From Vulcaniibacterium tengchongense (GTDB lineage Bacteria > Pseudomonadota > Gammaproteobacteria > Xanthomonadales > Xanthomonadaceae): 64,000 bases of DNA. Shown here one piece after another: positions 1-64,000 of the stretch. A program made the translations under genes and the position numbers. The notes under the pieces are model-generated. The model worked only from the letters and a program-made list of their open reading frames with translations, made no database searches and was not told the DNA's origin. Each line of letters begins with the position of its first letter. The first letter of the stretch is position 1. The DNA lies in assembly GCF_003814555.1 (NCBI RefSeq), contig NZ_RKQN01000007.1, positions 1 through 64,000 on the forward strand. Reading direction: 5' to 3'.

Positions 1-374
1 TCGAACTGGCGGCCGGCCAGGCGGTGCGCCTGGCCACCGCCGGCGGCGCGAGCATCACGATCGAAGGCGGCCACCTCGTCGTCAGCTGCCCGGGCGAGAT
101 CAAGGTGCACGCGGGCAAGAAGTCGTTCGTCGGGCCGACGCAGCTGTCGCGGGAGATGAATGGCTGGCCGCAAAGCAAGTTCAACGAGCGTTTTCAGGCG
201 GTGTTCCCGGATGGCGAACCAGCGAGGAACAGGCGCTACGTCATCACCCGTGCCGACGGCGCCAAGATCCATGGAGTTACGGACGCGATGGGCAACATCG
301 ACTTGCAGAAGGGCTTGGGACCAGAAACGCTCTCGATCGATATCCTGGATGAAGCCGAAGGAGGGATGTCGTGA
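1..374 (+). CDS. VgrG spike protein of T6SS, C-terminal part (partial)
   Basis: Only the last ~123 codons lie in the window; the open frame continues past the left edge, so no start is visible. The residues match the end of a VgrG: a glycine-rich DUF2345-like beta segment (ATAGGASITIEGG, then a CPGEIKVHAGKKS stretch), the short linker seen after it in xanthomonad VgrGs (SREMNGWP), and a small transthyretin-like tail (RYVITRADGAKIHGVTD). VgrG trimers form the tip of the T6SS needle and carry effectors. The stop TGA (372-374) overlaps the GTG start of the lipase gene by 4 bp, which suggests translational coupling and that this lipase is the cargo of this VgrG. Family assignment is firm from motifs; the upstream gp27/gp5 core cannot be checked. 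Confidence 0.85.
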   Translation, partial: ELAAGQAVRLATAGGASITIEGGHLVVSCPGEIKVHAGKKSFVGPTQLSREMNGWPQSKFNERFQAVFPDGEPARNRRYVITRADGAKIHGVTDAMGNIDLQKGLGPETLSIDILDEAEGGMS

Positions 375-2113
375 GCGTGCCCCCCGACAAAGCCAGGGAG
401 GCGATCGGCGCGCTTGGCTCGCAAGGGCAATCGCGGTACGAATGGAGCCTGACCTCCTCCGCGTTGCTCGATCCGGTGCGGTTGGTACTCCCTCCTCCGT
501 ATGTACTGCCCGTGATCTTTGTTCCAGGGATCATGGGGTCGAACCTTATGGACACGGACGGTAATAAGGTGTGGCGTCTGGACACCACCTTCGGGCAACC
601 CCTTGGCTTGGCTCGAAAAATGGCATTCAGCGGGCCTGCGGCGCGCCAACGCTTGATGCACCCGGCCCGAACCCAGGTCGATCCGCGTGGCAACGTGCCG
701 GGAAAGGCAAAGGGTTCGGTCAGCAACAAGAGTCAATACCGAGAGGAACGCTTCTGGGGCGAGATCGCCGAAAGCAGCTACCATGAATTCCTGCTTTGGC
801 TCGAGGATCGGCTGAATGGCCAAGGCTACAATCCGGCTCGGTGGCAGGACTTTTTCTACACGGCGGTGAGTGCGGCCCCCAAGCCGGGTGAACGTCCATC
901 AGAGCCGAAGCTCCACCCTGGCATCCCGATGCAGATGCGCGGCTTCAACCCGCTTGGGTATCTGGACGGTGAAGCCGGGGTTTCGCCGCGAGCGGAGGTG
1001 GTGACCTCGGATGACTTGCTCAAACGCGCCAAGTTCCGGATGCCGGTATACGCCTGCGGTTACAACTGGCTGGATTCGAATACTCGGGCCGCTGAACGTC
1101 TCAAGGGTCGCATCGATCAAGTCATCGCCGCCAATAACCGCAATGGCTACAAATGCGAGCAGGTGATCCTGATAACCCATTCCATGGGGGGGCTAGTCGC
1201 GCGCCGCTGTGCGCTGATGGCCGGGATGCAGGACAAGATCGCTGGGATCGTACACGGTGTGATGCCGGCAGTCGGCGCGGCGGTCGCCTATCGCCGATGC
1301 AAAGTCGGGATGCGCGATGAGGACTTCGTAGCCGGTCTGGTCATCGGCAGCAATGGGCGCGAGGTGACCGCCGTCTTCTCGCAAGCGCCAGGCGCGCTGC
1401 AGTTGCTACCTTCGCGCGAGTACAGGTCGAACTGGCTGAAAATCAAGGACGCCAACGGCCGCGACATCGAGACGCAACCGTCTACAGACCCTTACGTAGA
1501 CATTTATCTGAAGCGGGATCGCTGGTGGGGCTTGGTCCGAGAAGAGTGGCTGCGTCCCGAAGGTGGCAGACCGCTCGCATGGGACGAGTACGCAGCAAAC
1601 GTGCGGATAGCCAAGAGTTTCCATGAGCAGATCCAGGGCGAATACCACCCGGTAACTTATGTCTACTATGGTGCCGACTCGGACCAGGCCAGTTTCGAAA
1701 CTGTGTGCTGGCGGATGAAGGCGGGCATCAAGCCCGATTCGCGTCCCGCCCCAACTCCCGCCCAGGTCCGCGACATGCGTTTCGATCAGGTTAGGGAGGA
1801 TGGTAGCAATCCGTTTTATGTAGGAGGAAAGCTCGAGGTCGTGCCTGCTTATGGCTATATGGCTCCCGCAAGCACCTACCAAAGCAGCTATTGGGAGCTC
1901 CATGCCGAGAAACAAGATGGCGGTGGCGATGGTACGGTGCCCACGAGCTCTGGCCGTGCACCATTGTTCCTAGGCAAGCACAAGAACCGGATACGCCAGC
2001 AGTTTCGACTTACCGGATTCGGACACGAGCCTTCTTACAAAGATCAACGTGCTCAACAGGCGACGCTCTTCGGCCTGAGCAAGATCGTTGCAGCGGCTAA
2101 AATTCCCACGTGA
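371..2113 (+). CDS. T6SS lipase effector, Tle4-like, alpha/beta hydrolase
   Basis: A 580-aa protein with no signal peptide and a PGAP1/lecithin-acyltransferase-like hydrolase fold. Visible motifs: an oxyanion stretch VFVPGIMGSNL (residues ~50-59); the nucleophile elbow THSMGG with Ser271, where the first glycine of GxSxG is Thr; a GDGTVP acid motif with Asp520; and a late His in GFGH (~552). It is presumably delivered into rival cells to cleave membrane phospholipids. The inference rests on three things: it directly follows VgrG with a GTGA overlap, it is directly followed by a Tli4-family immunity lipoprotein with another GTGA overlap, and P. aeruginosa Tle4 (TplE) also has a PGAP1-like domain. 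The Tle4 subgroup is inferred mainly from the partner. GTG at 371 is the only start that fits the coupling. Confidence 0.85.
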   Translation: MSVPPDKAREAIGALGSQGQSRYEWSLTSSALLDPVRLVLPPPYVLPVIFVPGIMGSNLMDTDGNKVWRLDTTFGQPLGLARKMAFSGPAARQRLMHPARTQVDPRGNVPGKAKGSVSNKSQYREERFWGEIAESSYHEFLLWLEDRLNGQGYNPARWQDFFYTAVSAAPKPGERPSEPKLHPGIPMQMRGFNPLGYLDGEAGVSPRAEVVTSDDLLKRAKFRMPVYACGYNWLDSNTRAAERLKGRIDQVIAANNRNGYKCEQVILITHSMGGLVARRCALMAGMQDKIAGIVHGVMPAVGAAVAYRRCKVGMRDEDFVAGLVIGSNGREVTAVFSQAPGALQLLPSREYRSNWLKIKDANGRDIETQPSTDPYVDIYLKRDRWWGLVREEWLRPEGGRPLAWDEYAANVRIAKSFHEQIQGEYHPVTYVYYGADSDQASFETVCWRMKAGIKPDSRPAPTPAQVRDMRFDQVREDGSNPFYVGGKLEVVPAYGYMAPASTYQSSYWELHAEKQDGGGDGTVPTSSGRAPLFLGKHKNRIRQQFRLTGFGHEPSYKDQRAQQATLFGLSKIVAAAKIPT

Positions 2114-3126
2114 CGACTCGATTCCTTCCAACCCTGGCATTCGCGGTCCTGACGCTCACGACAGGATGTCAATCCAGCGAAAGAGAGCCCCTATCCATGC
2201 TCCAGAATATGCGAACGCACTGCGTCGGCCGTTTTCTAATAGAACTCCCATTGGAATTCCGGCAGCGCCATTCAGCGGTGGATAGTGCAGCAGACGCGAC
2301 CTTCTATTTCGGTCACGATGCCGATTTCAAGACCATTGACGTTTCGGTGGTTGGCGAGGGGCTTGATACGGCAGCCTTCGATTCCAGAGTAAAACAACGC
2401 GCCGAGACGCTGTCGGTGCAGACTAACTATGAAAAGAATGCCTCTATGTTGGTCGCCGAGCAGGTTTGGGCGCCCGGCCAGATCCTGTTGCGTTACTACG
2501 CGACTCCGGACATCGCCGACTCCTTCGTGCACGAGTTGCACCTATTGGTGGATGGCGCGCATGTGGTCGCCAGGACCAAGTCGTTCGACGCTCCAGTCGC
2601 TCCTGCGGAAAGCCGTTTAAGGGCGCTGGTGCCGCACGTGTCGCGTGTTTCGGATCCCGCCCGCGCCAACGGCTTTTGTCTAGGTCCGGTAGCTGTTTCT
2701 GTCGATAGCGATTACGAGGAGGCCGATCTCCGGTTCGGGGCAGGAGCCGAAGGGCAGCCTTTGATGTTGGCGATAGAGTTCAGCACGTTTGGCCAGGCCA
2801 ACGGCGAACCGTCTCTAATCGAACGGGGCGAGGCCAATTTGGCCGGTCTTGGCGTTAATCCAAAAGCCCTGAAGAAAGGTGCCTTGTCCCTCGCCGGCCT
2901 GCCAGCCGAGCAATGGCTGGGCCGGTTCGACGAAGGCGGTGCCAGGCAGCACGGTTTCTACGCCGAAACCACAGGCAAGTCGCAGAGCAAGAGTGAGCCC
3001 AAGATTCATCTTGAATTGTTTACTGGCGGGCAACTTGCGGACGGCGGCTATGCCGCTTCGCCGCTGGATGACGAACAGGCAATGCGATTATGGGATGGCA
3101 TTATAACGACGCTACGCCGGCGGTGA
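2110..3126 (+). CDS. T6SS immunity lipoprotein, Tli4 family
   Basis: A 338-aa lipoprotein. The N-terminus has a short basic stretch, a hydrophobic core and a lipobox LTTGC with Cys20, so it should be anchored in a membrane facing the periplasm, where a lipase toxin would act. The segment just after it (MRTHCVGRFLIELP) is the hallmark opening of Tli4-family proteins, and the length fits the two-domain Tli4 architecture. Role: binds and neutralises the neighbouring lipase, protecting the producer and its kin. The GTG start overlaps the lipase stop by 4 bp (GTGA). No second immunity copy is visible in the window. Confidence 0.85.
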   Translation: MTTRFLPTLAFAVLTLTTGCQSSEREPLSMLQNMRTHCVGRFLIELPLEFRQRHSAVDSAADATFYFGHDADFKTIDVSVVGEGLDTAAFDSRVKQRAETLSVQTNYEKNASMLVAEQVWAPGQILLRYYATPDIADSFVHELHLLVDGAHVVARTKSFDAPVAPAESRLRALVPHVSRVSDPARANGFCLGPVAVSVDSDYEEADLRFGAGAEGQPLMLAIEFSTFGQANGEPSLIERGEANLAGLGVNPKALKKGALSLAGLPAEQWLGRFDEGGARQHGFYAETTGKSQSKSEPKIHLELFTGGQLADGGYAASPLDDEQAMRLWDGIITTLRRR

Positions 3127-3156
3127 CTGGTCGCTGACGAAGAGCGGCGGTTTTTT
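3116..3156 (+). terminator. possible terminator after the effector-immunity operon
   Basis: A GC-rich stem can form between CGCCG (3116-3120, inside the last codons of the immunity gene) and CGGCG (3145-3149), with an inner CGCT/AGCG pairing, followed by six T residues (3151-3156). The stem is imperfect and has a long loop, so this is tentative. Confidence 0.35.
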
Positions 3157-3302
3157 CGCTAAGGTTTACGGCAGCCCATGGCCTTTGAGCTGTCAGGCCG
3201 GATCCATGACGATCCGCCACCAGCCGTGCATGAACTGAATACGGCCGCACTGCCTCCTTTCTTGCTTGCGCACGGCCCTGTGCTGTCCGAATACGAAGCG
3301 GG

Positions 3303-3464
3303 TCACTCCAGGTGGACGCGATGCCCGATCGAGGTGCCAAGATCGTCATCGGTACCTTTGTCTCGAAGGAACTCGATCGGACTGGCTGCCTCGGCCATTG
3401 CCTGCGCTTCAAACGCGGGGAGCTCCAGGGTTTGGCAGTTGATTGAAAGGAAATTGTCGAGCAT
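3303..3464 (-). CDS. small hypothetical protein (53 aa), possibly a truncated gene
   Basis: Reads from ATG at 3464 to TGA at 3303-3305, beginning MLDNFLSINCQTLELPAF. A good ribosome-binding site (AAGGGAAG) lies about 9 bp upstream, and codon choice looks like coding sequence rather than noise. The product is soluble and acidic with no recognised domain. It sits between the T6SS effector operon and a secreted orphan, in sequence with lower GC than the core genes. It may be the 5' end of a larger gene cut short by rearrangement, since the frame ends abruptly and nothing recognisable follows downstream. Confidence 0.35.
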   Translation of the reverse strand: MLDNFLSINCQTLELPAFEAQAMAEAASPIEFLRDKGTDDDLGTSIGHRVHLE

Positions 3465-3886
3465 AAATGGAGCTTCCCTTGAACATGAAGTCCTAAGCGC
3501 TATCGCCATTATGTCAACGATGAGAGCGCGGTGCGGGAAGAGCAATTAATCGCCTTCATTTCTTTTGTGGCTTGAACACGCGCATCTCAGTCGGCAGCCC
3601 CGCCGGAGTCTCGGCGGCAGCGGGGCGGCAGCGGGCGGCAGCCAGCGCCGGCGCTGGCGTGCAGGGGCTGTGGCACGCGCAACGCGTCCAAGTACAGCTC
3701 GGCGCGCGCTGCCTCGCCGTAGTGGCCGACGCGTTGCATCGCGTAGACCTCGCGCGGGGGGCAGGTGCGGGCCGGCCGGTTTGGGCACGGCGGTGGCCCA
3801 TTATCTCTACCTGCGGCCTATTCGCTGGCGTCGGCGAGATGGAAACGCAGCTCGGCCGGACAACTGTAACCGTGAACGAGTCGAAA
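3465..3886. other. degenerate intergenic stretch
   Basis: No convincing complete gene. On the minus strand around 3770-3600 one frame reads CPPREVYAMQRVGHYGEA before running into low-complexity arginine/proline sequence; this may be a remnant of a lost gene. GC content changes sharply within the stretch: 3465-3560 is AT-richer, 3600-3800 is very GC-rich, then it is AT-richer again. This is consistent with a patchwork of inserted and decayed sequence. Confidence 0.4.
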
Positions 3887-4483
3887 TCAGGGGGCTTGCT
3901 CGACGTCTTCAATCACCAGCTTATTGTTTTTTATTATTACTCGCTTATCGCTGATCTCGAAATCTGGGGGGGTTGAGATTTGAAATCGGGCCACCTCAGG
4001 ATAGATTGAGCTCGAGAGTGCTTCCCTGGGGCTGTCTCCCCGGTCAGATACAAGCGAGATCGATTCAAGGCAGCTTTGGACAAGGACTTTGTCGCGCAGA
4101 CGGACTACGTCTTTGTCAATGCTGACGAGTAAAATATGGTCCTCGTGACCGGCACCACAATATCCTTCTGTATTTTGCGATCTAGATGCCGTGCGGGTGA
4201 CAACCGCAAAAGCAGGGGCTGCCTCGAAAGTGAAGGGCCATCGACTCAACACGAATGCCTCATCGGCCTTTGACAATTCTTTCCGAAGGCCGGGCTCTAT
4301 CTGGAGGTCCTGCTTTCGATGTCGATATTCGAGGGCGCCTGCCGGTGATTTCCCTCGGGGCTCGATTTTAATCTGAGCACCATCTGGCAGGCAAAAGGCC
4401 AAGTCTGCTGCATGCGCCTGCGCGCAAGCCAGCAGGAGGGCGCTCATGATGATTTTGCTGCTCTTGATCGAGATGGTCGGCAT
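3887..4483 (-). CDS. secreted hypothetical protein (198 aa)
   Basis: Starts at ATG 4483. The N-terminus is a clear Sec signal peptide (SSKIIMSALLLACAQAHA, cleavage after AHA, residue ~25). The mature part is ~170 aa with three or four cysteines (AFCLPDGA, EGYCGAGHED, VQSCLES) that could form disulfides in the periplasm. No family recognised. Base composition and codon use are AT-richer than the neighbouring core genes, suggesting acquisition with the T6SS cluster. It could be an additional immunity or accessory protein, but only its position supports that. Confidence 0.75.
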   Translation of the reverse strand: MPTISIKSSKIIMSALLLACAQAHAADLAFCLPDGAQIKIEPRGKSPAGALEYRHRKQDLQIEPGLRKELSKADEAFVLSRWPFTFEAAPAFAVVTRTASRSQNTEGYCGAGHEDHILLVSIDKDVVRLRDKVLVQSCLESISLVSDRGDSPREALSSSIYPEVARFQISTPPDFEISDKRVIIKNNKLVIEDVEQAP

Positions 4484-4668
4484 AACGTGGTGACCTGCCT
4501 CCAGCAGCCGTACCAGTCATTCCTGACAAAGTCAGGGATGAAGGCTACTGCGTTGTTGCCCTGTTGTGCTCGATGCCTGGCCGCGAACGCGATGTCGCGC
4601 CGGGTGCGCTCCCCGCTCTCGCCGACGAGCGACTCCGGGCCCGCGCGGGCCGGCTTCGGTCGCGCCGC

Positions 4669-5376
4669 TCAGTCGCAGGCCGCGCCGTGCCCGGCCAGGC
4701 CGACCAGATCGCCGGCCCGCGCCACGCCGGACAGCAACAGGTAGCGATAGGCGCAGCCGGCCTCGCGGTAGGCGGAGGCGCCCAGCACCAGGTCGAGGCG
4801 GCCGTCGCGGTCGAGGTCGCCGGCGAACTCCACCTGGAAGTTCAGCGCGTACCCGCGCCCGCCCGGCCATTCGGGGTCCGGCCGCCAATGCGCCAGGACC
4901 TGCCGCCGGCCGGCGTGTTCCAGCCGCAATTCGCAATCCTGGCCCGCGGCCCCGGCGCAGCCGTCGACGAGTCGCCAGCGCCCGTTGGCGAGTGCGAACG
5001 CGCGCGTCCGGCCCGGCGCGAGCGCGCCGCCGGGGTCGAGCGCGATCGCCGGGCCCGGCCGCAGCGCGCTGCCGCGCAGCGCCCAGGCGCCCGGCTCGAA
5101 TTCGCCGCGCGGATCGTGCAGGCGGACCAGGCCGTAGGAATCGGCGTGGCCGCGCAGTTCGCGGGCGACCAGCCGGGCCCGCGCGCCGTGCCCGGCGAGC
5201 AGCAGGTAGCGCATCGCCGGCTGCGCGGCCGAATACGGGTCGGGCGGGGCAGCCGGGTCGGCGATCTCGGCGAATTCGGCCAGCGGCCCGGCGGCCGCCG
5301 GCAGCGCCAGCGGCCAGAACCCCTCGTCCGCGCCGCCGGCCAGGGCGGCGGCCAGCCACAACGCGGCCAGCGGCAT
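4669..5376 (-). CDS. secreted hypothetical protein with FG-GAP-like calcium-binding motif
   Basis: A 235-aa protein, ATG at 5376, with a short signal peptide (PLAALWLAAALAGG). The only recognisable motif is near the C-terminus: GDLDRDGRLDLVLGAS (~residues 194-209), which has the D-x-D-x-D-G spacing of FG-GAP/VCBS calcium loops found in beta-propellers and exported proteins. A pair of cysteines lies in the CAGAAGQDC segment. The protein is too short for a full propeller. It lies 24 bp downstream of the glutaredoxin fusion gene on the same strand and may be co-transcribed with it. Confidence 0.7.
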   Translation of the reverse strand: MPLAALWLAAALAGGADEGFWPLALPAAAGPLAEFAEIADPAAPPDPYSAAQPAMRYLLLAGHGARARLVARELRGHADSYGLVRLHDPRGEFEPGAWALRGSALRPGPAIALDPGGALAPGRTRAFALANGRWRLVDGCAGAAGQDCELRLEHAGRRQVLAHWRPDPEWPGGRGYALNFQVEFAGDLDRDGRLDLVLGASAYREAGCAYRYLLLSGVARAGDLVGLAGHGAACD

Positions 5377-5400
5377 CGTCGCGGTCCCGCGCGTCGGCGG

Positions 5401-6327
5401 TCAGTAGCGGGGCAGCGCCGGGTCGTGGTCGGCCCAGGCATCGATTCCGCCGGCGACGTTGTAGACCTCGCGGAAGCCGAGCCCGCGGAAATGTTCGGCG
5501 GCCTGCTGGCTGCGCCCGCCGCGGTGGCAGAGGAAGGCGATCGGCGCATCCGGGGGCAGGCTCTCGAGCGCGTCGAGGCCCTGGTCCAGGGTGTCGAACG
5601 CCACCGGCGCCGCGGCCAGCGCGCGCTCCTCGGCCGGGCGCACGTCGACCAGGCGCAGCGCGCCGGCGCGCACCCGCGCCTCCGCCTCCGCCGGCGAGAG
5701 CTGCCGCACCGGCGGCGGCGCGTGCGGGTCGTGCACGACCAGGCCGCGGCCGCGTTCGTCGTCCACCCAGTCGATGCTCACGCCGTCCGCGCGGCGCGCC
5801 TGCAGCACGCTGGTCTGGATGCGCACCCCGTCCAGCTCGACCGCCGCCGCGTGGGCGTCCACCGGCGCCAGCTGCAGGCGCGCGTTGTTGCGGGCATCGA
5901 ACTCGAGCTGCACCGCGTAGCCGGCGCCGGCGTCGGCCAGCGCGCCGCGCAGCATCTGCAGCGCGGCCGGGCCGACGGTGATCCGCGGCGGGCTGCGGTC
6001 CGGCTGCGGCAGGCCGAGCAGGCCGTGCAGTTCGCCGCTGCCGGCCAGTTGCTCGACGATGTCGCTGCCGCCGACCAGCTCGCCGCCGATGTACAGCTGC
6101 GGGATCGTCGGCCAGTTGCCGTAGGCCTTGATGCCCTCGCGGATCTCCGGGTCGGACAGCACGTCCACGTGCGCGTAGCCCTGCGGCAGCAGCGCGTTCA
6201 GCACCGCCGCGGCCTTGGCCGAGAAACCGCACTGGGGCGCGTTCGGCGCGCCCTTCATGAACAGCACGACGCGGTTGGACTGGAGCAGGGTGTCGATGCG
6301 CGAACGCAGCGCGGGGTCGAGGGACAT
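5401..6327 (-). CDS. Grx4-type monothiol glutaredoxin fused to IscA-like and rhodanese domains
   Basis: A 308-aa three-domain protein. Residues 1-105 are a monothiol glutaredoxin with the PQCGFS active site (Cys33), the WPTIPQLY cis-Pro loop and the GGSDI glutathione motif; this family carries and transfers [2Fe-2S] clusters. Residues ~113-203 look like an A-type (IscA/HesB) carrier fold (PRITVGPAALQML, then GVSIDWVDDERGRG), but the domain contains no cysteine, so the usual three ligands are gone. Residues ~210-308 are a rhodanese with active-site loop FLCHRGGRS (Cys267). Likely cytosolic and linked to Fe-S or sulfur trafficking. The start at 6327 matches the family N-terminus (MSLDPALRSRID); a longer upstream frame is low-complexity sequence. 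Confidence 0.9.
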   Translation of the reverse strand: MSLDPALRSRIDTLLQSNRVVLFMKGAPNAPQCGFSAKAAAVLNALLPQGYAHVDVLSDPEIREGIKAYGNWPTIPQLYIGGELVGGSDIVEQLAGSGELHGLLGLPQPDRSPPRITVGPAALQMLRGALADAGAGYAVQLEFDARNNARLQLAPVDAHAAAVELDGVRIQTSVLQARRADGVSIDWVDDERGRGLVVHDPHAPPPVRQLSPAEAEARVRAGALRLVDVRPAEERALAAAPVAFDTLDQGLDALESLPPDAPIAFLCHRGGRSQQAAEHFRGLGFREVYNVAGGIDAWADHDPALPRY

Positions 6328-6434
6328 GGCGGAGCACCGGGTGGGAATGGGGCCGAGTTGGGGGCGGCGGGGAAGGGGCGCAAGGCGTGCGCGGCATTTT
6401 CGCCCGCGCGCGCCGGGCGGATGTCGCGTGGCGG

Positions 6435-7043
6435 TCAGCCGCGCAGCAGGCGCCGGGCCTGCGGCAGCGCGCGCGCGGTCCACAGCGCGTACATCGCCGC
6501 CGACGGATGCAGGCCGTCCTCGGCCAGCATCGCCGGCTCGGCGCCGCGCTCGCGCGAGACCGGGGTGATGTCGACGTAGGCCACGCCGTGCGCCGCGCAC
6601 GCCGCTTCGGCGGCGGCATTGTAGGCGTCGATCCCGGTGGCGACGGTCTCCGGCCGCGCCGGCGTGGTGCGCACGAACGGGGTCACGCCCCAGTCCGGGA
6701 TCGACAGCACCAGCACCCGGTCGGCGCGGCCGCCCGCGTAGCCGATCGCGCGCCGCAGCAGCGCCTCGAACTGGCCGCGGTAGTCGGCCACGCTGCGCCC
6801 GCGGTACTGGTTGTTGACGCCGATCAGCAGGCTGACGAAGTCCCAGGACCCGAGTGGCTCGGCCGCGTCCAGCGCGGCGGTCAGCTCGTCGGTGGTCCAG
6901 CCGGTGGTGGCGACGATGCGCGGCGGCGCCAGCCCGATCCCTTCGGCCCGCAACGCCGCGGCCAGCTGCACCGGCCAGCGCCCGGCCTCGGCCACGCCTT
7001 CGCCGATGGTGTAGCTGTCGCCGAGGGCCAGGTAGGTGAGCAT
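6435..7043 (-). CDS. SGNH/GDSL-family hydrolase
   Basis: A 202-aa cytosolic hydrolase. Block I is ALGDSYTIGEG (nucleophile Ser10), block III is LIGVNNQYRG (Asn ~76), and block V is DGLHPSAAMY (Asp/His ~175-178), so the full Ser-Gly-Asn-His set is present. The substrate cannot be told; relatives are esterases, thioesterases or lysophospholipases. The start codon at 7043 lies directly against a repeat-like intergenic sequence with no obvious ribosome-binding site. It lies between the aminotransferase gene and the Grx fusion, all on the minus strand. Confidence 0.88.
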   Translation of the reverse strand: MLTYLALGDSYTIGEGVAEAGRWPVQLAAALRAEGIGLAPPRIVATTGWTTDELTAALDAAEPLGSWDFVSLLIGVNNQYRGRSVADYRGQFEALLRRAIGYAGGRADRVLVLSIPDWGVTPFVRTTPARPETVATGIDAYNAAAEAACAAHGVAYVDITPVSRERGAEPAMLAEDGLHPSAAMYALWTARALPQARRLLRG

Positions 7044-7080
7044 GGGGCCAGGAACTCGAGGTCAGGGACGGGGAACGGGA
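7044..7080. repeat. dispersed intergenic repeat, copy 1
   Basis: On the plus strand this reads GGGGCCAGGAAC, a short spacer, then CAGGGACGGGGAACG. Related words occur at 29916-29960 (opposite strand) and 57467-57498. Here it ends exactly at the start codon of the SGNH hydrolase gene. Confidence 0.5.
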
Positions 7081-7156
7081 GAACGCGTGGTCCGTTCGAC
7101 AAGCCCGGGAACCGAAACCTCGCTCGTTTCCCGTTCCTCTTCGGCCGGTCCCGCCG

Positions 7157-8404
7157 TCAGGCCACCGCGGCCCGCGCGTCCGCCGCGCCGGCGTAGCGGT
7201 CGAGCAGGCGCTCGATGCGGCGGAACACCTCGCGCAGGTCGTCCGGCTGCGGCAGCAGGGTGACGCGGAAGTGGTTGCGGTAGGGCACGTTGAAGCTCGA
7301 GCCCGGGACCACCAGCACGTCCTCGGTCTCCAGCAGCTCCAGCGCGAAGCGGTGGTCGTCGAAGCCGGCCGCGGCCGCGCCGGTCACCGCCGGGAACGCG
7401 TACAGCGCGCCGGCCGGCGCGACCAGCGCGAGGTGGCGGCTGGCGGCGACGCTCTCGATCACCGCGCGGCGCGCCTCGTACAGGCGGCCGCCGGGGGCGC
7501 ACAGCGCGCCGATCGTGTCCTCGCCCTGCAGCGCCGCCTCGATCGCGAATTGCCCCGGCACGTTCGCGCACAGGCGCAGCGCGCCGAGCAGGTCCATCGC
7601 GTGGTGGAAATCGCCGCTGGCGACCGGGTCGCCCGACAGCACCGCCCAGCCCACGCGCCAGCCGCAGGCGCGGTGCACCTTGGACAGGCCGCCGAAGCTC
7701 AGGCACGGCAGGTCGCCGGCCAGCGGCGCGACCGGCTCGAACCCCGCGCCGTCGTAGAGGATCGAGTCGTAGATCTCGTCGCACATCAGCAGCAGCTTGT
7801 GGCGCGCGGCGATGGCGACGATCCGCTCCAGCAGCGCGCGCGGGTAGGCGGCGCCGGTGGGGTTGTTGGGGTTGATCAGCACGATCGCGCGGGTGCGGCC
7901 GGACACCAGCGACTCGATCTCGTCCGGGTCGGGCAGGAAGCCGTTTTCCGGTCGGCAGCGGTAGTACACCGGGCGGCCGTCGTTGAGGATGGTCGCCGCC
8001 GACCACAGCGGGTAGTCGGGCGAGGGCAGCAGCACCTCGTCGCCGGGATCGAGCAGCGCGCGCAGGCTCAGGTCGATCAGTTCGCTGACGCCGTTGCCGA
8101 CGAACACCCGCTCCGGGCTCGCGTTCGGCGTGCCGCGGCGCTTGTGGAACGCGGCGATCGCCTCGCGCGCGGCCGGCAGGCCCTGCTGGTGGGTGTACGG
8201 GTCGGTGTCGGCGATGCGGTCGGCGATCGCGCGCTGCAGGTGTTCCGGCGCGCGGAAGCCGAACGCGCCCGGGTTGCCGATGTTGAGCTTGATCAGGCGG
8301 CGGCCCTGCGCCTCCAGCTCGCGGGCCCGGCGCGCCAGCTCGCCGCGGATCTCGTAACGGACTTCGGACAGGCGTGCGCGGGTCTTCACGGGAGGCGAGG
8401 GCAT
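7157..8404 (-). CDS. alaA: PLP-dependent aminotransferase, AlaA (YfbQ) type
   Basis: A 415-aa fold-type I aminotransferase. Seen: the substrate-binding NIGNPGAFGF segment (~41-50); NPNNPTGAAYP (~177-187), typical of class I/II enzymes; DEIYDSILYDG with the PLP-ring Asp/Tyr pair (~213-223); the PLP lysine motif SKVHRACGWRVGW (~246-258); and the C-terminal substrate arginine in NHFRVTLLP. Length and these motifs match the glutamate-pyruvate aminotransferase AlaA. Role: L-alanine synthesis from pyruvate and glutamate. The gene is divergent from rsgA, sharing a 136-bp spacer. Aspartate aminotransferase relatives cannot be fully excluded. Confidence 0.85.
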   Translation of the reverse strand: MPSPPVKTRARLSEVRYEIRGELARRARELEAQGRRLIKLNIGNPGAFGFRAPEHLQRAIADRIADTDPYTHQQGLPAAREAIAAFHKRRGTPNASPERVFVGNGVSELIDLSLRALLDPGDEVLLPSPDYPLWSAATILNDGRPVYYRCRPENGFLPDPDEIESLVSGRTRAIVLINPNNPTGAAYPRALLERIVAIAARHKLLLMCDEIYDSILYDGAGFEPVAPLAGDLPCLSFGGLSKVHRACGWRVGWAVLSGDPVASGDFHHAMDLLGALRLCANVPGQFAIEAALQGEDTIGALCAPGGRLYEARRAVIESVAASRHLALVAPAGALYAFPAVTGAAAAGFDDHRFALELLETEDVLVVPGSSFNVPYRNHFRVTLLPQPDDLREVFRRIERLLDRYAGAADARAAVA

Positions 8405-8527
8405 CGGGGCGGAACGGCGGCGGCAACGGGCGGGAATGCCCGCCAGACTAGCCTAATCGGCGCACCGGTTCAGCCGCGGCGCGCGCGAACCGCGCGCCGC
8501 GGCCGGAAAAAACCGCGTCGCAGCCCC

Positions 8528-8533
8528 TAGAAT
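8528..8533 (+). promoter_or_regulatory. TAGAAT -10 box of rsgA, probably leaderless
   Basis: TAGAAT ends only 7 bp before the rsgA ATG (8541), so transcription should begin at or within a base or two of the start codon. No ribosome-binding site and no clear -35 are visible. Confidence 0.6.
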
Positions 8534-8540
8534 CGCCCGC

Positions 8541-9671
8541 ATGGTCCTGGCCGATACCGCCCGCGTGAATTCCGACGCCCTGCGCCGCATCGGCTGGCCC
8601 GGGCCGGCCGACGGCGGCGCGCCGGCCCTGCCCGGCTGGGCCGAGGCCCTGGCCGCGCACCCGCAGGCGCAGCCGGCGCGCGTGGTCGAGCAGCACCGCA
8701 ACGGCTACGTCGTCGCCGACGGCCCGGAACACGGCTTCGCCGCCGAGTCGCTCCCGGAATGGCAGCGCCCGCGCTTCCCCGCCGAGCGGCGCGCCGGGGT
8801 CGGCGACTGGGTGCTGGTCGAGGGCCGCCGCATCGTCGCCCTGCTGCCGCGCTACAGCGCGATCAAGCGCGGCGCCGCCGGCGAGCACTACAAGCAGCAG
8901 CTGATCGCCGCCAACGTCGACACCGTGTTCGTGGTCTGCGGCCTCGACGCGGACTTCAACCCGCGCCGGATCGAGCGCTACCTGCTGCTGGTGCGCGGCG
9001 GCGGCGTGGAGCCGGTGGTGGTGCTGACCAAGGCCGACCTCGCCGCCGAAGCGGACGCCGAAGCGAACGCGCTGGCCGCGCTGCTCGAGCTCGCCGAGCC
9101 GGCCGCCCAGGGCGTACCGGTGCGCGCAGTCAACGCCAAGGACCGTGCCAGCGTCGCCGCGCTCGACCCGTGGCTGCAGCCCGGCCGCACCGCGGTGCTG
9201 GTGGGCAGTTCCGGCGCCGGCAAGTCGACCCTGACCAACACCCTGCTCGGCGTCGAACGGATGAAGACCGGCGAGGTGCGCGAGCGCGACTCGCGCGGCC
9301 GCCACACCACCACCTACCGCGCGCTGCTGCCGCTGCCCTCGGGCGCCTGCCTGATCGACACCCCGGGCATGCGCGAGCTCAAGCCCACCGGCGAGGAGGA
9401 CGTGGCCGAGAGCTTCGCCGACATCGAGGCCCTGGCCGAGCAGTGCCGCTTCCGCGACTGCGCCCACCTGCGCGAGCCCGGTTGCGCGGTGCGCGCCGCG
9501 ATCGAGTCCGGGCGGCTGGACCCGCAGCGCTACGCCCACTACCTCAAGCTGCGCGACGAGGTCGCCGGCGCCGCCGACAAGCTCGCCCACCGCCGCGCCC
9601 AGAAGGCCGAAGAGAAGGTGCTCGGCAAGGCGCTGAACAAGCGCCTGGACGACAAGTACGGGCGCCACTGA
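8541..9671 (+). CDS. rsgA: ribosome small-subunit assembly GTPase RsgA
   Basis: A 376-aa circularly permuted GTPase that checks the decoding centre during late 30S maturation. Domain order: N-terminal OB-fold (~35-105), then a G domain with permuted motifs: G4 TKAD (~162), G1 GSSGAGKSTLTN (~226-237), G2/switch region RHTTTYR and G3 DTPGM (~273-277), then a zinc finger with CRFRDCAHLREPGC (~304-317). All expected residues are present. The DUF1704 gene begins 5 bp after its stop, so the two are probably one transcript. The start is supported by the -10 box immediately upstream. Confidence 0.95.
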   Translation: MVLADTARVNSDALRRIGWPGPADGGAPALPGWAEALAAHPQAQPARVVEQHRNGYVVADGPEHGFAAESLPEWQRPRFPAERRAGVGDWVLVEGRRIVALLPRYSAIKRGAAGEHYKQQLIAANVDTVFVVCGLDADFNPRRIERYLLLVRGGGVEPVVVLTKADLAAEADAEANALAALLELAEPAAQGVPVRAVNAKDRASVAALDPWLQPGRTAVLVGSSGAGKSTLTNTLLGVERMKTGEVRERDSRGRHTTTYRALLPLPSGACLIDTPGMRELKPTGEEDVAESFADIEALAEQCRFRDCAHLREPGCAVRAAIESGRLDPQRYAHYLKLRDEVAGAADKLAHRRAQKAEEKVLGKALNKRLDDKYGRH

Positions 9672-9676
9672 ACCGC

Positions 9677-10939
9677 ATGGCCGGGCTCGCCGCGGACATC
9701 GCCCACCACGCCGCGCTCGACGCGCGCATGGTCAAGGCCGCGCGCGACATCCGCCTGCTGGCGCTGGCCAGCTGGCCAGCGGGGATCGAGGTCGAGTTCC
9801 TGGAGGCCTACGCGCGCGGCGCCGCCAGGCCGCCGCAGGTCGAATACCCGAAGCTGGACTTCGCCGACGCGCGCGCCGAGCTGGCGGCGATCGCCGCGGC
9901 CGCCGACGCGCAGCACCCGCTCGGCGCCTACATCGCCGAATCGGCGCGCAGCTGGATCGAGGCCGCGCAGCTGTGCGAGGCGCTCGGCACGCGCGCGGTC
10001 ACCGCGCACTCGGTGCGCCTGTTCGGCCAGCCGGACGAGCCGCTGCCCGGCAACGGCCCCAGCACCCGCGAGGCCGCGCGCCACTTCATCTCGATCGCCG
10101 ACGAGCTCGACCACGAGCTGCTGTCGCCGGCCGAGCAGATCGCGATCTCGGCGACCGCGCTGCAGCTGCAACTGCAGCGCGACCTCGACGACTACTTCGA
10201 CGGCCGCGTGATCGAGGTCGAGCTCGACCCGGACCTGATCGCCAAGGCCGCCGCCGGCGCCACCCGCATCCGCCTGCGCCACGGCGCCGCCTTCAGCGAC
10301 TACGACCGCCACCAGCTGCTGCAGCACGAAGCCTTCGTGCACTCGCTGACCGCGCTCAACGGCCGCGCCCAGCCGGTGCTCGCCAGCCTGGGCCTGGCCT
10401 CGCCGCGCACCACCGCGACCCAGGAAGGCCTGGCCACCTTCGCCGAGCAGATCACCGGCAGCATCGACATCGGCCGGATGAAGCGGCTGAGCCTGCGCAT
10501 CGAGGCGGTGGCGATGGCGCTGGACGGCGCCGACTTCATCGAGGTGTTCCGCTACTTCCTCGGCGCGGGCCAGTCGCCGGAGGACAGCTTCGCCTCGGCG
10601 CAGCGCGTGTTCCGCGGCGTGCCGACCGGCGGCGGCGCGGCCTTCACCAAGGACACGGTGTACCTGCGCGGCCTGGTCGGCGTGCACACCTTCTTCCGCT
10701 GGGCGCTGCGCCAGCAGAAGCTGCAGCTGTGCCGCTGGCTGTTCGCCGGCAAGATGACGCTGGGCGACGTGCAGCGCTTCGAACCGCTGTTCGAGTCCGG
10801 CGTGCTGGCCCCGGCGCGCTGGCTGCCGCGCTGGATCGCCCGCGCCAGCGGCCTGGCCGGGATGCTCGCGTTCTCGCTGTTCGTCAACCGCATCCGCCTG
10901 GACCGCATCGTCGCCGAAGAGCACGTGCCGGACCTGTAG
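9677..10939 (+). CDS. QEGLA-motif (DUF1704/MATCAP-like) putative metallopeptidase
   Basis: A 420-aa protein of the family labelled 'flavohemoglobin expression-modulating QEGLA motif protein' (DUF1704). Seen: HEAFVH (residues 217-222), a metal-binding HExxxH site, and TQEGLA (248-253), the family signature whose glutamate is expected to be the third ligand. Eukaryotic relatives (MATCAP) are tyrosine carboxypeptidases acting on tubulin; the bacterial substrate is not known to me. No signal peptide, so cytosolic. ATG at 9677 begins 5 bp after the rsgA stop. The protein is complete, with no lost catalytic residue. Confidence 0.85.
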   Translation: MAGLAADIAHHAALDARMVKAARDIRLLALASWPAGIEVEFLEAYARGAARPPQVEYPKLDFADARAELAAIAAAADAQHPLGAYIAESARSWIEAAQLCEALGTRAVTAHSVRLFGQPDEPLPGNGPSTREAARHFISIADELDHELLSPAEQIAISATALQLQLQRDLDDYFDGRVIEVELDPDLIAKAAAGATRIRLRHGAAFSDYDRHQLLQHEAFVHSLTALNGRAQPVLASLGLASPRTTATQEGLATFAEQITGSIDIGRMKRLSLRIEAVAMALDGADFIEVFRYFLGAGQSPEDSFASAQRVFRGVPTGGGAAFTKDTVYLRGLVGVHTFFRWALRQQKLQLCRWLFAGKMTLGDVQRFEPLFESGVLAPARWLPRWIARASGLAGMLAFSLFVNRIRLDRIVAEEHVPDL

Positions 10940-11018
10940 CGCGCCTGCCGCATCGCAACATCGCGCCCGCCGAGGCGACGCGGGGCCACGGTTAAAGAAC
11001 CCGCCGGAAGAAAGCCGC

Positions 11019-11024
11019 TAGAAT
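11019..11024 (+). promoter_or_regulatory. TAGAAT -10 box upstream of maeB
   Basis: TAGAAT lies 28 bp before the ATG at 11053 and 13 bp before an in-frame GTG at 11038. The predicted leader is therefore under 25 nt, with no visible ribosome-binding site for either start. Confidence 0.5.
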
Positions 11025-11052
11025 CGGCGGCCCGTCCGTGGCCGCCTTCCTG

Positions 11053-13350
<2,298 letters not shown>

Positions 13351-13356
<6 letters not shown>

Positions 13357-13383
13357 GCCCGGCTCAGCCCCGCGCAAGCGGGG
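13351..13383. terminator. two hairpins at the end of maeB
   Basis: GGCTGAGCC/GGCTCAGCC (13351-13369, 1-nt centre, overlapping the maeB stop) is followed by CCCCGC-GCAA-GCGGGG (13368-13383, a GNRA-type loop). The two stems overlap slightly and may compete. There is no T-run, so termination is possible but not certain; the hairpins lie between convergent genes. Confidence 0.4.
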
Positions 13384-13491
13384 ACGTTGGGGCCGCCGAC
13401 GGGCGGCACCATCTCGTGCCCTCAAGCGCAGGTCCAAGACCGCCACGGGGCCCCGGCTGCGCGGCAGCGACGCCGAAAAGCCGCCGCGCCC

Positions 13492-15645
13492 TCACTCCGC
13501 GCCGTCCCAGCCGATCCCGACCGTGAACCCGCGCCCCAGCGCCGGCTCGTAGTAGCGGCCGTTGCCTTCGTTGACGATCACCGAGCCGGCGTACTCGCGG
13601 TCGAACAGATTGTCGACCCGGGCGAAGCCGTGCCAGCCGCCGCGCCCTCGCCACTGCAGGCGCAGCGCGAAGGTCGCGTAGCCCGGCGCGAACTCGCTGT
13701 TGCGGTCGTCCACCGCGATGCGGTCGCTGACGCGCGCCTCCAGCGCCGCCTGCAGGCGCGCGCCGGCGCTGTGCCAGGCCAGCTCGGCGTAGCCGTCGGC
13801 GCGCGGGATGCCGGGCACGCGGTTGCCGGCCTCGACCGTGCGCACCTGCTCGGCGCCGCCGTTGAAGACGCGGTACGCGAACGGCGAGACGAAGCGCGCG
13901 CGCAGCCAGTTCGCCGCCAGCGCATACGACCACCGCGCGCCGAAGCGCCCTTCCAGCCCGGCCTCCAGGCCCTCGCGCCGGGTGCGGCCGGCGTTGGCGT
14001 AGCTGGCGCGGCCGCCGAGGTTCGCCGCCGGCACGATCTCGTCCTCGCCGTCGATCCGATACGCCGTCACGCTCGCGCGCAGGCCTTCGCCCAGGCGCCA
14101 GCGCGCGCCGACCTCGGCGCTGTCGTAGCTGGCCGCGCGCAGTTCGCGGTTGAAGCCCGCGCCGCCGTCGGGGCGATAGGACAGCTCGGTCACCGTCGGC
14201 GTCTCGAAGCCGCGGCCGGCGCTGGCGAACACCTCGCCGCGGCCGAACGCGCGCGCCAGGCCCAGCGAGGCGGCGGTCTCGCGATAGTCGATGCGGCCGC
14301 TGTCGTCGCCGTTGCCGGGCGCGAGGTAGCGGTCGTCCGACTCGAAGCGCAACCGCGCCTGGCGCAGGCCGGCCAGCGCGGTCCAGTGCTCGGCCAGGCG
14401 CAGGTCGCCGAGCGCGAACGCCTCGCGGCTGGCGATGCGGTTGTCCTCGTCGCGGCGCAGGCGGCCGCGCACGCCGAGGCGCTCGCCGACGAAGTTCTCG
14501 TAGCCTTGCCGGTCCTCGTCGAGCCGGCCGAACTCCACGCCGAGCGCGAGCGCGCCGCGCGCGCCTTCCCAGCGGTGGCCGGCGTCGAAGCCCGCCGAGC
14601 GCCGGTCCAGGTCGATCACGCCGCCGGCGCTGGTCGGCGCGCGCTGCGCCGCCACCGGCAGCGCCAGGTACTGCTCGATGCCGCGCCGGATCGCGTAGCC
14701 GCCGAGCCAGTACGAACGCCCCGGCGCATAGCCGTGCTCCCAGCGCACCCCGGCCTGGGCGTTGTCGATGCGCTTGCGCGTGTCGAACGCGAGCGCGGCC
14801 GGGTCGGTGCCGTGCGGCTCGCGCCGCCACTGCGCGCGGGCCAGGCCGAGCGGGTCGTCGGTGAACGGCTGCGACAGCCCGCCCGCGACCAGGCGCAGGC
14901 GCCGCTGCGGGTCCGGCGACCACTGCGCCACCGCGTCCAGCTGCGCGCGTTCGGCCGCGCTGTGCGGACGCTCGCCGCCGGTGACGAAGTGGCTGCCGAG
15001 CGCGCGCCAGCGCCAGGCCTGGTCCGCGCTGGCGCCGCGCACGCCGACGCTGGCGCGATGGCTGCCGTGCGAACCGGCCCAGGCCTCGGCGGCGGCGCCC
15101 GGCGCGCCGTCCAGCCCGGTCTCGGCGACGATCGCGCCGCCGGCGGCGTTGCCGTACTGCAGCGCCAGCGGCCCGCGCAGCACCTCGACGCGCTCGAGCA
15201 TGCCGAGCGGGAAGTTCGCCGCCTGGCCCTGCCCGTCCAGCGCCGAGGCCGGGATGCCGTCGACGACCAGCTTGATCCCGCGGATGCCGAAGGTGGAGCG
15301 CGCGCCGAAGCCGCGGCTCTGGATCTGCAGGTCCTGCGCGTAGTTCTGCCGGTCGAGCACGCCCACGCCCGGCACCCGCGCCAGCGTCTCGGCCAGGCTG
15401 ACCTGGCGTTGGCCCGCGCGCAGCGTCTCGCCGTCGATGGCCCCGACCGCGCCGGGGAAGTCCGACAGCGCGCGCGCCGCGCCCAGCACCCGCACCCGGT
15501 CGAGCGTGGTGGCGTCGCCGCCGCCGGGTTGCGCCGCGGCGGGCGCGGCGCAGGCGAGCGCGAGCGCGCAGGCGAGCGGCGCCAGGTGCGGCTTCGCGCG
15601 GGCCAAGGGCGTGCAACGGGCAGGGCGGGGGAATCGAAACGGCAT
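13492..15645 (-). CDS. TonB-dependent outer-membrane receptor
   Basis: A 717-aa outer-membrane receptor. Signal peptide to ~residue 38 (LACALALACAAPAAA), a TonB-box-like TLDRVRV shortly after, a plug domain (~50-165: SLAETLARVPGVGV, IQSRGFGARSTFGIRG, VEVLRGPLALQYGN), then a 22-strand-type barrel ending in FTVGIGWDG. The plug most resembles ferric-siderophore receptors of the FecA/PupB class, but no signalling extension is present and the ligand cannot be assigned. It stands alone: no sigma/anti-sigma pair, ABC transporter or TonB gene is adjacent. Start 15645 gives a proper signal peptide; the longer open frame upstream is GC-rich noise. It is convergent with maeB. Confidence 0.92.
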   Translation of the reverse strand: MPFRFPRPARCTPLARAKPHLAPLACALALACAAPAAAQPGGGDATTLDRVRVLGAARALSDFPGAVGAIDGETLRAGQRQVSLAETLARVPGVGVLDRQNYAQDLQIQSRGFGARSTFGIRGIKLVVDGIPASALDGQGQAANFPLGMLERVEVLRGPLALQYGNAAGGAIVAETGLDGAPGAAAEAWAGSHGSHRASVGVRGASADQAWRWRALGSHFVTGGERPHSAAERAQLDAVAQWSPDPQRRLRLVAGGLSQPFTDDPLGLARAQWRREPHGTDPAALAFDTRKRIDNAQAGVRWEHGYAPGRSYWLGGYAIRRGIEQYLALPVAAQRAPTSAGGVIDLDRRSAGFDAGHRWEGARGALALGVEFGRLDEDRQGYENFVGERLGVRGRLRRDEDNRIASREAFALGDLRLAEHWTALAGLRQARLRFESDDRYLAPGNGDDSGRIDYRETAASLGLARAFGRGEVFASAGRGFETPTVTELSYRPDGGAGFNRELRAASYDSAEVGARWRLGEGLRASVTAYRIDGEDEIVPAANLGGRASYANAGRTRREGLEAGLEGRFGARWSYALAANWLRARFVSPFAYRVFNGGAEQVRTVEAGNRVPGIPRADGYAELAWHSAGARLQAALEARVSDRIAVDDRNSEFAPGYATFALRLQWRGRGGWHGFARVDNLFDREYAGSVIVNEGNGRYYEPALGRGFTVGIGWDGAE

Positions 15646-16239
15646 CGTGCGGGCGTGTCCTGATGGGTGAACCGGGCGCGTGCGCCTGCGCAGTGCGCGA
15701 GCGCCGCGGACGAACGTCGACGTCGGCATGCAGGCGCGTCCACGCAGCGGCGCCCCGGCCTTCGCCCTGCCGCGCGCCGATCGACACGGCAGCGCGAGGC
15801 CGAACGAAGGTGCGGCCCGGCGCACCGGGAGCCGTTGCGGGAACACGGAGGCGGCGCGGCGCGCCTGCGGCCCATTGTCGCCGCAGCGCGCGTCGGTGCG
15901 GCGTGTCCGGTGCCGCGAAGCGCCGCTTTCGACCGGCGCGGCATGCCGCCGCGCCATCGCGCGCTGCGGCGGCGGCAAGCGCTCCCGCGTGCGGGCGTCC
16001 GTCCGCGCGCGCAAACGCCAACCCTGAAGTAAACCCGCGCCCGATGGCGGCATCCCAGCGGCCAGATCGCGCAACGCGCGTGCCGTGCGCCCCCGTAGGG
16101 GCGCGGCCGCGCGCGGCGCCCGCGCGCCCGCAACGCAGCGGCGCGCCGCTGCGCCGCGACGGCCCGGATCGCCCTGTTAGAATCGAGGCTCTAACTCCCA
16201 CCCCACATACCGAGGCGCGGCCACGGGGCCGCGAGACGC
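15646..16239. other. intergenic region between the receptor gene and aceE
   Basis: 594 bp with no credible gene on either strand; the frames that stay open are arginine/alanine-rich artefacts of the high GC. It must hold the divergent promoters of the receptor and aceE. Only the aceE -10 box is evident. I see no Fur-box-like sequence or riboswitch. Confidence 0.5.
16178..16183 (+). promoter_or_regulatory. TAGAAT -10 box of aceE
   Basis: TAGAAT 56 bp before the aceE ATG, giving a leader of about 50 nt. No clear -35. Confidence 0.45.
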
Positions 16240-18942
16240 ATGACTTCTCTCCACGCCGTCATCAACGACCTCCTGCAGAACGATCCCGATCCGGTCGAGA
16301 CCCGGGAATGGATCGAGTCGATCCAGGCGGTCATCGAGCGCGACGGCGCCCAGCGCGCGCACCAGCTATTGGAAGGCATGGTCGAGGTCACCCGTCGCGC
16401 CGGCGCGTACCTGCCGTTCTCGCCCACCACCGAATACATCAACACCATCCCGCCGCACCTGGAGGCCAAGAGCCCGGGCGACGCCGCGATGGAGTGGCGC
16501 ATCCGCTCGATCATCCGCTGGAACGCGCTGGCGATGGTGGTGCGCGCCAACCGCAAGCCCGGCGACCTCGGCGGCCACATCGCCAGCTTCGCCTCGGCGG
16601 CCACGCTGTACGACGTCGGCTTCAACCACTTCTGGCGCGGCCCCGAGGGCGAGCACCCGGGCGACGTGATCGGCATCCAGGGCCACAGCTCGCCGGGCAT
16701 CTACGCGCGCTCGTTCCTGGAAGGCCGGCTGAGCGAATCGCAGCTCGACCACTTCCGCATGGAGGTCGACGGCCGCGGCGTCAGCTCCTACCCGCACCCG
16801 TGGCTGATGCCCGACTACTGGCAGCTGCCGACCGTGTCGATGGGCCTGGGCCCGATCGCCGCGATCTACCAGGCGCGCAACTGGAAGTACCTCGAAGGCC
16901 GCGGGCTGATGCCGAAGAGCGACCGCAAGGTCTGGGCCTTCCTCGGCGACGGCGAGTGCGACGAGCCCGAGAGCCTGGGCGCGATCTCGGTCGCCGGCCG
17001 CGAGGGCCTCGACAACCTGATCTTCGTCGTCAACTGCAACCTGCAGCGGCTCGACGGCCCGGTGCGCGGCAACGGCAAGATCATCCAGGAGCTGGAGGGC
17101 GTGTTCCGCGGCGCCGGCTGGAACGTCATCAAGGTGATCTGGGGCAGCTACTGGGATCCGCTGCTGGCGCGCGACACCACCGGCCGCCTGCGCCAGCTGA
17201 TGATGGAAACCGTCGACGGCGAGTACCAGAACTGCAAGGCCTTCGGCGGCGCGTACACGCGCGAGCATTTCTTCGGCAAGTACCCGGAGACCAAGGCGCT
17301 GGTCGCCAACCTGTCGGACGAGGACATCTGGCGCCTCAACCGCGGCGGCCACGACCCGCACAAGGTCTACGCCGCCTACCACGAGGCGGTGAACACCAAG
17401 GGCATGCCGACGGTGATCCTGGCCAAGACGGTCAAGGGCTACGGCATGGGCCCGGCGGGCGAATCGCTCAACCCCACCCACCAGACCAAGAAGATGGACG
17501 ACGAGGCGGTGCGGATGTTCCGCGACCGCTTCAACATCCCGGTCACCGACGAGCAGCTCAAGGACGGCCAGGTGCCGTTCTACCACCCCGGCGAGAAGTC
17601 GCCGGAGGTCGAGTACATGCTGGAGCGCCGCAAGGCCCTCGGCGGCTTCCTGCCGCAGCGCCGGCGCAAGGCCACCCAGTCGCTGGAAGTGCCGAAGCTC
17701 GAAGCCTTCGACCGCCTGCTCAAGAGCACCGGCGAGCGCGAGATCAGCACCACCATGGCGTTCGTGCAGGCGCTGAACATCGTGCTGCGCGACAAGCAGG
17801 TGGGCCCGCGCTGCGTGCCGATCGTCGCCGACGAGGCGCGCACCTTCGGCATGGAAGGCCTGTTCCGCCAGCTGGGCATCTACGCCCCGCACGGGCAGAA
17901 GTACAAGCCGGTCGACCGCGACCAGCTGATGTACTACCGCGAGGACGCCGCCGGCCAGGTGCTGGAGGAAGGCATCACCGAGGCGGGCGCGTTCGCGAGC
18001 TGGATGGCCTGCGCCACCAGCTACAGCACCAACGACCTGCAGATGCTGCCGTTCTACATCTACTACTCGATGTTCGGCTTCCAGCGCATCGGCGACGCCG
18101 CCTGGCAGGCCGCGGACATGCGCGCGCGCGGCTTCCTGCTCGGCGCCACCGCCGGCCGCACCACCCTCAACGGCGAGGGCCTGCAGCACGAGGACGGCCA
18201 CAGCCACCTGCTGGCCAGTGTCATCCCCAACTGCCGCAGCTACGACCCCACCTTCGGCTTCGAGGTCGCGGTGATCCTGCAGCACGGCATGCAGCGCATG
18301 CTGGCCGAGCAGCAGGACGAGTACTACTACATCACCCTGATGAACGAGAACTACGCGCACCCGGACATGCCGGAAGGCGCCGCGGAAGGGATCATCAAGG
18401 GCATGTACCTGCTCAAGGACGCCGGCAAGCCGAAGAAGGGCGAGCTGCGCGTGCAGCTGATGGGCAGCGGCACCATCCTGCGCGAGGCGATTGCCGCGGC
18501 CGAGCTGCTGGACAAGGACTTCGGCGTCACCGCCGACATCTGGTCCTGCCCCAGCTTCACAGAGCTGGCCCGCGAAGGCGAGGACGCGGTGCGCTTCAAC
18601 CGCCTCAACCCCGAGGCCAAGGCCTCGCGCAAGCCGTACGTCACCCAGCTGCTGGAAGGCCGCCAGGGCCCGGCGATCGCCGCCACCGACTACGTGCGCG
18701 CGTTCGCCAACCAGATCCGCGAGTTCGTGCCGATGCGCTACACCGTGCTCGGCACCGACGGCTTCGGCCGCAGCGACACCCGCGCCAACCTGCGCCGCCA
18801 CTTCGAGGTCGACCGCTACCACATCGCCCACGCCGCCATCGCGGCGCTGGCGGCGGAGGGCAAGATGACGGCGAAGGATGTGGCGAGGGCGATCAAGCAG
18901 TACAAGCTGGATGTGGACAAGCCCAATCCGCTGACGGTCTGA
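16240..18942 (+). CDS. aceE: pyruvate dehydrogenase E1 component, homodimeric type
   Basis: A 900-aa thiamine-diphosphate enzyme that decarboxylates pyruvate and hands the acetyl group to E2 lipoyl domains. Seen: the N-terminal E2-binding region (MTSLHAVINDLLQ), HIASFASAATLYDVGFNHFW, the TPP-Mg motif GDGECDEPES (~231-240) with the following NCNLQRLDGPVRGN, and the C-terminal third with GTDGFGRSDTRANLRRHFEVD. Length matches E. coli AceE (887 aa). No aceF or lpd follows: the gene ends at a strong terminator and accessory genes begin, so E2/E3 must be encoded elsewhere or were separated by the island. Confidence 0.97.
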   Translation: MTSLHAVINDLLQNDPDPVETREWIESIQAVIERDGAQRAHQLLEGMVEVTRRAGAYLPFSPTTEYINTIPPHLEAKSPGDAAMEWRIRSIIRWNALAMVVRANRKPGDLGGHIASFASAATLYDVGFNHFWRGPEGEHPGDVIGIQGHSSPGIYARSFLEGRLSESQLDHFRMEVDGRGVSSYPHPWLMPDYWQLPTVSMGLGPIAAIYQARNWKYLEGRGLMPKSDRKVWAFLGDGECDEPESLGAISVAGREGLDNLIFVVNCNLQRLDGPVRGNGKIIQELEGVFRGAGWNVIKVIWGSYWDPLLARDTTGRLRQLMMETVDGEYQNCKAFGGAYTREHFFGKYPETKALVANLSDEDIWRLNRGGHDPHKVYAAYHEAVNTKGMPTVILAKTVKGYGMGPAGESLNPTHQTKKMDDEAVRMFRDRFNIPVTDEQLKDGQVPFYHPGEKSPEVEYMLERRKALGGFLPQRRRKATQSLEVPKLEAFDRLLKSTGEREISTTMAFVQALNIVLRDKQVGPRCVPIVADEARTFGMEGLFRQLGIYAPHGQKYKPVDRDQLMYYREDAAGQVLEEGITEAGAFASWMACATSYSTNDLQMLPFYIYYSMFGFQRIGDAAWQAADMRARGFLLGATAGRTTLNGEGLQHEDGHSHLLASVIPNCRSYDPTFGFEVAVILQHGMQRMLAEQQDEYYYITLMNENYAHPDMPEGAAEGIIKGMYLLKDAGKPKKGELRVQLMGSGTILREAIAAAELLDKDFGVTADIWSCPSFTELAREGEDAVRFNRLNPEAKASRKPYVTQLLEGRQGPAIAATDYVRAFANQIREFVPMRYTVLGTDGFGRSDTRANLRRHFEVDRYHIAHAAIAALAAEGKMTAKDVARAIKQYKLDVDKPNPLTV

Positions 18943-18945
18943 AAC

Positions 18946-18979
18946 GGAGAGCCCCGCCTAGGTGGGGCTTCTCCTTTTG
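18946..18979 (+). terminator. intrinsic terminator of aceE
   Basis: GGAGAGCCCCGCC and GGTGGGGCTTCTCC pair around a TA centre with one bulge, followed by TTTT. It starts 3 bp after the aceE stop and marks the left edge of the accessory island. Confidence 0.85.
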
Positions 18980-19271
18980 TGGGTACCAGCACAGCTGGCT
19001 CTAGTACAGCACTTCGGGTGCTGTGCTCACCGCAGCACACCTTAGCCCTAGCGGCTCTCAAGTTCCTCGGTAAAAATTCACTTTCGCATCTCCGCGCGGG
19101 CGCACGGCAGTGTAAGTCGCGCATCTTGGCGGCGGTTTCTTTTCGCCCGAGGATCGCAAGCAACGATGCGTGACGTGTCTCTCAAGCGGGAGGACATGCG
19201 GCGCGTGCGTGGCTTGCCGTTACAGTCATATCAGTCTAACCGCTGCAACGCGGCGAATTCTGCGAGATCAC
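18980..19271. other. left boundary of the accessory island, with a short hairpin
   Basis: 292 bp without a gene. GC is visibly lower than in aceE. A 7-bp perfect stem, ACAGCAC (19006-19012) and GTGCTGT (19018-19024) around TTCGG, lies near the left end; CGCAGCAC shortly after partly repeats it. The upstream signals of the restriction genes should be here; I could not pick a confident promoter. Confidence 0.4.
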
Positions 19272-21128
19272 ATGGCTAACGAGCGCGTGACTGAAGACAT
19301 GGTGGATGACCTGCTGCGAAAGCACGGGTATTACGAGGACCCATATGCTGTGGTTGTTGAAAAACAGCAGTCGGTCATTGAGGCCATTCGAACGGCCCTG
19401 ACTAAAGCTGGAAAGGGTGGAAAGGGCGGGCGGGGCTACCCCGAATTCATCATCACAGCGCCAGACACTCCTGACATGGTTGTGCTGATCGAGTGCAAGG
19501 CTCAGGAAAAGTTTCATGAATCCGCTGATCGCGGAAGGCCCGTCGACTATGCCGTCGACGGTGTGCTTCATTACGCGAGGTTCCTCTCACCGAATTACAC
19601 CGTAATTGCGATCGCGGTTAGTGGTAGCAATAAGTCAAGTCGTTGGTCGTTTATGCTCGTTCCAAAAGGTGAGAACGAGCCGCGTGAACTGCGTTCACCG
19701 ACTGGCGCGCGAATTGAGCGCATGGTGCCACTTTCAGACCTAATCGCCGCTGCGTCATTCGACCCGGCCGTGCAGGCCGGGCGGACGAGAGACTTGATTC
19801 AATTCTCGATGGAGATGCACGAATTCATGCGCGACGAGGCGGAAATGAGTGAGCAGGAAAAGCCGCTCGCCGTCGCCGGAACACTCATTGCGCTTGGCAA
19901 CGACGTTTTCCGAGAGACCTACGACAAGTATCCCGCTGACGAGCTGCCCGCATTCTGGATGCAGACGATCAAAAGAGAAATTACTAAGGCCAAGCTGCCT
20001 GTCGAAAAGGTCGACAATATGACGCAGCCCTTCACCAATATCGAGGTTCAACCTGAGCTGCGCAAGCCCACGAAGGGTTACCCGAAGGGCCTGCTGAACG
20101 AGATCGTGCGGCTCCTCGCTGACCGCGTACTGCCTTTTCTGACGATCTATCACGATTTCGATGTCGTGGGGCAGTTCTACGGCGAGTTTCTCAAATATAC
20201 CGGCGGGGACGGCAAGGGTCTTGGAATTGTTCTGACACCAAAGCATGTGACTGAGCTGTTCGCGCTGATTGCAAATCCGACGAAGGATGATGTGGTCGTC
20301 GACACATGCGCGGGTACAGGTGGGTTCCTGATCTCGGCGATGATGCAGATGGCCAAGACTGCGACGACGAAAGCAGAAATCGATTCGATCAAAAAGCAGC
20401 GGCTCGTCGGCGTCGAACAGCGTGCAGGAATGTATGCGCTAGCTGCATCAAACATGATCCTACGCGGCGACGGTAAGGCAAATCTATATCAGGGCTCTTG
20501 CTTTGACGCAGCGATTACGAAGGCTGTTAAGGCGCACAAGCCAACCATCGGACTCATAAACCCGCCATACGCGAAATCCAAAGAAGACCTCTCAGAATTG
20601 CGCTTTGTCGAACATATGCTCGACACGCTGCAGAAGGGCGGTCTTGGTGTCGCTATTGTTCCTGTGTCTTGCGCCACCGCGCAGTCCCCAGAGAAGCGCA
20701 GCATCATGGAGAAACATACGCTCGAAGCAGTCATGTCGATGCCGCCCGAGGTGTTCTACCCCGTTGGTGTGGTCACTTGCATCATGGTCTTTAGGGCCGG
20801 AATCCCGCACAAAACGTCCGACAAGAAGTCCTGGTTCGGATACTGGCGCGAAGATGGATTCGTGAAGGTAAAGAACCTCGGGCGAATTGACCGTGACGGA
20901 GCTTGGCCAGCCATAAGGGATCGTTGGATCGAGGCGTGGCGCAATCGCGAAGTTCACCCAGGAGAATCAGTGCTGGCAAAGGTGGGCCCTGATGACGAGT
21001 GGGTTGCGGAGGCTTACATGGAGACCGACTACTCAACGCTTACACAGAAGGATCTAGAGAAGGTTATGCTCGACCACGCACTGTTTCTATTGCGTGGCGT
21101 GCAAGATGGCGATGAGGGCGGTGAATGA
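19272..21128 (+). CDS. restriction endonuclease-methyltransferase subunit, BcgI-like (type IIB)
   Basis: A 618-aa fused R-M subunit. N-terminal PD-(D/E)xK nuclease: Pro67-Asp68, five residues, then Glu74-Cys75-Lys76 (PDMVVLIECK), with Glu58 upstream. A helical linker (~170-310) leads to a gamma-class N6-adenine methyltransferase: HsdM-like TPKHV (~322-326), SAM motif DTCAGTGGF (344-352) and catalytic NPPY (430-433). The domain order, size and adjacent specificity gene match BcgI A subunits, which methylate both strands and cut on both sides of a bipartite site. It lacks the ATPase/translocase of type I systems. ATG 19272 follows typical N-termini; an in-frame ATG 34 codons upstream gives an implausible cysteine-rich leader. 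Codon use is AT-richer than the core genome. Confidence 0.85.
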   Translation: MANERVTEDMVDDLLRKHGYYEDPYAVVVEKQQSVIEAIRTALTKAGKGGKGGRGYPEFIITAPDTPDMVVLIECKAQEKFHESADRGRPVDYAVDGVLHYARFLSPNYTVIAIAVSGSNKSSRWSFMLVPKGENEPRELRSPTGARIERMVPLSDLIAAASFDPAVQAGRTRDLIQFSMEMHEFMRDEAEMSEQEKPLAVAGTLIALGNDVFRETYDKYPADELPAFWMQTIKREITKAKLPVEKVDNMTQPFTNIEVQPELRKPTKGYPKGLLNEIVRLLADRVLPFLTIYHDFDVVGQFYGEFLKYTGGDGKGLGIVLTPKHVTELFALIANPTKDDVVVDTCAGTGGFLISAMMQMAKTATTKAEIDSIKKQRLVGVEQRAGMYALAASNMILRGDGKANLYQGSCFDAAITKAVKAHKPTIGLINPPYAKSKEDLSELRFVEHMLDTLQKGGLGVAIVPVSCATAQSPEKRSIMEKHTLEAVMSMPPEVFYPVGVVTCIMVFRAGIPHKTSDKKSWFGYWREDGFVKVKNLGRIDRDGAWPAIRDRWIEAWRNREVHPGESVLAKVGPDDEWVAEAYMETDYSTLTQKDLEKVMLDHALFLLRGVQDGDEGGE

Positions 21129-22096
21129 TGCAGAGACTTGATCGTATCTTTGACTTGCGCTACGGACATTCGCTTGAGCTCAATGCGCTCGTGCGCGTTG
21201 AGCCACCTCAGGGCGTCAATTTTGTATCTCGCTCTTTAAGGAACAATGGTGTATCGGCACGCGTAACCGTAGACGTGGAGCCAGCGCAGGCGGGAGAGAT
21301 TTCGGTCGCGCTCGGGGGAACCCCTCTTGCGTCGTTCGTGCAGCCTGAGCCGTTCGTTTGCGGGCGCGACGTGATGATACTCAGGGCCCGAAATCCCGCG
21401 ATGTCTTTGGCCGAGAAGCTTTGGTGGGCTCGTTGTATTTGGGAAAATCGCTACCGGTACTCCTACGGCCGGCAGGCAAATCGCACTTTAGGCTCGCTGC
21501 TTGTGCCGTCGGAAGTGCCCGATTGGGTGTATTCCGTGCAACTGCCTTCACACGAAGGCCTCGCAAAACCGGCTAGCGACCGTCGCCCCTTCATCGATCC
21601 TACCGGGCCTGGATGGCGCGATTTTGCGCTGCAGGATCTCTTCGACATCGTGAAGGGGCGGCGCGTAACGAAGGCCGACCGAACGGCGGGCACTACAAGA
21701 TTCGTGGGCGCTAGCGAAAGCAACAACGGGATTACAGACCTCGCTGACCTTCCTCCCATCTTTCCGGCCGGGACGCTAACCGTTGTGTATAACGGGAACA
21801 GCGTTGGAAACGCGTTCTATCAAGATGAACCTTACTTTGCGTGCGACGATGTCAACGTGTTGATGCCTAAGCACGCCATGTCTCGTTGGGTTCAACTATT
21901 TATTGCAGCGGTAATCAAGCATGGAAGGACGCGATTCACTTATGGCTATAAGTGGACGCTGGCGCGAATGAAGGCGACAACCGTACGCCTGCCTGTGGAC
22001 AAGCAGGGTAAGCCCGACTTCGCCTATATGGAGGACTTTATGAGGGGTTTGCCCTTTAGTGCAGCTGTCGAGGCCGCGGCCAAAGCGAAGGAATAG
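21125..22096 (+). CDS. specificity subunit of the BcgI-like R-M system
   Basis: A 323-aa S-type subunit overlapping the nuclease-methyltransferase gene by 4 bp (ATGA), so synthesis is likely coupled. Two target-recognition regions can be told apart: an N-terminal half starting LDRIFDLRYGHSLELN, and a second starting WRDFALQDLFDIVKGRRVTK (~182-201), each followed by a helical spacer. The C-terminus (KQGKPDFAYMEDFMRGLPFS) is a signature of BcgI-type and related S subunits. Length fits BcgI B (~340 aa). It should recognise a two-part DNA sequence whose identity cannot be read from the protein. No stop or frameshift, so the system appears intact. Confidence 0.85.
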   Translation: MMQRLDRIFDLRYGHSLELNALVRVEPPQGVNFVSRSLRNNGVSARVTVDVEPAQAGEISVALGGTPLASFVQPEPFVCGRDVMILRARNPAMSLAEKLWWARCIWENRYRYSYGRQANRTLGSLLVPSEVPDWVYSVQLPSHEGLAKPASDRRPFIDPTGPGWRDFALQDLFDIVKGRRVTKADRTAGTTRFVGASESNNGITDLADLPPIFPAGTLTVVYNGNSVGNAFYQDEPYFACDDVNVLMPKHAMSRWVQLFIAAVIKHGRTRFTYGYKWTLARMKATTVRLPVDKQGKPDFAYMEDFMRGLPFSAAVEAAAKAKE

Positions 22097-22211
22097 TGGT
22101 CCGAACAAAAAGGGGCAGAGTGGACCGCTCCAAAACAGGAGTAAAAACACGGGTCGTAGTGCACTTTCTCCGAGCGTGGGGTAGTCCTGTCAGCGCGGAG
22201 TGGGCGGGCCT

Positions 22212-22239
22212 CAGAAGATGGGGTCCAGAAGATGGGGTC
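22212..22239. repeat. 14-bp perfect tandem repeat
   Basis: CAGAAGATGGGGTC occurs twice back to back (22212-22225, 22226-22239). The second copy runs into AGGTTCATTTTC, which recalls the ends of REP-associated tyrosine-transposase elements in xanthomonads. Confidence 0.7.
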
Positions 22240-22524
22240 AGGTTCATTTTCTTCGTCAGGCGTGGAAACAGGGATCAGAGCGGGTGTCCGGTTCGCGCGA
22301 TGTCGTTCGATGCTCGAAGCCCCTTCAGTCAGGCTCCTCAGCTCCACTCCTGAACCTTGAAGCCTCACAGCCGAGGCCAAAAGTCCCGGTGCCGGGGCTG
22401 CCTGGCTCACCATCGAGGCTATGAGCTTCACGCATGAGGCCGCGAGCCCCGGCGATCCGGCTCCAAAGCTCCGTTGCGAGGCAAGACGCCCCGTTGCCGC
22501 GGCTAAAAGCGTCACGCATGAAGC

Positions 22525-22569
22525 AAAAAGCCCGGCGGCCGAGGCTTCGGGCTCATCCGCCGGGCTTGA
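22525..22569 (-). terminator. intrinsic terminator of the 155-aa gene
   Basis: Read on the minus strand: AAGCCCGGCGG (22567-22557), an 18-nt loop, CCGCCGGGCTT (22538-22528), then a T-run. An 11-bp perfect stem 36 bp after the stop of the gene at 22605. Confidence 0.85.
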
Positions 22570-22604
22570 ATGCTCTTCGCCGCCTCTGTCAGGCGGCCAG
22601 CCGG

Positions 22605-23072
22605 TCAGTCCGCCAGCGCCGGGTCCTTCGCCCTGGCCTGCCTGGCGAACCGCGCCGACAGCTCGCGACGGGCGCTCTTCAGCGCTTCGCCCTTGCCGGC
22701 CACCTTCAGCAGGGCATAGCCCTCCAGCGCCACGCCCATCACGTCGCTGCCCAGCGCCAGCTCGGTGTCAGCTGCGCGCTCGGCGAGCTGGCGCAGCTTC
22801 TCCAGGCGCGGGCGCAGGGCGTCGAGCGCGGCCAGGTCGGCCATGGCCTCGGACAGGCCCAGGCTCGGCGGTACCACCTGCGGGTTGTTGGACAGCAGCG
22901 TCAGCGTCTGCCGGCAGAACGCCTCCGACTTGTCGCCCATCTTGGTGAGGTCGCGCCGCTGCTGGGCGGTCAGCGCTACGCCGCGGCCGAGCACCGACTG
23001 GATCGTGGCCAGCGCGCCATCGAGCGCTTCCATGTCGGCCGGGGTGAGGTCGATCGATACGAGGTTTTGCAT
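22605..23072 (-). CDS. conserved-looking hypothetical protein (155 aa)
   Basis: Starts at ATG 23072 with a GGAGCA ribosome-binding site 5 bp upstream. A soluble, largely alpha-helical protein rich in Ala/Leu ([20 protein letters not shown] at the N-terminus), with no cysteine-rich or catalytic motif I recognise. Its codon use is GC-rich like the core genome, unlike the R-M genes beside it, so it may be resident sequence or from a high-GC donor. A strong terminator follows. It sits between the R-M pair and a modification-dependent nuclease, but nothing in the sequence ties it to defence. Confidence 0.75.
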   Translation of the reverse strand: MQNLVSIDLTPADMEALDGALATIQSVLGRGVALTAQQRRDLTKMGDKSEAFCRQTLTLLSNNPQVVPPSLGLSEAMADLAALDALRPRLEKLRQLAERAADTELALGSDVMGVALEGYALLKVAGKGEALKSARRELSARFARQARAKDPALAD

Positions 23073-23284
23073 CGCAGTGCTCCTTGCTTCCGTTTGCGAG
23101 TCCGGAAATGGCCGGACGGTCCATGCGCCACCGCGATCCGTGCGGGTAGACCTGCCGCCGGGTGGCGGTGGTGCGGGAAAAGTGTCGCAGCGGCCGTGGA
23201 GCGAAGCCAGAGGTCGCCGATGACGGCCTGAGAAAGGTGCCGGACAGTTAGACCCTACCTCGGTGGCGGCAATCATCAGAAGCA

Positions 23285-23309
23285 GGAGTCAGAGTGAATT
23301 TTCCGAAAG
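23285..23309. repeat. REP-transposase-associated-like motif
   Basis: GGAGTCAGAGTGAATTTTCC plus CGAAAG. The first part resembles the 22234 copy (GGGGTCAGGTTCATTTTC). It covers the last codons and stop of the small secreted protein gene. Confidence 0.45.
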
Positions 23310-23690
23310 ATCCCTGCACCTGACCCAGTTGTGTTGCTGGTCGCGAAGTTGTTCCCACCCATTGGCGAGCCGCCGCATCGCCGTTCCGCCAACGCAGGCG
23401 AGTCCCGTGCGTTTGGCCTCCGCGCTGCCATAGGCAGGCAGGAGATAGACCTTCGTAGAGGGGCGTGGCTTGCCGAGAATCTTCGCGACGGCCTGCGCGT
23501 TGCGGGCTTCCTGGTTGTTACAGAAGTCCCGAAGGATCGGTGCGATCCAGCTTCGTGTCTTCGCAATCGTCAGCCGTTCGCATTGAAACGGCGTGGTGTC
23601 TGCGGCGCTCGAGGCGGGAGCGAACAAGCAGCTACCGCAGGCAAGCGCGGCCGAAAGTCGGAGCGACAGTAACGACAAGCGAGTCTTCAT
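23289..23690 (-). CDS. small secreted protein of unknown function (133 aa)
   Basis: ATG at 23690. Sec signal peptide (LRLSAALACGSCLFAPASSA, cleavage ~residue 29), giving a ~104-aa periplasmic or exported product with cysteines in FQCERL, DFCNNQE, GLACVGG and VRCRD: four in all, so two disulfides are possible. No family recognised. The stop codon falls inside a repeat-like motif, so the C-terminus may have been altered by that sequence. Size and export would suit an immunity or inhibitor protein, but no cognate partner is visible. Confidence 0.65.
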   Translation of the reverse strand: MKTRLSLLSLRLSAALACGSCLFAPASSAADTTPFQCERLTIAKTRSWIAPILRDFCNNQEARNAQAVAKILGKPRPSTKVYLLPAYGSAEAKRTGLACVGGTAMRRLANGWEQLRDQQHNWVRCRDLSENSL

Positions 23691-23736
23691 AGGTATCGTC
23701 CATGAGGAAAGGCGTTGTTGCGAAGTTCTCCACTGG

Positions 23737-24681
23737 CTAGGCGGCCTTCATGGCAAACAGCTTTCTGTGATGCTGCAGGAACGTGCTCTGCTGGGGATGG
23801 AACTTGCCAATGTTGGCCCTCGGATCGACGGACCAGCGGTCCAGCACGTCTCGCGGCAATGACGGGTGGACGAGCATCTTCCCGTCGTCCTCAAACGAGA
23901 TCAGCCGCTCGTCAAACAGAGCATCCACGTGCGGCGACAGCATGATTCCGTTGTAGCCATTGACGCGCTCGGCATTGGTCGAGTCGCGCCATGGCTTGAT
24001 GTGGCTGGCGATCAGCAGGCGCGTGTCTTCGACGCCGGTCACTTTGCAGCGCGGTTCCACCAGCATCACGCGCTTGCGGAACAGGCCTTGGCCGATGCGG
24101 GCCTTGGCTAGCTGCAGGCGCTGGGTTTCAGGGATCGTCGCGTCGCCTTGGATGTCGTGCAGGTCGTCGAGGACTTCGGCGTCGGGCTCGATGTCATGGA
24201 CGAAGGCAGGCGTCGTAAACGTGGGCTGCGCTTCGACTTCGAGCAGCGCCAGCAGCAGGTGACCGAGGGCATCGGAAATGCCGGCGAGGTAGCAGCCTTG
24301 ATTGCCGTTGCCGTTCTTCTGGATCGGGGAGTACCTCGCGGGCAGCATCGGTGCGATGGCCGCGATGTGGTCCTTGGGCTGGAGCGGCTTCGGCGCGGGC
24401 GCGAAGTACACGCTGACCAGCCAGCCTTCGTCCGACCAGTAGTCGCCGACGTTGCCGAACTCAGTGGGCTTGGGGCTGGCGGCGGCGGCTTCGACGACCT
24501 GCCCGATGTAGGCGATGCGCCCGAAGGCATACGAGAACACCACATCGCCCGGCTTCACCAGCCGCATGTTCTCGTAGGTCTGATTGAAGGTGCGGTTGGC
24601 GTTGCGCATGGGCGACCACAGGTAGCCGCCACGCACCTCGTGGTCACGAGTCTGCTTGTGGTTGACCCACCAGAACGCCAT
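23737..24681 (-). CDS. EVE-HNH modification-dependent (type IV-like) endonuclease
   Basis: A 314-aa protein. The N-terminal ~145 residues form an EVE/PUA-like domain (FWWVNHKQTRDHEV, a YLWSP loop, VKPGDVVFSYAFGRIAYIGQ), a fold that flips and reads modified bases. The C-terminal ~110 residues are an HNH nuclease of the HNH_2 type: Cys-x-VTG (~212-216), ASHIKPW with His227, then NGYNGIMLSPHVD with Asn241/244 and His251. This architecture is known from type IV restriction enzymes that cut DNA carrying modified cytosines. ATG 24681 is chosen because MAFWWVNHKQ is the usual family start and GGGGGAAG lies just upstream. The frame stays open further upstream into a gene remnant. Confidence 0.85.
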   Translation of the reverse strand: MAFWWVNHKQTRDHEVRGGYLWSPMRNANRTFNQTYENMRLVKPGDVVFSYAFGRIAYIGQVVEAAAASPKPTEFGNVGDYWSDEGWLVSVYFAPAPKPLQPKDHIAAIAPMLPARYSPIQKNGNGNQGCYLAGISDALGHLLLALLEVEAQPTFTTPAFVHDIEPDAEVLDDLHDIQGDATIPETQRLQLAKARIGQGLFRKRVMLVEPRCKVTGVEDTRLLIASHIKPWRDSTNAERVNGYNGIMLSPHVDALFDERLISFEDDGKMLVHPSLPRDVLDRWSVDPRANIGKFHPQQSTFLQHHRKLFAMKAA

Positions 24682-24939
24682 CCAGGCTTCCCCCAAGCCC
24701 AGAGTATCAGGGTTAGAAACGCCCTGCAGCATCTGAACGATTCGGGCGAGCCAATTGCCGTTGACTTGGCCGAGATCTGCGACGCCTGTGTCCTGGCGCG
24801 GATAGAACCACTACATCAGGCCGGGGTCGATCACCGGCAGCAGTTGGTAGTAGGCCAACGGCATCTCCACACGATGAACCTGCTTCACTTGTGCATCGTC
24901 GGTCGAGTCGAACACGCCCCGGCACTGAGACAAAGGCAA
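24682..24939 (-). pseudogene. gene remnant with in-frame TAG, directly upstream of the EVE-HNH gene
   Basis: On the minus strand, in the same frame as the EVE-HNH gene, the sequence reads VFDSTDDAQVKQVHRVE...YYQLLPVIDPGLM, then TAG (24813-24811), then WFYPRQDTGVADLGQVNG and on to the nuclease start. The amino-acid sequence on both sides of the stop looks like real protein, so this is probably the C-terminal part of an unknown gene broken by a CAG-to-TAG-type change. Family not recognised. Confidence 0.4.
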
Positions 24940-25313
24940 TCACCCGACCACGGCCGAGTTGTACAACATGTGGGCGTACTGCCGGACGTACATGGAACAA
25001 GGACCAGAAGGGTTGCCGACGTATCCGCCGCGACGGCAGGAGATCACGTTCCGACGCAGCTTGTTCGAGCATATCCGCTTCCTGGACCCCACCGAGGAAG
25101 GGCGGGAGGTGCGTGCGCGCATGACCGTATGGGACTGGGGCATCAATATTCCGATTTTCCTGGCGGGGTTCTGGCTGATGATTCCGGCGGGCATCGGCCA
25201 CTACATCGCGATGCGCTTCGCACCGGAAGTGAAATGGCCGCCGGAGATCGACGCCGAATCGTGCCGCGGTCCCTTGCATCCGGCGGAGGCTGCATCCGCC
25301 GCGGGAGGTTGCG
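24929..25313 (+). pseudogene. remnant of a T6SS-associated membrane protein (DUF6708-like)
   Basis: A plus-strand frame after a TGA (24926-24928) reads TTAELYNMWAYCRTYMEQ, then PTYPPRRQEITFRRSLFEH, then a hydrophobic helix (INIPIFLAGFWLMIPAGIG). This looks like the C-terminal part of the DUF6708 membrane proteins often found beside VgrG/PAAR genes in xanthomonads. There is no plausible start codon with a ribosome-binding site, the upstream half is missing, and near 25260 the sequence stops looking like that protein although the frame stays open. It abuts the oppositely oriented remnant at 24939, a likely rearrangement junction. The DUF6708 assignment is from memory of family features. Confidence 0.45.
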
Positions 25314-25577
25314 ATGTCGAAGCCTTTCATCGTCGTCGGCGACAAGACCGACCACGGCGGCACGGTGCTGACCGGTTCGGCGGAGACGGACCTCTACGGC
25401 AAGCCGGTGGCGCGGATGGGCGACCCGGTGCAGTGCCCGAAGTGCCAGGGCACCTTCCCGATCGCCAGCGGCGACGCGAGCTTCATCGTCGACGGCCGGT
25501 CGCTGGCGCGGCACGGCGACAAGACCGCCTGCGGCGCCACCCTGATCGCCGGGCAGTCGCAGGCGTTCGTGGGCTGA
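25314..25577 (+). CDS. PAAR-domain T6SS spike-tip protein
   Basis: An 87-aa PAAR protein, which caps the VgrG needle as a zinc-stabilised cone. Seen: repeated G-x-P-V-A-R-x-G-D-like turns (GKPVARMGDPV), the metal-binding residues His in TDHGG, CPKC, and His/Cys in RHGDKTACG. A good ribosome-binding site (GGGAGG, 7 bp) precedes the ATG. It has no C-terminal toxin extension, so effectors would be separate. In this window it is an orphan: the VgrG tail lies 25 kb away and the flanking sequence consists of remnants, so it may be left over from a second T6SS cargo locus. Confidence 0.9.
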   Translation: MSKPFIVVGDKTDHGGTVLTGSAETDLYGKPVARMGDPVQCPKCQGTFPIASGDASFIVDGRSLARHGDKTACGATLIAGQSQAFVG

Positions 25578-25914
25578 GCGAGCCGAATCCGCATCGGCCT
25601 GCCGGCGAAGTGATTGGCTTCAGCGACGCCTGGCTGGGCATCGCCGAGCGGATGAGCGGCTACGAACGGATCGACGTGGAGATCCGCATCGTCGGGTTCG
25701 ACCGGGCGCGCAGCGCGTACGAGCGAGGGCGGTATACGCCCGCACGAGAAGCGCGGCAAGATGGCCGCCACGGGCCGCCGCGGGCGAGCCGTCGATCCGG
25801 TGGACCCGCTCCGGTGGGTAGCACATCGTCTGGGCGCCGCACGCGGCGCCATCGACGCATCGGTTCCGAATACGACGACTCGCACGAGGAGATATGCCCT
25901 TCGATGGTGCGCGC
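25578..25914. other. sequence after PAAR with a partial coding-like segment
   Basis: No complete gene. On the plus strand, ~25605-25740, one frame reads EVIGFSDAWLGIAERMSG, then VEIRIVGFDRARSAY, with natural-looking codon use. It begins at a possible GTG (25611) but drifts into low complexity after ~25745. Probably another gene fragment. Confidence 0.35.
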
Positions 25915-26333
25915 ATGAAGGTCCGTATGGGCTGGCCGGTCCTGGCTGGTGTCTGCTTGATCTTCGGAGCCTGCACGCGGGCACCGCAGCGGTCCGGGGC
26001 TGCCGCGGCGGCATCTCCGCCCGCGCCGCCCGCCGCACCCCCGGCCGGCATCGCCGGAAAGCAGGCGCCGGATGCGTGCGGAGCGCCGAGGTGGATGCGT
26101 CGGCTTTCGCCGACGAGGTATGCGGCGGGGGCAGCGAAGCAGCGCGCGAGGGGGCCTTGGAGTCCCCGGAACGGGCGCACGGGGCTGCGGCGGCCTTGGC
26201 GGTGCCGGTCTGCATCGACTGCAACGGCAGGCGCCATACGTGCGCGCTCGGCGTGGCGAGCGGCCTCGGGACCGACGGCGACCTGCCGGTTCGTGCCGGG
26301 CCGGCGTGCATCGTCGCGGGCTCGGCCGGGTGA
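25915..26333 (+). pseudogene. putative lipoprotein gene with frameshift(s)
   Basis: ATG 25915 gives a typical lipoprotein signal (MGWPVLAGVCLIFGACTR; lipobox IFGAC) followed by a Pro/Ala linker to KQAPDACGAP. Beyond ~26090 this frame becomes arginine-rich nonsense. An adjacent frame (one base back) then reads well: EVDASAFADEVCGGGSE, VPVCIDCNGRRHTCALGVA, to TGA at 26331-26333. A third frame reads VTNSKRLVLCGANEGG after that. The simplest reading is one cysteine-rich lipoprotein gene with one or two frameshifts, either real decay or sequence error. It might be a T6SS immunity lipoprotein next to PAAR, but this is speculative. Confidence 0.4.
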
Positions 26334-26623
26334 CGAACAGCAAGCGCCTGGTGCTGTGCGGCGCGAACGAGGGCGGAACTGGCCAGGCGTCCTCCATCCG
26401 GAGAACGACGATTGCGGCCTCGCGGCCCAGGACGGGCGACCCCGCACCTGATCGCGGACCGTGCACGGCCGGCTGGGGGCATCGCGATGGAGTGCGGGCG
26501 ATCGCGGGGAAGCCCGCAGGCGCGGCGCGCATGCCGATGCGGCGAAGGGAAGGCAGCCATCCGGCGTGCCGGCCGCGATAATGGCGCCCCGGTCCGCATC
26601 GGCGGACCCGCGACGAGCCCCCG
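26334..26623. other. right end of the accessory island
   Basis: 290 bp with no supportable gene apart from the possible third-frame tail of the frameshifted lipoprotein (to ~26400). GC rises to core level toward oleB. No clear promoter for oleB seen. Confidence 0.35.
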
Positions 26624-27541
26624 ATGAGCGTCAGCCTCCCGCTACCCGACTACCCCTTCGCTCCGCGCCGCTTCCAGGTCCGCCCCGGTATCGCGATGAG
26701 CTACCTCGACGAGGGCCGGCGCGACGGCGAGGCGGTGGTGATGCTGCACGGCAACCCGTCGTGGAGCTACTACTGGCGCAAGCTGGTGCTCGGCCTGCGC
26801 GATCGCTACCGCTGCATCGTGCCGGACCACGTCGGCATGGGGCTGTCGGACAAGCCGGACGACGCGCCCGGCGCGGCGCCGCGCTACGGCTACACGCTGC
26901 AGTCGCGCATCGACGATCTGGACGCGCTGCTCGCGCACCTGGGCGTGGACGGGCCGGTGACGTTGGCGGTGCACGACTGGGGCGGCGGCATCGGCTTCGG
27001 CTGGGGGCTGCGCCAGGCCGAGCGCATCCGGCGGCTGGTGATCCTCAACACCGGCGCGTTTCCGCTGCCCGCGGCCAAGCCGTTGCCGAAGAGCCTGCGG
27101 TTCGGCCGCGATTCGGCGCTGGGCGCGCTGTCGATCCGCGGCTTCAACGCCTTCGCCGCGGTCGCGGCGCGGGTCGGGGTGGAGCGGCCGATGCCGGCCG
27201 ACGTGCGCCGCGCCTATCTGGCGCCGTACGACTCCTGGGCGAACCGGATCGCGATCCTGCGCTTCGTCCAGGACATCCCGCTCGGCCCGGGCGATGCGGC
27301 CTGGCCGCTGGTGGAGGCGATGGGCCGCAAGCTGCCCGAATACGCCGACCGCCCCGCCTTCATCGGCTGGGGCCTGCGCGATTTCGTGTTCGACCGGCAT
27401 TTCCTGCAAGGCTTCGTCGGCGCCTTGCCGCAGGCGCGGGTGCAGGCGTTCGAGGACGCCGGCCACTACGTGCTCGAGGACAAGGCCGAGGCGCTGGTGC
27501 CGGCGATCCGGGCGTTCCTCGACGCGCATCCGCTGGCATAG
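26624..27541 (+). CDS. oleB: OleB, beta-lactone decarboxylase (haloalkane-dehalogenase fold)
   Basis: A 305-aa alpha/beta hydrolase of the haloalkane-dehalogenase superfamily. Seen: oxyanion motif LHGNPSWSYYW (~41-51), nucleophile Asp118 in VHDWGGG and the late His in DAGHYVLED (~281). OleB converts cis-beta-lactones to cis-olefins in long-chain head-to-head hydrocarbon synthesis. The assignment rests on synteny: oleC and oleD follow in the same direction, with a YkgJ-like gene between. By sequence alone it could be called a haloalkane dehalogenase. The thiolase oleA, normally upstream, is absent here; the accessory island ends at this gene. Confidence 0.85.
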   Translation: MSVSLPLPDYPFAPRRFQVRPGIAMSYLDEGRRDGEAVVMLHGNPSWSYYWRKLVLGLRDRYRCIVPDHVGMGLSDKPDDAPGAAPRYGYTLQSRIDDLDALLAHLGVDGPVTLAVHDWGGGIGFGWGLRQAERIRRLVILNTGAFPLPAAKPLPKSLRFGRDSALGALSIRGFNAFAAVAARVGVERPMPADVRRAYLAPYDSWANRIAILRFVQDIPLGPGDAAWPLVEAMGRKLPEYADRPAFIGWGLRDFVFDRHFLQGFVGALPQARVQAFEDAGHYVLEDKAEALVPAIRAFLDAHPLA

Positions 27542-27644
27542 CGGCAAAGCGGGGCGGCGCTGCTTCCGACGCGGCAGGCGTCGCCGCGGCCGACCGTCAC
27601 GCGGCGGCCGCCGCACATCGATGCGGCGGACGGCGCCCGCCCGC

Positions 27645-28010
27645 TCACGCCGCGATCGGCGGCTCCAGGTCCCAGTCCGCGGGCGTCAGCGCCGGCAGGC
27701 CGTGCGCCAGGCGCGCCTTGTCGCATTGCGGGCTGGGCGCGCCGAACTCCCACGAGGCGGGCACCTCGCGGCAGACGCTGGGCTTGACCGGGTGGATCGC
27801 GCAGCGCGAGCGCACGCCGATCTCGGCGTCGAGGGCGGTGCAGCGCGGCGTCTTCGACGAGGTGCCGCGCATGGCCACCCGGTGCGCATCGAGCTTCTCG
27901 GTCAGGTGCGCGGGGACGGTGCCGCCGAGCGCCGGCTCGGTCTCCGACCAGTGGAAGCTCACGCGGAAATGGGCGCAGCAGGCGCCGCAGGTCAGGCAAG
28001 GATGGCGCAT
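27645..28010 (-). CDS. YkgJ-family cysteine-cluster protein
   Basis: A 121-aa protein with CLTCGACC near the N-terminus (residues 5-12) and further cysteines in PRCTAL, SRCAIH, PSVCREV and SPQCDKA. This is the zinc/iron-sulfur-like cluster pattern of the YkgJ (UPF0153) family. The biochemical role is not established. It is on the strand opposite to oleB and oleC and lies between them, so it is not in their transcript. Start ATG 28010 puts the first cysteine motif at the very N-terminus, as in relatives. Confidence 0.85.
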   Translation of the reverse strand: MRHPCLTCGACCAHFRVSFHWSETEPALGGTVPAHLTEKLDAHRVAMRGTSSKTPRCTALDAEIGVRSRCAIHPVKPSVCREVPASWEFGAPSPQCDKARLAHGLPALTPADWDLEPPIAA

Positions 28011-28133
28011 GCGGCCGTCCCCACGAGGCGAGGTGGTTGGGATAGGCGCGGAATTTTGGGAATCCCCGGGCGCTGCGCAAGAGGCGGGCGCGGGCGACAA
28101 TACCGGCCCTTCCGACCCTGGCGAACGCAGCCG

Positions 28134-29870
28134 ATGGCGCCACACCGCAGTCCCGAGGAAAGCGCCGGCCCCGCCGGAACGGCCCCGGCCTCGGCGGCCG
28201 TCCCGGCCGGAGCGGGCGCGCCCTGCAACATCGCCGCGTCGCTGCCGGAGCTGGCCGCGCGCTTTCCCGAGCGCATCGCCCTGCGCTGCCCCGGCCGCCG
28301 CGGCGCCGACGGCCTGGCGCGCTACGACCTGGGCCTGAGCTACCGCGAGCTGGACGCGCGCAGCGACGCCATCGCCGCCGGACTGGCCCGCCACGGCGTG
28401 GTCCGCGGCACCCGCACCGTGGTGATGGTGCGGCCGACGCCGGAGTTCTTCCTGCTGATGTTCGCGCTGTTCAAGGCCGGGGCGGTACCGGTGCTGGTCG
28501 ATCCGGGGATCGACAGGCGCGCGCTGAAGCAATGCCTGGACGAGGCGCAGCCGCAGGCCTTCATCGGCATTCCGCTGGCGCACGCGGCGCGCGTGGCGCT
28601 GGGCTGGGCGCGCTCGGCGCGCATCCGCATCACCACCGGCGCGCGCGCGTGGTGGGCCGAGGCGACCCTGGCCGGGGTCGAACGCGCCGGCGCCGGCGCG
28701 GGTCCGCAATTGGCGGCGACCGGACCGGACGAGGTCGCCGCGATCCTGTTCACCAGCGGCTCGACCGGCGTGCCCAAGGGCGTGGTCTACCGCCACCGCC
28801 ACTTCGTCGCCCAGGTCGCGATGCTGCGCGAGGCGTTCGGCATCGCGCCCGGCGGCGTCGACCTGCCGACGTTTCCGCCGTTCGCGCTGTTCGACCCGGC
28901 CCTCGGCCTGACCTCGGTGATCCCGGACATGGATCCGACCAAGCCGGCGCGCGCCGATCCGCGCAAGCTGCACGACGCGATCGCGCGCTTCGGCGTGGAC
29001 CAGCTGTTCGGCTCGCCGGCGCTGATGGCGGTGCTGGCGCAGCACGGCGCGCCGCTGCCGACGCTGAGGCGGGTGACTTCGGCCGGCGCCCCGGTGCCGG
29101 CCGCGGTGGTCGCGAAGCTGCGCGAGCTGCTGCCGGCGGATGCGCAGTTCTGGACCCCGTACGGCGCCACCGAATGCCTGCCGGTGGCGGCGATCGAAGC
29201 GCGCGAGCTGCAGGCCACCCGCGCGGCCACCGAGGCCGGCGCCGGCACCTGCGTCGGCCGCGCGGTGGCGCCGAACGTGGTGCGGGTGATCCGCATCGTC
29301 GATGCGCCGATCGAGCGCTGGTCCGACGAGCTGCAGCTCGCGCCCGGCCAGGTCGGCGAGATCACCGTGGCCGGCCCGACCGCGACCGATGCCTATTTCA
29401 ATCGCGATGCGCAGACCCGCCTGGCCAAGATCCGGGAACGCCTGCCCGGCGGCGGCGAGCGCATCGTCCACCGCATGGGCGACGTCGGCTATCTCGACGC
29501 CGAGGGGCGGCTGTGGTTTTGCGGGCGCAAGTCGCACCGGGTCGAGACCGCGCAGGGGCCGCTGTACACCGAGCAGGTCGAGCCGGTGTTCAACGTGCAT
29601 CCGCAGGTGCGCCGCACCGCGCTGGTCGGCATCGGCGCGTTCGGCGCGCAGACGCCGGTGCTGTGCGTCGAGCTGGCGCCCGGCGTGGCCGCGCGCGCGT
29701 GGCCGCGGATCGAGCGCGAGTTGCGCGCGCTGGGCGCCGCGCAGGCGCACACCGCGCGCGTCCAGCGCTTCCTGCGCCACCCGCGCTTTCCGGTGGACAT
29801 CCGCCACAACGCCAAGATCGGGCGCGAGAAGCTGGCGGTGTGGGCGGCGCGGAAAGCGGATGACGAATGA
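28134..29870 (+). CDS. oleC: OleC, beta-lactone synthetase (AMP-ligase family)
   Basis: A 578-aa member of the acyl-adenylate-forming superfamily. Seen: P-loop-like LFTSGSTGVPKG (~207-218), the YGATE motif near residue 345, GDVGYLDAEGRLWFCGR (~454-470) and a C-terminal lysine in HNAKIGREKL. In olefin synthesis OleC activates beta-hydroxy acids and closes the beta-lactone. The oleB/oleD context makes this more likely than a generic fatty-acyl ligase. ATG 28134 is preferred because the upstream open frame is antisense to the YkgJ gene. The first ~35 residues are an Ala/Pro-rich, probably disordered leader. Confidence 0.88.
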   Translation: MAPHRSPEESAGPAGTAPASAAVPAGAGAPCNIAASLPELAARFPERIALRCPGRRGADGLARYDLGLSYRELDARSDAIAAGLARHGVVRGTRTVVMVRPTPEFFLLMFALFKAGAVPVLVDPGIDRRALKQCLDEAQPQAFIGIPLAHAARVALGWARSARIRITTGARAWWAEATLAGVERAGAGAGPQLAATGPDEVAAILFTSGSTGVPKGVVYRHRHFVAQVAMLREAFGIAPGGVDLPTFPPFALFDPALGLTSVIPDMDPTKPARADPRKLHDAIARFGVDQLFGSPALMAVLAQHGAPLPTLRRVTSAGAPVPAAVVAKLRELLPADAQFWTPYGATECLPVAAIEARELQATRAATEAGAGTCVGRAVAPNVVRVIRIVDAPIERWSDELQLAPGQVGEITVAGPTATDAYFNRDAQTRLAKIRERLPGGGERIVHRMGDVGYLDAEGRLWFCGRKSHRVETAQGPLYTEQVEPVFNVHPQVRRTALVGIGAFGAQTPVLCVELAPGVAARAWPRIERELRALGAAQAHTARVQRFLRHPRFPVDIRHNAKIGREKLAVWAARKADDE

Positions 29871-29915
29871 AAGCGAACGAATGGAGAGAACCGGGTGGGC
29901 GGCGCGCGCCGGTAC

Positions 29916-29960
29916 CTCCCGCTCGCGTTCCCCGTCCCTGGTTTTCGGTTCCTGCTCCCT
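29916..29960. repeat. dispersed intergenic repeat, copy 2
   Basis: On the minus strand: AGCAGGAACC, a spacer, CCAGGGACGGGGAACG, then GCGGGAG. Shares its words with 7044-7080. It lies 12 bp upstream of the oleD start codon, in the same orientation relative to the gene as copy 1. Confidence 0.5.
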
Positions 29961-29972
29961 AGGCGAACACGC

Positions 29973-30983
29973 ATGAAGATCCTGGTCACCGGCGGCGGCG
30001 GATTCCTCGGGCAGGCGCTGTGCCGCGGGCTGCGCGAGCGCGGGCACGAAGTGGTCAGCTTCAACCGCGGCTTCTATCCCGCGCTCGAGGCGCTCGGCGT
30101 GCGTCAGGTGCGGGGCGACCTGGCCTCGCGCGATGCGGTGTTCGCTGCGGCGCAGGGCTGCGAGGCCGTGTTCCACAATGCCGCCAAGGCCGGCGCCTGG
30201 GGGCCGTACCGCGACTACCACCTGGCCAACGTGGTCGGCACCGAGCACGTGATCGAGGCCTGCCGCGCGCTCGGCATCCGCCGCCTGGTCTACACCTCCA
30301 CGCCCAGCGTGACCCATCGCGCGACCCATCCGGTCGAAGGCGGCAGCGCCGACGACGTGCCCTACGGCGAAGGCCTGAAGGCACCGTACGCGCTGACCAA
30401 GCAGATCGCCGAGCGGCGCGTGCTGGCGGCGAACGACGCCGCGCTGGCGACGGTTGCGCTGCGCCCGCGCCTGATCTGGGGCCCGGGCGACAACCAGCTG
30501 CTGCCGCGCCTGGTCGAGCGCGCCCGCGCCGGCCGGCTGATGCTGGTCGGCGACGGCCGCAACCGCGTCGACACCACCTATGTCGACAACGCCGCGCAGG
30601 CGCACTTCGACGCCTTCGAACGCCTCGCGCCCGGCGCAGCCTGCGCCGGCCGCGCCTACTTCATCAGCAACGGCGAGCCCAAGCCGCTGCGCGAAATGAT
30701 CGACGCGCTGCTCGCCGCCGCCGGCGCGCCGCCGGTGACCCGCCGCGTGCCGTTCGGCGTGGCCTATGCCGCCGGTGCCGTCTGCGAGGCGCTGTGGCGG
30801 ACGTTGCCGCTGCGCGGCGAGCCGCCGATCACCCGCTTCCTCGCCGAGCAACTGGCGACCACGCACTGGTACGACATGGCCCCGGCGCGGCGCGATTTCG
30901 GCTACGTGCCGAAGGTGTCGATTCACGAGGGGCTCACCCGCCTGAAGGCGGCCTGGACCGCGCCGCGCGCCGTCACCGGCTGA
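29973..30983 (+). CDS. oleD: OleD, NAD(P)-dependent 2-alkyl-3-ketoacid reductase
   Basis: A 336-aa short-chain dehydrogenase of the extended (epimerase/3-beta-HSD) type. The Rossmann motif TGGGGFLG (~6-13) opens the protein, followed by the Asp in GDLASRD, the catalytic Ser/Thr in YTSTPSVTH, and Tyr-x-x-x-Lys in YALTK (~137). OleD reduces the beta-keto acid made by OleA, giving the substrate of OleC. It is the third ole gene in order, 102 bp after oleC with a repeat-like sequence in the spacer. An earlier in-frame ATG/GTG would fall in the repeat; ATG 29973 puts the Rossmann strand at residue 2, as usual. Confidence 0.88.
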
Positions 30984-31045
30984 CCACCGCCGCTCGGCCA
31001 GGATCGCGACGAGGGCCGACCTGGCCGCGATCACCGGAGGTTCCG

Positions 31046-31204
31046 ATGCTGCGCTACGCCGTCATCTTCTTCGTCATCGCCATCATCGCCGCGGTGCTGG
31101 GCTTCAGCGGCATCGCCGGCACCGCGAGCAACATCGCCTGGATCCTGTTCGTCGTCTTCCTGGTCCTGGCGATCATCTCGATGCTGCGCGGCCGCAGCGT
31201 CTGA
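31046..31204 (+). CDS. DUF1328 (YtjA-like) small membrane protein
   Basis: A 52-aa peptide with two transmembrane helices ([17 protein letters not shown] and [19 protein letters not shown]) separated by GIAGTAS, the hallmark of the DUF1328 family. An ideal ribosome-binding site (CCGGAGG) lies 6 bp before the ATG. Members are short inner-membrane proteins, often stress-linked; the function is not known. It stands alone 62 bp after oleD. Confidence 0.9.
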
Positions 31205-31283
31205 CGCCGCCGCGGGCGCCGCACGCCGGCGCCGGCGGCCGTGCCTCGGGCCTCGCGCGCGCCGGCCGCGGCGGGCGCGAGGC

Positions 31284-31289
31284 TACAAT
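31284..31289 (+). promoter_or_regulatory. TACAAT -10 box of ubiJ, probably leaderless
   Basis: TACAAT ends 5 bp before the ubiJ ATG (31295). Transcription would begin at about the first base of the start codon. No ribosome-binding site visible. Confidence 0.6.
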
Positions 31290-31294
31290 GAGGC

Positions 31295-31966
31295 ATGACC
31301 GAACCGACCTTCTCGCCGCTGGCCGCACTCAAGCCGCTGGCCGGGCGCGCACTCGAGGCCGCGCTGGAGCGCGCGCTCGCGCTCGACCCGGACACGCGCG
31401 CAGGCCTGCGCGCGCTGGAAGGCCGCCGGCTCGCGCTGCACCTGGCCGCGCCGCCGTTGGCGCTGCAGCTGCGGGTGGAGGACGCCCGGCTCCGGGTCGG
31501 GCCGCTCGACGACGCGGCGCCCGACCTGTCGGTACGCGCCACGCTCGGCGGCCTGCTCGCGCAACTGCCGGCCCTGGCCGGGCTGCGCGACGACGCCGCG
31601 CCGGCGCCCGGCAAGCTGCGCATCGAAGGCGACGCCGACCTGGCGCGGCGCCTGCAGCGCCTGGCCGAGCGCTTCGACCCCGATTGGCAGCAGCCGTTCG
31701 CGCAGGCGTTCGGCGACGTGCTCGGCGTGCAGATCGCCGAGGCCTTCGCCGCGGCGTTCCGGCATGCGCGCGACGCCGCCGGCGCCCTGGCCCGCGCCAG
31801 CGCCGAATACGTCACCGAGGAATCGCGCGACGTGGTCGCGCGCGACGAACTGCACGCCTTCTGCGACGACGTCGACGCCCTGCGCGACGACGCCGAGCGC
31901 CTGGCCGCGCGCGTCGCGCGGCTGCGTGCCGCCGCCGGCGGCATCGCGGCGGAGCGCGACGCATGA
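31295..31966 (+). CDS. ubiJ: ubiquinone biosynthesis accessory factor UbiJ
   Basis: A 223-aa protein with an N-terminal SCP2 sterol-carrier-like domain (~10-125: [47 protein letters not shown]) and a C-terminal coiled-coil segment ([17 protein letters not shown]). UbiJ binds hydrophobic ubiquinone intermediates and works with UbiK and the hydroxylases of the Ubi complex in the cytosol. It overlaps ubiB by 4 bp (ATGA), the standard ubiJ-ubiB order of gammaproteobacteria. Confidence 0.9.
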
Positions 31967-33639
31967 GGTCGGCGCTGCGCGCCTGGCGCATCGGCCGCGT
32001 GCTGCTGCGCTACCGCCTCGACGCCCTGCTCGACGACACCCCGGCCGAACGCTGGCTCAAGCTGGCGCGGCCGTTCGTGCCGCGCGCGCCGGGCGAGATC
32101 GCCGCGCTGCCGCGGGGCGCGCGCCTGCGCCTGGCCTTGCAGGAGCTGGGGCCGATCTTCGTCAAGTTCGGGCAGATCCTGTCCACCCGCCGCGACCTGG
32201 TGCCGCCGGACATCGCCGAGGAACTGGCGCTGCTGCAGGACCGGGTCGCGCCGTTCGCCGGCGAGACCGCGCGCGCGATCGTCGAGGCGGCGCTGGGCCG
32301 CCCGATCGCCGAGGCCTTCGCCGGCTTCGACACCGAGCCGCTGGCCTCGGCGTCGATCGCGCAGGTGCATGCGGCGACGCTGCCGCCGGACGCGAACGGC
32401 GCGTCGCGCGAGGTGGTGGTCAAGGTGCTGCGCCCGGGCATCGAGAGGCAGATCGCCGGCGACATCGCCCTGCTCAAGGCGGTCGCCGGCATCGTCGACC
32501 GCACCCACCCCAGCGCCGACAAGATCCGCCCGCGCGCGATCGTCGAGGAGATCGAGAACACCCTCGCCGCCGAGCTGGACCTGCAGCGCGAGGGCGCCAA
32601 CGCCAGCGTGCTGCGCCGGTTCTGGGCGGGCAGCGACGACCTGTACGTGCCGGAGGTGATCTGGTCGCACACCGGCGCGCGCGCGCTGACCCTGGAGCGG
32701 GTGCGCGGCATCCCGGCGGACGACATCGCCGCGCTCGACGCCGCCGGCATCGACCGCCGCGCGCTCGCCGCCAAGGGCGTGCGGGTGTTCTACACCCAGG
32801 TGTTCCGCGACAACTTCTTCCACGCCGACGCCCACGCCGGCAACATCTGGGTCGACAGCGACCCGGCGCGGCGCGCCAACCCGCGCTTCATCGCGCTGGA
32901 CTTCGGCATCATGGGCCAGCTCTCGGACGAGGACCAGTACTACCTCGCCGAGAACTTCATGGCGATCTTCAACCGCGACTACCGCCGCATCGCCGAGCTG
33001 CACGTGCGCGCCGGCTGGATGCCGCCGCACATCCGCATCGACGAGCTGGAGGCGGCCGCCCGCGCGGTGTGCGAGCCGTACTTCACCCGGCCGCTGAGCG
33101 AGATCTCGCTGGCCGAGGTGCTGGTCAAGCTGTTCCGCACCGCGCAGCGCTACGAGCTGACTCTGCAGCCGCAGCTGATCCTGCTGCAGAAGACCCTGCT
33201 CAACATCGAAGGCGTCGGCCGCCTGCTCGACCCGAAGCTCGACATCTGGGCGGTGGCGCGGCCGGTGCTGCAACGCATCCTGCTCGAGCGCTACAGCCCG
33301 CAGCGGCTGGCGCGCGAGTTCCGCAAGCGCCTGCCGGAGCTGGTCACGCACGCGCCGGAGATGCCGCGCCTGCTGCACGCCTGGCTGCTGCAGCAGGTCG
33401 AGGGCCGGCATCCGGTGCAGCTGCACTCGCACGACCTGGCCGAGCTCAACCGCGTGCTGCGCGCGGCGCAGCGGCGCACGGTGGCGGCGGTGCTCGGCGC
33501 CGCGCTGCTGATCGTCGCCGTGGTGCTGTACGGGCTGGAGGCGGGCGGGCCGCGGCTGTGGTCGGTGCCGGCCTCGGCCTGGGTCGCCGGCCTGGGCGGC
33601 GTCTGGGCGCTGCTCGCCGCCTGGCCGCGCGGGCGTTGA
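31963..33639 (+). CDS. ubiB: UbiB, atypical kinase-like protein of ubiquinone synthesis
   Basis: A 558-aa ABC1/ADCK/UbiB protein. Seen: the family's KFGQILSTR motif (~67-75) in place of a normal glycine loop, the Ala-rich loop ([13 protein letters not shown]), the ExD region ([13 protein letters not shown]), the catalytic loop [10 protein letters not shown] and the metal motif ALDFGIMG. Two C-terminal transmembrane helices ([18 protein letters not shown] and [15 protein letters not shown]) anchor it in the inner membrane. It supports synthesis or extraction of ubiquinone precursors through ATPase activity. Coupled to ubiJ by overlap. Confidence 0.95.
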
Positions 33640-33775
33640 TCGCGCCGGCGTGCGCGCGCCGGCGCGGGCGAACGTCCCGGGCGATCCGCCCGGCGACGGA
33701 CGCGGCTGGTTGCGCGCGGCTTTGCGCGACACCGGATCCGTGCGCAAAGAAGATCGGCAGGAGCGAGCATCGTCG

Positions 33776-34531
33776 GTGACCACGCCACCCCTTTCCCGCC
33801 CGCCTTCGCAGGCGCATGGGCCGCAGGCGCCGCCCGACGCGGCGTTGCCGGTGCTGTACGCCGACGAACGGCTCGCGGTGGTGAACAAACCGGCCGGCCT
33901 GATGGTGCACGACAGCGCGCTGGCGCGCGGCGAGACCGATTTCGCCGCCGACCGCCTGCGCGCGCAGTTCGGGCGGCCGATCTTCCTGGTGCATCGGCTC
34001 GACCGCGCCACCAGCGGCTGCCTGCTGCTCGCCTTCGACCGCGACACCGCATCCGCCCTGGGCAAGGGGCTGATGTCGCAGGCGGTGGAGAAGGATTACT
34101 GGGCGGTGTGCCGCGGCTGGCCTGAGCCGGAGTTCGTGGTCGACCATCCGCTCGACGGCGGCCCGGGCAAGCCGGAGAAGAAGCCGGCGCGGACCCGCTT
34201 CGCGCGCCTGGCCACCGCCGAACTGGCGCTGCCCTCGGCGGGTTTCGCGACCTCGCGCTACGCGCTGCTGCTGGCGCAGCCGCAGACCGGCCGCTTCCGC
34301 CAGATCCGCCGCCACCTCAAGCACGCCTCGCACCACCTGATCGGCGACACCAGCCACGGCGACGGCCGCCACAACCGCCACTTCCGCATGCTCGGCATCC
34401 ACCGCATGCTGCTGCACGCGCGCCGGTTGGCGTTCGACCATCCGGATGGCCGGCGGATCGAGGCGGTCGCGCCGGTCGATGCCGAGTTCGCCCGTGCGCT
34501 GGCGCTGTTCGCCGGCGCGCCGCCGGCGTAG
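33776..34531 (+). CDS. truC: tRNA pseudouridine-65 synthase TruC (RluA family)
   Basis: A 251-aa RluA-family pseudouridine synthase. Catalytic motif HRLDRATSG (Asp ~76), and the TruC-specific stretch HLKHASHHLIGDTSHGDG with HFRMLGIHRM. Absence of an S4 domain and the length fit TruC (E. coli 260 aa), which modifies position 65 of certain tRNAs. The GTG at 33776 is chosen: CAGGAG lies 12 bp upstream and the first ~15 residues are a short linker; the frame is open further upstream but in low-complexity sequence. RluA cannot be fully excluded. Confidence 0.82.
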   Translation: MTTPPLSRPPSQAHGPQAPPDAALPVLYADERLAVVNKPAGLMVHDSALARGETDFAADRLRAQFGRPIFLVHRLDRATSGCLLLAFDRDTASALGKGLMSQAVEKDYWAVCRGWPEPEFVVDHPLDGGPGKPEKKPARTRFARLATAELALPSAGFATSRYALLLAQPQTGRFRQIRRHLKHASHHLIGDTSHGDGRHNRHFRMLGIHRMLLHARRLAFDHPDGRRIEAVAPVDAEFARALALFAGAPPA

Positions 34532-34563
34532 CCCGGCTCGCATCGCGCGGGGACGGCTCCCTC

Positions 34564-34569
34564 TACAAT
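34564..34569 (+). promoter_or_regulatory. TACAAT -10 box of arfB, probably leaderless
   Basis: TACAAT ends 6 bp before the arfB ATG (34576); no ribosome-binding site and no clear -35. Same geometry as rsgA and ubiJ. Confidence 0.6.
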
Positions 34570-34575
34570 CGCGCC

Positions 34576-34995
34576 ATGCTGCAGGTCGGCCCCCAACTGG
34601 CGATTCCCGAGGACGAACTGGTCGAGCGCTTCGTGCGTTCGTCCGGGCCGGGCGGGCAGAACGTCAACAAGGTCGCGACCGCGGTCGAGCTGCGCTTCGA
34701 CGTGGCCGGCTCGCCGTCGTTGCCCGAGCCCGTGCGCGCGCGCCTGCTGAGCCGGCGCGACCGGCGCCTGACCGCCGACGGCGTGCTGGTGATCGCCGCG
34801 CAGCGCTTCCGCACCCAGGAGCGCAACCGCGAGGACGCGCGCCACCGGCTGGCGGAGTTCCTCGCCGCCGGCCTGGCCGCGCCCAAGCCGCGCAAGCCGA
34901 CCCGGCCGACCCGCGCGGCGGTGCAGCGCCGGCTGGGCGAGAAGCGCGAGCGCGCTACGATCAAGCGCGAACGCGCGCGCCGCGACTGGGACTGA
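34576..34995 (+). CDS. arfB: ArfB (YaeJ) alternative ribosome-rescue hydrolase
   Basis: A 139-aa release-factor-like protein. The GGQ motif sits in RSSGPGGQNVNKVAT (~26-40), giving peptidyl-tRNA hydrolysis. The C-terminal ~40 residues are a basic, lysine/arginine-rich tail (KPRKPTRPTR, then KRERARRDWD) that inserts into the empty mRNA channel of stalled ribosomes. There is no codon-recognition domain, which distinguishes it from RF1/RF2. It lies 26 bp upstream of the acyltransferase and is probably co-transcribed with it. Confidence 0.95.
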   Translation: MLQVGPQLAIPEDELVERFVRSSGPGGQNVNKVATAVELRFDVAGSPSLPEPVRARLLSRRDRRLTADGVLVIAAQRFRTQERNREDARHRLAEFLAAGLAAPKPRKPTRPTRAAVQRRLGEKRERATIKRERARRDWD

Positions 34996-35021
34996 GCCGC
35001 GCCGCCCCGACTGGAGTGCCG

Positions 35022-35630
35022 ATGACCGGAACCGCCGACCTCCCCGTGCTGCCGCTGCCGCCGAACGCGCCGCGGGTGAAGCCCAATGCCTTCAGCCGCT
35101 GGCTCGGCCGCACCGTGCTCAGGCTCGGCGGCTGGCGCATGGTCGGCGCGTTCCCGAACCTGCCCAAGCTGGTGCTGATCGGCGCGCCGCATTCGTCCAA
35201 CTGGGACGGGGTCTGGGGTTTCGCGGCGAAGATGGCGCTGGGGCTGGACATCAAGATCCTCGGCAAGGACTCGCTGTTCAAGGTGCCGCTGCTCGGCCAC
35301 GTGCTGCGCCGGCTGGGCGTGATCCCGGTCGACCGCAGCGCGCCCGCCGGCGTGGTCGAGCAGGCCGCGGAGATGATCCGCCAGGCGCAGCGCTTCTGGT
35401 ACGGCCTGGCCCCGGAGGGCACGCGCAAGCCGGTGGAGCGCTGGAAGCCCGGCTTCTGGCGCATCGCCAAGGCCGCGCAGGTGCCGGTGCTGCCGGCGTA
35501 TTTCCACTACGGCGACAAGGTGATCGGCATCGGCCCGCTGTTCGAGCTGGGCGAGGACATGGGCGCGGACATCGAACGCATCCGCGCCTGGTACCGCACC
35601 GTCTCCAAGGGCAAGAACCACGACGCCTGA
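35022..35630 (+). CDS. lysophospholipid acyltransferase-family protein
   Basis: A 202-aa PlsC-like acyltransferase. Block I is PHSSNWDG with the HxxxxD catalytic pair (~61-66), block II covers GVIPVDR and block III is PEGTRKPVERWKPGF. There is no strong transmembrane segment, so it would associate with the membrane peripherally. It belongs to the short group often annotated as 1-acyl-glycerol-3-phosphate acyltransferase; the true acyl acceptor is unknown. Ribosome-binding site CTGGAG, 6 bp. It is convergent with the LysR regulator. Confidence 0.85.
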   Translation: MTGTADLPVLPLPPNAPRVKPNAFSRWLGRTVLRLGGWRMVGAFPNLPKLVLIGAPHSSNWDGVWGFAAKMALGLDIKILGKDSLFKVPLLGHVLRRLGVIPVDRSAPAGVVEQAAEMIRQAQRFWYGLAPEGTRKPVERWKPGFWRIAKAAQVPVLPAYFHYGDKVIGIGPLFELGEDMGADIERIRAWYRTVSKGKNHDA

Positions 35631-35643
35631 GCCGCGCGGGGGC

Positions 35644-36606
35644 TCAGCGCTCCGAAGGCCCGGTGTCGTCGTAGCCGCCGCGCTCGAACAGCGCCGGCTT
35701 GATCAGTTCGACGAACGCGCGCGCCTGCGGCGACAGGTACTTGCCCTTGCGCACCACCACGCCGTAGGTGCGCGAGGGGAAGTAGCGCGCCAGCGAGCGC
35801 GCCGCGAGCCGTTCGCGGTCGGCGTCGGTCAGGCAGATCGCGGTGACGATGCTGATGCCCAGGCCCATCGCCACGTACTGCTTGATCACTTCCCAGCCGC
35901 CGACCTCCAGCGCCACCGTGTACGGCACCCGGTTCTGCTGGAACACCAGGTCGATCAGCCGGTAGGTGGTGAGCCGCTGCGGCGGCAGGATCAGGCCGTA
36001 CGGGGAGAGGTCCTGCAGCGCGATCTCCGGCTTGTCCGCCAGCGGGTGCCGGCGCGGGGTGATCAGCATCGGCTCGAACCGGTACACCGGCTCGTAGCTG
36101 AGGTCGGCCGGCACGTCCAGCATCGAGCCCACCGCCAGGTCGACCGCGTCCGAGCGCAGCAGGTCCAGCCCGCCGGCGCCGGTGACGTTGTGCAGGCTCA
36201 GGCGCACGTCCGGGTGCGCGGCGCGGAACGCTTCGACGATCTTCGGCAGCAGGTAGAGGATGGTCGAGCTGCCCGCGGCCACGTTCAGTTCGCCGGCATC
36301 GAGGCCGCGGATGCGCTCGCGGAACGCCGCGTCCAGCCCGTCCAGGCCCTCGACCAGCGGCCGCGCCAGCTCGTACAGCGCCTCGCCCTCGCGGGTCAGG
36401 GCCAGGCGCCGGCCGCTGCGCTCGAGCAGCCGCACGCCCATCTCCCGCTCCAGCGCCTGCAGCTGCAGCGTGACCGCCGGCTGGCTGAGGAACAGCGCCT
36501 CGGCCGCGCGCGAGATCGACCCCAGCCGCGCGGTCTGGCAGAAGGCGCGCAACGGCTTGAGGCGGTCGCCCTTGTAGGCGAAGCGCGGGCGGGAGGGCGC
36601 AGCCAC
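35644..36606 (-). CDS. LysR-type regulator, likely controls the glyoxylate-shunt genes
   Basis: A 320-aa LTTR. The N-terminal winged helix-turn-helix (LRAFCQTARLGSISRAAEAL, then LSQPAVTLQLQALEREMG) is followed by a two-lobed effector domain (AAGSSTILYLLPKIV to KPALFERG). The length and the CysB/Cbl-like long form are normal. It is transcribed divergently from aceB-aceA with a 115-bp spacer carrying a perfect dyad, the classic arrangement for an LTTR acting on its neighbour. The effector molecule is unknown; acetyl-CoA or glyoxylate derivatives are possible. Confidence 0.9.
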   Translation of the reverse strand: MAAPSRPRFAYKGDRLKPLRAFCQTARLGSISRAAEALFLSQPAVTLQLQALEREMGVRLLERSGRRLALTREGEALYELARPLVEGLDGLDAAFRERIRGLDAGELNVAAGSSTILYLLPKIVEAFRAAHPDVRLSLHNVTGAGGLDLLRSDAVDLAVGSMLDVPADLSYEPVYRFEPMLITPRRHPLADKPEIALQDLSPYGLILPPQRLTTYRLIDLVFQQNRVPYTVALEVGGWEVIKQYVAMGLGISIVTAICLTDADRERLAARSLARYFPSRTYGVVVRKGKYLSPQARAFVELIKPALFERGGYDDTGPSER

Positions 36607-36626
36607 CGGTTTCCCTGGGCAAGTAT

Positions 36627-36644
36627 TAGGTAATCAAATACCTA
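36627..36644. promoter_or_regulatory. candidate LysR operator between the regulator and aceB
   Basis: TAGGTA-ATCAAA-TACCTA: perfect 6-bp inverted arms around a 6-bp AT-rich centre, in an AT-rich island of an otherwise very GC-rich genome. A second smaller dyad, TTGA-TTG-TCAA, follows at about 36658-36668. It lies 21 bp from the regulator start and 78 bp from the aceB start, well placed for autoregulation and activation. Confidence 0.6.
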
Positions 36645-36721
36645 GCATTGAAAAATCTTGATTGTCAAATAACACACCCGGGCGCATGGTGAGGCTCCCC
36701 ACGATCGAGAGGAGTCCGAGC

Positions 36722-38341
<1,620 letters not shown>

Positions 38342-38394
38342 GCCGTTCCCGCCGCCCGTTCCTTCCCCTCGTTTTCAGCAACGGAGCAACCGCC

Positions 38395-39696
<1,302 letters not shown>

Positions 39697-39872
39697 CGCC
39701 CACGGTCCGGCCGCCCGCCGCGGCCCGGACCGTCGCCGTTCCGCCTCGGCGCGCCGGGGCGGGACCGCCCGGCGCATGTCACCGGTGGCCAGCGCGCGTG
39801 ATGACCGTGTCGGCATGGCCGCGCCGGGCCCGGTGCTATCCTCGCCTCGCCACGGATCGGGGGTCGTGGAAA

Positions 39873-40925
39873 ATGAGCCATGACGCTGCGCTGTCGCTCG
39901 CGACGGGCCAGCCCTTCATCGTCAGCAAGTTCAGCCCGGCGCCGGCGGACGTGGCGACGGCGCTGCTCACCGAGGCCGAATACGCGCTGTTCGCCGAATT
40001 CGGCCGGCCGCGCCGGGTCGAAGCCGGGCAGGTGCTGTTCCGCCGCGCCGAACTCGGCGCGACGATGTTCGTGGTCGCCCGCGGCCAAGTCGACCTGGAC
40101 TTCGGCGGCGACCTCGCCGGCAAGCGCCTGGGGCCTTACGAGTACTTCGGCGAACTCGGCCTGCTGGTCGGCGACCACATGCGCAGCGCCGACGCGGTCG
40201 CGGTCGGCGACGGCTTGCTGGTCGAGTTGCGCCACGAGGAGTTCCAACGCCTGGTCGACCGCGACCCGGCGCTGGTCTCGCAGTTCCTGCGCCGCGCGAT
40301 CCTGCGCGTGGTGGTCAACGAGCAGAGCCTGATCCGCCGCCTGCGCCGCCGCAACGAGGAGCTGCAGTCGGCGCTCGACAGCCTGTACGCGGCGACCCAC
40401 CGGCTGAACCGCACCGAGGAGCTGATCCGCACCGACGAGCTCACCGGCCTGTACAACCGCCGCGGCCTGTTGCTGCACCTGCAGGAGCGGCGGAGCCTCG
40501 GCCTGCGCGACCGGCTCGGCCTGCTGCTGGTCGACTGCGACCGCTTCAAGCGCGTCAACGACGAGCACGGCCACGTGGTCGGCGACCGCGTGCTGCAGGG
40601 CGTGGCGAGCATCCTGCGCTCGGTCGCCGGCCCGGAGGACCTGCCGTGCCGGCTCGGCGGCGACGAGTTCTGCCTGCTGGTCGCGGCCGGCACCCGCGAG
40701 GAGGTGCTGCGCCTGGGCGAGTTCGTGGTCGGCACCGCGCGCAGCCTGCTCGAGATGGCGCACGCGCCGCCGCTGATGTGCCCGCTCAGCGTCGGCGCCT
40801 GCGTGGTCGGCCCGGACGGCGAGTGGAGCGACTGGTACGCCTGCGCCGACGTCGCCCTGTACCAGGCCAAGCGGGCCGGCGGCGGCACCGTGCGCTGGCG
40901 CGATCCGGAGGGCGACCCGCGCTGA
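39873..40925 (+). CDS. diguanylate cyclase with N-terminal cyclic-nucleotide-binding domain
   Basis: A 350-aa signalling protein. Residues ~20-140 form a CRP-type cNMP-binding/cupin domain (FRRAELGATMFVVARGQVDL, then GPYEYFGELGLLVGDHMRSA). A helical signalling linker (~150-185) leads to a GGDEF domain (RTDELTGLYNRRGL; active site GGDEF in CRLGGDEFCLL). The position five residues before GGDEF lacks the RxxD inhibitory site, so product feedback may be absent. No transmembrane segment. It should couple a cytosolic nucleotide or similar ligand to cyclic-di-GMP synthesis. A TATCCT box at 39837 may be its -10 element. Confidence 0.9.
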   Translation: MSHDAALSLATGQPFIVSKFSPAPADVATALLTEAEYALFAEFGRPRRVEAGQVLFRRAELGATMFVVARGQVDLDFGGDLAGKRLGPYEYFGELGLLVGDHMRSADAVAVGDGLLVELRHEEFQRLVDRDPALVSQFLRRAILRVVVNEQSLIRRLRRRNEELQSALDSLYAATHRLNRTEELIRTDELTGLYNRRGLLLHLQERRSLGLRDRLGLLLVDCDRFKRVNDEHGHVVGDRVLQGVASILRSVAGPEDLPCRLGGDEFCLLVAAGTREEVLRLGEFVVGTARSLLEMAHAPPLMCPLSVGACVVGPDGEWSDWYACADVALYQAKRAGGGTVRWRDPEGDPR

Positions 40926-41112
40926 GCGCCGGCTGCGGCGTCGGCGGGCGACCGGGGCGCCCCGCGCCCGCGTGCGGGGATGTCGGCGACGCGAACCGGT
41001 TGCGGGGCCGGCAAGCGGTGTCCCCATGCGATCCGCATCCCTCCGCGTCACCGCGGGAGCCTCGGTGCGGGCGCGGGCGCCATCGAGACCCGCGACGCGG
41101 AGCGGGCGCGCA

Positions 41113-42624
41113 TCAGGCCGCTTGCGCCTGCGCGCCGCGGTCCACGCGGCGATAGCCGATCGCCTCGGTCAGGTGCGCGGTGTGGATCTGCGCTTCGTCG
41201 GCGAGGTCGGCGATGGTGCGGGCCACGCGCAGGATGCGGTGCAGCGAGCGCGCGGACAGCTGCAGCGCGTCGACCGCGCGCTCGAGCAGCGCCTGGTCGG
41301 CGGGCGCGAGGCGGCAGTGGGACTGCGTCTGCGCCTGGTCGAGCCGGGCATTGAGGCAGCCGGCGCGGGCGAGCTGGCGTTCGCGCGCGCGCGCCACGCG
41401 TTCGCGCACCTGCGCGCTGCTCTCGCCCGGCGGCGCCTCCGGGCGCAGCTGCGCCGGCGGCAGGCGCGGCACCTCGACGTGCAGGTCGATGCGGTCCAGC
41501 AGCGGGCCGGACACGCGCGCGCGGTAGCGGCGGATCGTGTCCGGGCTGCAATGGCAGCGGGCGCTGGCGTCGCCGGCCCAGCCGCAGGGGCAGGGATTCA
41601 TCGCCGCGACCAGCTGGAAGCGCGCCGGGAACTCGGCGCTGCGCGCCGCGCGCGAGACCGTGACCACGCCCGATTCGAGCGGCTCGCGCAGCACTTCCAG
41701 CGCGCGCCGGTCCCACTCGGGCAGTTCGTCCAGGAACAGCACGCCGTGGTGGGCGAGCGAGATCTCGCCGGGCCGCGGCAGCGCGCCGCCGCCGACCAGC
41801 GCGATCGCGCTGGCGGTGTGGTGCGGGGCGCGGAACGGGCGCTCGCGCCAGCGCGCCGGGTCCAGGCCGCGGCCGCTGACCGAGGCGATCGCCGCGGTCT
41901 CCAGCGCCTCCGCTTCGCTGGCGTCGGGCAGCAGCCCGGGCAGGCGCGAGGCGAGCAGGGTCTTGCCGCAGCCGGGCGGGCCGACCAGCAGCAGGTGGTG
42001 GCCGCCGGCCGCGGCGATCTCGAGCGCGCGGCGCGCCTGCGCCTGGCCGCGCACGTCGGCGAGGTCCGGCCCGGCGCCCGGCCGCGCGGGCGGCGCCTCC
42101 GCCGGCGGCAGCCGCTTGCGCCCGTCCAGCAGCGCGCAGACCTCGAGCAGGGTGCGCGCGGTCAGCGCCTCGCCGCGGGCGAGCGCGGCCTCGGCGCCGT
42201 TGCCGGCCGGCACCACCAGGCCGCGCCCGGCCTCCGCCGCGGCCAGCGCGGCCGGCAGCACGCCGTCGACCGCGCGCAGCTCGCCGGTCAGCGCCAGCTC
42301 GCCGAGGAACTCGTAGCGGCCCAGCGGTTCCAGCGGGATCTGCCCGCTGGCGGCGAGCACGCCGAGCGCGATCGGCAGGTCGAAGCGGCCGCCGTCCTTG
42401 GGCAGGTCGGCCGGGGCGAGGTTGACGGTGATCCGCCGCGCCGGGAATTCGAACTGCGCGCATTGGATCGCCGCGCGCACCCGGTCCTTGGCCTCGCGCA
42501 CCGCGGCCTCGGGCAGGCCGACGATCGACATCGACGGCAGCCCGCCGCCGAGGTGCACCTCGACCCGCACCGCGGGCGCGCGCACGCCCGTCCGCGCACG
42601 GCTGTGCACGAGCGCCAGGTTCAT
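41113..42624 (-). CDS. comM: ComM/YifB Mg-chelatase-like AAA+ ATPase
   Basis: A 503-aa AAA+ helicase-type ATPase that promotes branch migration of DNA taken up by transformation. It has an N-terminal S5/Lon-like fold (VEVHLGGGLPSMSIVGLPEA), Walker A GPPGCGKTLLASRLP (~219-233), Walker B GVLFLDELPEW, a four-cysteine zinc site region starting NPCPCGWAGD (with a following ARCHCSP) and a C-terminal Mg-chelatase domain. Intact. It follows ubiK by 12 bp on the same strand; ubiK-comM pairing is common in related genomes. Confidence 0.95.
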   Translation of the reverse strand: MNLALVHSRARTGVRAPAVRVEVHLGGGLPSMSIVGLPEAAVREAKDRVRAAIQCAQFEFPARRITVNLAPADLPKDGGRFDLPIALGVLAASGQIPLEPLGRYEFLGELALTGELRAVDGVLPAALAAAEAGRGLVVPAGNGAEAALARGEALTARTLLEVCALLDGRKRLPPAEAPPARPGAGPDLADVRGQAQARRALEIAAAGGHHLLLVGPPGCGKTLLASRLPGLLPDASEAEALETAAIASVSGRGLDPARWRERPFRAPHHTASAIALVGGGALPRPGEISLAHHGVLFLDELPEWDRRALEVLREPLESGVVTVSRAARSAEFPARFQLVAAMNPCPCGWAGDASARCHCSPDTIRRYRARVSGPLLDRIDLHVEVPRLPPAQLRPEAPPGESSAQVRERVARARERQLARAGCLNARLDQAQTQSHCRLAPADQALLERAVDALQLSARSLHRILRVARTIADLADEAQIHTAHLTEAIGYRRVDRGAQAQAA

Positions 42625-42636
42625 GGCCGCGGCGGG

Positions 42637-43424
<788 letters not shown>

Positions 43425-43435
43425 GCGGCGCCGCT

Positions 43436-44086
43436 TCAGGCCTTCAGCCGGCGGTAGTGGCGCTGCCAGAACGAGCGCACCGAGCGCACCCAGCGCGGGC
43501 GCGCCAGCAGCGCCGCCTCGCGCGGGCTCGGCGGCTCGCCGGTCAGGCGCTGCTGCATCTTCAGCACGTTGGCCATGTCGCTGCGGCGCAGCTCGCGCAC
43601 CGGCGGCAGCCGGCGCAGCCAGCGCGGCGTGCGCAGCGCCGAGGCGAAGTCGATCAGCACCGGCGTGGTGCCACACACCAGCACGTTGGCCGGATGCAGG
43701 TCGTTGTGGGTGATGCCGGCCGCGTGCAACGCCGCGACCGCGCCGCGCAGCTGCTGGAACACGGCCGAACCGGTCTCGAGCGCGGCCTCGCCCAGCGGCA
43801 CGCCGGGCACGAACTCGATGCCCAGGGCGAGCCCGAAGGTGCCCAGCAGCGCGGGCGCGTGGCGCCAGCCGCGCAGCCGGCGCAGCACCCGCGCCTCGCG
43901 CCGCACCAGCAGCCGCGCGAACGGCGACAGCGGCGTGCGCCGATAGCGGCCGTAATCCTTGATCACCGCGGGACGGCCGCGGAGGTGGGTCAGGTAGACG
44001 TCGGGTTCGAGCAGGCGTTCGCCGCGCTTGAGCAGGCGGGTGGGCCGGGGATGCTCACGCTCGCCCGACGGGAGCGTCGTATCCAT
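43436..44086 (-). CDS. lipopolysaccharide-kinase-like (Kdo/Rio-type) protein kinase
   Basis: A 216-aa kinase-fold protein. Seen: an ATP-lysine candidate in RPAVIKDYG, the catalytic loop ITHNDLHPANVL (HxDxxxxN) and the metal motif LIDFASA. The small size and HNDLHPANV loop resemble the KdkA/WaaP and RIO-like kinases that phosphorylate lipopolysaccharide core sugars in Xanthomonadaceae; a protein target is also possible. No transmembrane helix. It is convergent with the PII gene (11 bp apart) and downstream of speE on the same strand. Confidence 0.8.
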   Translation of the reverse strand: MDTTLPSGEREHPRPTRLLKRGERLLEPDVYLTHLRGRPAVIKDYGRYRRTPLSPFARLLVRREARVLRRLRGWRHAPALLGTFGLALGIEFVPGVPLGEAALETGSAVFQQLRGAVAALHAAGITHNDLHPANVLVCGTTPVLIDFASALRTPRWLRRLPPVRELRRSDMANVLKMQQRLTGEPPSPREAALLARPRWVRSVRSFWQRHYRRLKA

Positions 44087-44245
44087 GAGCGATGCGGGCG
44101 GCGCGATGCCGCCCGGCGGGCTGTGGGGGCGCCAAGGTTAGTTTGTTGACGAAACGGCAGCGCGGCGTTGAATGGAACGCTGCTTTCCCGTTCGTCACAC
44201 GCGTGCCACATCTCCGCCGGCGCCGAGGTGCCGGCGGAGGCGCGC

Positions 44246-45094
44246 TCAGCCGGCCAGCGCGTCGGCGACGAACGGCGGCAGGACCTGCGCGCCCTTGTGG
44301 ACGTCGGCGCTGTAGTAGCGGGTCTCGAACGCCTTGGCGCGCGCATCGGCCTCGCGGAACGCGAAGCCGCCGGCCTTGCGCGCCAGGGTGCAGCTCCACC
44401 AGCCGGTGGGATAGCACGGCTGCGGGAACGGCAGGGTCTGGAACTCGGCGAAGCCGGCCTTGGCCATCTCCGCGCGCATCGCCTTGATCAGGTCGAGCAG
44501 CATCAGCGGCGACTCGGACTGCTGGACGAGGATGCCGTCGTCCTTCAGCGCGCGGAAGCAGCTCTCGTAGAAGGCGCGGTTGAACAGCCCCTCGGCCGGG
44601 CCGACCGGGTCGGTGGAATCGACGATGACCACGTCGACGCTGCCGGCCGGGCAGTGCTTCATGTACGCCACGCCGTCGTCGAACAGCAGCTCGGCGCGCG
44701 GGTCGCCGTTGGACTCGCACAGCTCCGGGAACCACTTCTCGGCCATGCGCGTGACCTGCTCGTCGATGTCGCACTGGGTCGCGCTGGCCACGCCCTCGTG
44801 CTTGAGCACCTCGCGCAGGGTGCCGCAGTCGCCGCCGCCGATGATCACCACGCGCTTCGGGTCCGGGTGGGTGAACAGCGCCGGGTGCGACATCATCTCG
44901 TGGTAGAGGAAGTTGTCGCGCGCGGTCAGCATCATCGCGCCGTCGATCAGCATCAGGTTGCCCCAGTCGGTGCTCTCGAAGATCTCGATCCTCTGGAACG
45001 GCGACTGCACCTCGTCGAGCTTGCGCACGATGCGGTAGCCGATGGCGGAGCCGGTCGGGTCGAAGTTCTCGTAATGCCAGGTGGGGGTGCTCAT
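44246..45094 (-). CDS. speE: polyamine aminopropyltransferase (spermidine synthase)
   Basis: A 282-aa spermidine synthase that transfers aminopropyl from decarboxylated SAM to putrescine. Seen: YHEMMSHPALFTHPDPKRV, glycine motif GGGDCGTLREVLKH (~90-103), DIDEQV, and the catalytic DSTDPVGPAEGLF (~158-170). Length and motifs are normal. Transcribed divergently from speA, the other polyamine gene, with ~300 bp between. A minus-strand TACAAT box lies ~70 bp upstream. Confidence 0.95.
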   Translation of the reverse strand: MSTPTWHYENFDPTGSAIGYRIVRKLDEVQSPFQRIEIFESTDWGNLMLIDGAMMLTARDNFLYHEMMSHPALFTHPDPKRVVIIGGGDCGTLREVLKHEGVASATQCDIDEQVTRMAEKWFPELCESNGDPRAELLFDDGVAYMKHCPAGSVDVVIVDSTDPVGPAEGLFNRAFYESCFRALKDDGILVQQSESPLMLLDLIKAMRAEMAKAGFAEFQTLPFPQPCYPTGWWSCTLARKAGGFAFREADARAKAFETRYYSADVHKGAQVLPPFVADALAG

Positions 45095-45163
45095 GCCGAA
45101 GGCTCCGTCCGGTAGCGTGGGGCGGGAGCGCCGGCGCGCGGGGCGGCGGCGCGAAGGGCCGGC

Positions 45164-45169
45164 ATTGTA
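45164..45169 (-). promoter_or_regulatory. TACAAT -10 box of speE (minus strand)
   Basis: Reads TACAAT on the minus strand, giving a leader of about 63 nt to the speE ATG at 45094. Confidence 0.45.
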
Positions 45170-45209
45170 GCGGAGCGGCGATGACGCCCGCCGCCGCGGC
45201 GCTCCGCAA

Positions 45210-45230
45210 GGGCGGGCGATCCGCCCGCCC
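45210..45230. repeat. GC palindrome in the speE-speA spacer
   Basis: GGGCGGG-CGATCCG-CCCGCCC, a 7-bp inverted repeat around a 7-nt centre. It sits between the divergent promoters; it could be a REP-like element or a regulatory hairpin. Nothing else is evident in the 297-bp spacer. Confidence 0.45.
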
Positions 45231-45352
45231 CACGGCGTCCCAGCCGCAACGCATTGGCCACCACCGACACCGCCTGGGCGCGACGGCGCGAGCGCCCCGG
45301 CCCGCGCATCGCCGCCGCGGCGCCATGCACGGCCCGGCGGGACCGCTGCCTG

Positions 45353-45358
45353 TAGAAT
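45353..45358 (+). promoter_or_regulatory. TAGAAT -10 box of speA
   Basis: TAGAAT 33 bp before the ATG at 45392; predicted leader ~27 nt. Confidence 0.45.
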
Positions 45359-45391
45359 GCGCGTCCCCCGTTTCCCCGCCGGTATGCGCCG

Positions 45392-47302
45392 ATGCCCGAC
45401 TGGTCGCTCGATCAGGCCCGCAAGACCTATTCGATCCCGCACTGGTCGGAGGGCTATTACGACGTCGACGCGGCGGGGCGCATCGTGGTGCGCCCGCGCG
45501 GCGCCGGCGGCCCCGCCGTGGCGCTGGCCGAGGTGGTCGACCGCGCCCGCGCGCAGGGCGCCAAGCTGCCGCTGCTGGTGCGCTTCCCCGACATCCTCGG
45601 CGACCGCCTGCGCAAGCTGCAGGCGGCGTTCGTCGAGGCGCAGGCCGAATGGGACTACGCCGGCGGCTACACCGCGGTGTATCCGATCAAGGTGAACCAG
45701 CACGCCGGCGTCGCCGGCACGCTGGCGGCGCTCGGCGCCGGCCCGGCCCGCGGCCGCGAACCCGGCTTCGGCCTGGAGGCCGGCAGCAAGCCGGAGCTGA
45801 TGGCGGTGCTGGCGCTGTCGCGCCCGGGCGGGCTGATCGTCTGTAACGGCTACAAGGACCGCGAGTACATCCGCCTGGCGCTGATCGGCCGCAAGCTCGG
45901 GCTGGAGACCTTCATCGTGGTCGAGAAGCCCTCCGAACTGCCGCTGGTGCTGGAGGAGGCCAAGGCGCTGGGCGTGCAGCCCGGCCTGGGCGTGCGCATG
46001 CGCCTGGCCAGCCTCGGCGCGGGCAAGTGGCAGAACAGCGGCGGCGACAAGGCCAAGTTCGGCCTCTCGCCGCGCCAGCTGCTGGACCTGTGGAAGGCGC
46101 TGCGCGAGGCCGGCATGACCGACTGCCTGCAGCTGCTGCATTTCCACATGGGCAGCCAGATCTCGAACGTGCGCGACATCGCCAACGGCATGCGCGAGGC
46201 CACCCGCTACTTCGTCGAGCTGTCCAAGCTCGGCGCGCGCGTGCGCTACATGGACGTCGGCGGCGGCCTGGGCGTCGACTACGAAGGCACCCGCTCGCGC
46301 AGCTACTGCTCGATCAACTACGGCGTGCGCCAGTACGCCAGCAACATCGTCCAGCCGCTGGCCGAGGCCTGCGCCGGACACGGCTTGGCGCCGCCGCGCA
46401 TCGTCACCGAATGCGGGCGGGCGATGACCGCCCACCACGCGGTGCTGGTGGCGAACGTGTCCGAGGTCGAGACCGCGCCGGAAGGCCGCATCCCGGAGCC
46501 GCACGACGACGAGCCGGCGGTGATCCGCCACCTGCGCGAGATCCACGGCGAGCTGGACCGGCGCCCGGCGGTGGAGCTGTTCCACGAGGCCCAGCACCAC
46601 CACAGCGAAGGCCTGTCGCTGTACGCGCTGGGCCAGATCGACCTGGTCCACCGCGCGCGCATCGACGACCTGTTCTACGCCATCGCCCACGCGGTGCGCG
46701 CGCGGCTGACCTACGACGAGAAGAGCCACCGCGATCTGCTCGACGAGCTCAACGAACGCCTGGTCGACAAGTACTTCGTCAACTTCAGCGTGTTCGAGTC
46801 GATGCCGGACGTGTGGGCGATCGACCAGGTGTTCCCGATCGCGCCGATCGAGCGCCTGCACGAGCGCCCGGCGCGGCGCGGAGTGATCGCCGACCTGACC
46901 TGCGATTCCGACGGCAAGGTCGACACCTACGTCGAGAGCGAGGACCTGGACAGCTCGCTGCCGCTGCATGCGCCGGTTCCCGGCGAGAGCTACCGCCTCG
47001 GCTTCTTCCTGGTCGGCGCCTACCAGGAGATCCTCGGCGACATCCACAACCTGTTCGGCGACACCGATGCGGTCGCGGCGCGGCTCGACGGCGACGGCTT
47101 CGTGCTCGCCCAGCAGCGCCGCGGCGACACCACCGACGTGATGCTCGATTACGTCGGCTACCGGGTCGACGAGCTGCGCGCGGCCTACCGCGCCAAGGTC
47201 GAGGCCGCCGGCCTGCCGGCCGACGAAGCCGCGCGCCTGAACGCGGCGCTGGAGGCGGGCCTGACCGGCTACACCTACCTCGACGACGCGCCGCTGGCGT
47301 GA
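45392..47302 (+). CDS. speA: biosynthetic arginine decarboxylase
   Basis: A 636-aa PLP enzyme of the alanine-racemase-like fold, converting arginine to agmatine. Seen: the PLP lysine in YPIKVNQH (~102-109), LLHFHMGSQISN (~251-262), a glycine run MDVGGGLGVDYEGTRS and the C-terminal active-site region CDSDGKVDTYV. Size matches E. coli SpeA (658 aa), without an obvious signal peptide. Agmatine feeds putrescine and then SpeE. No agmatinase gene is visible nearby. The YciI-like gene follows 16 bp later. Confidence 0.95.
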   Translation: MPDWSLDQARKTYSIPHWSEGYYDVDAAGRIVVRPRGAGGPAVALAEVVDRARAQGAKLPLLVRFPDILGDRLRKLQAAFVEAQAEWDYAGGYTAVYPIKVNQHAGVAGTLAALGAGPARGREPGFGLEAGSKPELMAVLALSRPGGLIVCNGYKDREYIRLALIGRKLGLETFIVVEKPSELPLVLEEAKALGVQPGLGVRMRLASLGAGKWQNSGGDKAKFGLSPRQLLDLWKALREAGMTDCLQLLHFHMGSQISNVRDIANGMREATRYFVELSKLGARVRYMDVGGGLGVDYEGTRSRSYCSINYGVRQYASNIVQPLAEACAGHGLAPPRIVTECGRAMTAHHAVLVANVSEVETAPEGRIPEPHDDEPAVIRHLREIHGELDRRPAVELFHEAQHHHSEGLSLYALGQIDLVHRARIDDLFYAIAHAVRARLTYDEKSHRDLLDELNERLVDKYFVNFSVFESMPDVWAIDQVFPIAPIERLHERPARRGVIADLTCDSDGKVDTYVESEDLDSSLPLHAPVPGESYRLGFFLVGAYQEILGDIHNLFGDTDAVAARLDGDGFVLAQQRRGDTTDVMLDYVGYRVDELRAAYRAKVEAAGLPADEAARLNAALEAGLTGYTYLDDAPLA

Positions 47303-47318
47303 GCGGGGACCGGCGCGC

Positions 47319-47570
47319 GTGAAACGCTATCTGGTGCTGACGCTGCGCACGCCGCAGTTCGACCCGGCGGCGATCGGGCCGCACTACGCCCACCTCGAGC
47401 GGCTGCGCGCGCAGGGCCGGCTGGAGCTGGCGGGCCCGTTCTCCGACAAGAGCGGCGGCGCCTACGTGATCCGCGCCGCCAGCCTGGAGGAGGCGCGCGC
47501 GCTGGCGCACGACGATCCGTTGCACAGCCGCGGCGCGTCGCAGGTCAGCGTGTACGAGTGGGACGCCTGA
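47319..47570 (+). CDS. YciI-family protein
   Basis: An 83-aa ferredoxin-like dimeric alpha/beta-barrel protein (KRYLVLTLRTPQFD, then GPFSDKSGGAYVIRA) with the conserved His/Asp pair (HYAHLERL; AHDDPL) typical of YciI. The role is unknown; relatives include small hydrolases or dehydrochlorinase-like proteins. GTG start at 47319, 16 bp after speA, so probably in the speA operon. Confidence 0.85.
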   Translation: MKRYLVLTLRTPQFDPAAIGPHYAHLERLRAQGRLELAGPFSDKSGGAYVIRAASLEEARALAHDDPLHSRGASQVSVYEWDA

Positions 47571-47601
47571 TCGTTCGCAATCCAACCAAGCGGAAGACGA
47601 A

Positions 47602-48456
47602 ATGAAAGTAGGGTTCATAGGCCTCGGCGCGATGGGCGCGCCGATGGCGCGCCACCTGCACGGCGCGGGTTTGCTGACCGCGGTCGGCAACCGCACCCAG
47701 GCCAAGGCCGATGCGCTGGCGGCGGAGCTGGGCGTGCGCGCGGCGCGCTCGGCGGCGAACTTCGCCGATTGCGACGTGGTCGCGCTGTGCGTGTCGCTGG
47801 ACGCGGACGTGCTGGAGAACGTGGCCGCGCTGGCCGAGGTGCTCAGGCCGGGCGCGGTGGTGGTCGACCACTCGACCGTGGCTGTGGAGACCGCGCGCCG
47901 CTGCAGGGCGCTGCTGGCCGCGCACGACATCGCCTTCCTCGACGCGCCGGTGTCCGGCGGTGTGGAGGGCGCGCGCAACGGCAAGCTGTCGGTGATGGCC
48001 GGCGGCGACGCCGCGGCGCTGGAGAAGGCGCGCCCGGCGATCGAGTGCTACGCCGCGCGCATCGCCCACATGGGCGACACCGGCGCCGGCCAGGCGACCA
48101 AGGCGGTGAACCAGGTGCTGGTGGCCGGCATCAACGAGGCGGTGTGCGAGGGCCTGGCGCTGGCCGAGAAGCTCGGCCTCGACCCGCAGCGGCTGCTGCC
48201 GACGCTGATGGCCGGCGCCGCCGGCAACTGGTTCCTCGACAAGCGCGGCGCGACCATGCTGCGCGACGAGTTCGCGCCCGGCTTCAAGTGCGCGCACATG
48301 CTCAAGGACCTGCGCATCGTGCACAACATCGCCCAGGCCAGCGGCGCGCGCGCGCGCGTCGCCGAGCTGGCGCTGGCCGACTACGCCGAACTGATCGAAC
48401 GCGGCCTCGGCGAGGCGGATACGTCGGCGCTGATCGTGCTCAAGCGCGGCGGTTGA
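47602..48456 (+). CDS. beta-hydroxyacid dehydrogenase family NAD(P)-dependent oxidoreductase
   Basis: A 284-aa 3-hydroxyisobutyrate/6-phosphogluconate-type dehydrogenase. N-terminal Rossmann motif GFIGLGAMGAPMARHL (~4-19), substrate motif DAPVSGGVEGARNG (~114-127) and the catalytic lysine in GQATKAVNQV (Lys ~166). It probably reduces a small aldehyde or 2-hydroxy acid such as glyoxylate, tartronate or succinic semialdehyde; the exact substrate is not readable. It is 31 bp after the YciI gene and likely part of the speA transcript. Confidence 0.88.
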   Translation: MKVGFIGLGAMGAPMARHLHGAGLLTAVGNRTQAKADALAAELGVRAARSAANFADCDVVALCVSLDADVLENVAALAEVLRPGAVVVDHSTVAVETARRCRALLAAHDIAFLDAPVSGGVEGARNGKLSVMAGGDAAALEKARPAIECYAARIAHMGDTGAGQATKAVNQVLVAGINEAVCEGLALAEKLGLDPQRLLPTLMAGAAGNWFLDKRGATMLRDEFAPGFKCAHMLKDLRIVHNIAQASGARARVAELALADYAELIERGLGEADTSALIVLKRGG

Positions 48457-48562
48457 ATCGCGCGGCCCGTGCCGCGCACGTGGCGACGGGCGCGGCGGGC
48501 CGCTGCGCCGGCGAGCCGCGCCTTGCCGCGCGCGGCGCAGCGGCGCGCGTCGTCGCCACGGC

Positions 48563-48941
48563 TCAGGGCGCGGCCAAGTGCCCGTGCCAGCGTTCGCCCA
48601 GGCGCGCGCCGAGCCAGGCCAGGGGCCAGGTTCAGCGCGAGGGCCAGCGCCTGCTGCTGCAGCATGGCCGCGACCGGCAGCGCCGCGTGCAGCGCCAGCG
48701 CGCCCAGGCTCGGCGCCCCCACCGCGGCCATCAGCGCCACCGCGATCCAGCGGAACGCGCGCCCGGCGAGCGCGCCGCCGGGCGCCATCGCCGCGAGCAT
48801 GCCGGGCAGGTCGAACGGCGGCAGCTCGCCGGCGGGCGTGCGCAGCGCGCGGTTCGGCGCGCCGAACAGGAAGGCGCGCAGCGCGAACAGCATCAGCAGG
48901 CCGAGCGCCGCGATGCAGCCTCACAGGATGCGTTTGTGCAT
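48563..48941 (-). pseudogene. broken small membrane-protein gene (in-frame TGA and frameshift)
   Basis: On the minus strand ATG 48941 reads MHKRIL, then TGA (48923-48921), and continues in the same frame as GCIAALGLLMLFALRAFLFG, a soluble Pro-rich stretch, then RWIAVALMAAVGAPSLGALA, the sequence of a small multi-helix membrane protein. Near 48620 a shift by one base restores a natural-looking end (WLGARLGERWHGHLAAP, stop at 48563). Two defects make a non-functional remnant likely; sequence error is possible. A shorter start (ATG 48893) would drop the first helix. Family not recognised. Confidence 0.5.
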
Positions 48942-49188
48942 GCCGGGTTCCGCTGGACCGGGGCGAGTCTAGCCGCGGCGCGGGCGCGGGCGGCGCCGGC
49001 GTTCCGGCAAGCTGCCGCCTTTGGGCTGCGGACCGAAGCGGCCATCGGGCGCGACCTGGCGCGCCCCGGCGGTGGGGCGCGCACGGATCGGGCAGGCGCG
49101 CCGGCACGAACGCCGGCGCCGGGATGCCTCGTCCGCCGCCGCTTCGGCGCGCTGCGCCGACCGCGGCGGGGGACGCTCGCGCCCCGGC

Positions 49189-49995
49189 CTACTTGACCTT
49201 GATCGCCATCGCCGAAAGGCCGCCGCTGGCCAGCTTGCGCTTGGCCTCGGCCAAGTCGCTGGCCGTGCCGTACGGCCCCATGCGCACGCGGTAGACGGTG
49301 GCGCCGTTGAGCTGGGCCGATTCGACCCGCGCGCTCAGGCCGAGCATCGCGATCCGCGCCTTCATCTCCTCGGCCTGGCCGGAGGCCTGGAACGCGCCGG
49401 CCTGGAGCAGGTAGCGGGTGCCGTCGTCGGCCGCCGCCGCCGCAGCGGGTGCCGGCGCGGTGTCGGCGGCGCGTGGCGCGGCCGGCGCGGGCGTCGTCGC
49501 CGGCGCGGTCGCCGGCGGCGGAACGTTGGCGGCGGGCGGCGCCTCGGCGAGCGGCTTGGGCAGCGCGGCATCGGACGGCGTGGTCGCAGGCGCGGCCCGG
49601 GCCTGCCGCTCGGCGGCACGGGCGCGCTCGGCTTCGGCGCGCTCGCTGGCGGCGAGCTCGGCGTCGCTCATCGGCACTTCGCGGCCCGGCAGCAAGGTGT
49701 AGAAGTCGTAATCCGGCGCCTTCTTCGCCGGCTTGCCGCCGGCCGGCCCGGCGGCGGCGCGCGGCGTCCGCGGCTCGGCCTCGTCGGCCACGCCGACGTC
49801 GTCCACCGGCGCCGGGCGCGCGTCCGGGTTCGGCTGCGGGCGGAAGAAGCCGTCGCCGTCGGACTTGAGGTACTTCGGCGCGACCAGGATCACCACCACG
49901 GCGAGCAGGATGCCGAGCACCATCCAGGCCCAGCCGGGCAGGCCGCCATCGCCCGAGTTGCGCCGTGCCTGGGTCTTGCCGCGTCGTGCTGCCAA
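49189..49995 (-). CDS. SPOR-domain cell-division-type protein (FtsN-like)
   Basis: A 268-aa bitopic inner-membrane protein: a short basic cytoplasmic tail (MAARRGKTQARR), one transmembrane helix (WAWMVLGILLAVVVILVAP, ~22-40), a ~140-residue Ala/Pro-rich periplasmic linker, and a C-terminal SPOR domain (~193-268: YLLQAGAFQASGQAEEM to AMAIKVK) that binds denuded septal peptidoglycan. The position after argS, 173 bp downstream on the same strand, is conserved in gammaproteobacteria for FtsN-like proteins. The essential FtsN N-terminal motifs are not obvious, so I leave the symbol out. Confidence 0.88.
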   Translation of the reverse strand: MAARRGKTQARRNSGDGGLPGWAWMVLGILLAVVVILVAPKYLKSDGDGFFRPQPNPDARPAPVDDVGVADEAEPRTPRAAAGPAGGKPAKKAPDYDFYTLLPGREVPMSDAELAASERAEAERARAAERQARAAPATTPSDAALPKPLAEAPPAANVPPPATAPATTPAPAAPRAADTAPAPAAAAAADDGTRYLLQAGAFQASGQAEEMKARIAMLGLSARVESAQLNGATVYRVRMGPYGTASDLAEAKRKLASGGLSAMAIKVK

Positions 49996-50168
49996 GTGAC
50001 TGTCCTCTGCTGGAGCGATGGGTGAACGGGACTCGCGCGGCGCACCGCGGCGGCGGTCGCGCGCGAAACGGAAGCAAGTTTATGTCAACGCGCGCGCGGC
50101 GGCGGCCCGCCGGCGCGCGATTTCCCCGGGAAAAGCCGGGCCGGGCGCGGCGCGGTCGCGCCGCGCGT

Positions 50169-51857
50169 TCACATCACCTCGGGCGCGCCCACCCCGAGCA
50201 GGTCCAGGCCGTTGGCCAGCACCTGCCGCGTCGCCATCGCCAGCACCAGGCGCGCGTCGCGCACGTCGGCGTCGTCGACCAGGAACTGGTGGTCGTTGTA
50301 GTAGCTCTGGAACGCCTGCGCCAGTTCGAGCAGGTAGGCGGCGATCTGGTGCGGCTCCAGGTCGCGGCCGGCGGTCTCGACCACGTCCGGGTAGCGCAGG
50401 ATCGCGGCGAGCAGCTCGCGCTCGGCCTCGTCCTCCAGGTGCAGCGGCTGCGCCAGCCCGTTGCCCGGATCGAACGACAGGCCGCGCTCCTTCAGCTGGC
50501 GCATCAGCCCGCACATGCGCGCGTGCGAGACCTGCACGTAGTAGACCGGGTTGTCGAGCGACTGGCTGCGGGCGAAGTCGATGTCGAAGGTGAGCTGCGA
50601 GTCCGGCTTGCGCGCGATCAGGAACCAGCGGGTGGCGTCGCGGCCGACCTCGTCGATCAGGTCGCGCAGGGTCACGTAGCTGCCGGCGCGCTTGGACAGC
50701 TTCACCTCCTCGCCGCCGCGCATCACCGTCACCATCTGGTGCAGCACGTACTCCGGCCAGCCCTGCGGGATGCCGCAGTCCAGCGCCTGCAGGCCGGCGC
50801 GCACGCGCGCCAGCGAGCCGTGGTGGTCGGCGCCCAGCTCGGTGATCGCGCGCTCGTAGCCGCGCTGCCACTTCGAGCGGTGGTAGGCCACGTCCGGCAC
50901 GAAGTAGGTGTAGGTGCCGTCGGACTTGCGCATCACCCGGTCCTTGTCGTCGCCGAAGTCGGTGGTGCGCAGCCACAGCGCGCCGCCTTCCTCGTAGGTG
51001 TGGCCGTGGGCGACCAGCTCGCGCACGGTCTCCTCGACCTTGCCGTCGGCGTACAGCGAGGACTCCAGGAAGTAGACGTCGAAGCCCACCCCGAACGCGG
51101 CCAGGTCCAGGTTCTGCTCGCGGCGCAGGTAGGCCACGGCGAAGCGGCGGATCGCGTCCAGATCGTGGGGATCGCGCGCGCCGGCCACGACCTGGCCTTC
51201 GACCTCGACGCTGTCCCCGCGCAGGTAGGCCTGGGCGACCTCGACGATGTAGTCGCCGCGGTAGCCGTCCTCCGGCCAGTCCGGATGCTCGGGGCCCCGG
51301 CCCAGCGCGCGCGCCTGCACCGAGCGCGCGAGGTTGTCGATCTGCGCGCCGGCGTCGTTGTAGTAGAACTCGCGCTTGACGTTCCAGCCGTTGGCGGCGA
51401 GTACGCGGGCGATGCAATCGCCGATCGCGGCGGCGCGGCCGTGGCCGACGTGCAGCGGGCCGGTCGGATTGGCCGAGACGTACTCGACCCCGGCGGTGCG
51501 GCCGCCGCCGCCGCCGTTGCGGCCGTAGCGCTCGCCCTGGGCCAGCACCTCGCCGAGCTGCCGGCGCCAGGCGGCCTCGGCGATGCGGAAGTTGACGAAG
51601 CCCGGCCCGGCGATCTCGCTCGTGGCGATCGCATCGTTGGCGGGCAGCGCCTCGACCAGCGCCTGCGCCACCGCGCGCGGGTTGGACCGGGCCGGCTTGG
51701 CCAGCAGCATCGCCGCGTTGGTCGAGAAGTCGCCCTGGGCGGGGTTTTTCGGGCGCTCGATCGCGAACTCGGGCGCGGCCAGGTTGGCCGGCAGGATGCC
51801 ATTGCGGCGCAGGGTGTCGATCGCCTGGGCGACCAGGGCGCGGAGGGTGGCTTTCAC
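50169..51857 (-). CDS. argS: arginyl-tRNA synthetase
   Basis: A 562-aa class I synthetase. Seen: N-terminal Add-1 domain ([16 protein letters not shown]), HIGH-type motif in [16 protein letters not shown] (~122-137), [18 protein letters not shown] holding the KMSKS-like loop (KLSKR), and the C-terminal anticodon-binding helix bundle. Start is GTG 51857; it gives the usual N-terminus ([11 protein letters not shown]) and a TACAAT box ~30 bp upstream supports it. Upstream ATGs in frame fall in GC-rich noise. Confidence 0.96.
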
Positions 51858-52233
51858 GGGTTCGGCCGGGTGTTGCGGAACCGCGCATTGTACGCCACGG
51901 CGCCGGGGCCCCCCGCCGTACCCGGCGCCGTCGCGGCGCAGTGAGGCCTGCTGCCGCTTCGCCTCGCCCGCATCCGGCCCGCGGGCGTGAGATGGCGGCG
52001 GCACCGATCGGGCCGGGATGCGGCGGGATCCGCCCCGCCGGGTTCCGCGCCCGCGGTCGGCGCGCCTGCTTCGCGACTCCTGCTGCCTCCCGGCGTCGAT
52101 CGCCCTGCCGGCGCGCGCGGCCGAGTTCATCGGAACCGAAGCGCAGGAGCGCCCCGGAGCGCGCGCTCGCCGGGGAGGAAGCGGCGGACTCGCCGCCGCG
52201 CGCGGCGCGCGCGTGGGCGGTGCGCCGTTGCGC
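51858..52233. other. intergenic region between argS and radC
   Basis: 376 bp, very GC-rich, no gene. Only the argS promoter is recognisable: TACAAT on the minus strand at 51892-51887. Confidence 0.45.
51887..51892 (-). promoter_or_regulatory. TACAAT -10 box of argS (minus strand)
   Basis: Minus-strand TACAAT, 29 bp before the GTG start of argS; predicted leader ~23 nt. Confidence 0.5.
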
Positions 52234-52908
52234 TCACACCCACCCGCGCGCGGCCATCGACACCGGCGCGCCGTCGCCGATCACGAAATGGTCGAGCAGA
52301 CGCAGGTCGACCAGCGCCAGCGCCTGCTTCAGCCGCGCGGTCACCGCCTGGTCGGCGGCGCTGGGCTCGGCATGGCCGCTGGGATGGTTGTGGCCCACGA
52401 TCACCGCCGCGGCGTTGTGGGCGAGCGCGCGCCGCACCACCTCGCGCGGGTGCACTTCGGCGCCGTCGAGCGTGCCCTGGAACAGCTCCTCGAACGCCAG
52501 CGCGCGCAGGCGCACGTCGAGGAACAGCGCGGCGAAGACCTCGTGCGGACGGCCGCGCAGGCGCTGCGCGAAATAGCGGCCGACGGCCAGCGGATCGCTC
52601 ATCGCCGCGCCGCGCTCCAGGTCCGCGCCCAGGTGGCGCTGGGCCAGTTCCAGCGCCGCGATCAGCTTGCAGGCGCGGGCCGGGCCGAGGCCGGGCAGGC
52701 GGGCGAGCTCCGCCGCCCCGCGGTCGAGCAGGCGGCGCAGGGGGCCGTGCGCCTGCAGCAGCTCGCGCGCGGTGGCCACGGCGTCGCGGCCGGGCAGGCC
52801 CGAGCCGAGGAAGATCGCCAGCAGCTCCGCGTCGGACAACGCGGCGGCGCCGCGGGCGAGGAGTTTTTCGCGCGGCCGCTCCTCGGCCGGCCATTCCCGG
52901 ATGTGCAT
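52234..52908 (-). CDS. radC: RadC-family JAB1/MPN-type protein
   Basis: A 224-aa RadC protein. N-terminal helix-hairpin-helix region ([20 protein letters not shown], ~66-85) then a JAB metalloprotease-like domain with the JAMM signature (Glu upstream, then [16 protein letters not shown], ~170-185). Despite the name, a role in DNA repair is not established. Divergent from coaC, as in many proteobacteria where radC and dfp are neighbours. ATG 52908 gives the standard [17 protein letters not shown] opening. Confidence 0.95.
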
Positions 52909-53101
52909 GCGAGGCGTCCTGCCCAAGGCGTAGCGGATGGCCGGAGGTCGGGCGCGGAGGGGAAGCCGCGCGTCGGGCGGAAGGAGAGATGCCGGCCATC
53001 CGCTACCGGTGCATTGCAGCCGATCGCCGCGAGCGCCGCCGCAGGGCGGGGCCCCGCCATCGGGTAAGCTAAACGCCGATCCGAGGGTAGGGATTTTCCG
53101 A

Positions 53102-53659
53102 ATGGCCGAACCGGGCAGCCTGGGCGGGCGCAAGATGCTGCTCTGCGTCTGCGGCGGCATCGCCGCGTACAAGGCCGCCGAGCTGGTGCGCCGCCTGCGC
53201 GACGCCGGCGCCGAGGTGACCGTGGCGATGACCGAGCACGCCCGGCACTTCGTCGGCGCCGCCACCTTCCAGGCGCTGTCCGGGCGGCCGGTGCGCACCA
53301 CGCTCTGGGACCCGGCCGCGGAGGCGGCGATGGGCCACATCGAGCTGGCGCGCTGGGCCGACCGCATCGTGCTCGCGCCGGCCACCGCCGACATGCTCGC
53401 CAAGCTGGCCCACGGCTTCGCCGACGACCTGGTCAGCACCCTGTGCCTGGCCACCACCGCGCCGATCGCGGTCGCGCCGGCCATGAACCACCGGATGTGG
53501 CTGCATCCGGCCACCCAGGCCAACGTCGCCCTGCTGCGCGAGCGCGGCGTGGCGGTGATCGGGCCCGACGACGGCCCGCTGGCCGAAGGCGAGTCCGGCC
53601 CCGGCCGGATGAGCGAGCCGGCCGCGATCGTCGCCGCGCTGGCGCGGCTGCACGCATGA
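53102..53659 (+). CDS. coaC: phosphopantothenoylcysteine decarboxylase (CoaC part, separate gene)
   Basis: A 185-aa HFCD-family flavoprotein corresponding to the N-terminal half of bifunctional CoaBC. Seen: FMN-binding [20 protein letters not shown], the active-site His in [13 protein letters not shown], and the substrate clamp APAMNHRMW. The segment that in E. coli Dfp reads QACGD-x-GPGRM, with catalytic Cys158, reads [11 protein letters not shown] here, so that cysteine is replaced by Glu. The gene ends in ATGA, overlapping the coaB start. It is normally fused in proteobacteria, so the split is unusual. TAAGCT at 53065 may be the -10. Confidence 0.88.
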
Positions 53660-54336
53660 GCGCCGTCGCGTCCGCGCTCGCCGGGCTGCGCGTCGTGGTC
53701 AGCGCCGGGCCGACCTACGAGGACATCGACCCGGTGCGCTTCATCGGCAACCGCAGCAGCGGCAAGATGGGTTTCGCCGTGGCCGAGGCCGCGGCGCGGC
53801 GCGGCGCGCAGGTGACGCTGGTGGCCGGCCCCGTGGCGCTGGCGACGCCCGCCGGCGTGCGCCGCGTCGACGTGCGCTCGGCCGCGCAGATGCACGCGGC
53901 GGTGATGGCGGCGCTGCCGGCCGACATCTACGTCGGCGCCGCCGCGGTCGCCGACTTCGCCCCGGCGCAGGCGGCGGCGAGCAAGATCAAGAAGCGCGAC
54001 GACCGCGACGGCCTGGTCCTGGAACTGGTGCGCACCCGCGACATCCTCGCCGAGGTGGCCGGGCACCCGCAGCGGCCGCGGATGGTGGTCGGCTTCGCCG
54101 CCGAGACCGACAACGTCGAGGGCTACGCGCGCGGCAAGCTGGCGAGGAAGCGGCTGGACCTGATCGCCGCGAACCAGGTCGGCCGGGAGGGCGGCGGTTT
54201 CGAGAGCGACCGGAACACGCTGCTGGTGTTCGGCCGCGACGGCAGCGCGCAGACCCTCGGTCCGGCCGGCAAGGGCGAGGTGGCCGACGGCCTGCTCGAC
54301 GTGGTCGAGCGGTTCTGGGCGGCATCGCCCGGCTGA
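53656..54336 (+). CDS. coaB: phosphopantothenate-cysteine ligase (CoaB part, separate gene)
   Basis: A 226-aa protein matching the C-terminal half of CoaBC, which joins 4'-phosphopantothenate to cysteine using CTP. Seen: [26 protein letters not shown] with the Asn of the N-x-SSGKMG motif, AAVADFAP, the catalytic lysine region ASKIKKRDD, and GFAAETDN. It starts inside the coaC stop (ATGA) in the -1 frame. The combined protein sequence has almost no missing linker, so this looks like a fused gene split at the domain boundary. Confidence 0.9.
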
Positions 54337-54437
54337 ACCTGCGGCGATGCCGCGGGCGGCGCCGCGAACCGGGGACCGGCCCATCCTCCACCCGCCTCGC
54401 CTTCGGCGGAACGCGCAGGCTCGCAACAGGGACACGC

Positions 54438-54896
54438 ATGCATCGCACGCTCGAAATCAAGATCCTCGACCCGCGCTTCGGCGGCGAATGGCCGCTGCCG
54501 GAGTACGCCACCGCCGCCAGCGCCGCGCTCGACCTGCGCGCGGCGCTCGATGCGCCGCTGGTGCTGCAGCCGGGCGACGCTGCGCTGGTGCCGTCGGGCC
54601 TGGCGATCCATCTCGGCGATCCGGCGCTGTGCGCACTGGTGCTGCCGCGCTCCGGCCTCGGCCACAAGCACGGCCTGGTGCTCGGCAACGGCACCGGCCT
54701 GATCGACGCCGACTACCAGGGCCCGCTGCTGATCAGCGTCTGGAACCGCGGGCGCGAGGCTTTTACGATGCAGCCGGGGGACCGGATCGCGCAGCTGCTG
54801 ATCCTGCCGATCGTGCGGGCGAGGCTGCAGGTGGTCGACGAATTCGAAACCAGCGCGCGCGGTGCCGGCGGCTTCGGCCACACCGGCGTGCGTTGA
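54438..54896 (+). CDS. dut: dUTP diphosphatase
   Basis: A 152-aa trimeric dUTPase. All five motifs are recognisable: [11 protein letters not shown] (I), [14 protein letters not shown] (II), [14 protein letters not shown] (III), [10 protein letters not shown] (IV) and the C-terminal [10 protein letters not shown] (V). Motif II carries the usual Ser, motif III the catalytic Asp. It removes dUTP and supplies dUMP for thymidylate. Standard position between coaBC and the phosphomannomutase gene; the next gene begins 15 bp later. Confidence 0.96.
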
Positions 54897-54911
54897 GCCG
54901 AGGGGACGCGG

Positions 54912-57236
54912 ATGAAAAGTGTGGACGGCGGGCCGTTGCGTGACCAGGCCGCGCAGCTCAAGCGCCTGCTGCCGTGGGCGGCGGGCGCGTGCGTGCTGCT
55001 GGCGGCGTGGTTCGGCTGGAGCGGCTGGCAGCAGCAGCGCGATGCGGCGCGGCGCGAGTCGGTGACGCAGGCGCGCGACGCCGCGGTCCTCGCGGCGCAG
55101 CAGGGGCTGGCCGCGGCGCAGAAGCAGCTGGGCGAACGCCTGGCCTCGCCCGGACTGCAGGCGGCGCTGGCCGCGGGCGACCTGGCCGCGGCTGGCCAGG
55201 CGCTGGGCGCCGGCTGGAACGGCGCCGCCGACGCGGCGGTGCTGCCCCCGGACCTGCGCGCCGAATACGCGGCGCTGCCGAAGAGCGGCTACGGCCGGCT
55301 CGGCGTGCTCGAATCCGCGCTGGCCACGGGCAAGCCGGCCGCCGCGCTGATCCGCCACGGCGGCGGCACCGCGCTGGCGCTGGCGGCGCCCGCGCGCGCC
55401 GGCGGGCGCCTGGCCGGCGTCGCCTACGTGCGCCTGCCGCTGCAGACCGTCGGCGCCGGCCTGGAGCGGGCCGAGCTCGCCGACGGCACCTACTTGGCCC
55501 TGCGCCAGGGCGGCTTCAGCGCGATCGAGCGTGGCGACGACGCGCTCGCCGGCGGCGCCGAGGCCTTGGCGGCGAAGGTGCCGGGCAGCGAGCTGCGCGT
55601 CGCCGCGGCGGTGCCCGACGTGGCCGGCGGTCCGCTCGGCCTGGGCGCGTTGGGCTGCTACGTGGCCGCGGGCCTGCTGCTGCTCGCGGCCGGCCTGGCC
55701 TGGCGCGCCCCGCAGCTGCTGCGCGCGCGCGCCGCGCCCGGCGGGGAAGGTGAAGAGCCGGTTCATACGCTGGCTGAAACCATTGAGCATCTTCCTTCCC
55801 CCGCGAAGCCCGAACCCGTGATCCAGACCTCCGCCGTTCCCGCCGTTTCCCCCGTCGCCGCGACCGTCGATGCCGGCATGTTCCGCGCCTACGACATCCG
55901 CGGCATCGTCGGCCAGAACCTCGATGCCGGCGTCGCCGAACTGATCGGCCAGGCGATCGGTTCGCTGATGCACGAGCAGGGCCACGCCGACATCGTCGTC
56001 GGCCGCGACGGCCGCGATTCCGGGCCGGCCCTGTCGCAGGGGCTGATCGCCGGCCTGCGCAAGGCCGGGCGCAACGTGATCGACATCGGCATGGTGCCCA
56101 CGCCGGTCACCTACTTCGCCGCCTACCACCTGCGCGCCGGCTCCTGCGTATCGGTGACCGGCAGCCACAACCCGCCGGACTACAACGGCTTCAAGATCGT
56201 GATCGGCGGCGAGACCCTGTCCGGCGACGCCATCGTCGACCTGCACCGGCGCATCGCCGAGGGCCGCCTGCACCTGGGCGACCTGGGCACGCTGCAGCAG
56301 CGCGACGTCTCCGAGGACTACGTGCAGCGCATCGCCTCCGACGTGCAGATCGACCGCCCGCTCAAGGTGGTGGTCGACGCCGGCAACGGCGTGGCCGGCG
56401 ACATCGGCCCGCGCGTGCTGAGCGCGATCGGCGCCGAGGTCGTGCCGCTGTACTGCGACATCGACGGCAGCTTCCCCAACCACCATCCGGACCCGAGCGA
56501 GCCGCACAACCTGGTCGACCTGATCAAGACCGTGCAGCACCTCGACGCCGACCTCGGCGTGGCCTTCGACGGCGACGGCGACCGCCTCGGCGTGGTCACC
56601 CGCAGCGGCGAGAACGTGTTCCCGGATCGCCTGCTGATGCTGTTCGCCGCCGACGTGCTGGAGCGCAACCCGGGCGCGGTGATCCTGTTCGACGTCAAGT
56701 GCACCGGCCGCCTGCCCGGGCACATCCTGCGCCATGGCGGCAGCCCGCTGATGTGGAAGACCGGGCACTCGCTGATCAAGGCCAAGATGCGCGAGACCGA
56801 CGCCGAGCTGGCCGGCGAGATGAGCGGCCACTTCTTCTTCAAGGAGCGCTGGTACGGCTTCGACGACGGCATCTACGCCGCCGCGCGCCTGCTCGAGATC
56901 CTGGCGATGCAGCCGCGCACGCCGACCGAGACCCTGGCCGCGCTGCCCAACGGCGTGTCCACGCCGGAAATCAAGGTGGCCGCGCCCGGCGGCGATCCGC
57001 ACGCCTTCGTCGAGCGCTTCCGCGACCGGGCCCGCTTCGAAGGCGCGCGGCTGTCGACCATCGACGGGCTGCGCGTCGACTTCGCCGAGGGCTGGGGCTT
57101 GGTGCGCGCCTCCAACACCACGCCGGTGCTGGTGATGCGCTTCGACGCCGACAACGCCGATGCGCTGGCGCGGATCAAGGCCGCGTTCCGCGAGCAGCTG
57201 CTCGCGTTGCAGCCGGACCTGTCGCTGCCGTTCTGA
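54912..57236 (+). CDS. algC: membrane-anchored phosphomannomutase/phosphoglucomutase (AlgC-type with N-terminal extension)
   Basis: A 774-aa protein, about 310 residues longer than classical AlgC. Residues ~21-38 and ~243-265 are transmembrane helices enclosing a ~200-residue periplasmic region that resembles no enzyme, perhaps a sensor-like module; a Pro-rich linker follows. Residues ~322-774 are a complete alpha-D-phosphohexomutase: MFRAYDIRGIVG, phosphoserine loop TGSHNPPDYNG (Ser418), metal loop DGDGDRLG, sugar loop GEMSGHFFF and phosphate loop SNTTPVL. It converts mannose-6-P and glucose-6-P to their 1-phosphates for LPS or exopolysaccharide. The long form is, to my knowledge, common in Xanthomonadaceae. 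Co-transcribed with dut. Confidence 0.9.
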   Translation: MKSVDGGPLRDQAAQLKRLLPWAAGACVLLAAWFGWSGWQQQRDAARRESVTQARDAAVLAAQQGLAAAQKQLGERLASPGLQAALAAGDLAAAGQALGAGWNGAADAAVLPPDLRAEYAALPKSGYGRLGVLESALATGKPAAALIRHGGGTALALAAPARAGGRLAGVAYVRLPLQTVGAGLERAELADGTYLALRQGGFSAIERGDDALAGGAEALAAKVPGSELRVAAAVPDVAGGPLGLGALGCYVAAGLLLLAAGLAWRAPQLLRARAAPGGEGEEPVHTLAETIEHLPSPAKPEPVIQTSAVPAVSPVAATVDAGMFRAYDIRGIVGQNLDAGVAELIGQAIGSLMHEQGHADIVVGRDGRDSGPALSQGLIAGLRKAGRNVIDIGMVPTPVTYFAAYHLRAGSCVSVTGSHNPPDYNGFKIVIGGETLSGDAIVDLHRRIAEGRLHLGDLGTLQQRDVSEDYVQRIASDVQIDRPLKVVVDAGNGVAGDIGPRVLSAIGAEVVPLYCDIDGSFPNHHPDPSEPHNLVDLIKTVQHLDADLGVAFDGDGDRLGVVTRSGENVFPDRLLMLFAADVLERNPGAVILFDVKCTGRLPGHILRHGGSPLMWKTGHSLIKAKMRETDAELAGEMSGHFFFKERWYGFDDGIYAAARLLEILAMQPRTPTETLAALPNGVSTPEIKVAAPGGDPHAFVERFRDRARFEGARLSTIDGLRVDFAEGWGLVRASNTTPVLVMRFDADNADALARIKAAFREQLLALQPDLSLPF

Positions 57237-57616
57237 CCCGCGCGCGTCCGGCCGTTGACGCCACCCTCTCGCGCGGGAGAAGGCGCCTTCGGGGGATCCC
57301 GCCCCGTGGCACGGGCGATCCGCACCCCCGCCACCCGCGTTGTCCCGAAGACGGGCGCCGATGCGTGCCCGCCGATGCCGCGTGCCGCGGCCGACCCGCA
57401 CCCGAGCCGGTGGCACATCCGCCGGGCGGCTCGCTGCAGGGGAGCGGGGAACCGGCACCCGGAACTGGGGCCAGGAACCAGGAACGAACCAGGGACGGAC
57501 GCGGGGAGCGGGGTCCGGGAAGGGGCCAAAAGCCGGCAAGCCTGCGTCGGGGGCGTCTTTCGGTCTCTCTCCCGCTTGCGGGGGGGGGGGGGGAAGCGGT
57601 GAAGGCGGGCGCCCGC
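57237..57616. other. intergenic region with repeat and G-tract
   Basis: 380 bp without a gene. It contains copy 3 of the dispersed repeat (57467-57498) and further GGAACC/GGGAAC-rich words, a run of 14 G (57580-57593), and an inverted repeat CCGCTT/AAGCGG (57572-57577, 57594-57599) flanking the G-run, which could act as a terminator for the convergent genes. Confidence 0.55.
57467..57498. repeat. dispersed intergenic repeat, copy 3
   Basis: GGGGCCAGGAACC, AGGAACGAACC, then AGGGACGG on the plus strand. The same words in the same order occur at 7044-7080 and, on the other strand, at 29916-29960. Confidence 0.5.
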
Positions 57617-58267
57617 TCAGCCGCCCTGGCCCGGGCGCTTGAGCGCGTGATAACGCGCCAGCGCGAGCTGCAGGTCCTGGTCGATGGTCGCGCGCTCCTG
57701 CATCTGCTGGGCCAGCACCGTCTGCTGCTGCAGCAGCTGCGCGTGCTGCGCGCGGATGCCGTCGGCGGTCGCCTTCGGCACCGCCTTGCCGTTGAGCTCG
57801 TTCTCGCCGGCGCGACGCAGCAGGCTGATCAGGCTCTGCCGCCGGCCCTCGATGCCGAGCCGCGAGGCCTTGATCGTCTCGTCCATCACCGCGATGCGTT
57901 CGGCGAAGGCGCGGCGCAGGTCGGCCTCGGTGGCGTAGACCTCGGCCATCGCGCGGTCGCGGCGCGCCTGCGCCTCGGCCTGCAACGCCGCGGCGCGCTC
58001 GGCTTCGGCCGCGGCCGCGGCGGCCGCCTGCTCCGCGGGCGTCGGCGCGCGGGCGATGCGCGCGGTGGCCAGCCCGCTGGCGGCGTTGATCTCGGTGCGC
58101 TCGCGATCCACCGCATTCGCCGGCAGCGCGTCGCCGCAGATGCGTTGGCCGTTCTCGTTCCAGCAGTACAGCTTCTTCTTGGCGTCGCCGCCCTTCTGCG
58201 CCGCCGCGGTGCCGGCGGCGAACGCGGCCAGCGCGGCGCAAGCCAGCAGGGAGAAGGTCTTGTTCAT
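57617..58267 (-). CDS. DUF4124-domain periplasmic protein with coiled coil
   Basis: A 216-aa exported protein. Signal peptide MNKTFSLLACAALAAFAAGT (cleavage ~residue 23), then a DUF4124-like segment (KKLYCWNENGQRICGDALP, with a Cys pair), followed by ~150 residues of Ala/Glu/Arg-rich coiled coil (AEAERAAALQAEAQARRDRA). Such proteins are abundant in Xanthomonadaceae; the function is unknown. ATG 58267 is chosen because it begins the signal peptide. A structured G-tract region follows its stop. Confidence 0.85.
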   Translation of the reverse strand: MNKTFSLLACAALAAFAAGTAAAQKGGDAKKKLYCWNENGQRICGDALPANAVDRERTEINAASGLATARIARAPTPAEQAAAAAAAEAERAAALQAEAQARRDRAMAEVYATEADLRRAFAERIAVMDETIKASRLGIEGRRQSLISLLRRAGENELNGKAVPKATADGIRAQHAQLLQQQTVLAQQMQERATIDQDLQLALARYHALKRPGQGG

Positions 58268-58325
58268 CTCGGTTCCGAAGCTACCTGTCTGCCGTTGCCG
58301 CACGCAAATCCCGCGCCAGTGCGGC

Positions 58326-58988
58326 TCAGGCCTCCGTGGCGCTGCCGTAGGCGGCGCGGTAGGCGAGCAGGCGTTCGCGCTGCCCGCGCAGCGCGGGGCT
58401 GTCGCCGGCGAACGCGAGCAGGTCGGCGAGCGTCGCCACCGCGATCACCGGCAAGCCGTGCTCGGCCGCGACAGTTTCTGCCGCCGAGCGTCGGGATACG
58501 GCCGGATCCACCGCCTCCTGGCGATCGAGCGCGATCGCGATCGCGGCGGGAATGCCGCCGGCGTCACGGATCAGCGCCAGCGCCTCGCGGATCGCGGTGC
58601 CGGCGGTGATCACGTCGTCGACGATCAGCACCCGCCGCCCCTGCAACGGCGCGCCGATCAGCATGCCGCCCTCGCCGTGCGCCTTGGCCTCCTTGCGGTT
58701 GAACGCCAGCGGCAGGTCGCGGCCGCGGCGGGCGTATTCGCAGGCCAGCGCGGTCGCCAGCGGGATGCCTTTGTAGGCCGGGCCGAACAGCAGGTCGAAC
58801 TGCAGGCCGCGCGCGTCCACCGCGTCGGCGTAGCAGGCCGCCAGCCCGGCCAGCGCCGCGCCCGAATCGAAGCGGCCGGCGTTGAAGAAGTACGGGCTGA
58901 TGCGCCCGGACTTGAGGGTGAACTCGCCGAAGCGCAGGGCCTCGGCGCGCAGCGCGAGCTGCAGGAAGCGGGTGCGGTGGTCGTTCAT
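58326..58988 (-). CDS. pyrE: orotate phosphoribosyltransferase
   Basis: A 220-aa type I phosphoribosyltransferase of de novo pyrimidine synthesis (orotate + PRPP to OMP). Seen: FTLKSGRISPYFFNAG at the N-terminus, LFGPAYKGIPLA, NRKEAKAHGEGG with the catalytic flexible-loop lysines, and the PRPP motif RVLIVDDVITAGTA (~118-131). Length standard. Its ATG overlaps the stop of the upstream GNAT gene (ATGA), so the two are coupled. Confidence 0.96.
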   Translation of the reverse strand: MNDHRTRFLQLALRAEALRFGEFTLKSGRISPYFFNAGRFDSGAALAGLAACYADAVDARGLQFDLLFGPAYKGIPLATALACEYARRGRDLPLAFNRKEAKAHGEGGMLIGAPLQGRRVLIVDDVITAGTAIREALALIRDAGGIPAAIAIALDRQEAVDPAVSRRSAAETVAAEHGLPVIAVATLADLLAFAGDSPALRGQRERLLAYRAAYGSATEA

Positions 58989-59527
58989 GGAGTTCCTGCG
59001 GTGGGGGCCTGCGGCTGCAGGCGGTAGAGCATCACGTGTTGCGGGCCGGCGCCGCCGCCCAGGTAAGGCTCGCCGACGACGACGAAGCCGGCCTTGCGGT
59101 ACAGTGCCAGCGCCGGCGCATTCTCGCAGTTCACGGTCAGCGCCAGCAGCCGCCGCCGCGGATGGCGCGCGCGCAGGTCGGCGCAGCAGGCCGAGAGCGC
59201 CGCGGCGCCGCAGCCGCGGCCCTGCCAGGCGCGATCGATCGCGAACGAGCGCAGGCCGACGCTGGGTTCGGGGAAGTCGCGCCCGGCGATGCCGCGCGGC
59301 GAGAAGTCGAGCCGGTAGAAGCCGGCCACGGCGTCGCCCGCCAGCACCGCCATCGCCTCGCTGTGCGGGTCGCGCAGGCTGTCGCCGAGATTGAACGCGA
59401 GGTCGCCGACGTAGCGGCACTGCCCGGCGCCGAGCCGCAGGCCGCGCACCGCGCGCGCCAGCGCCTCGTCTTCGGCGCCGATGCGGCGGACGTGAACGCG
59501 GGCGGGCACGGCGGGCATGCCCGGCAT
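58985..59527 (-). CDS. GNAT-family N-acetyltransferase
   Basis: A 180-aa acetyltransferase. The acetyl-CoA loop is visible as RAWQGRGCGAAAL (Q/R-x-x-G-x-G/A, ~113-125), followed by LTVNCENAPALALYRKAGF, a classic motif B. The substrate is unknown. ATG 59527 or 59518 are both possible starts; the longer one is given. Divergent from the exonuclease III gene, with only ~50 bp between the starts. Confidence 0.85.
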   Translation of the reverse strand: MPGMPAVPARVHVRRIGAEDEALARAVRGLRLGAGQCRYVGDLAFNLGDSLRDPHSEAMAVLAGDAVAGFYRLDFSPRGIAGRDFPEPSVGLRSFAIDRAWQGRGCGAAALSACCADLRARHPRRRLLALTVNCENAPALALYRKAGFVVVGEPYLGGGAGPQHVMLYRLQPQAPTAGTP

Positions 59528-59544
59528 GATAGGCCGCTGCGGGC

Positions 59545-59550
59545 TATGAT
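59545..59550 (+). promoter_or_regulatory. TATGAT -10 box of the exonuclease III gene
   Basis: TATGAT 26 bp before the ATG at 59577; short leader with no strong ribosome-binding site. Confidence 0.45.
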
Positions 59551-59576
59551 CGCCGCACCTCGTTCCGGAACCGCGC

Positions 59577-60380
59577 ATGCGCATCATCAGCTTCAACGCC
59601 AACGGCCTGCGTTCGGCCGCCACCAAGGGGTTCTTCGACTGGTTCCTCGCGCAGGAGGCCGACGTGCTGTGCGTGCAGGAGACCAAGGCGCAGGAGCACC
59701 AGCTCGGCGACGTCGCGTTCCGCCCGGACGGCTACCGCGCCTGGTTCAAGGATGCGGTCACCAAGAAGGGCTACAGCGGCGTGGCCCTCTACAGCCGGCG
59801 CGAGCCGGACGAGGTGCGCACCTCGCTGGGCTGGGCGCCGTTCGACGACGAGGGCCGCTACATCGAGGCGCGTTTCGGCAACCTCAGCGTGGTCTCGTTC
59901 TACATCCCGTCGGGTTCCTCCGGCGAGCTGCGCCAGGGCTTCAAGTTCCAGGTGATGGACTGGCTGAAGCCGGTCCTCGACGGATGGCTGCGCAGCGGCC
60001 GCGACTACGTGCTGTGCGGCGACTGGAACATCGTGCGCTCGCGCCTGGACATCAGGAACTGGAGCAGCAACCAGAAGAACTCCGGCTGCCTGCCGCCCGA
60101 GCGCGCCTGGCTCAACGGCATGATCGGCGACGACGGCGGCAGCGACGGCACCGCGCCGGCCGCGCACGGCTGGGTCGACACCTACCGCAGCCTGCGCCCG
60201 CAGGGCCAGGACTACACCTGGTGGAGCAACCGCGGCGCCGCGCGCGCCAACGACGTGGGCTGGCGGATCGACTACCAGCTGGCCACGCCGGCCTTGCGCG
60301 AGCGCCTGCGCGCCTGCGCGATCGCGCGCGAGCCGCGCTTCTCCGACCACGCCCCGTACACGGTCGACTATGGCCTCTGA
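59577..60380 (+). CDS. xthA: exodeoxyribonuclease III (AP endonuclease)
   Basis: A 267-aa exonuclease-endonuclease-phosphatase family enzyme for abasic-site repair. Seen: SFNANGLRSAATKGFFDW (Asn ~7), LCVQETKAQEHQL (metal Glu ~35), the GDWNIV active site, and the C-terminal SDHAPYTVDY with the catalytic Asp-His. Length matches the family. The stop overlaps the permease start by 11 bp. Confidence 0.95.
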   Translation: MRIISFNANGLRSAATKGFFDWFLAQEADVLCVQETKAQEHQLGDVAFRPDGYRAWFKDAVTKKGYSGVALYSRREPDEVRTSLGWAPFDDEGRYIEARFGNLSVVSFYIPSGSSGELRQGFKFQVMDWLKPVLDGWLRSGRDYVLCGDWNIVRSRLDIRNWSSNQKNSGCLPPERAWLNGMIGDDGGSDGTAPAAHGWVDTYRSLRPQGQDYTWWSNRGAARANDVGWRIDYQLATPALRERLRACAIAREPRFSDHAPYTVDYGL

Positions 60381-61974
60381 GGCGGCCGCGGCCCGCCCCG
60401 GCTGGCGCCAGGTGCTGGCCAACCTGCGCCAGCCCAAGGTGCTGGCGATGCTGCTGCTCGGCTTCAGTTCCGGCATCCCGATCTACCTGGTCGGCAACAC
60501 GCTCGGTTTCTGGATGCGCGAGAACGGCATCGAGCTGTCGACGATCGGCTTCCTGTCCTGGGTCGGGCTGGCCTACTCGCTGAAGTTCCTGTGGGCGCCG
60601 CTGGTCGACAAGGCCGATGCGCCGCTGTTTGGGCGTTGGCTGGGGCGGCGGCGCGGCTGGATGCTGCTGTCGCAGCTGGCGGTCGCGGCGGCGCTGGCGG
60701 GCATGGCGCTGGTGCAGCCGCAGCCGGGCGAACTGGCGATCGCGGGCATCGCCCTCGACCGGCTGCTGGCGTTCGGCGCGCTGGCGCTGGTCGTGGCGTT
60801 CGCCTCGGCGACCCAGGACATCGTGATCGACGCCTGGCGCATCGAGAGCGCGGACAGCGACGAGCAGCAGGGCCTGCTGACTTCGACCTCGACGCTCGGC
60901 TACCGCGGCGCGCTGCTGGTCACCGATTCGCTGATCCTGATCCTGGCCGCGCACGCCGGTTGGTCGCTCTCGTACGAACTGATGGCGTTGCTGATGGGCG
61001 TGGGCGTGGCCGCGACGCTGCTCGCGCACGAGCCGCAGGCGCAGCGCGCGCCTGCCGCCGCGGTGGACGCGGATGCCCCGATCGGCGTGTCCGACGCGAT
61101 GGTGGTGCGCTGGCTGCTGGCCGGCGCGATCGGCGCGGCCTGGCTGGCGGCGGCGCTGGCGTTCGGCCTGCGCGACGACCTGGCGCTGGGCTGGCGCGAC
61201 GCGCCGTGGCTGGCGCTGGCGCCGGCGCTGGTCTGGCGGCTCACGCGCTGGCCGCGCGGGCCGGTGCCGGAGGCCACCTGGTCGCGGCCGCTGGCGCGGC
61301 CGCTGCTGCGCATGCGCGATGCGGTGATCGAGCCGTTCGCGGCGTTCTTCCGCGACCACGGCCGCTGGGCGCTGCTGATGCTGCTGACGATCAGCCTGTA
61401 CCGGCTGCCGGATTTCCTGATGGGGCCGATGGCCAACCCGTTCTACGCCGACCTGGGCATCGGCAAGGAGACGGTCGGCGCGGTGCGCGGCACCTTCGGC
61501 CTGGCCGCCACCGTGCTCGGCGTGGCCGCGGCCGGCCTGAGCGCGGTGCGCTTCGGCTTCGTCCCGACCCTGCTGGCCGGTGCGGTGCTCGGGCCGGGCT
61601 CGAACCTGGCCTTCTCCTACCTGGCCCTGCACGGCGCCGACCCGGGCGTGTTCACCGCGGCCATGGCGATCGACAACTTCTGCAACGGCTACGCCGGCGT
61701 GGCCCTGGTCGGCTACATGTCCAGCCTGACCCACGTCGGCTACACCGCCACCCAGTACGCCCTGCTCAGCTCGTTCTACGCCCTGCTCGGCAAGGCGCTG
61801 AAGGGGCTGTCCGGGGTCGCGGTCGAACATCTGGAGGCCGGGCGCAGTTTGGCCGAGGCCTATTCGCTATTCTTCGCCGGTACGGCCCTGGTCGGAGCGC
61901 CCGCCCTGCTGCTCTGCCTGCTGCTGGCCGTATACCGCCCCGGCGCGGGGCGTCCGGCGTCCCCGCCACGGTGA
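60370..61974 (+). CDS. AmpG-like muropeptide permease (MFS)
   Basis: A 534-aa major-facilitator protein with 12 or more hydrophobic helices. The N-terminus (LLLGFSSGIPIYLVGNTLGF, then LKFLWAPLVDKADAPLFGRW) matches AmpG, which imports GlcNAc-anhydroMurNAc muropeptides for cell-wall recycling. Other AmpG features: WDIVIDAWRIE-like segment (ATQDIVIDAWRIES) and GNLAF-type helix near the C-terminus (GPGSNLAFSYLAL). AnmK, another recycling enzyme, lies 700 bp downstream. It overlaps the exonuclease gene and is likely co-transcribed. Confidence 0.85.
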   Translation: MASEAAAARPGWRQVLANLRQPKVLAMLLLGFSSGIPIYLVGNTLGFWMRENGIELSTIGFLSWVGLAYSLKFLWAPLVDKADAPLFGRWLGRRRGWMLLSQLAVAAALAGMALVQPQPGELAIAGIALDRLLAFGALALVVAFASATQDIVIDAWRIESADSDEQQGLLTSTSTLGYRGALLVTDSLILILAAHAGWSLSYELMALLMGVGVAATLLAHEPQAQRAPAAAVDADAPIGVSDAMVVRWLLAGAIGAAWLAAALAFGLRDDLALGWRDAPWLALAPALVWRLTRWPRGPVPEATWSRPLARPLLRMRDAVIEPFAAFFRDHGRWALLMLLTISLYRLPDFLMGPMANPFYADLGIGKETVGAVRGTFGLAATVLGVAAAGLSAVRFGFVPTLLAGAVLGPGSNLAFSYLALHGADPGVFTAAMAIDNFCNGYAGVALVGYMSSLTHVGYTATQYALLSSFYALLGKALKGLSGVAVEHLEAGRSLAEAYSLFFAGTALVGAPALLLCLLLAVYRPGAGRPASPPR

Positions 61975-62010
61975 CCAAGTAACCCCGTACTTGTTCACGG
62001 AACCACAGGC

Positions 62011-62361
62011 ATGACCGACATCGTCCTGCAGGACATCGACCCGCTGCTGCTGGACCGCATCCGCCGCGTCGCCGCGGCGCGCGGCTGGAGCCTGCAGGAG
62101 GCCTCGATGCATCTGCTCGAACACGGCCTGTTCGCCTGCGAGGCCGAGCTGGCCGCGCGCTTCAACGACAGCGATGCCGCCGCCCTGCGCGAGGCGATCG
62201 CCGCGCTGGAGGGCATTCCCAGCGATCCGGGGTTTTCGCTGATCGGCCGGGTCGAACGCCCGGCCGACGTGCAGACGCCGCCGCTGGAGGCCCAAGGGCC
62301 GACCGAGCTCGACCGCGAGCTGCTGCGCGCATTCGGGCAGGCGGCCGGGGCCAAGGGCTGA
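62011..62361 (+). CDS. small hypothetical protein, ribbon-helix-helix (FitA-like) N-terminus
   Basis: A 116-aa protein. The N-terminal ~40 residues (TDIVLQDIDPLLLDRIRRVA and RGWSLQEASMHLLEHG) fit a ribbon-helix-helix DNA-binding fold as in FitA-type antitoxins. The C-terminal ~70 residues are acidic and Pro-rich (ELDRELLRAFGQA). No PIN-domain toxin gene is adjacent, so a toxin-antitoxin role is unsupported; it may be a stand-alone regulator. It follows the permease by 36 bp. Confidence 0.75.
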   Translation: MTDIVLQDIDPLLLDRIRRVAAARGWSLQEASMHLLEHGLFACEAELAARFNDSDAAALREAIAALEGIPSDPGFSLIGRVERPADVQTPPLEAQGPTELDRELLRAFGQAAGAKG

Positions 62362-62663
62362 GGCGCCGCCGGCGCGCTGCCGCTTCCGTCGTTCGTTCGC
62401 GGCGAGACACCCGCCGCTCCGCCGCGCGTTGCGCCCTGCAGGTTGGCGCGTATCCACGCAGACAGCCGCATCGCATGGGGCGCAACCGGGCGTGGACACG
62501 GCCCCGGGCGCTTCGCCGTCCCATGCCGCGGTGGCGCCGCCGCGACCCCGGCCGCTCGCCGCGTCGCGTCGCAAGCGGCCCCGGCGGCGCGCTGTCGATG
62601 CGCGGCATCCCCGGCAAGGCGGGGCTCGCCGGCGCAGCGTGCGCGGACGCCCTGCGCGCGGGC
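62362..62663. other. intergenic region between convergent genes
   Basis: 302 bp between the small RHH-like gene and anmK, which face each other. Very GC-rich; no gene and no clear T-tailed terminator seen. Confidence 0.4.
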
Positions 62664-63824
62664 TCAGGCCCCGGGATAGACCGCCCCGAGCACCCGCGGC
62701 CCGCGCGCGCCGGTCACGCTCGGCAGGTTGCCGGGCAGTCCCGCCAGCGTCTGCCGCGCCAGCCAGGCGAAGCCCATCGCCTCGACGAAATCGGGGTCGA
62801 CGCCGAATGCCGCGGTCGAGACGACCGCCGCCTGCGGCAGGTGCGCCGCCAGTCGCCGCAGCAGCAACGGGTTGTGCACGCCGCCGCCGCAGACCAGCAC
62901 CCGGCGCGTGTCCGGTTGCTGCGCGCGCAGCGCCCCGGCCACGGTGGCCGCGGTGAGTTCGAGCAGGGTGGCCTGGACGTCGGCCGGCGCTTCCTCGCCG
63001 CGCAGCCGCGCCTGCAGCCAATCGAGATGGAACTGCTCGCGGCCGGTGCTCTTCGGCGGCGGCAGGGCGAACCAGGGCTCCTCGAGCAGCCGCGCCAGCA
63101 AGGCCTCGTCGATCCGTCCCTGCGCCGCGAATGCGCCGCCGGCGTCGTACGCGCGGCCGGTGTGCCGCGCGCACCAGGCGTCGAGCAGGCAGTTCGCCGG
63201 GCCGGTGTCGAAGCCGCGCACCGCGCCCGCGGCCGGCAGCAGCGTGAGGTTGGCGATGCCGCCCAGGTTGAGCGCCGCGCGGTCCTCGCCGCCGTCGTGC
63301 AGCAGCGCCGCGTGCAGCGCCGGCAGCAGCGGCGCGCCGTGCCCGCCCGCGGCGACGTCGCGGCGGCGGAAGTCGGCGACCGTGGCGATGCCGGTGCGTT
63401 CGGCGATGAGATTGCCGTCGCCGAGCTGCCAGGTGAACGGCGCCTCGCCGTCGAAGCGCGCGCCCAGCGGCCGGTGGCGCACCGTCTGGCCGTGAGAGCC
63501 GATCGCGCGCACCTCCGCGGGGGCGATGCCCGCTTCGGCCAGCAACGCCAGCGCGGCGTCGGCGAACGCCTCGGCCACGCGCACGTCGAGCGTGCCCAGT
63601 TCGTCCAGCGACGCCTCGCCGCCCTGGCCGAGCGCTATCAACCGCGCGCGCAGCGCCTCGTCCCAGGGGTAGGTGCGGCCGAGCCGCAGCCGCGTCGCGG
63701 TGCCGCGCGCCTCGCTGGCGAACTCGACCAGCGCCGCATCGATGCCGTCGGCGCTGGTGCCGGAGATCAGGCCGAGGTACAGGCCGTCGGCGCCGCCGCC
63801 GGCGCCGGGCTGCGGGCGGCCCAC
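62664..63824 (-). CDS. anmK: anhydro-N-acetylmuramic acid kinase
   Basis: A 386-aa ASKHA-fold sugar kinase that opens and phosphorylates 1,6-anhydroMurNAc to MurNAc-6-P during peptidoglycan recycling. Seen: [18 protein letters not shown] (~18-35), [43 protein letters not shown] and [14 protein letters not shown]. Intact. GTG start at 63824 ([10 protein letters not shown] by initiator Met) begins 1 bp after the TGA of the upstream peptidase gene, so the pair is an operon. Confidence 0.95.
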
Positions 63825-63825
63825 G

Positions 63826-64000
63826 TCAGGCCTTGGGCCGGACCGGCTTGGCCTTGCCCGGATCGGCCGGCTGGCCGGCGTCGGCGAAGATGATCTTCTC
63901 GACTTCCTGGATCCGCGCCAGCGCGACCGCGGTCTGGGCGCGGAACTGCGCCAGCGCCGCGCCGCGCAGCGGCTCCGGCGGCGGCATCGTCACCTGCAGC
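63826..64000 (-). CDS. C-terminal end of a probable M23-family peptidoglycan peptidase (partial)
   Basis: The minus-strand frame is open from the right edge to TGA at 63828-63826, encoding ~57 residues: [18 protein letters not shown], then [18 protein letters not shown] and a Pro/Lys tail. In xanthomonads the gene before anmK is an M23 metallopeptidase of the OapA type, and this tail resembles the end of those proteins. The catalytic domain lies outside the window, so the call rests on position and the tail only. Confidence 0.6.

Follow-up and report, generated by a model that had tools for sequence, protein, structure and literature searches.

The region 3' of aceE is very probably a variable site of the family, which is Xanthomonadaceae/Lysobacteraceae-like judging by its proteins, at which unrelated defense genes come and go, and the RM system, the EVE-HNH nuclease, and the small protein p155 with its repeat array found there are best regarded as separate from one another. 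The window, meaning the whole 64,000-nt stretch of Vulcaniibacterium tengchongense DNA that was analyzed, had received a first-pass annotation that read these genes as one island. The genes it named (for the RM, S, EVE-HNH, 155-aa, and 133-aa proteins) are real and intact and lie where it placed them. The features of the region are as follows.

16240-18942, + strand: aceE (pyruvate dehydrogenase E1), which is conserved and anchors the variable site on the left
19272-21128, + strand: type IIB-like (BcgI-like) RM fusion of an N-terminal PD-(D/E)xK nuclease and a gamma N6-adenine methyltransferase, 618 aa
21125-22096, + strand: S (specificity) subunit, its two homologous halves being two target recognition domains, 323 aa; overlaps the RM stop
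about 22290-22530, - strand: degenerate 21-nt-period array, its unit like GAGGCTTNNNGCCTCATGCGT on this strand, with autocorrelation at lags 21 and 42
22608-23072, - strand: p155, an uncharacterized 155-aa protein, predicted to be all-helical and multicopy in the family
23292-23690, - strand: small 133-aa protein with a start that by eye resembles a signal peptide; no family match
23740-24681, - strand: EVE-HNH modification-dependent nuclease of the VcaM4I type, 314 aa; matches PDB 6yex over its full length
24950-25318, + strand: 3' remnant of a DUF6708 (T6SS-linked) gene with its 5' half missing, the right edge of the variable region

Two nucleases of known kinds

Judged by their sequences, both nucleases are intact and belong to already known kinds of phage-cutting system. 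The RM fusion is covered from residue 4 to 602 by the PADLOC type IIG profile PDLC03608 (E 2.8e-107) and is matched by a second PADLOC profile, PDLC03602 (E 1.8e-65), and by the Pfam N6_Mtase domain PF02384. Its nuclease signature reads PEF..D68..E74-C-K76, NPPY lies at residue 430, and P57, E58, D68, E74, K76, and NPP 430-432 are invariant across five close relatives. In the S subunit, Methylase_S PF01420 matches the second half at 163-307 (E 2.7e-14), the PADLOC profiles PDLC03594 and PDLC03591 also match, and a type II specificity profile spans 7-307. Moreover, S-subunit halves cross-match between relatives (L061, L063, and L131), which fits the expectation for two target recognition domains. 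No gene for an ATP-dependent translocase was found between aceE and the PAAR gene, either in the gene list or by profile search. The locus thus shows what marks a type IIB system: a nuclease and an N6-adenine methyltransferase in one polypeptide, a separate S subunit with two target recognition domains, and no translocase.

The closest known systems are BcgI and other two-subunit type IIB enzymes (PMC3874165), and the structure of one of these, BsaXI, is available (PMC11997821). The likeness lies in the RM fusion with a separate S subunit of two recognition halves, in the PD-(D/E)xK and gamma N6-adenine methyltransferase motifs, and in the lack of an adjoining translocase gene. What sets the system in the window apart is its location in the chromosome of a proteobacterium, the closest relatives found being actinobacterial. 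RM and S may work as a type IIB system in the form (RM)2S, which would methylate adenine in a bipartite site and cut unmethylated DNA on both sides. The predicted structure of the RM protein (pLDDT 42) can be used only up to about residue 165, where the elements are ordered as in PD-(D/E)xK nucleases, and a Foldseek search with it was uninformative.

The EVE-HNH protein matches VcaM4I (PDB 6yex) from end to end (E 5.1e-83). On its own the EVE domain scores under the Pfam cutoff, and thus the EVE assignment depends on the VcaM4I match. VcaM4I has a pocket of P24, W82, and Y130, a wedge at Q128, and an HNH site of H224, N241, and D250 (PMC7897488). All seven have counterparts in the window protein (P24, W82, Y131, Q128, H227, N244, and D253), and by alignment and residues it is, as in the VcaM4I type, an EVE domain with an aromatic base pocket fused to HNH. 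Architecture and length also agree, and the one difference noted is a one-residue insertion ahead of the pocket tyrosine, Y131. Profiles, the 6yex match, and the kept residues therefore bear out both the BcgI-like and the EVE-HNH assignments of the first-pass annotation. The window protein would flip and read modified cytosine and then cut such DNA. Gene content and residues were observed directly; from them we infer the enzymatic activities and a role in phage defense.

No clash between RM methylation and the EVE-HNH nuclease is expected from sequence, since VcaM4I reads 5mC and 5hmC (PMC7897488) and the host genome holds no C5-cytosine methyltransferase of PF00145 (the profile control was positive in 10 of 14 genomes). 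On the same grounds the earlier argument that the neighbors do not conflict holds. The absence of PF00145 is also what one would expect if the EVE-HNH protein cuts 5mC DNA. The methyltransferase search covered PF00145 and PF02384, and the RM protein is the sole PF02384 member of the host genome.

The site after aceE and its residents

What follows aceE differs from relative to relative. A homolog of aceE, 80 to 93% identical, is present in nearly all family relatives searched, and the genes 3' of it vary. After aceE, genome G022 carries a 1009-aa protein, p155, and an EVE-HNH gene; G027 carries type I S and M subunits, a PrrC-like gene, a gene judged lipoprotein-like by eye, and p155; G005 carries an HNH gene weakly like PtuB, plus p155; and G029 carries a SocA-like gene and another HNH nuclease. 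Thus, p155 holds the site in three other genera (G005, G022, and G027), next to different nucleases. Moreover, the same genes follow aceE at a distance of 792 nt in G008, 3.1 kb in G013, and 5.4 kb in G005, where the HNH gene and p155 occupy the extra interval, and these shifted distances support an insertion site. Against it, an empty site bearing both of the window's flanks was seen in none of the relatives. We note that the 1009-aa protein of G022 (L096 4774-7803), which matches nothing in Pfam or PADLOC, lies between aceE and p155, the position of the RM genes in the window.

The right edge of the variable region is marked by a broken gene. The DUF6708 remnant matches positions 111-200 of its profile only, and the frame upstream is interrupted by stops. 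Across 24950-25577 the truncated DUF6708 gene is followed by an intact PAAR gene, and the two look like a T6SS-linked pair interrupted where the variable region ends.

The RM system and the EVE-HNH nuclease look, from their sequences, like two separate arrivals, because they rarely co-occur and because RM is actinobacterial-like and low in GC3 whereas EVE-HNH has relatives in the same family. Co-occurrence was sampled in 80 relatives and then in 199 family genomes, and of the latter 18 carry EVE-HNH, 2 carry RM, and only the genome studied here (G000) carries both. The nearest relatives of the RM protein are actinobacterial (69-72% identity to Gordonia, Arthrobacter, and Rothia proteins), and proteins of its type also occur on plasmids, as found by plasmid search. 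The EVE-HNH protein shares 76-78% identity with proteins from four same-family genomes among the 199 searched. The two differ in strand as well as in GC, which is 55-57% for the RM genes; GC3 is 0.63 for RM and S, compared with 0.86 for EVE-HNH, 0.93 for p155, and 0.97 for aceE. Distribution and composition are thus observed, and separate acquisition events would account for them: the RM system would have been acquired on its own, closest to actinobacterial versions, and p155 with its array would be an older resident, part of neither nuclease system. Both the donor and the order of acquisition are putative. Two further observations count against this reading, namely, that neither an integrase nor a tRNA nor flanking direct repeats turned up at the site and that EVE-HNH and p155 are neighbors in both G000 and G022.

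Cooperation would be the simple reading of adjacency. The two systems lie within 5.4 kb, both are intact, and no clash between them is predicted, such that RM could block unmodified DNA and EVE-HNH hypermodified DNA in a two-layer island that includes the 155-aa and 133-aa proteins. We consider this highly improbable. No second genome among the 199 has both nucleases, which removes the single paired island of the first-pass annotation, and the ancestry and strand of the two differ. No pairing was found at 13 other loci of either nuclease: EVE-HNH, p155, and the 133-aa protein were absent near BcgI-like genes at all 7 loci examined, and RM, p155, and the 133-aa protein were absent near other EVE-HNH genes at all 6. 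The recurrence that would mark a conserved paired defense island was therefore seen neither in the 199 genomes nor at those 13 loci. The two middle genes had also been suggested as parts of the locus. For p155 the suggestion is not supported, as it lies mostly far from either nuclease and its homologs, sought near EVE-HNH and BcgI-like genes, turned up at none of those 7 and 6 loci, the adjacency in G022 excepted. The 133-aa protein is likewise absent beside the same loci. The island had been staked on the middle genes not being kept at this site in relatives that lack both systems, and the relatives come close to showing just that: the 155-aa gene follows aceE beside other nucleases in G005 and G027 and also in G022, though there with EVE-HNH.

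That last arrangement raises a smaller pairing, in which EVE-HNH and p155 would be functional partners, such as nuclease and regulator, and RM a later neighbor. The two genes are adjacent, on one strand, and at the same site after aceE in G000 and G022, and between these genomes EVE-HNH is 75% identical and p155 70% identical. Against this, the six other EVE-HNH loci examined are without p155, four genomes with EVE-HNH carry p155 elsewhere (G357, G472, G407, and G394), and most p155 copies have no HNH neighbor. We rate it the least probable of the readings considered. In our favored reading of a variable site with separate residents, the nucleases add to the cases in which defense genes accumulate at one variable position, in this instance 3' of aceE, and the window warns that cooperation should not be inferred from adjacency.

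The 133-aa gene is a minor presence. Homologs of its protein occur in only 3 of 60 relatives, and no family matched it. At its 3' end a short motif, GGAGTCAGAGTGAATTTTC, lies at 23285-23303, and a related motif occurs near 22235.

p155 and the 21-nt-period arrays

We judge the defense genes to be ordinary and p155 with its array to be the part worth attention. What would matter more is that gene and array recur together, with strong statistical support, no relative so far known, and no explanation found. The AlphaFold model of p155 is all-helical (pLDDT 85.5), and an alignment of 14 sequences has a mean column identity of 64%. The gene occurs in 65 of the 199 family genomes, with up to 12 copies per genome and many fragments and stops. 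Beyond the family there were one marginal match in a phylum sample (E 7e-4) and two relatives in another family of the order. Searches of Pfam, NCBIfam, PHROGs, and PDB gave no match, nor did Foldseek with the model. An origin as a phage or plasmid gene was rejected on the absence of matches in PHROGs, PLSDB, and IMG/VR, and the search for a conserved partner ended with no gene constant among the neighbors of p155 loci.

The array, which the first-pass annotation did not mention, begins in the window just past the terminator-like hairpin of the p155 gene. It is the only copy in the genome, and Rfam gave no match to the window region up to E 1. Downstream of p155, a period-21 score above 0.17 was found in 44 of 86 loci (76 distinct), at a threshold set after the first scan was viewed but with a large gap to the controls; with eight other periods, 0 to 2 of the same 86 loci pass. 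Of the distinct loci, 73 had sufficient sequence, and 37 of these have an array downstream of p155 (46 at a threshold of 0.13), compared with none of 219 triplet-shuffled controls, and in seven p155 loci the array lies upstream instead. Across 811 kb outside p155 neighborhoods there were six arrays, a background that predicts about 0.5 arrays across the 73 loci. One of the six is beside a p155 remnant (L097), two have a p155 gene about 2 kb away (L122 and L127), and one is inside the aceE coding sequence (L112). All array counts refer to fetched stretches of the genomes.

Many loci have units of their own, and dyad symmetry is frequent among the units, with arms of about 5 nt roughly 10 and 11 nt apart. 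A 21-bp period is two helical turns and suggests double-stranded DNA as the form in which the array acts, although a coding or RNA role is possible too. In an RNA-hairpin test, arms paired within units at 0.667, hardly above the 0.639 reached after arms were swapped between units; a P value of 0.004 was obtained, but it carries a bias, the dyad center having been placed by within-unit pairing. A literature search on 21-bp arrays found nothing relevant. Iterons, CRISPR, and the RNA repeats of type III toxin-antitoxin loci are tandem-repeat gene systems. The p155 loci resemble these in setting a small gene beside short repeats of fixed period, and they differ in that their arrays are 21-nt, degenerate, locus specific, and mostly after the gene and in that the protein is without known relative; we claim no membership.

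We tentatively propose, as a possibility rather than a preferred outcome, that p155 and its array together make up a single genetic unit with two parts, of a kind not described before. Its parts would be a small helical protein and that protein's own array of dyad sites, helically phased and specific to the locus, on which the protein may act or by which it may be controlled, and the unit would have spread over many chromosomal loci of the family and often decayed. It is unlikely that the array arose as a heptad-coding repeat, or as a side effect of a terminator, and lacks any functional link to p155. Such an origin draws on the fact that 21 nt is seven codons, that a coding heptad array scores in the same scan (L065), that open frames are common across arrays, and that arrays start at the terminator-like hairpin. 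The units differ by locus and encode no common peptide, however, and the failure of every triplet-shuffled control also counts against it, as does the excess at p155 loci over the 811 kb elsewhere, where three of the six arrays are themselves at p155 loci.

Arrays also follow p155 at L098 9790-10060, L126, L127, L153, L155, L157, L180, L197, and L201. GAGGC arms are common to the four aceE-site arrays and recur in one array elsewhere (L157), and thus they are weak evidence for common descent of the aceE-site arrays. Flanking GGGTCAG motifs were considered as ends of a mobile cassette and rejected (1.4 versus 1.0 per 10 kb). Similar 21-nt-period arrays stand at L105 15478-15919 and L115 9913-10396 with no recognizable p155 adjoining. 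Finally, at L097 13210-13989 a 3' remnant of p155 is followed by an array beside type I RM genes, and an intact p155 without an array lies 1.7 kb away.
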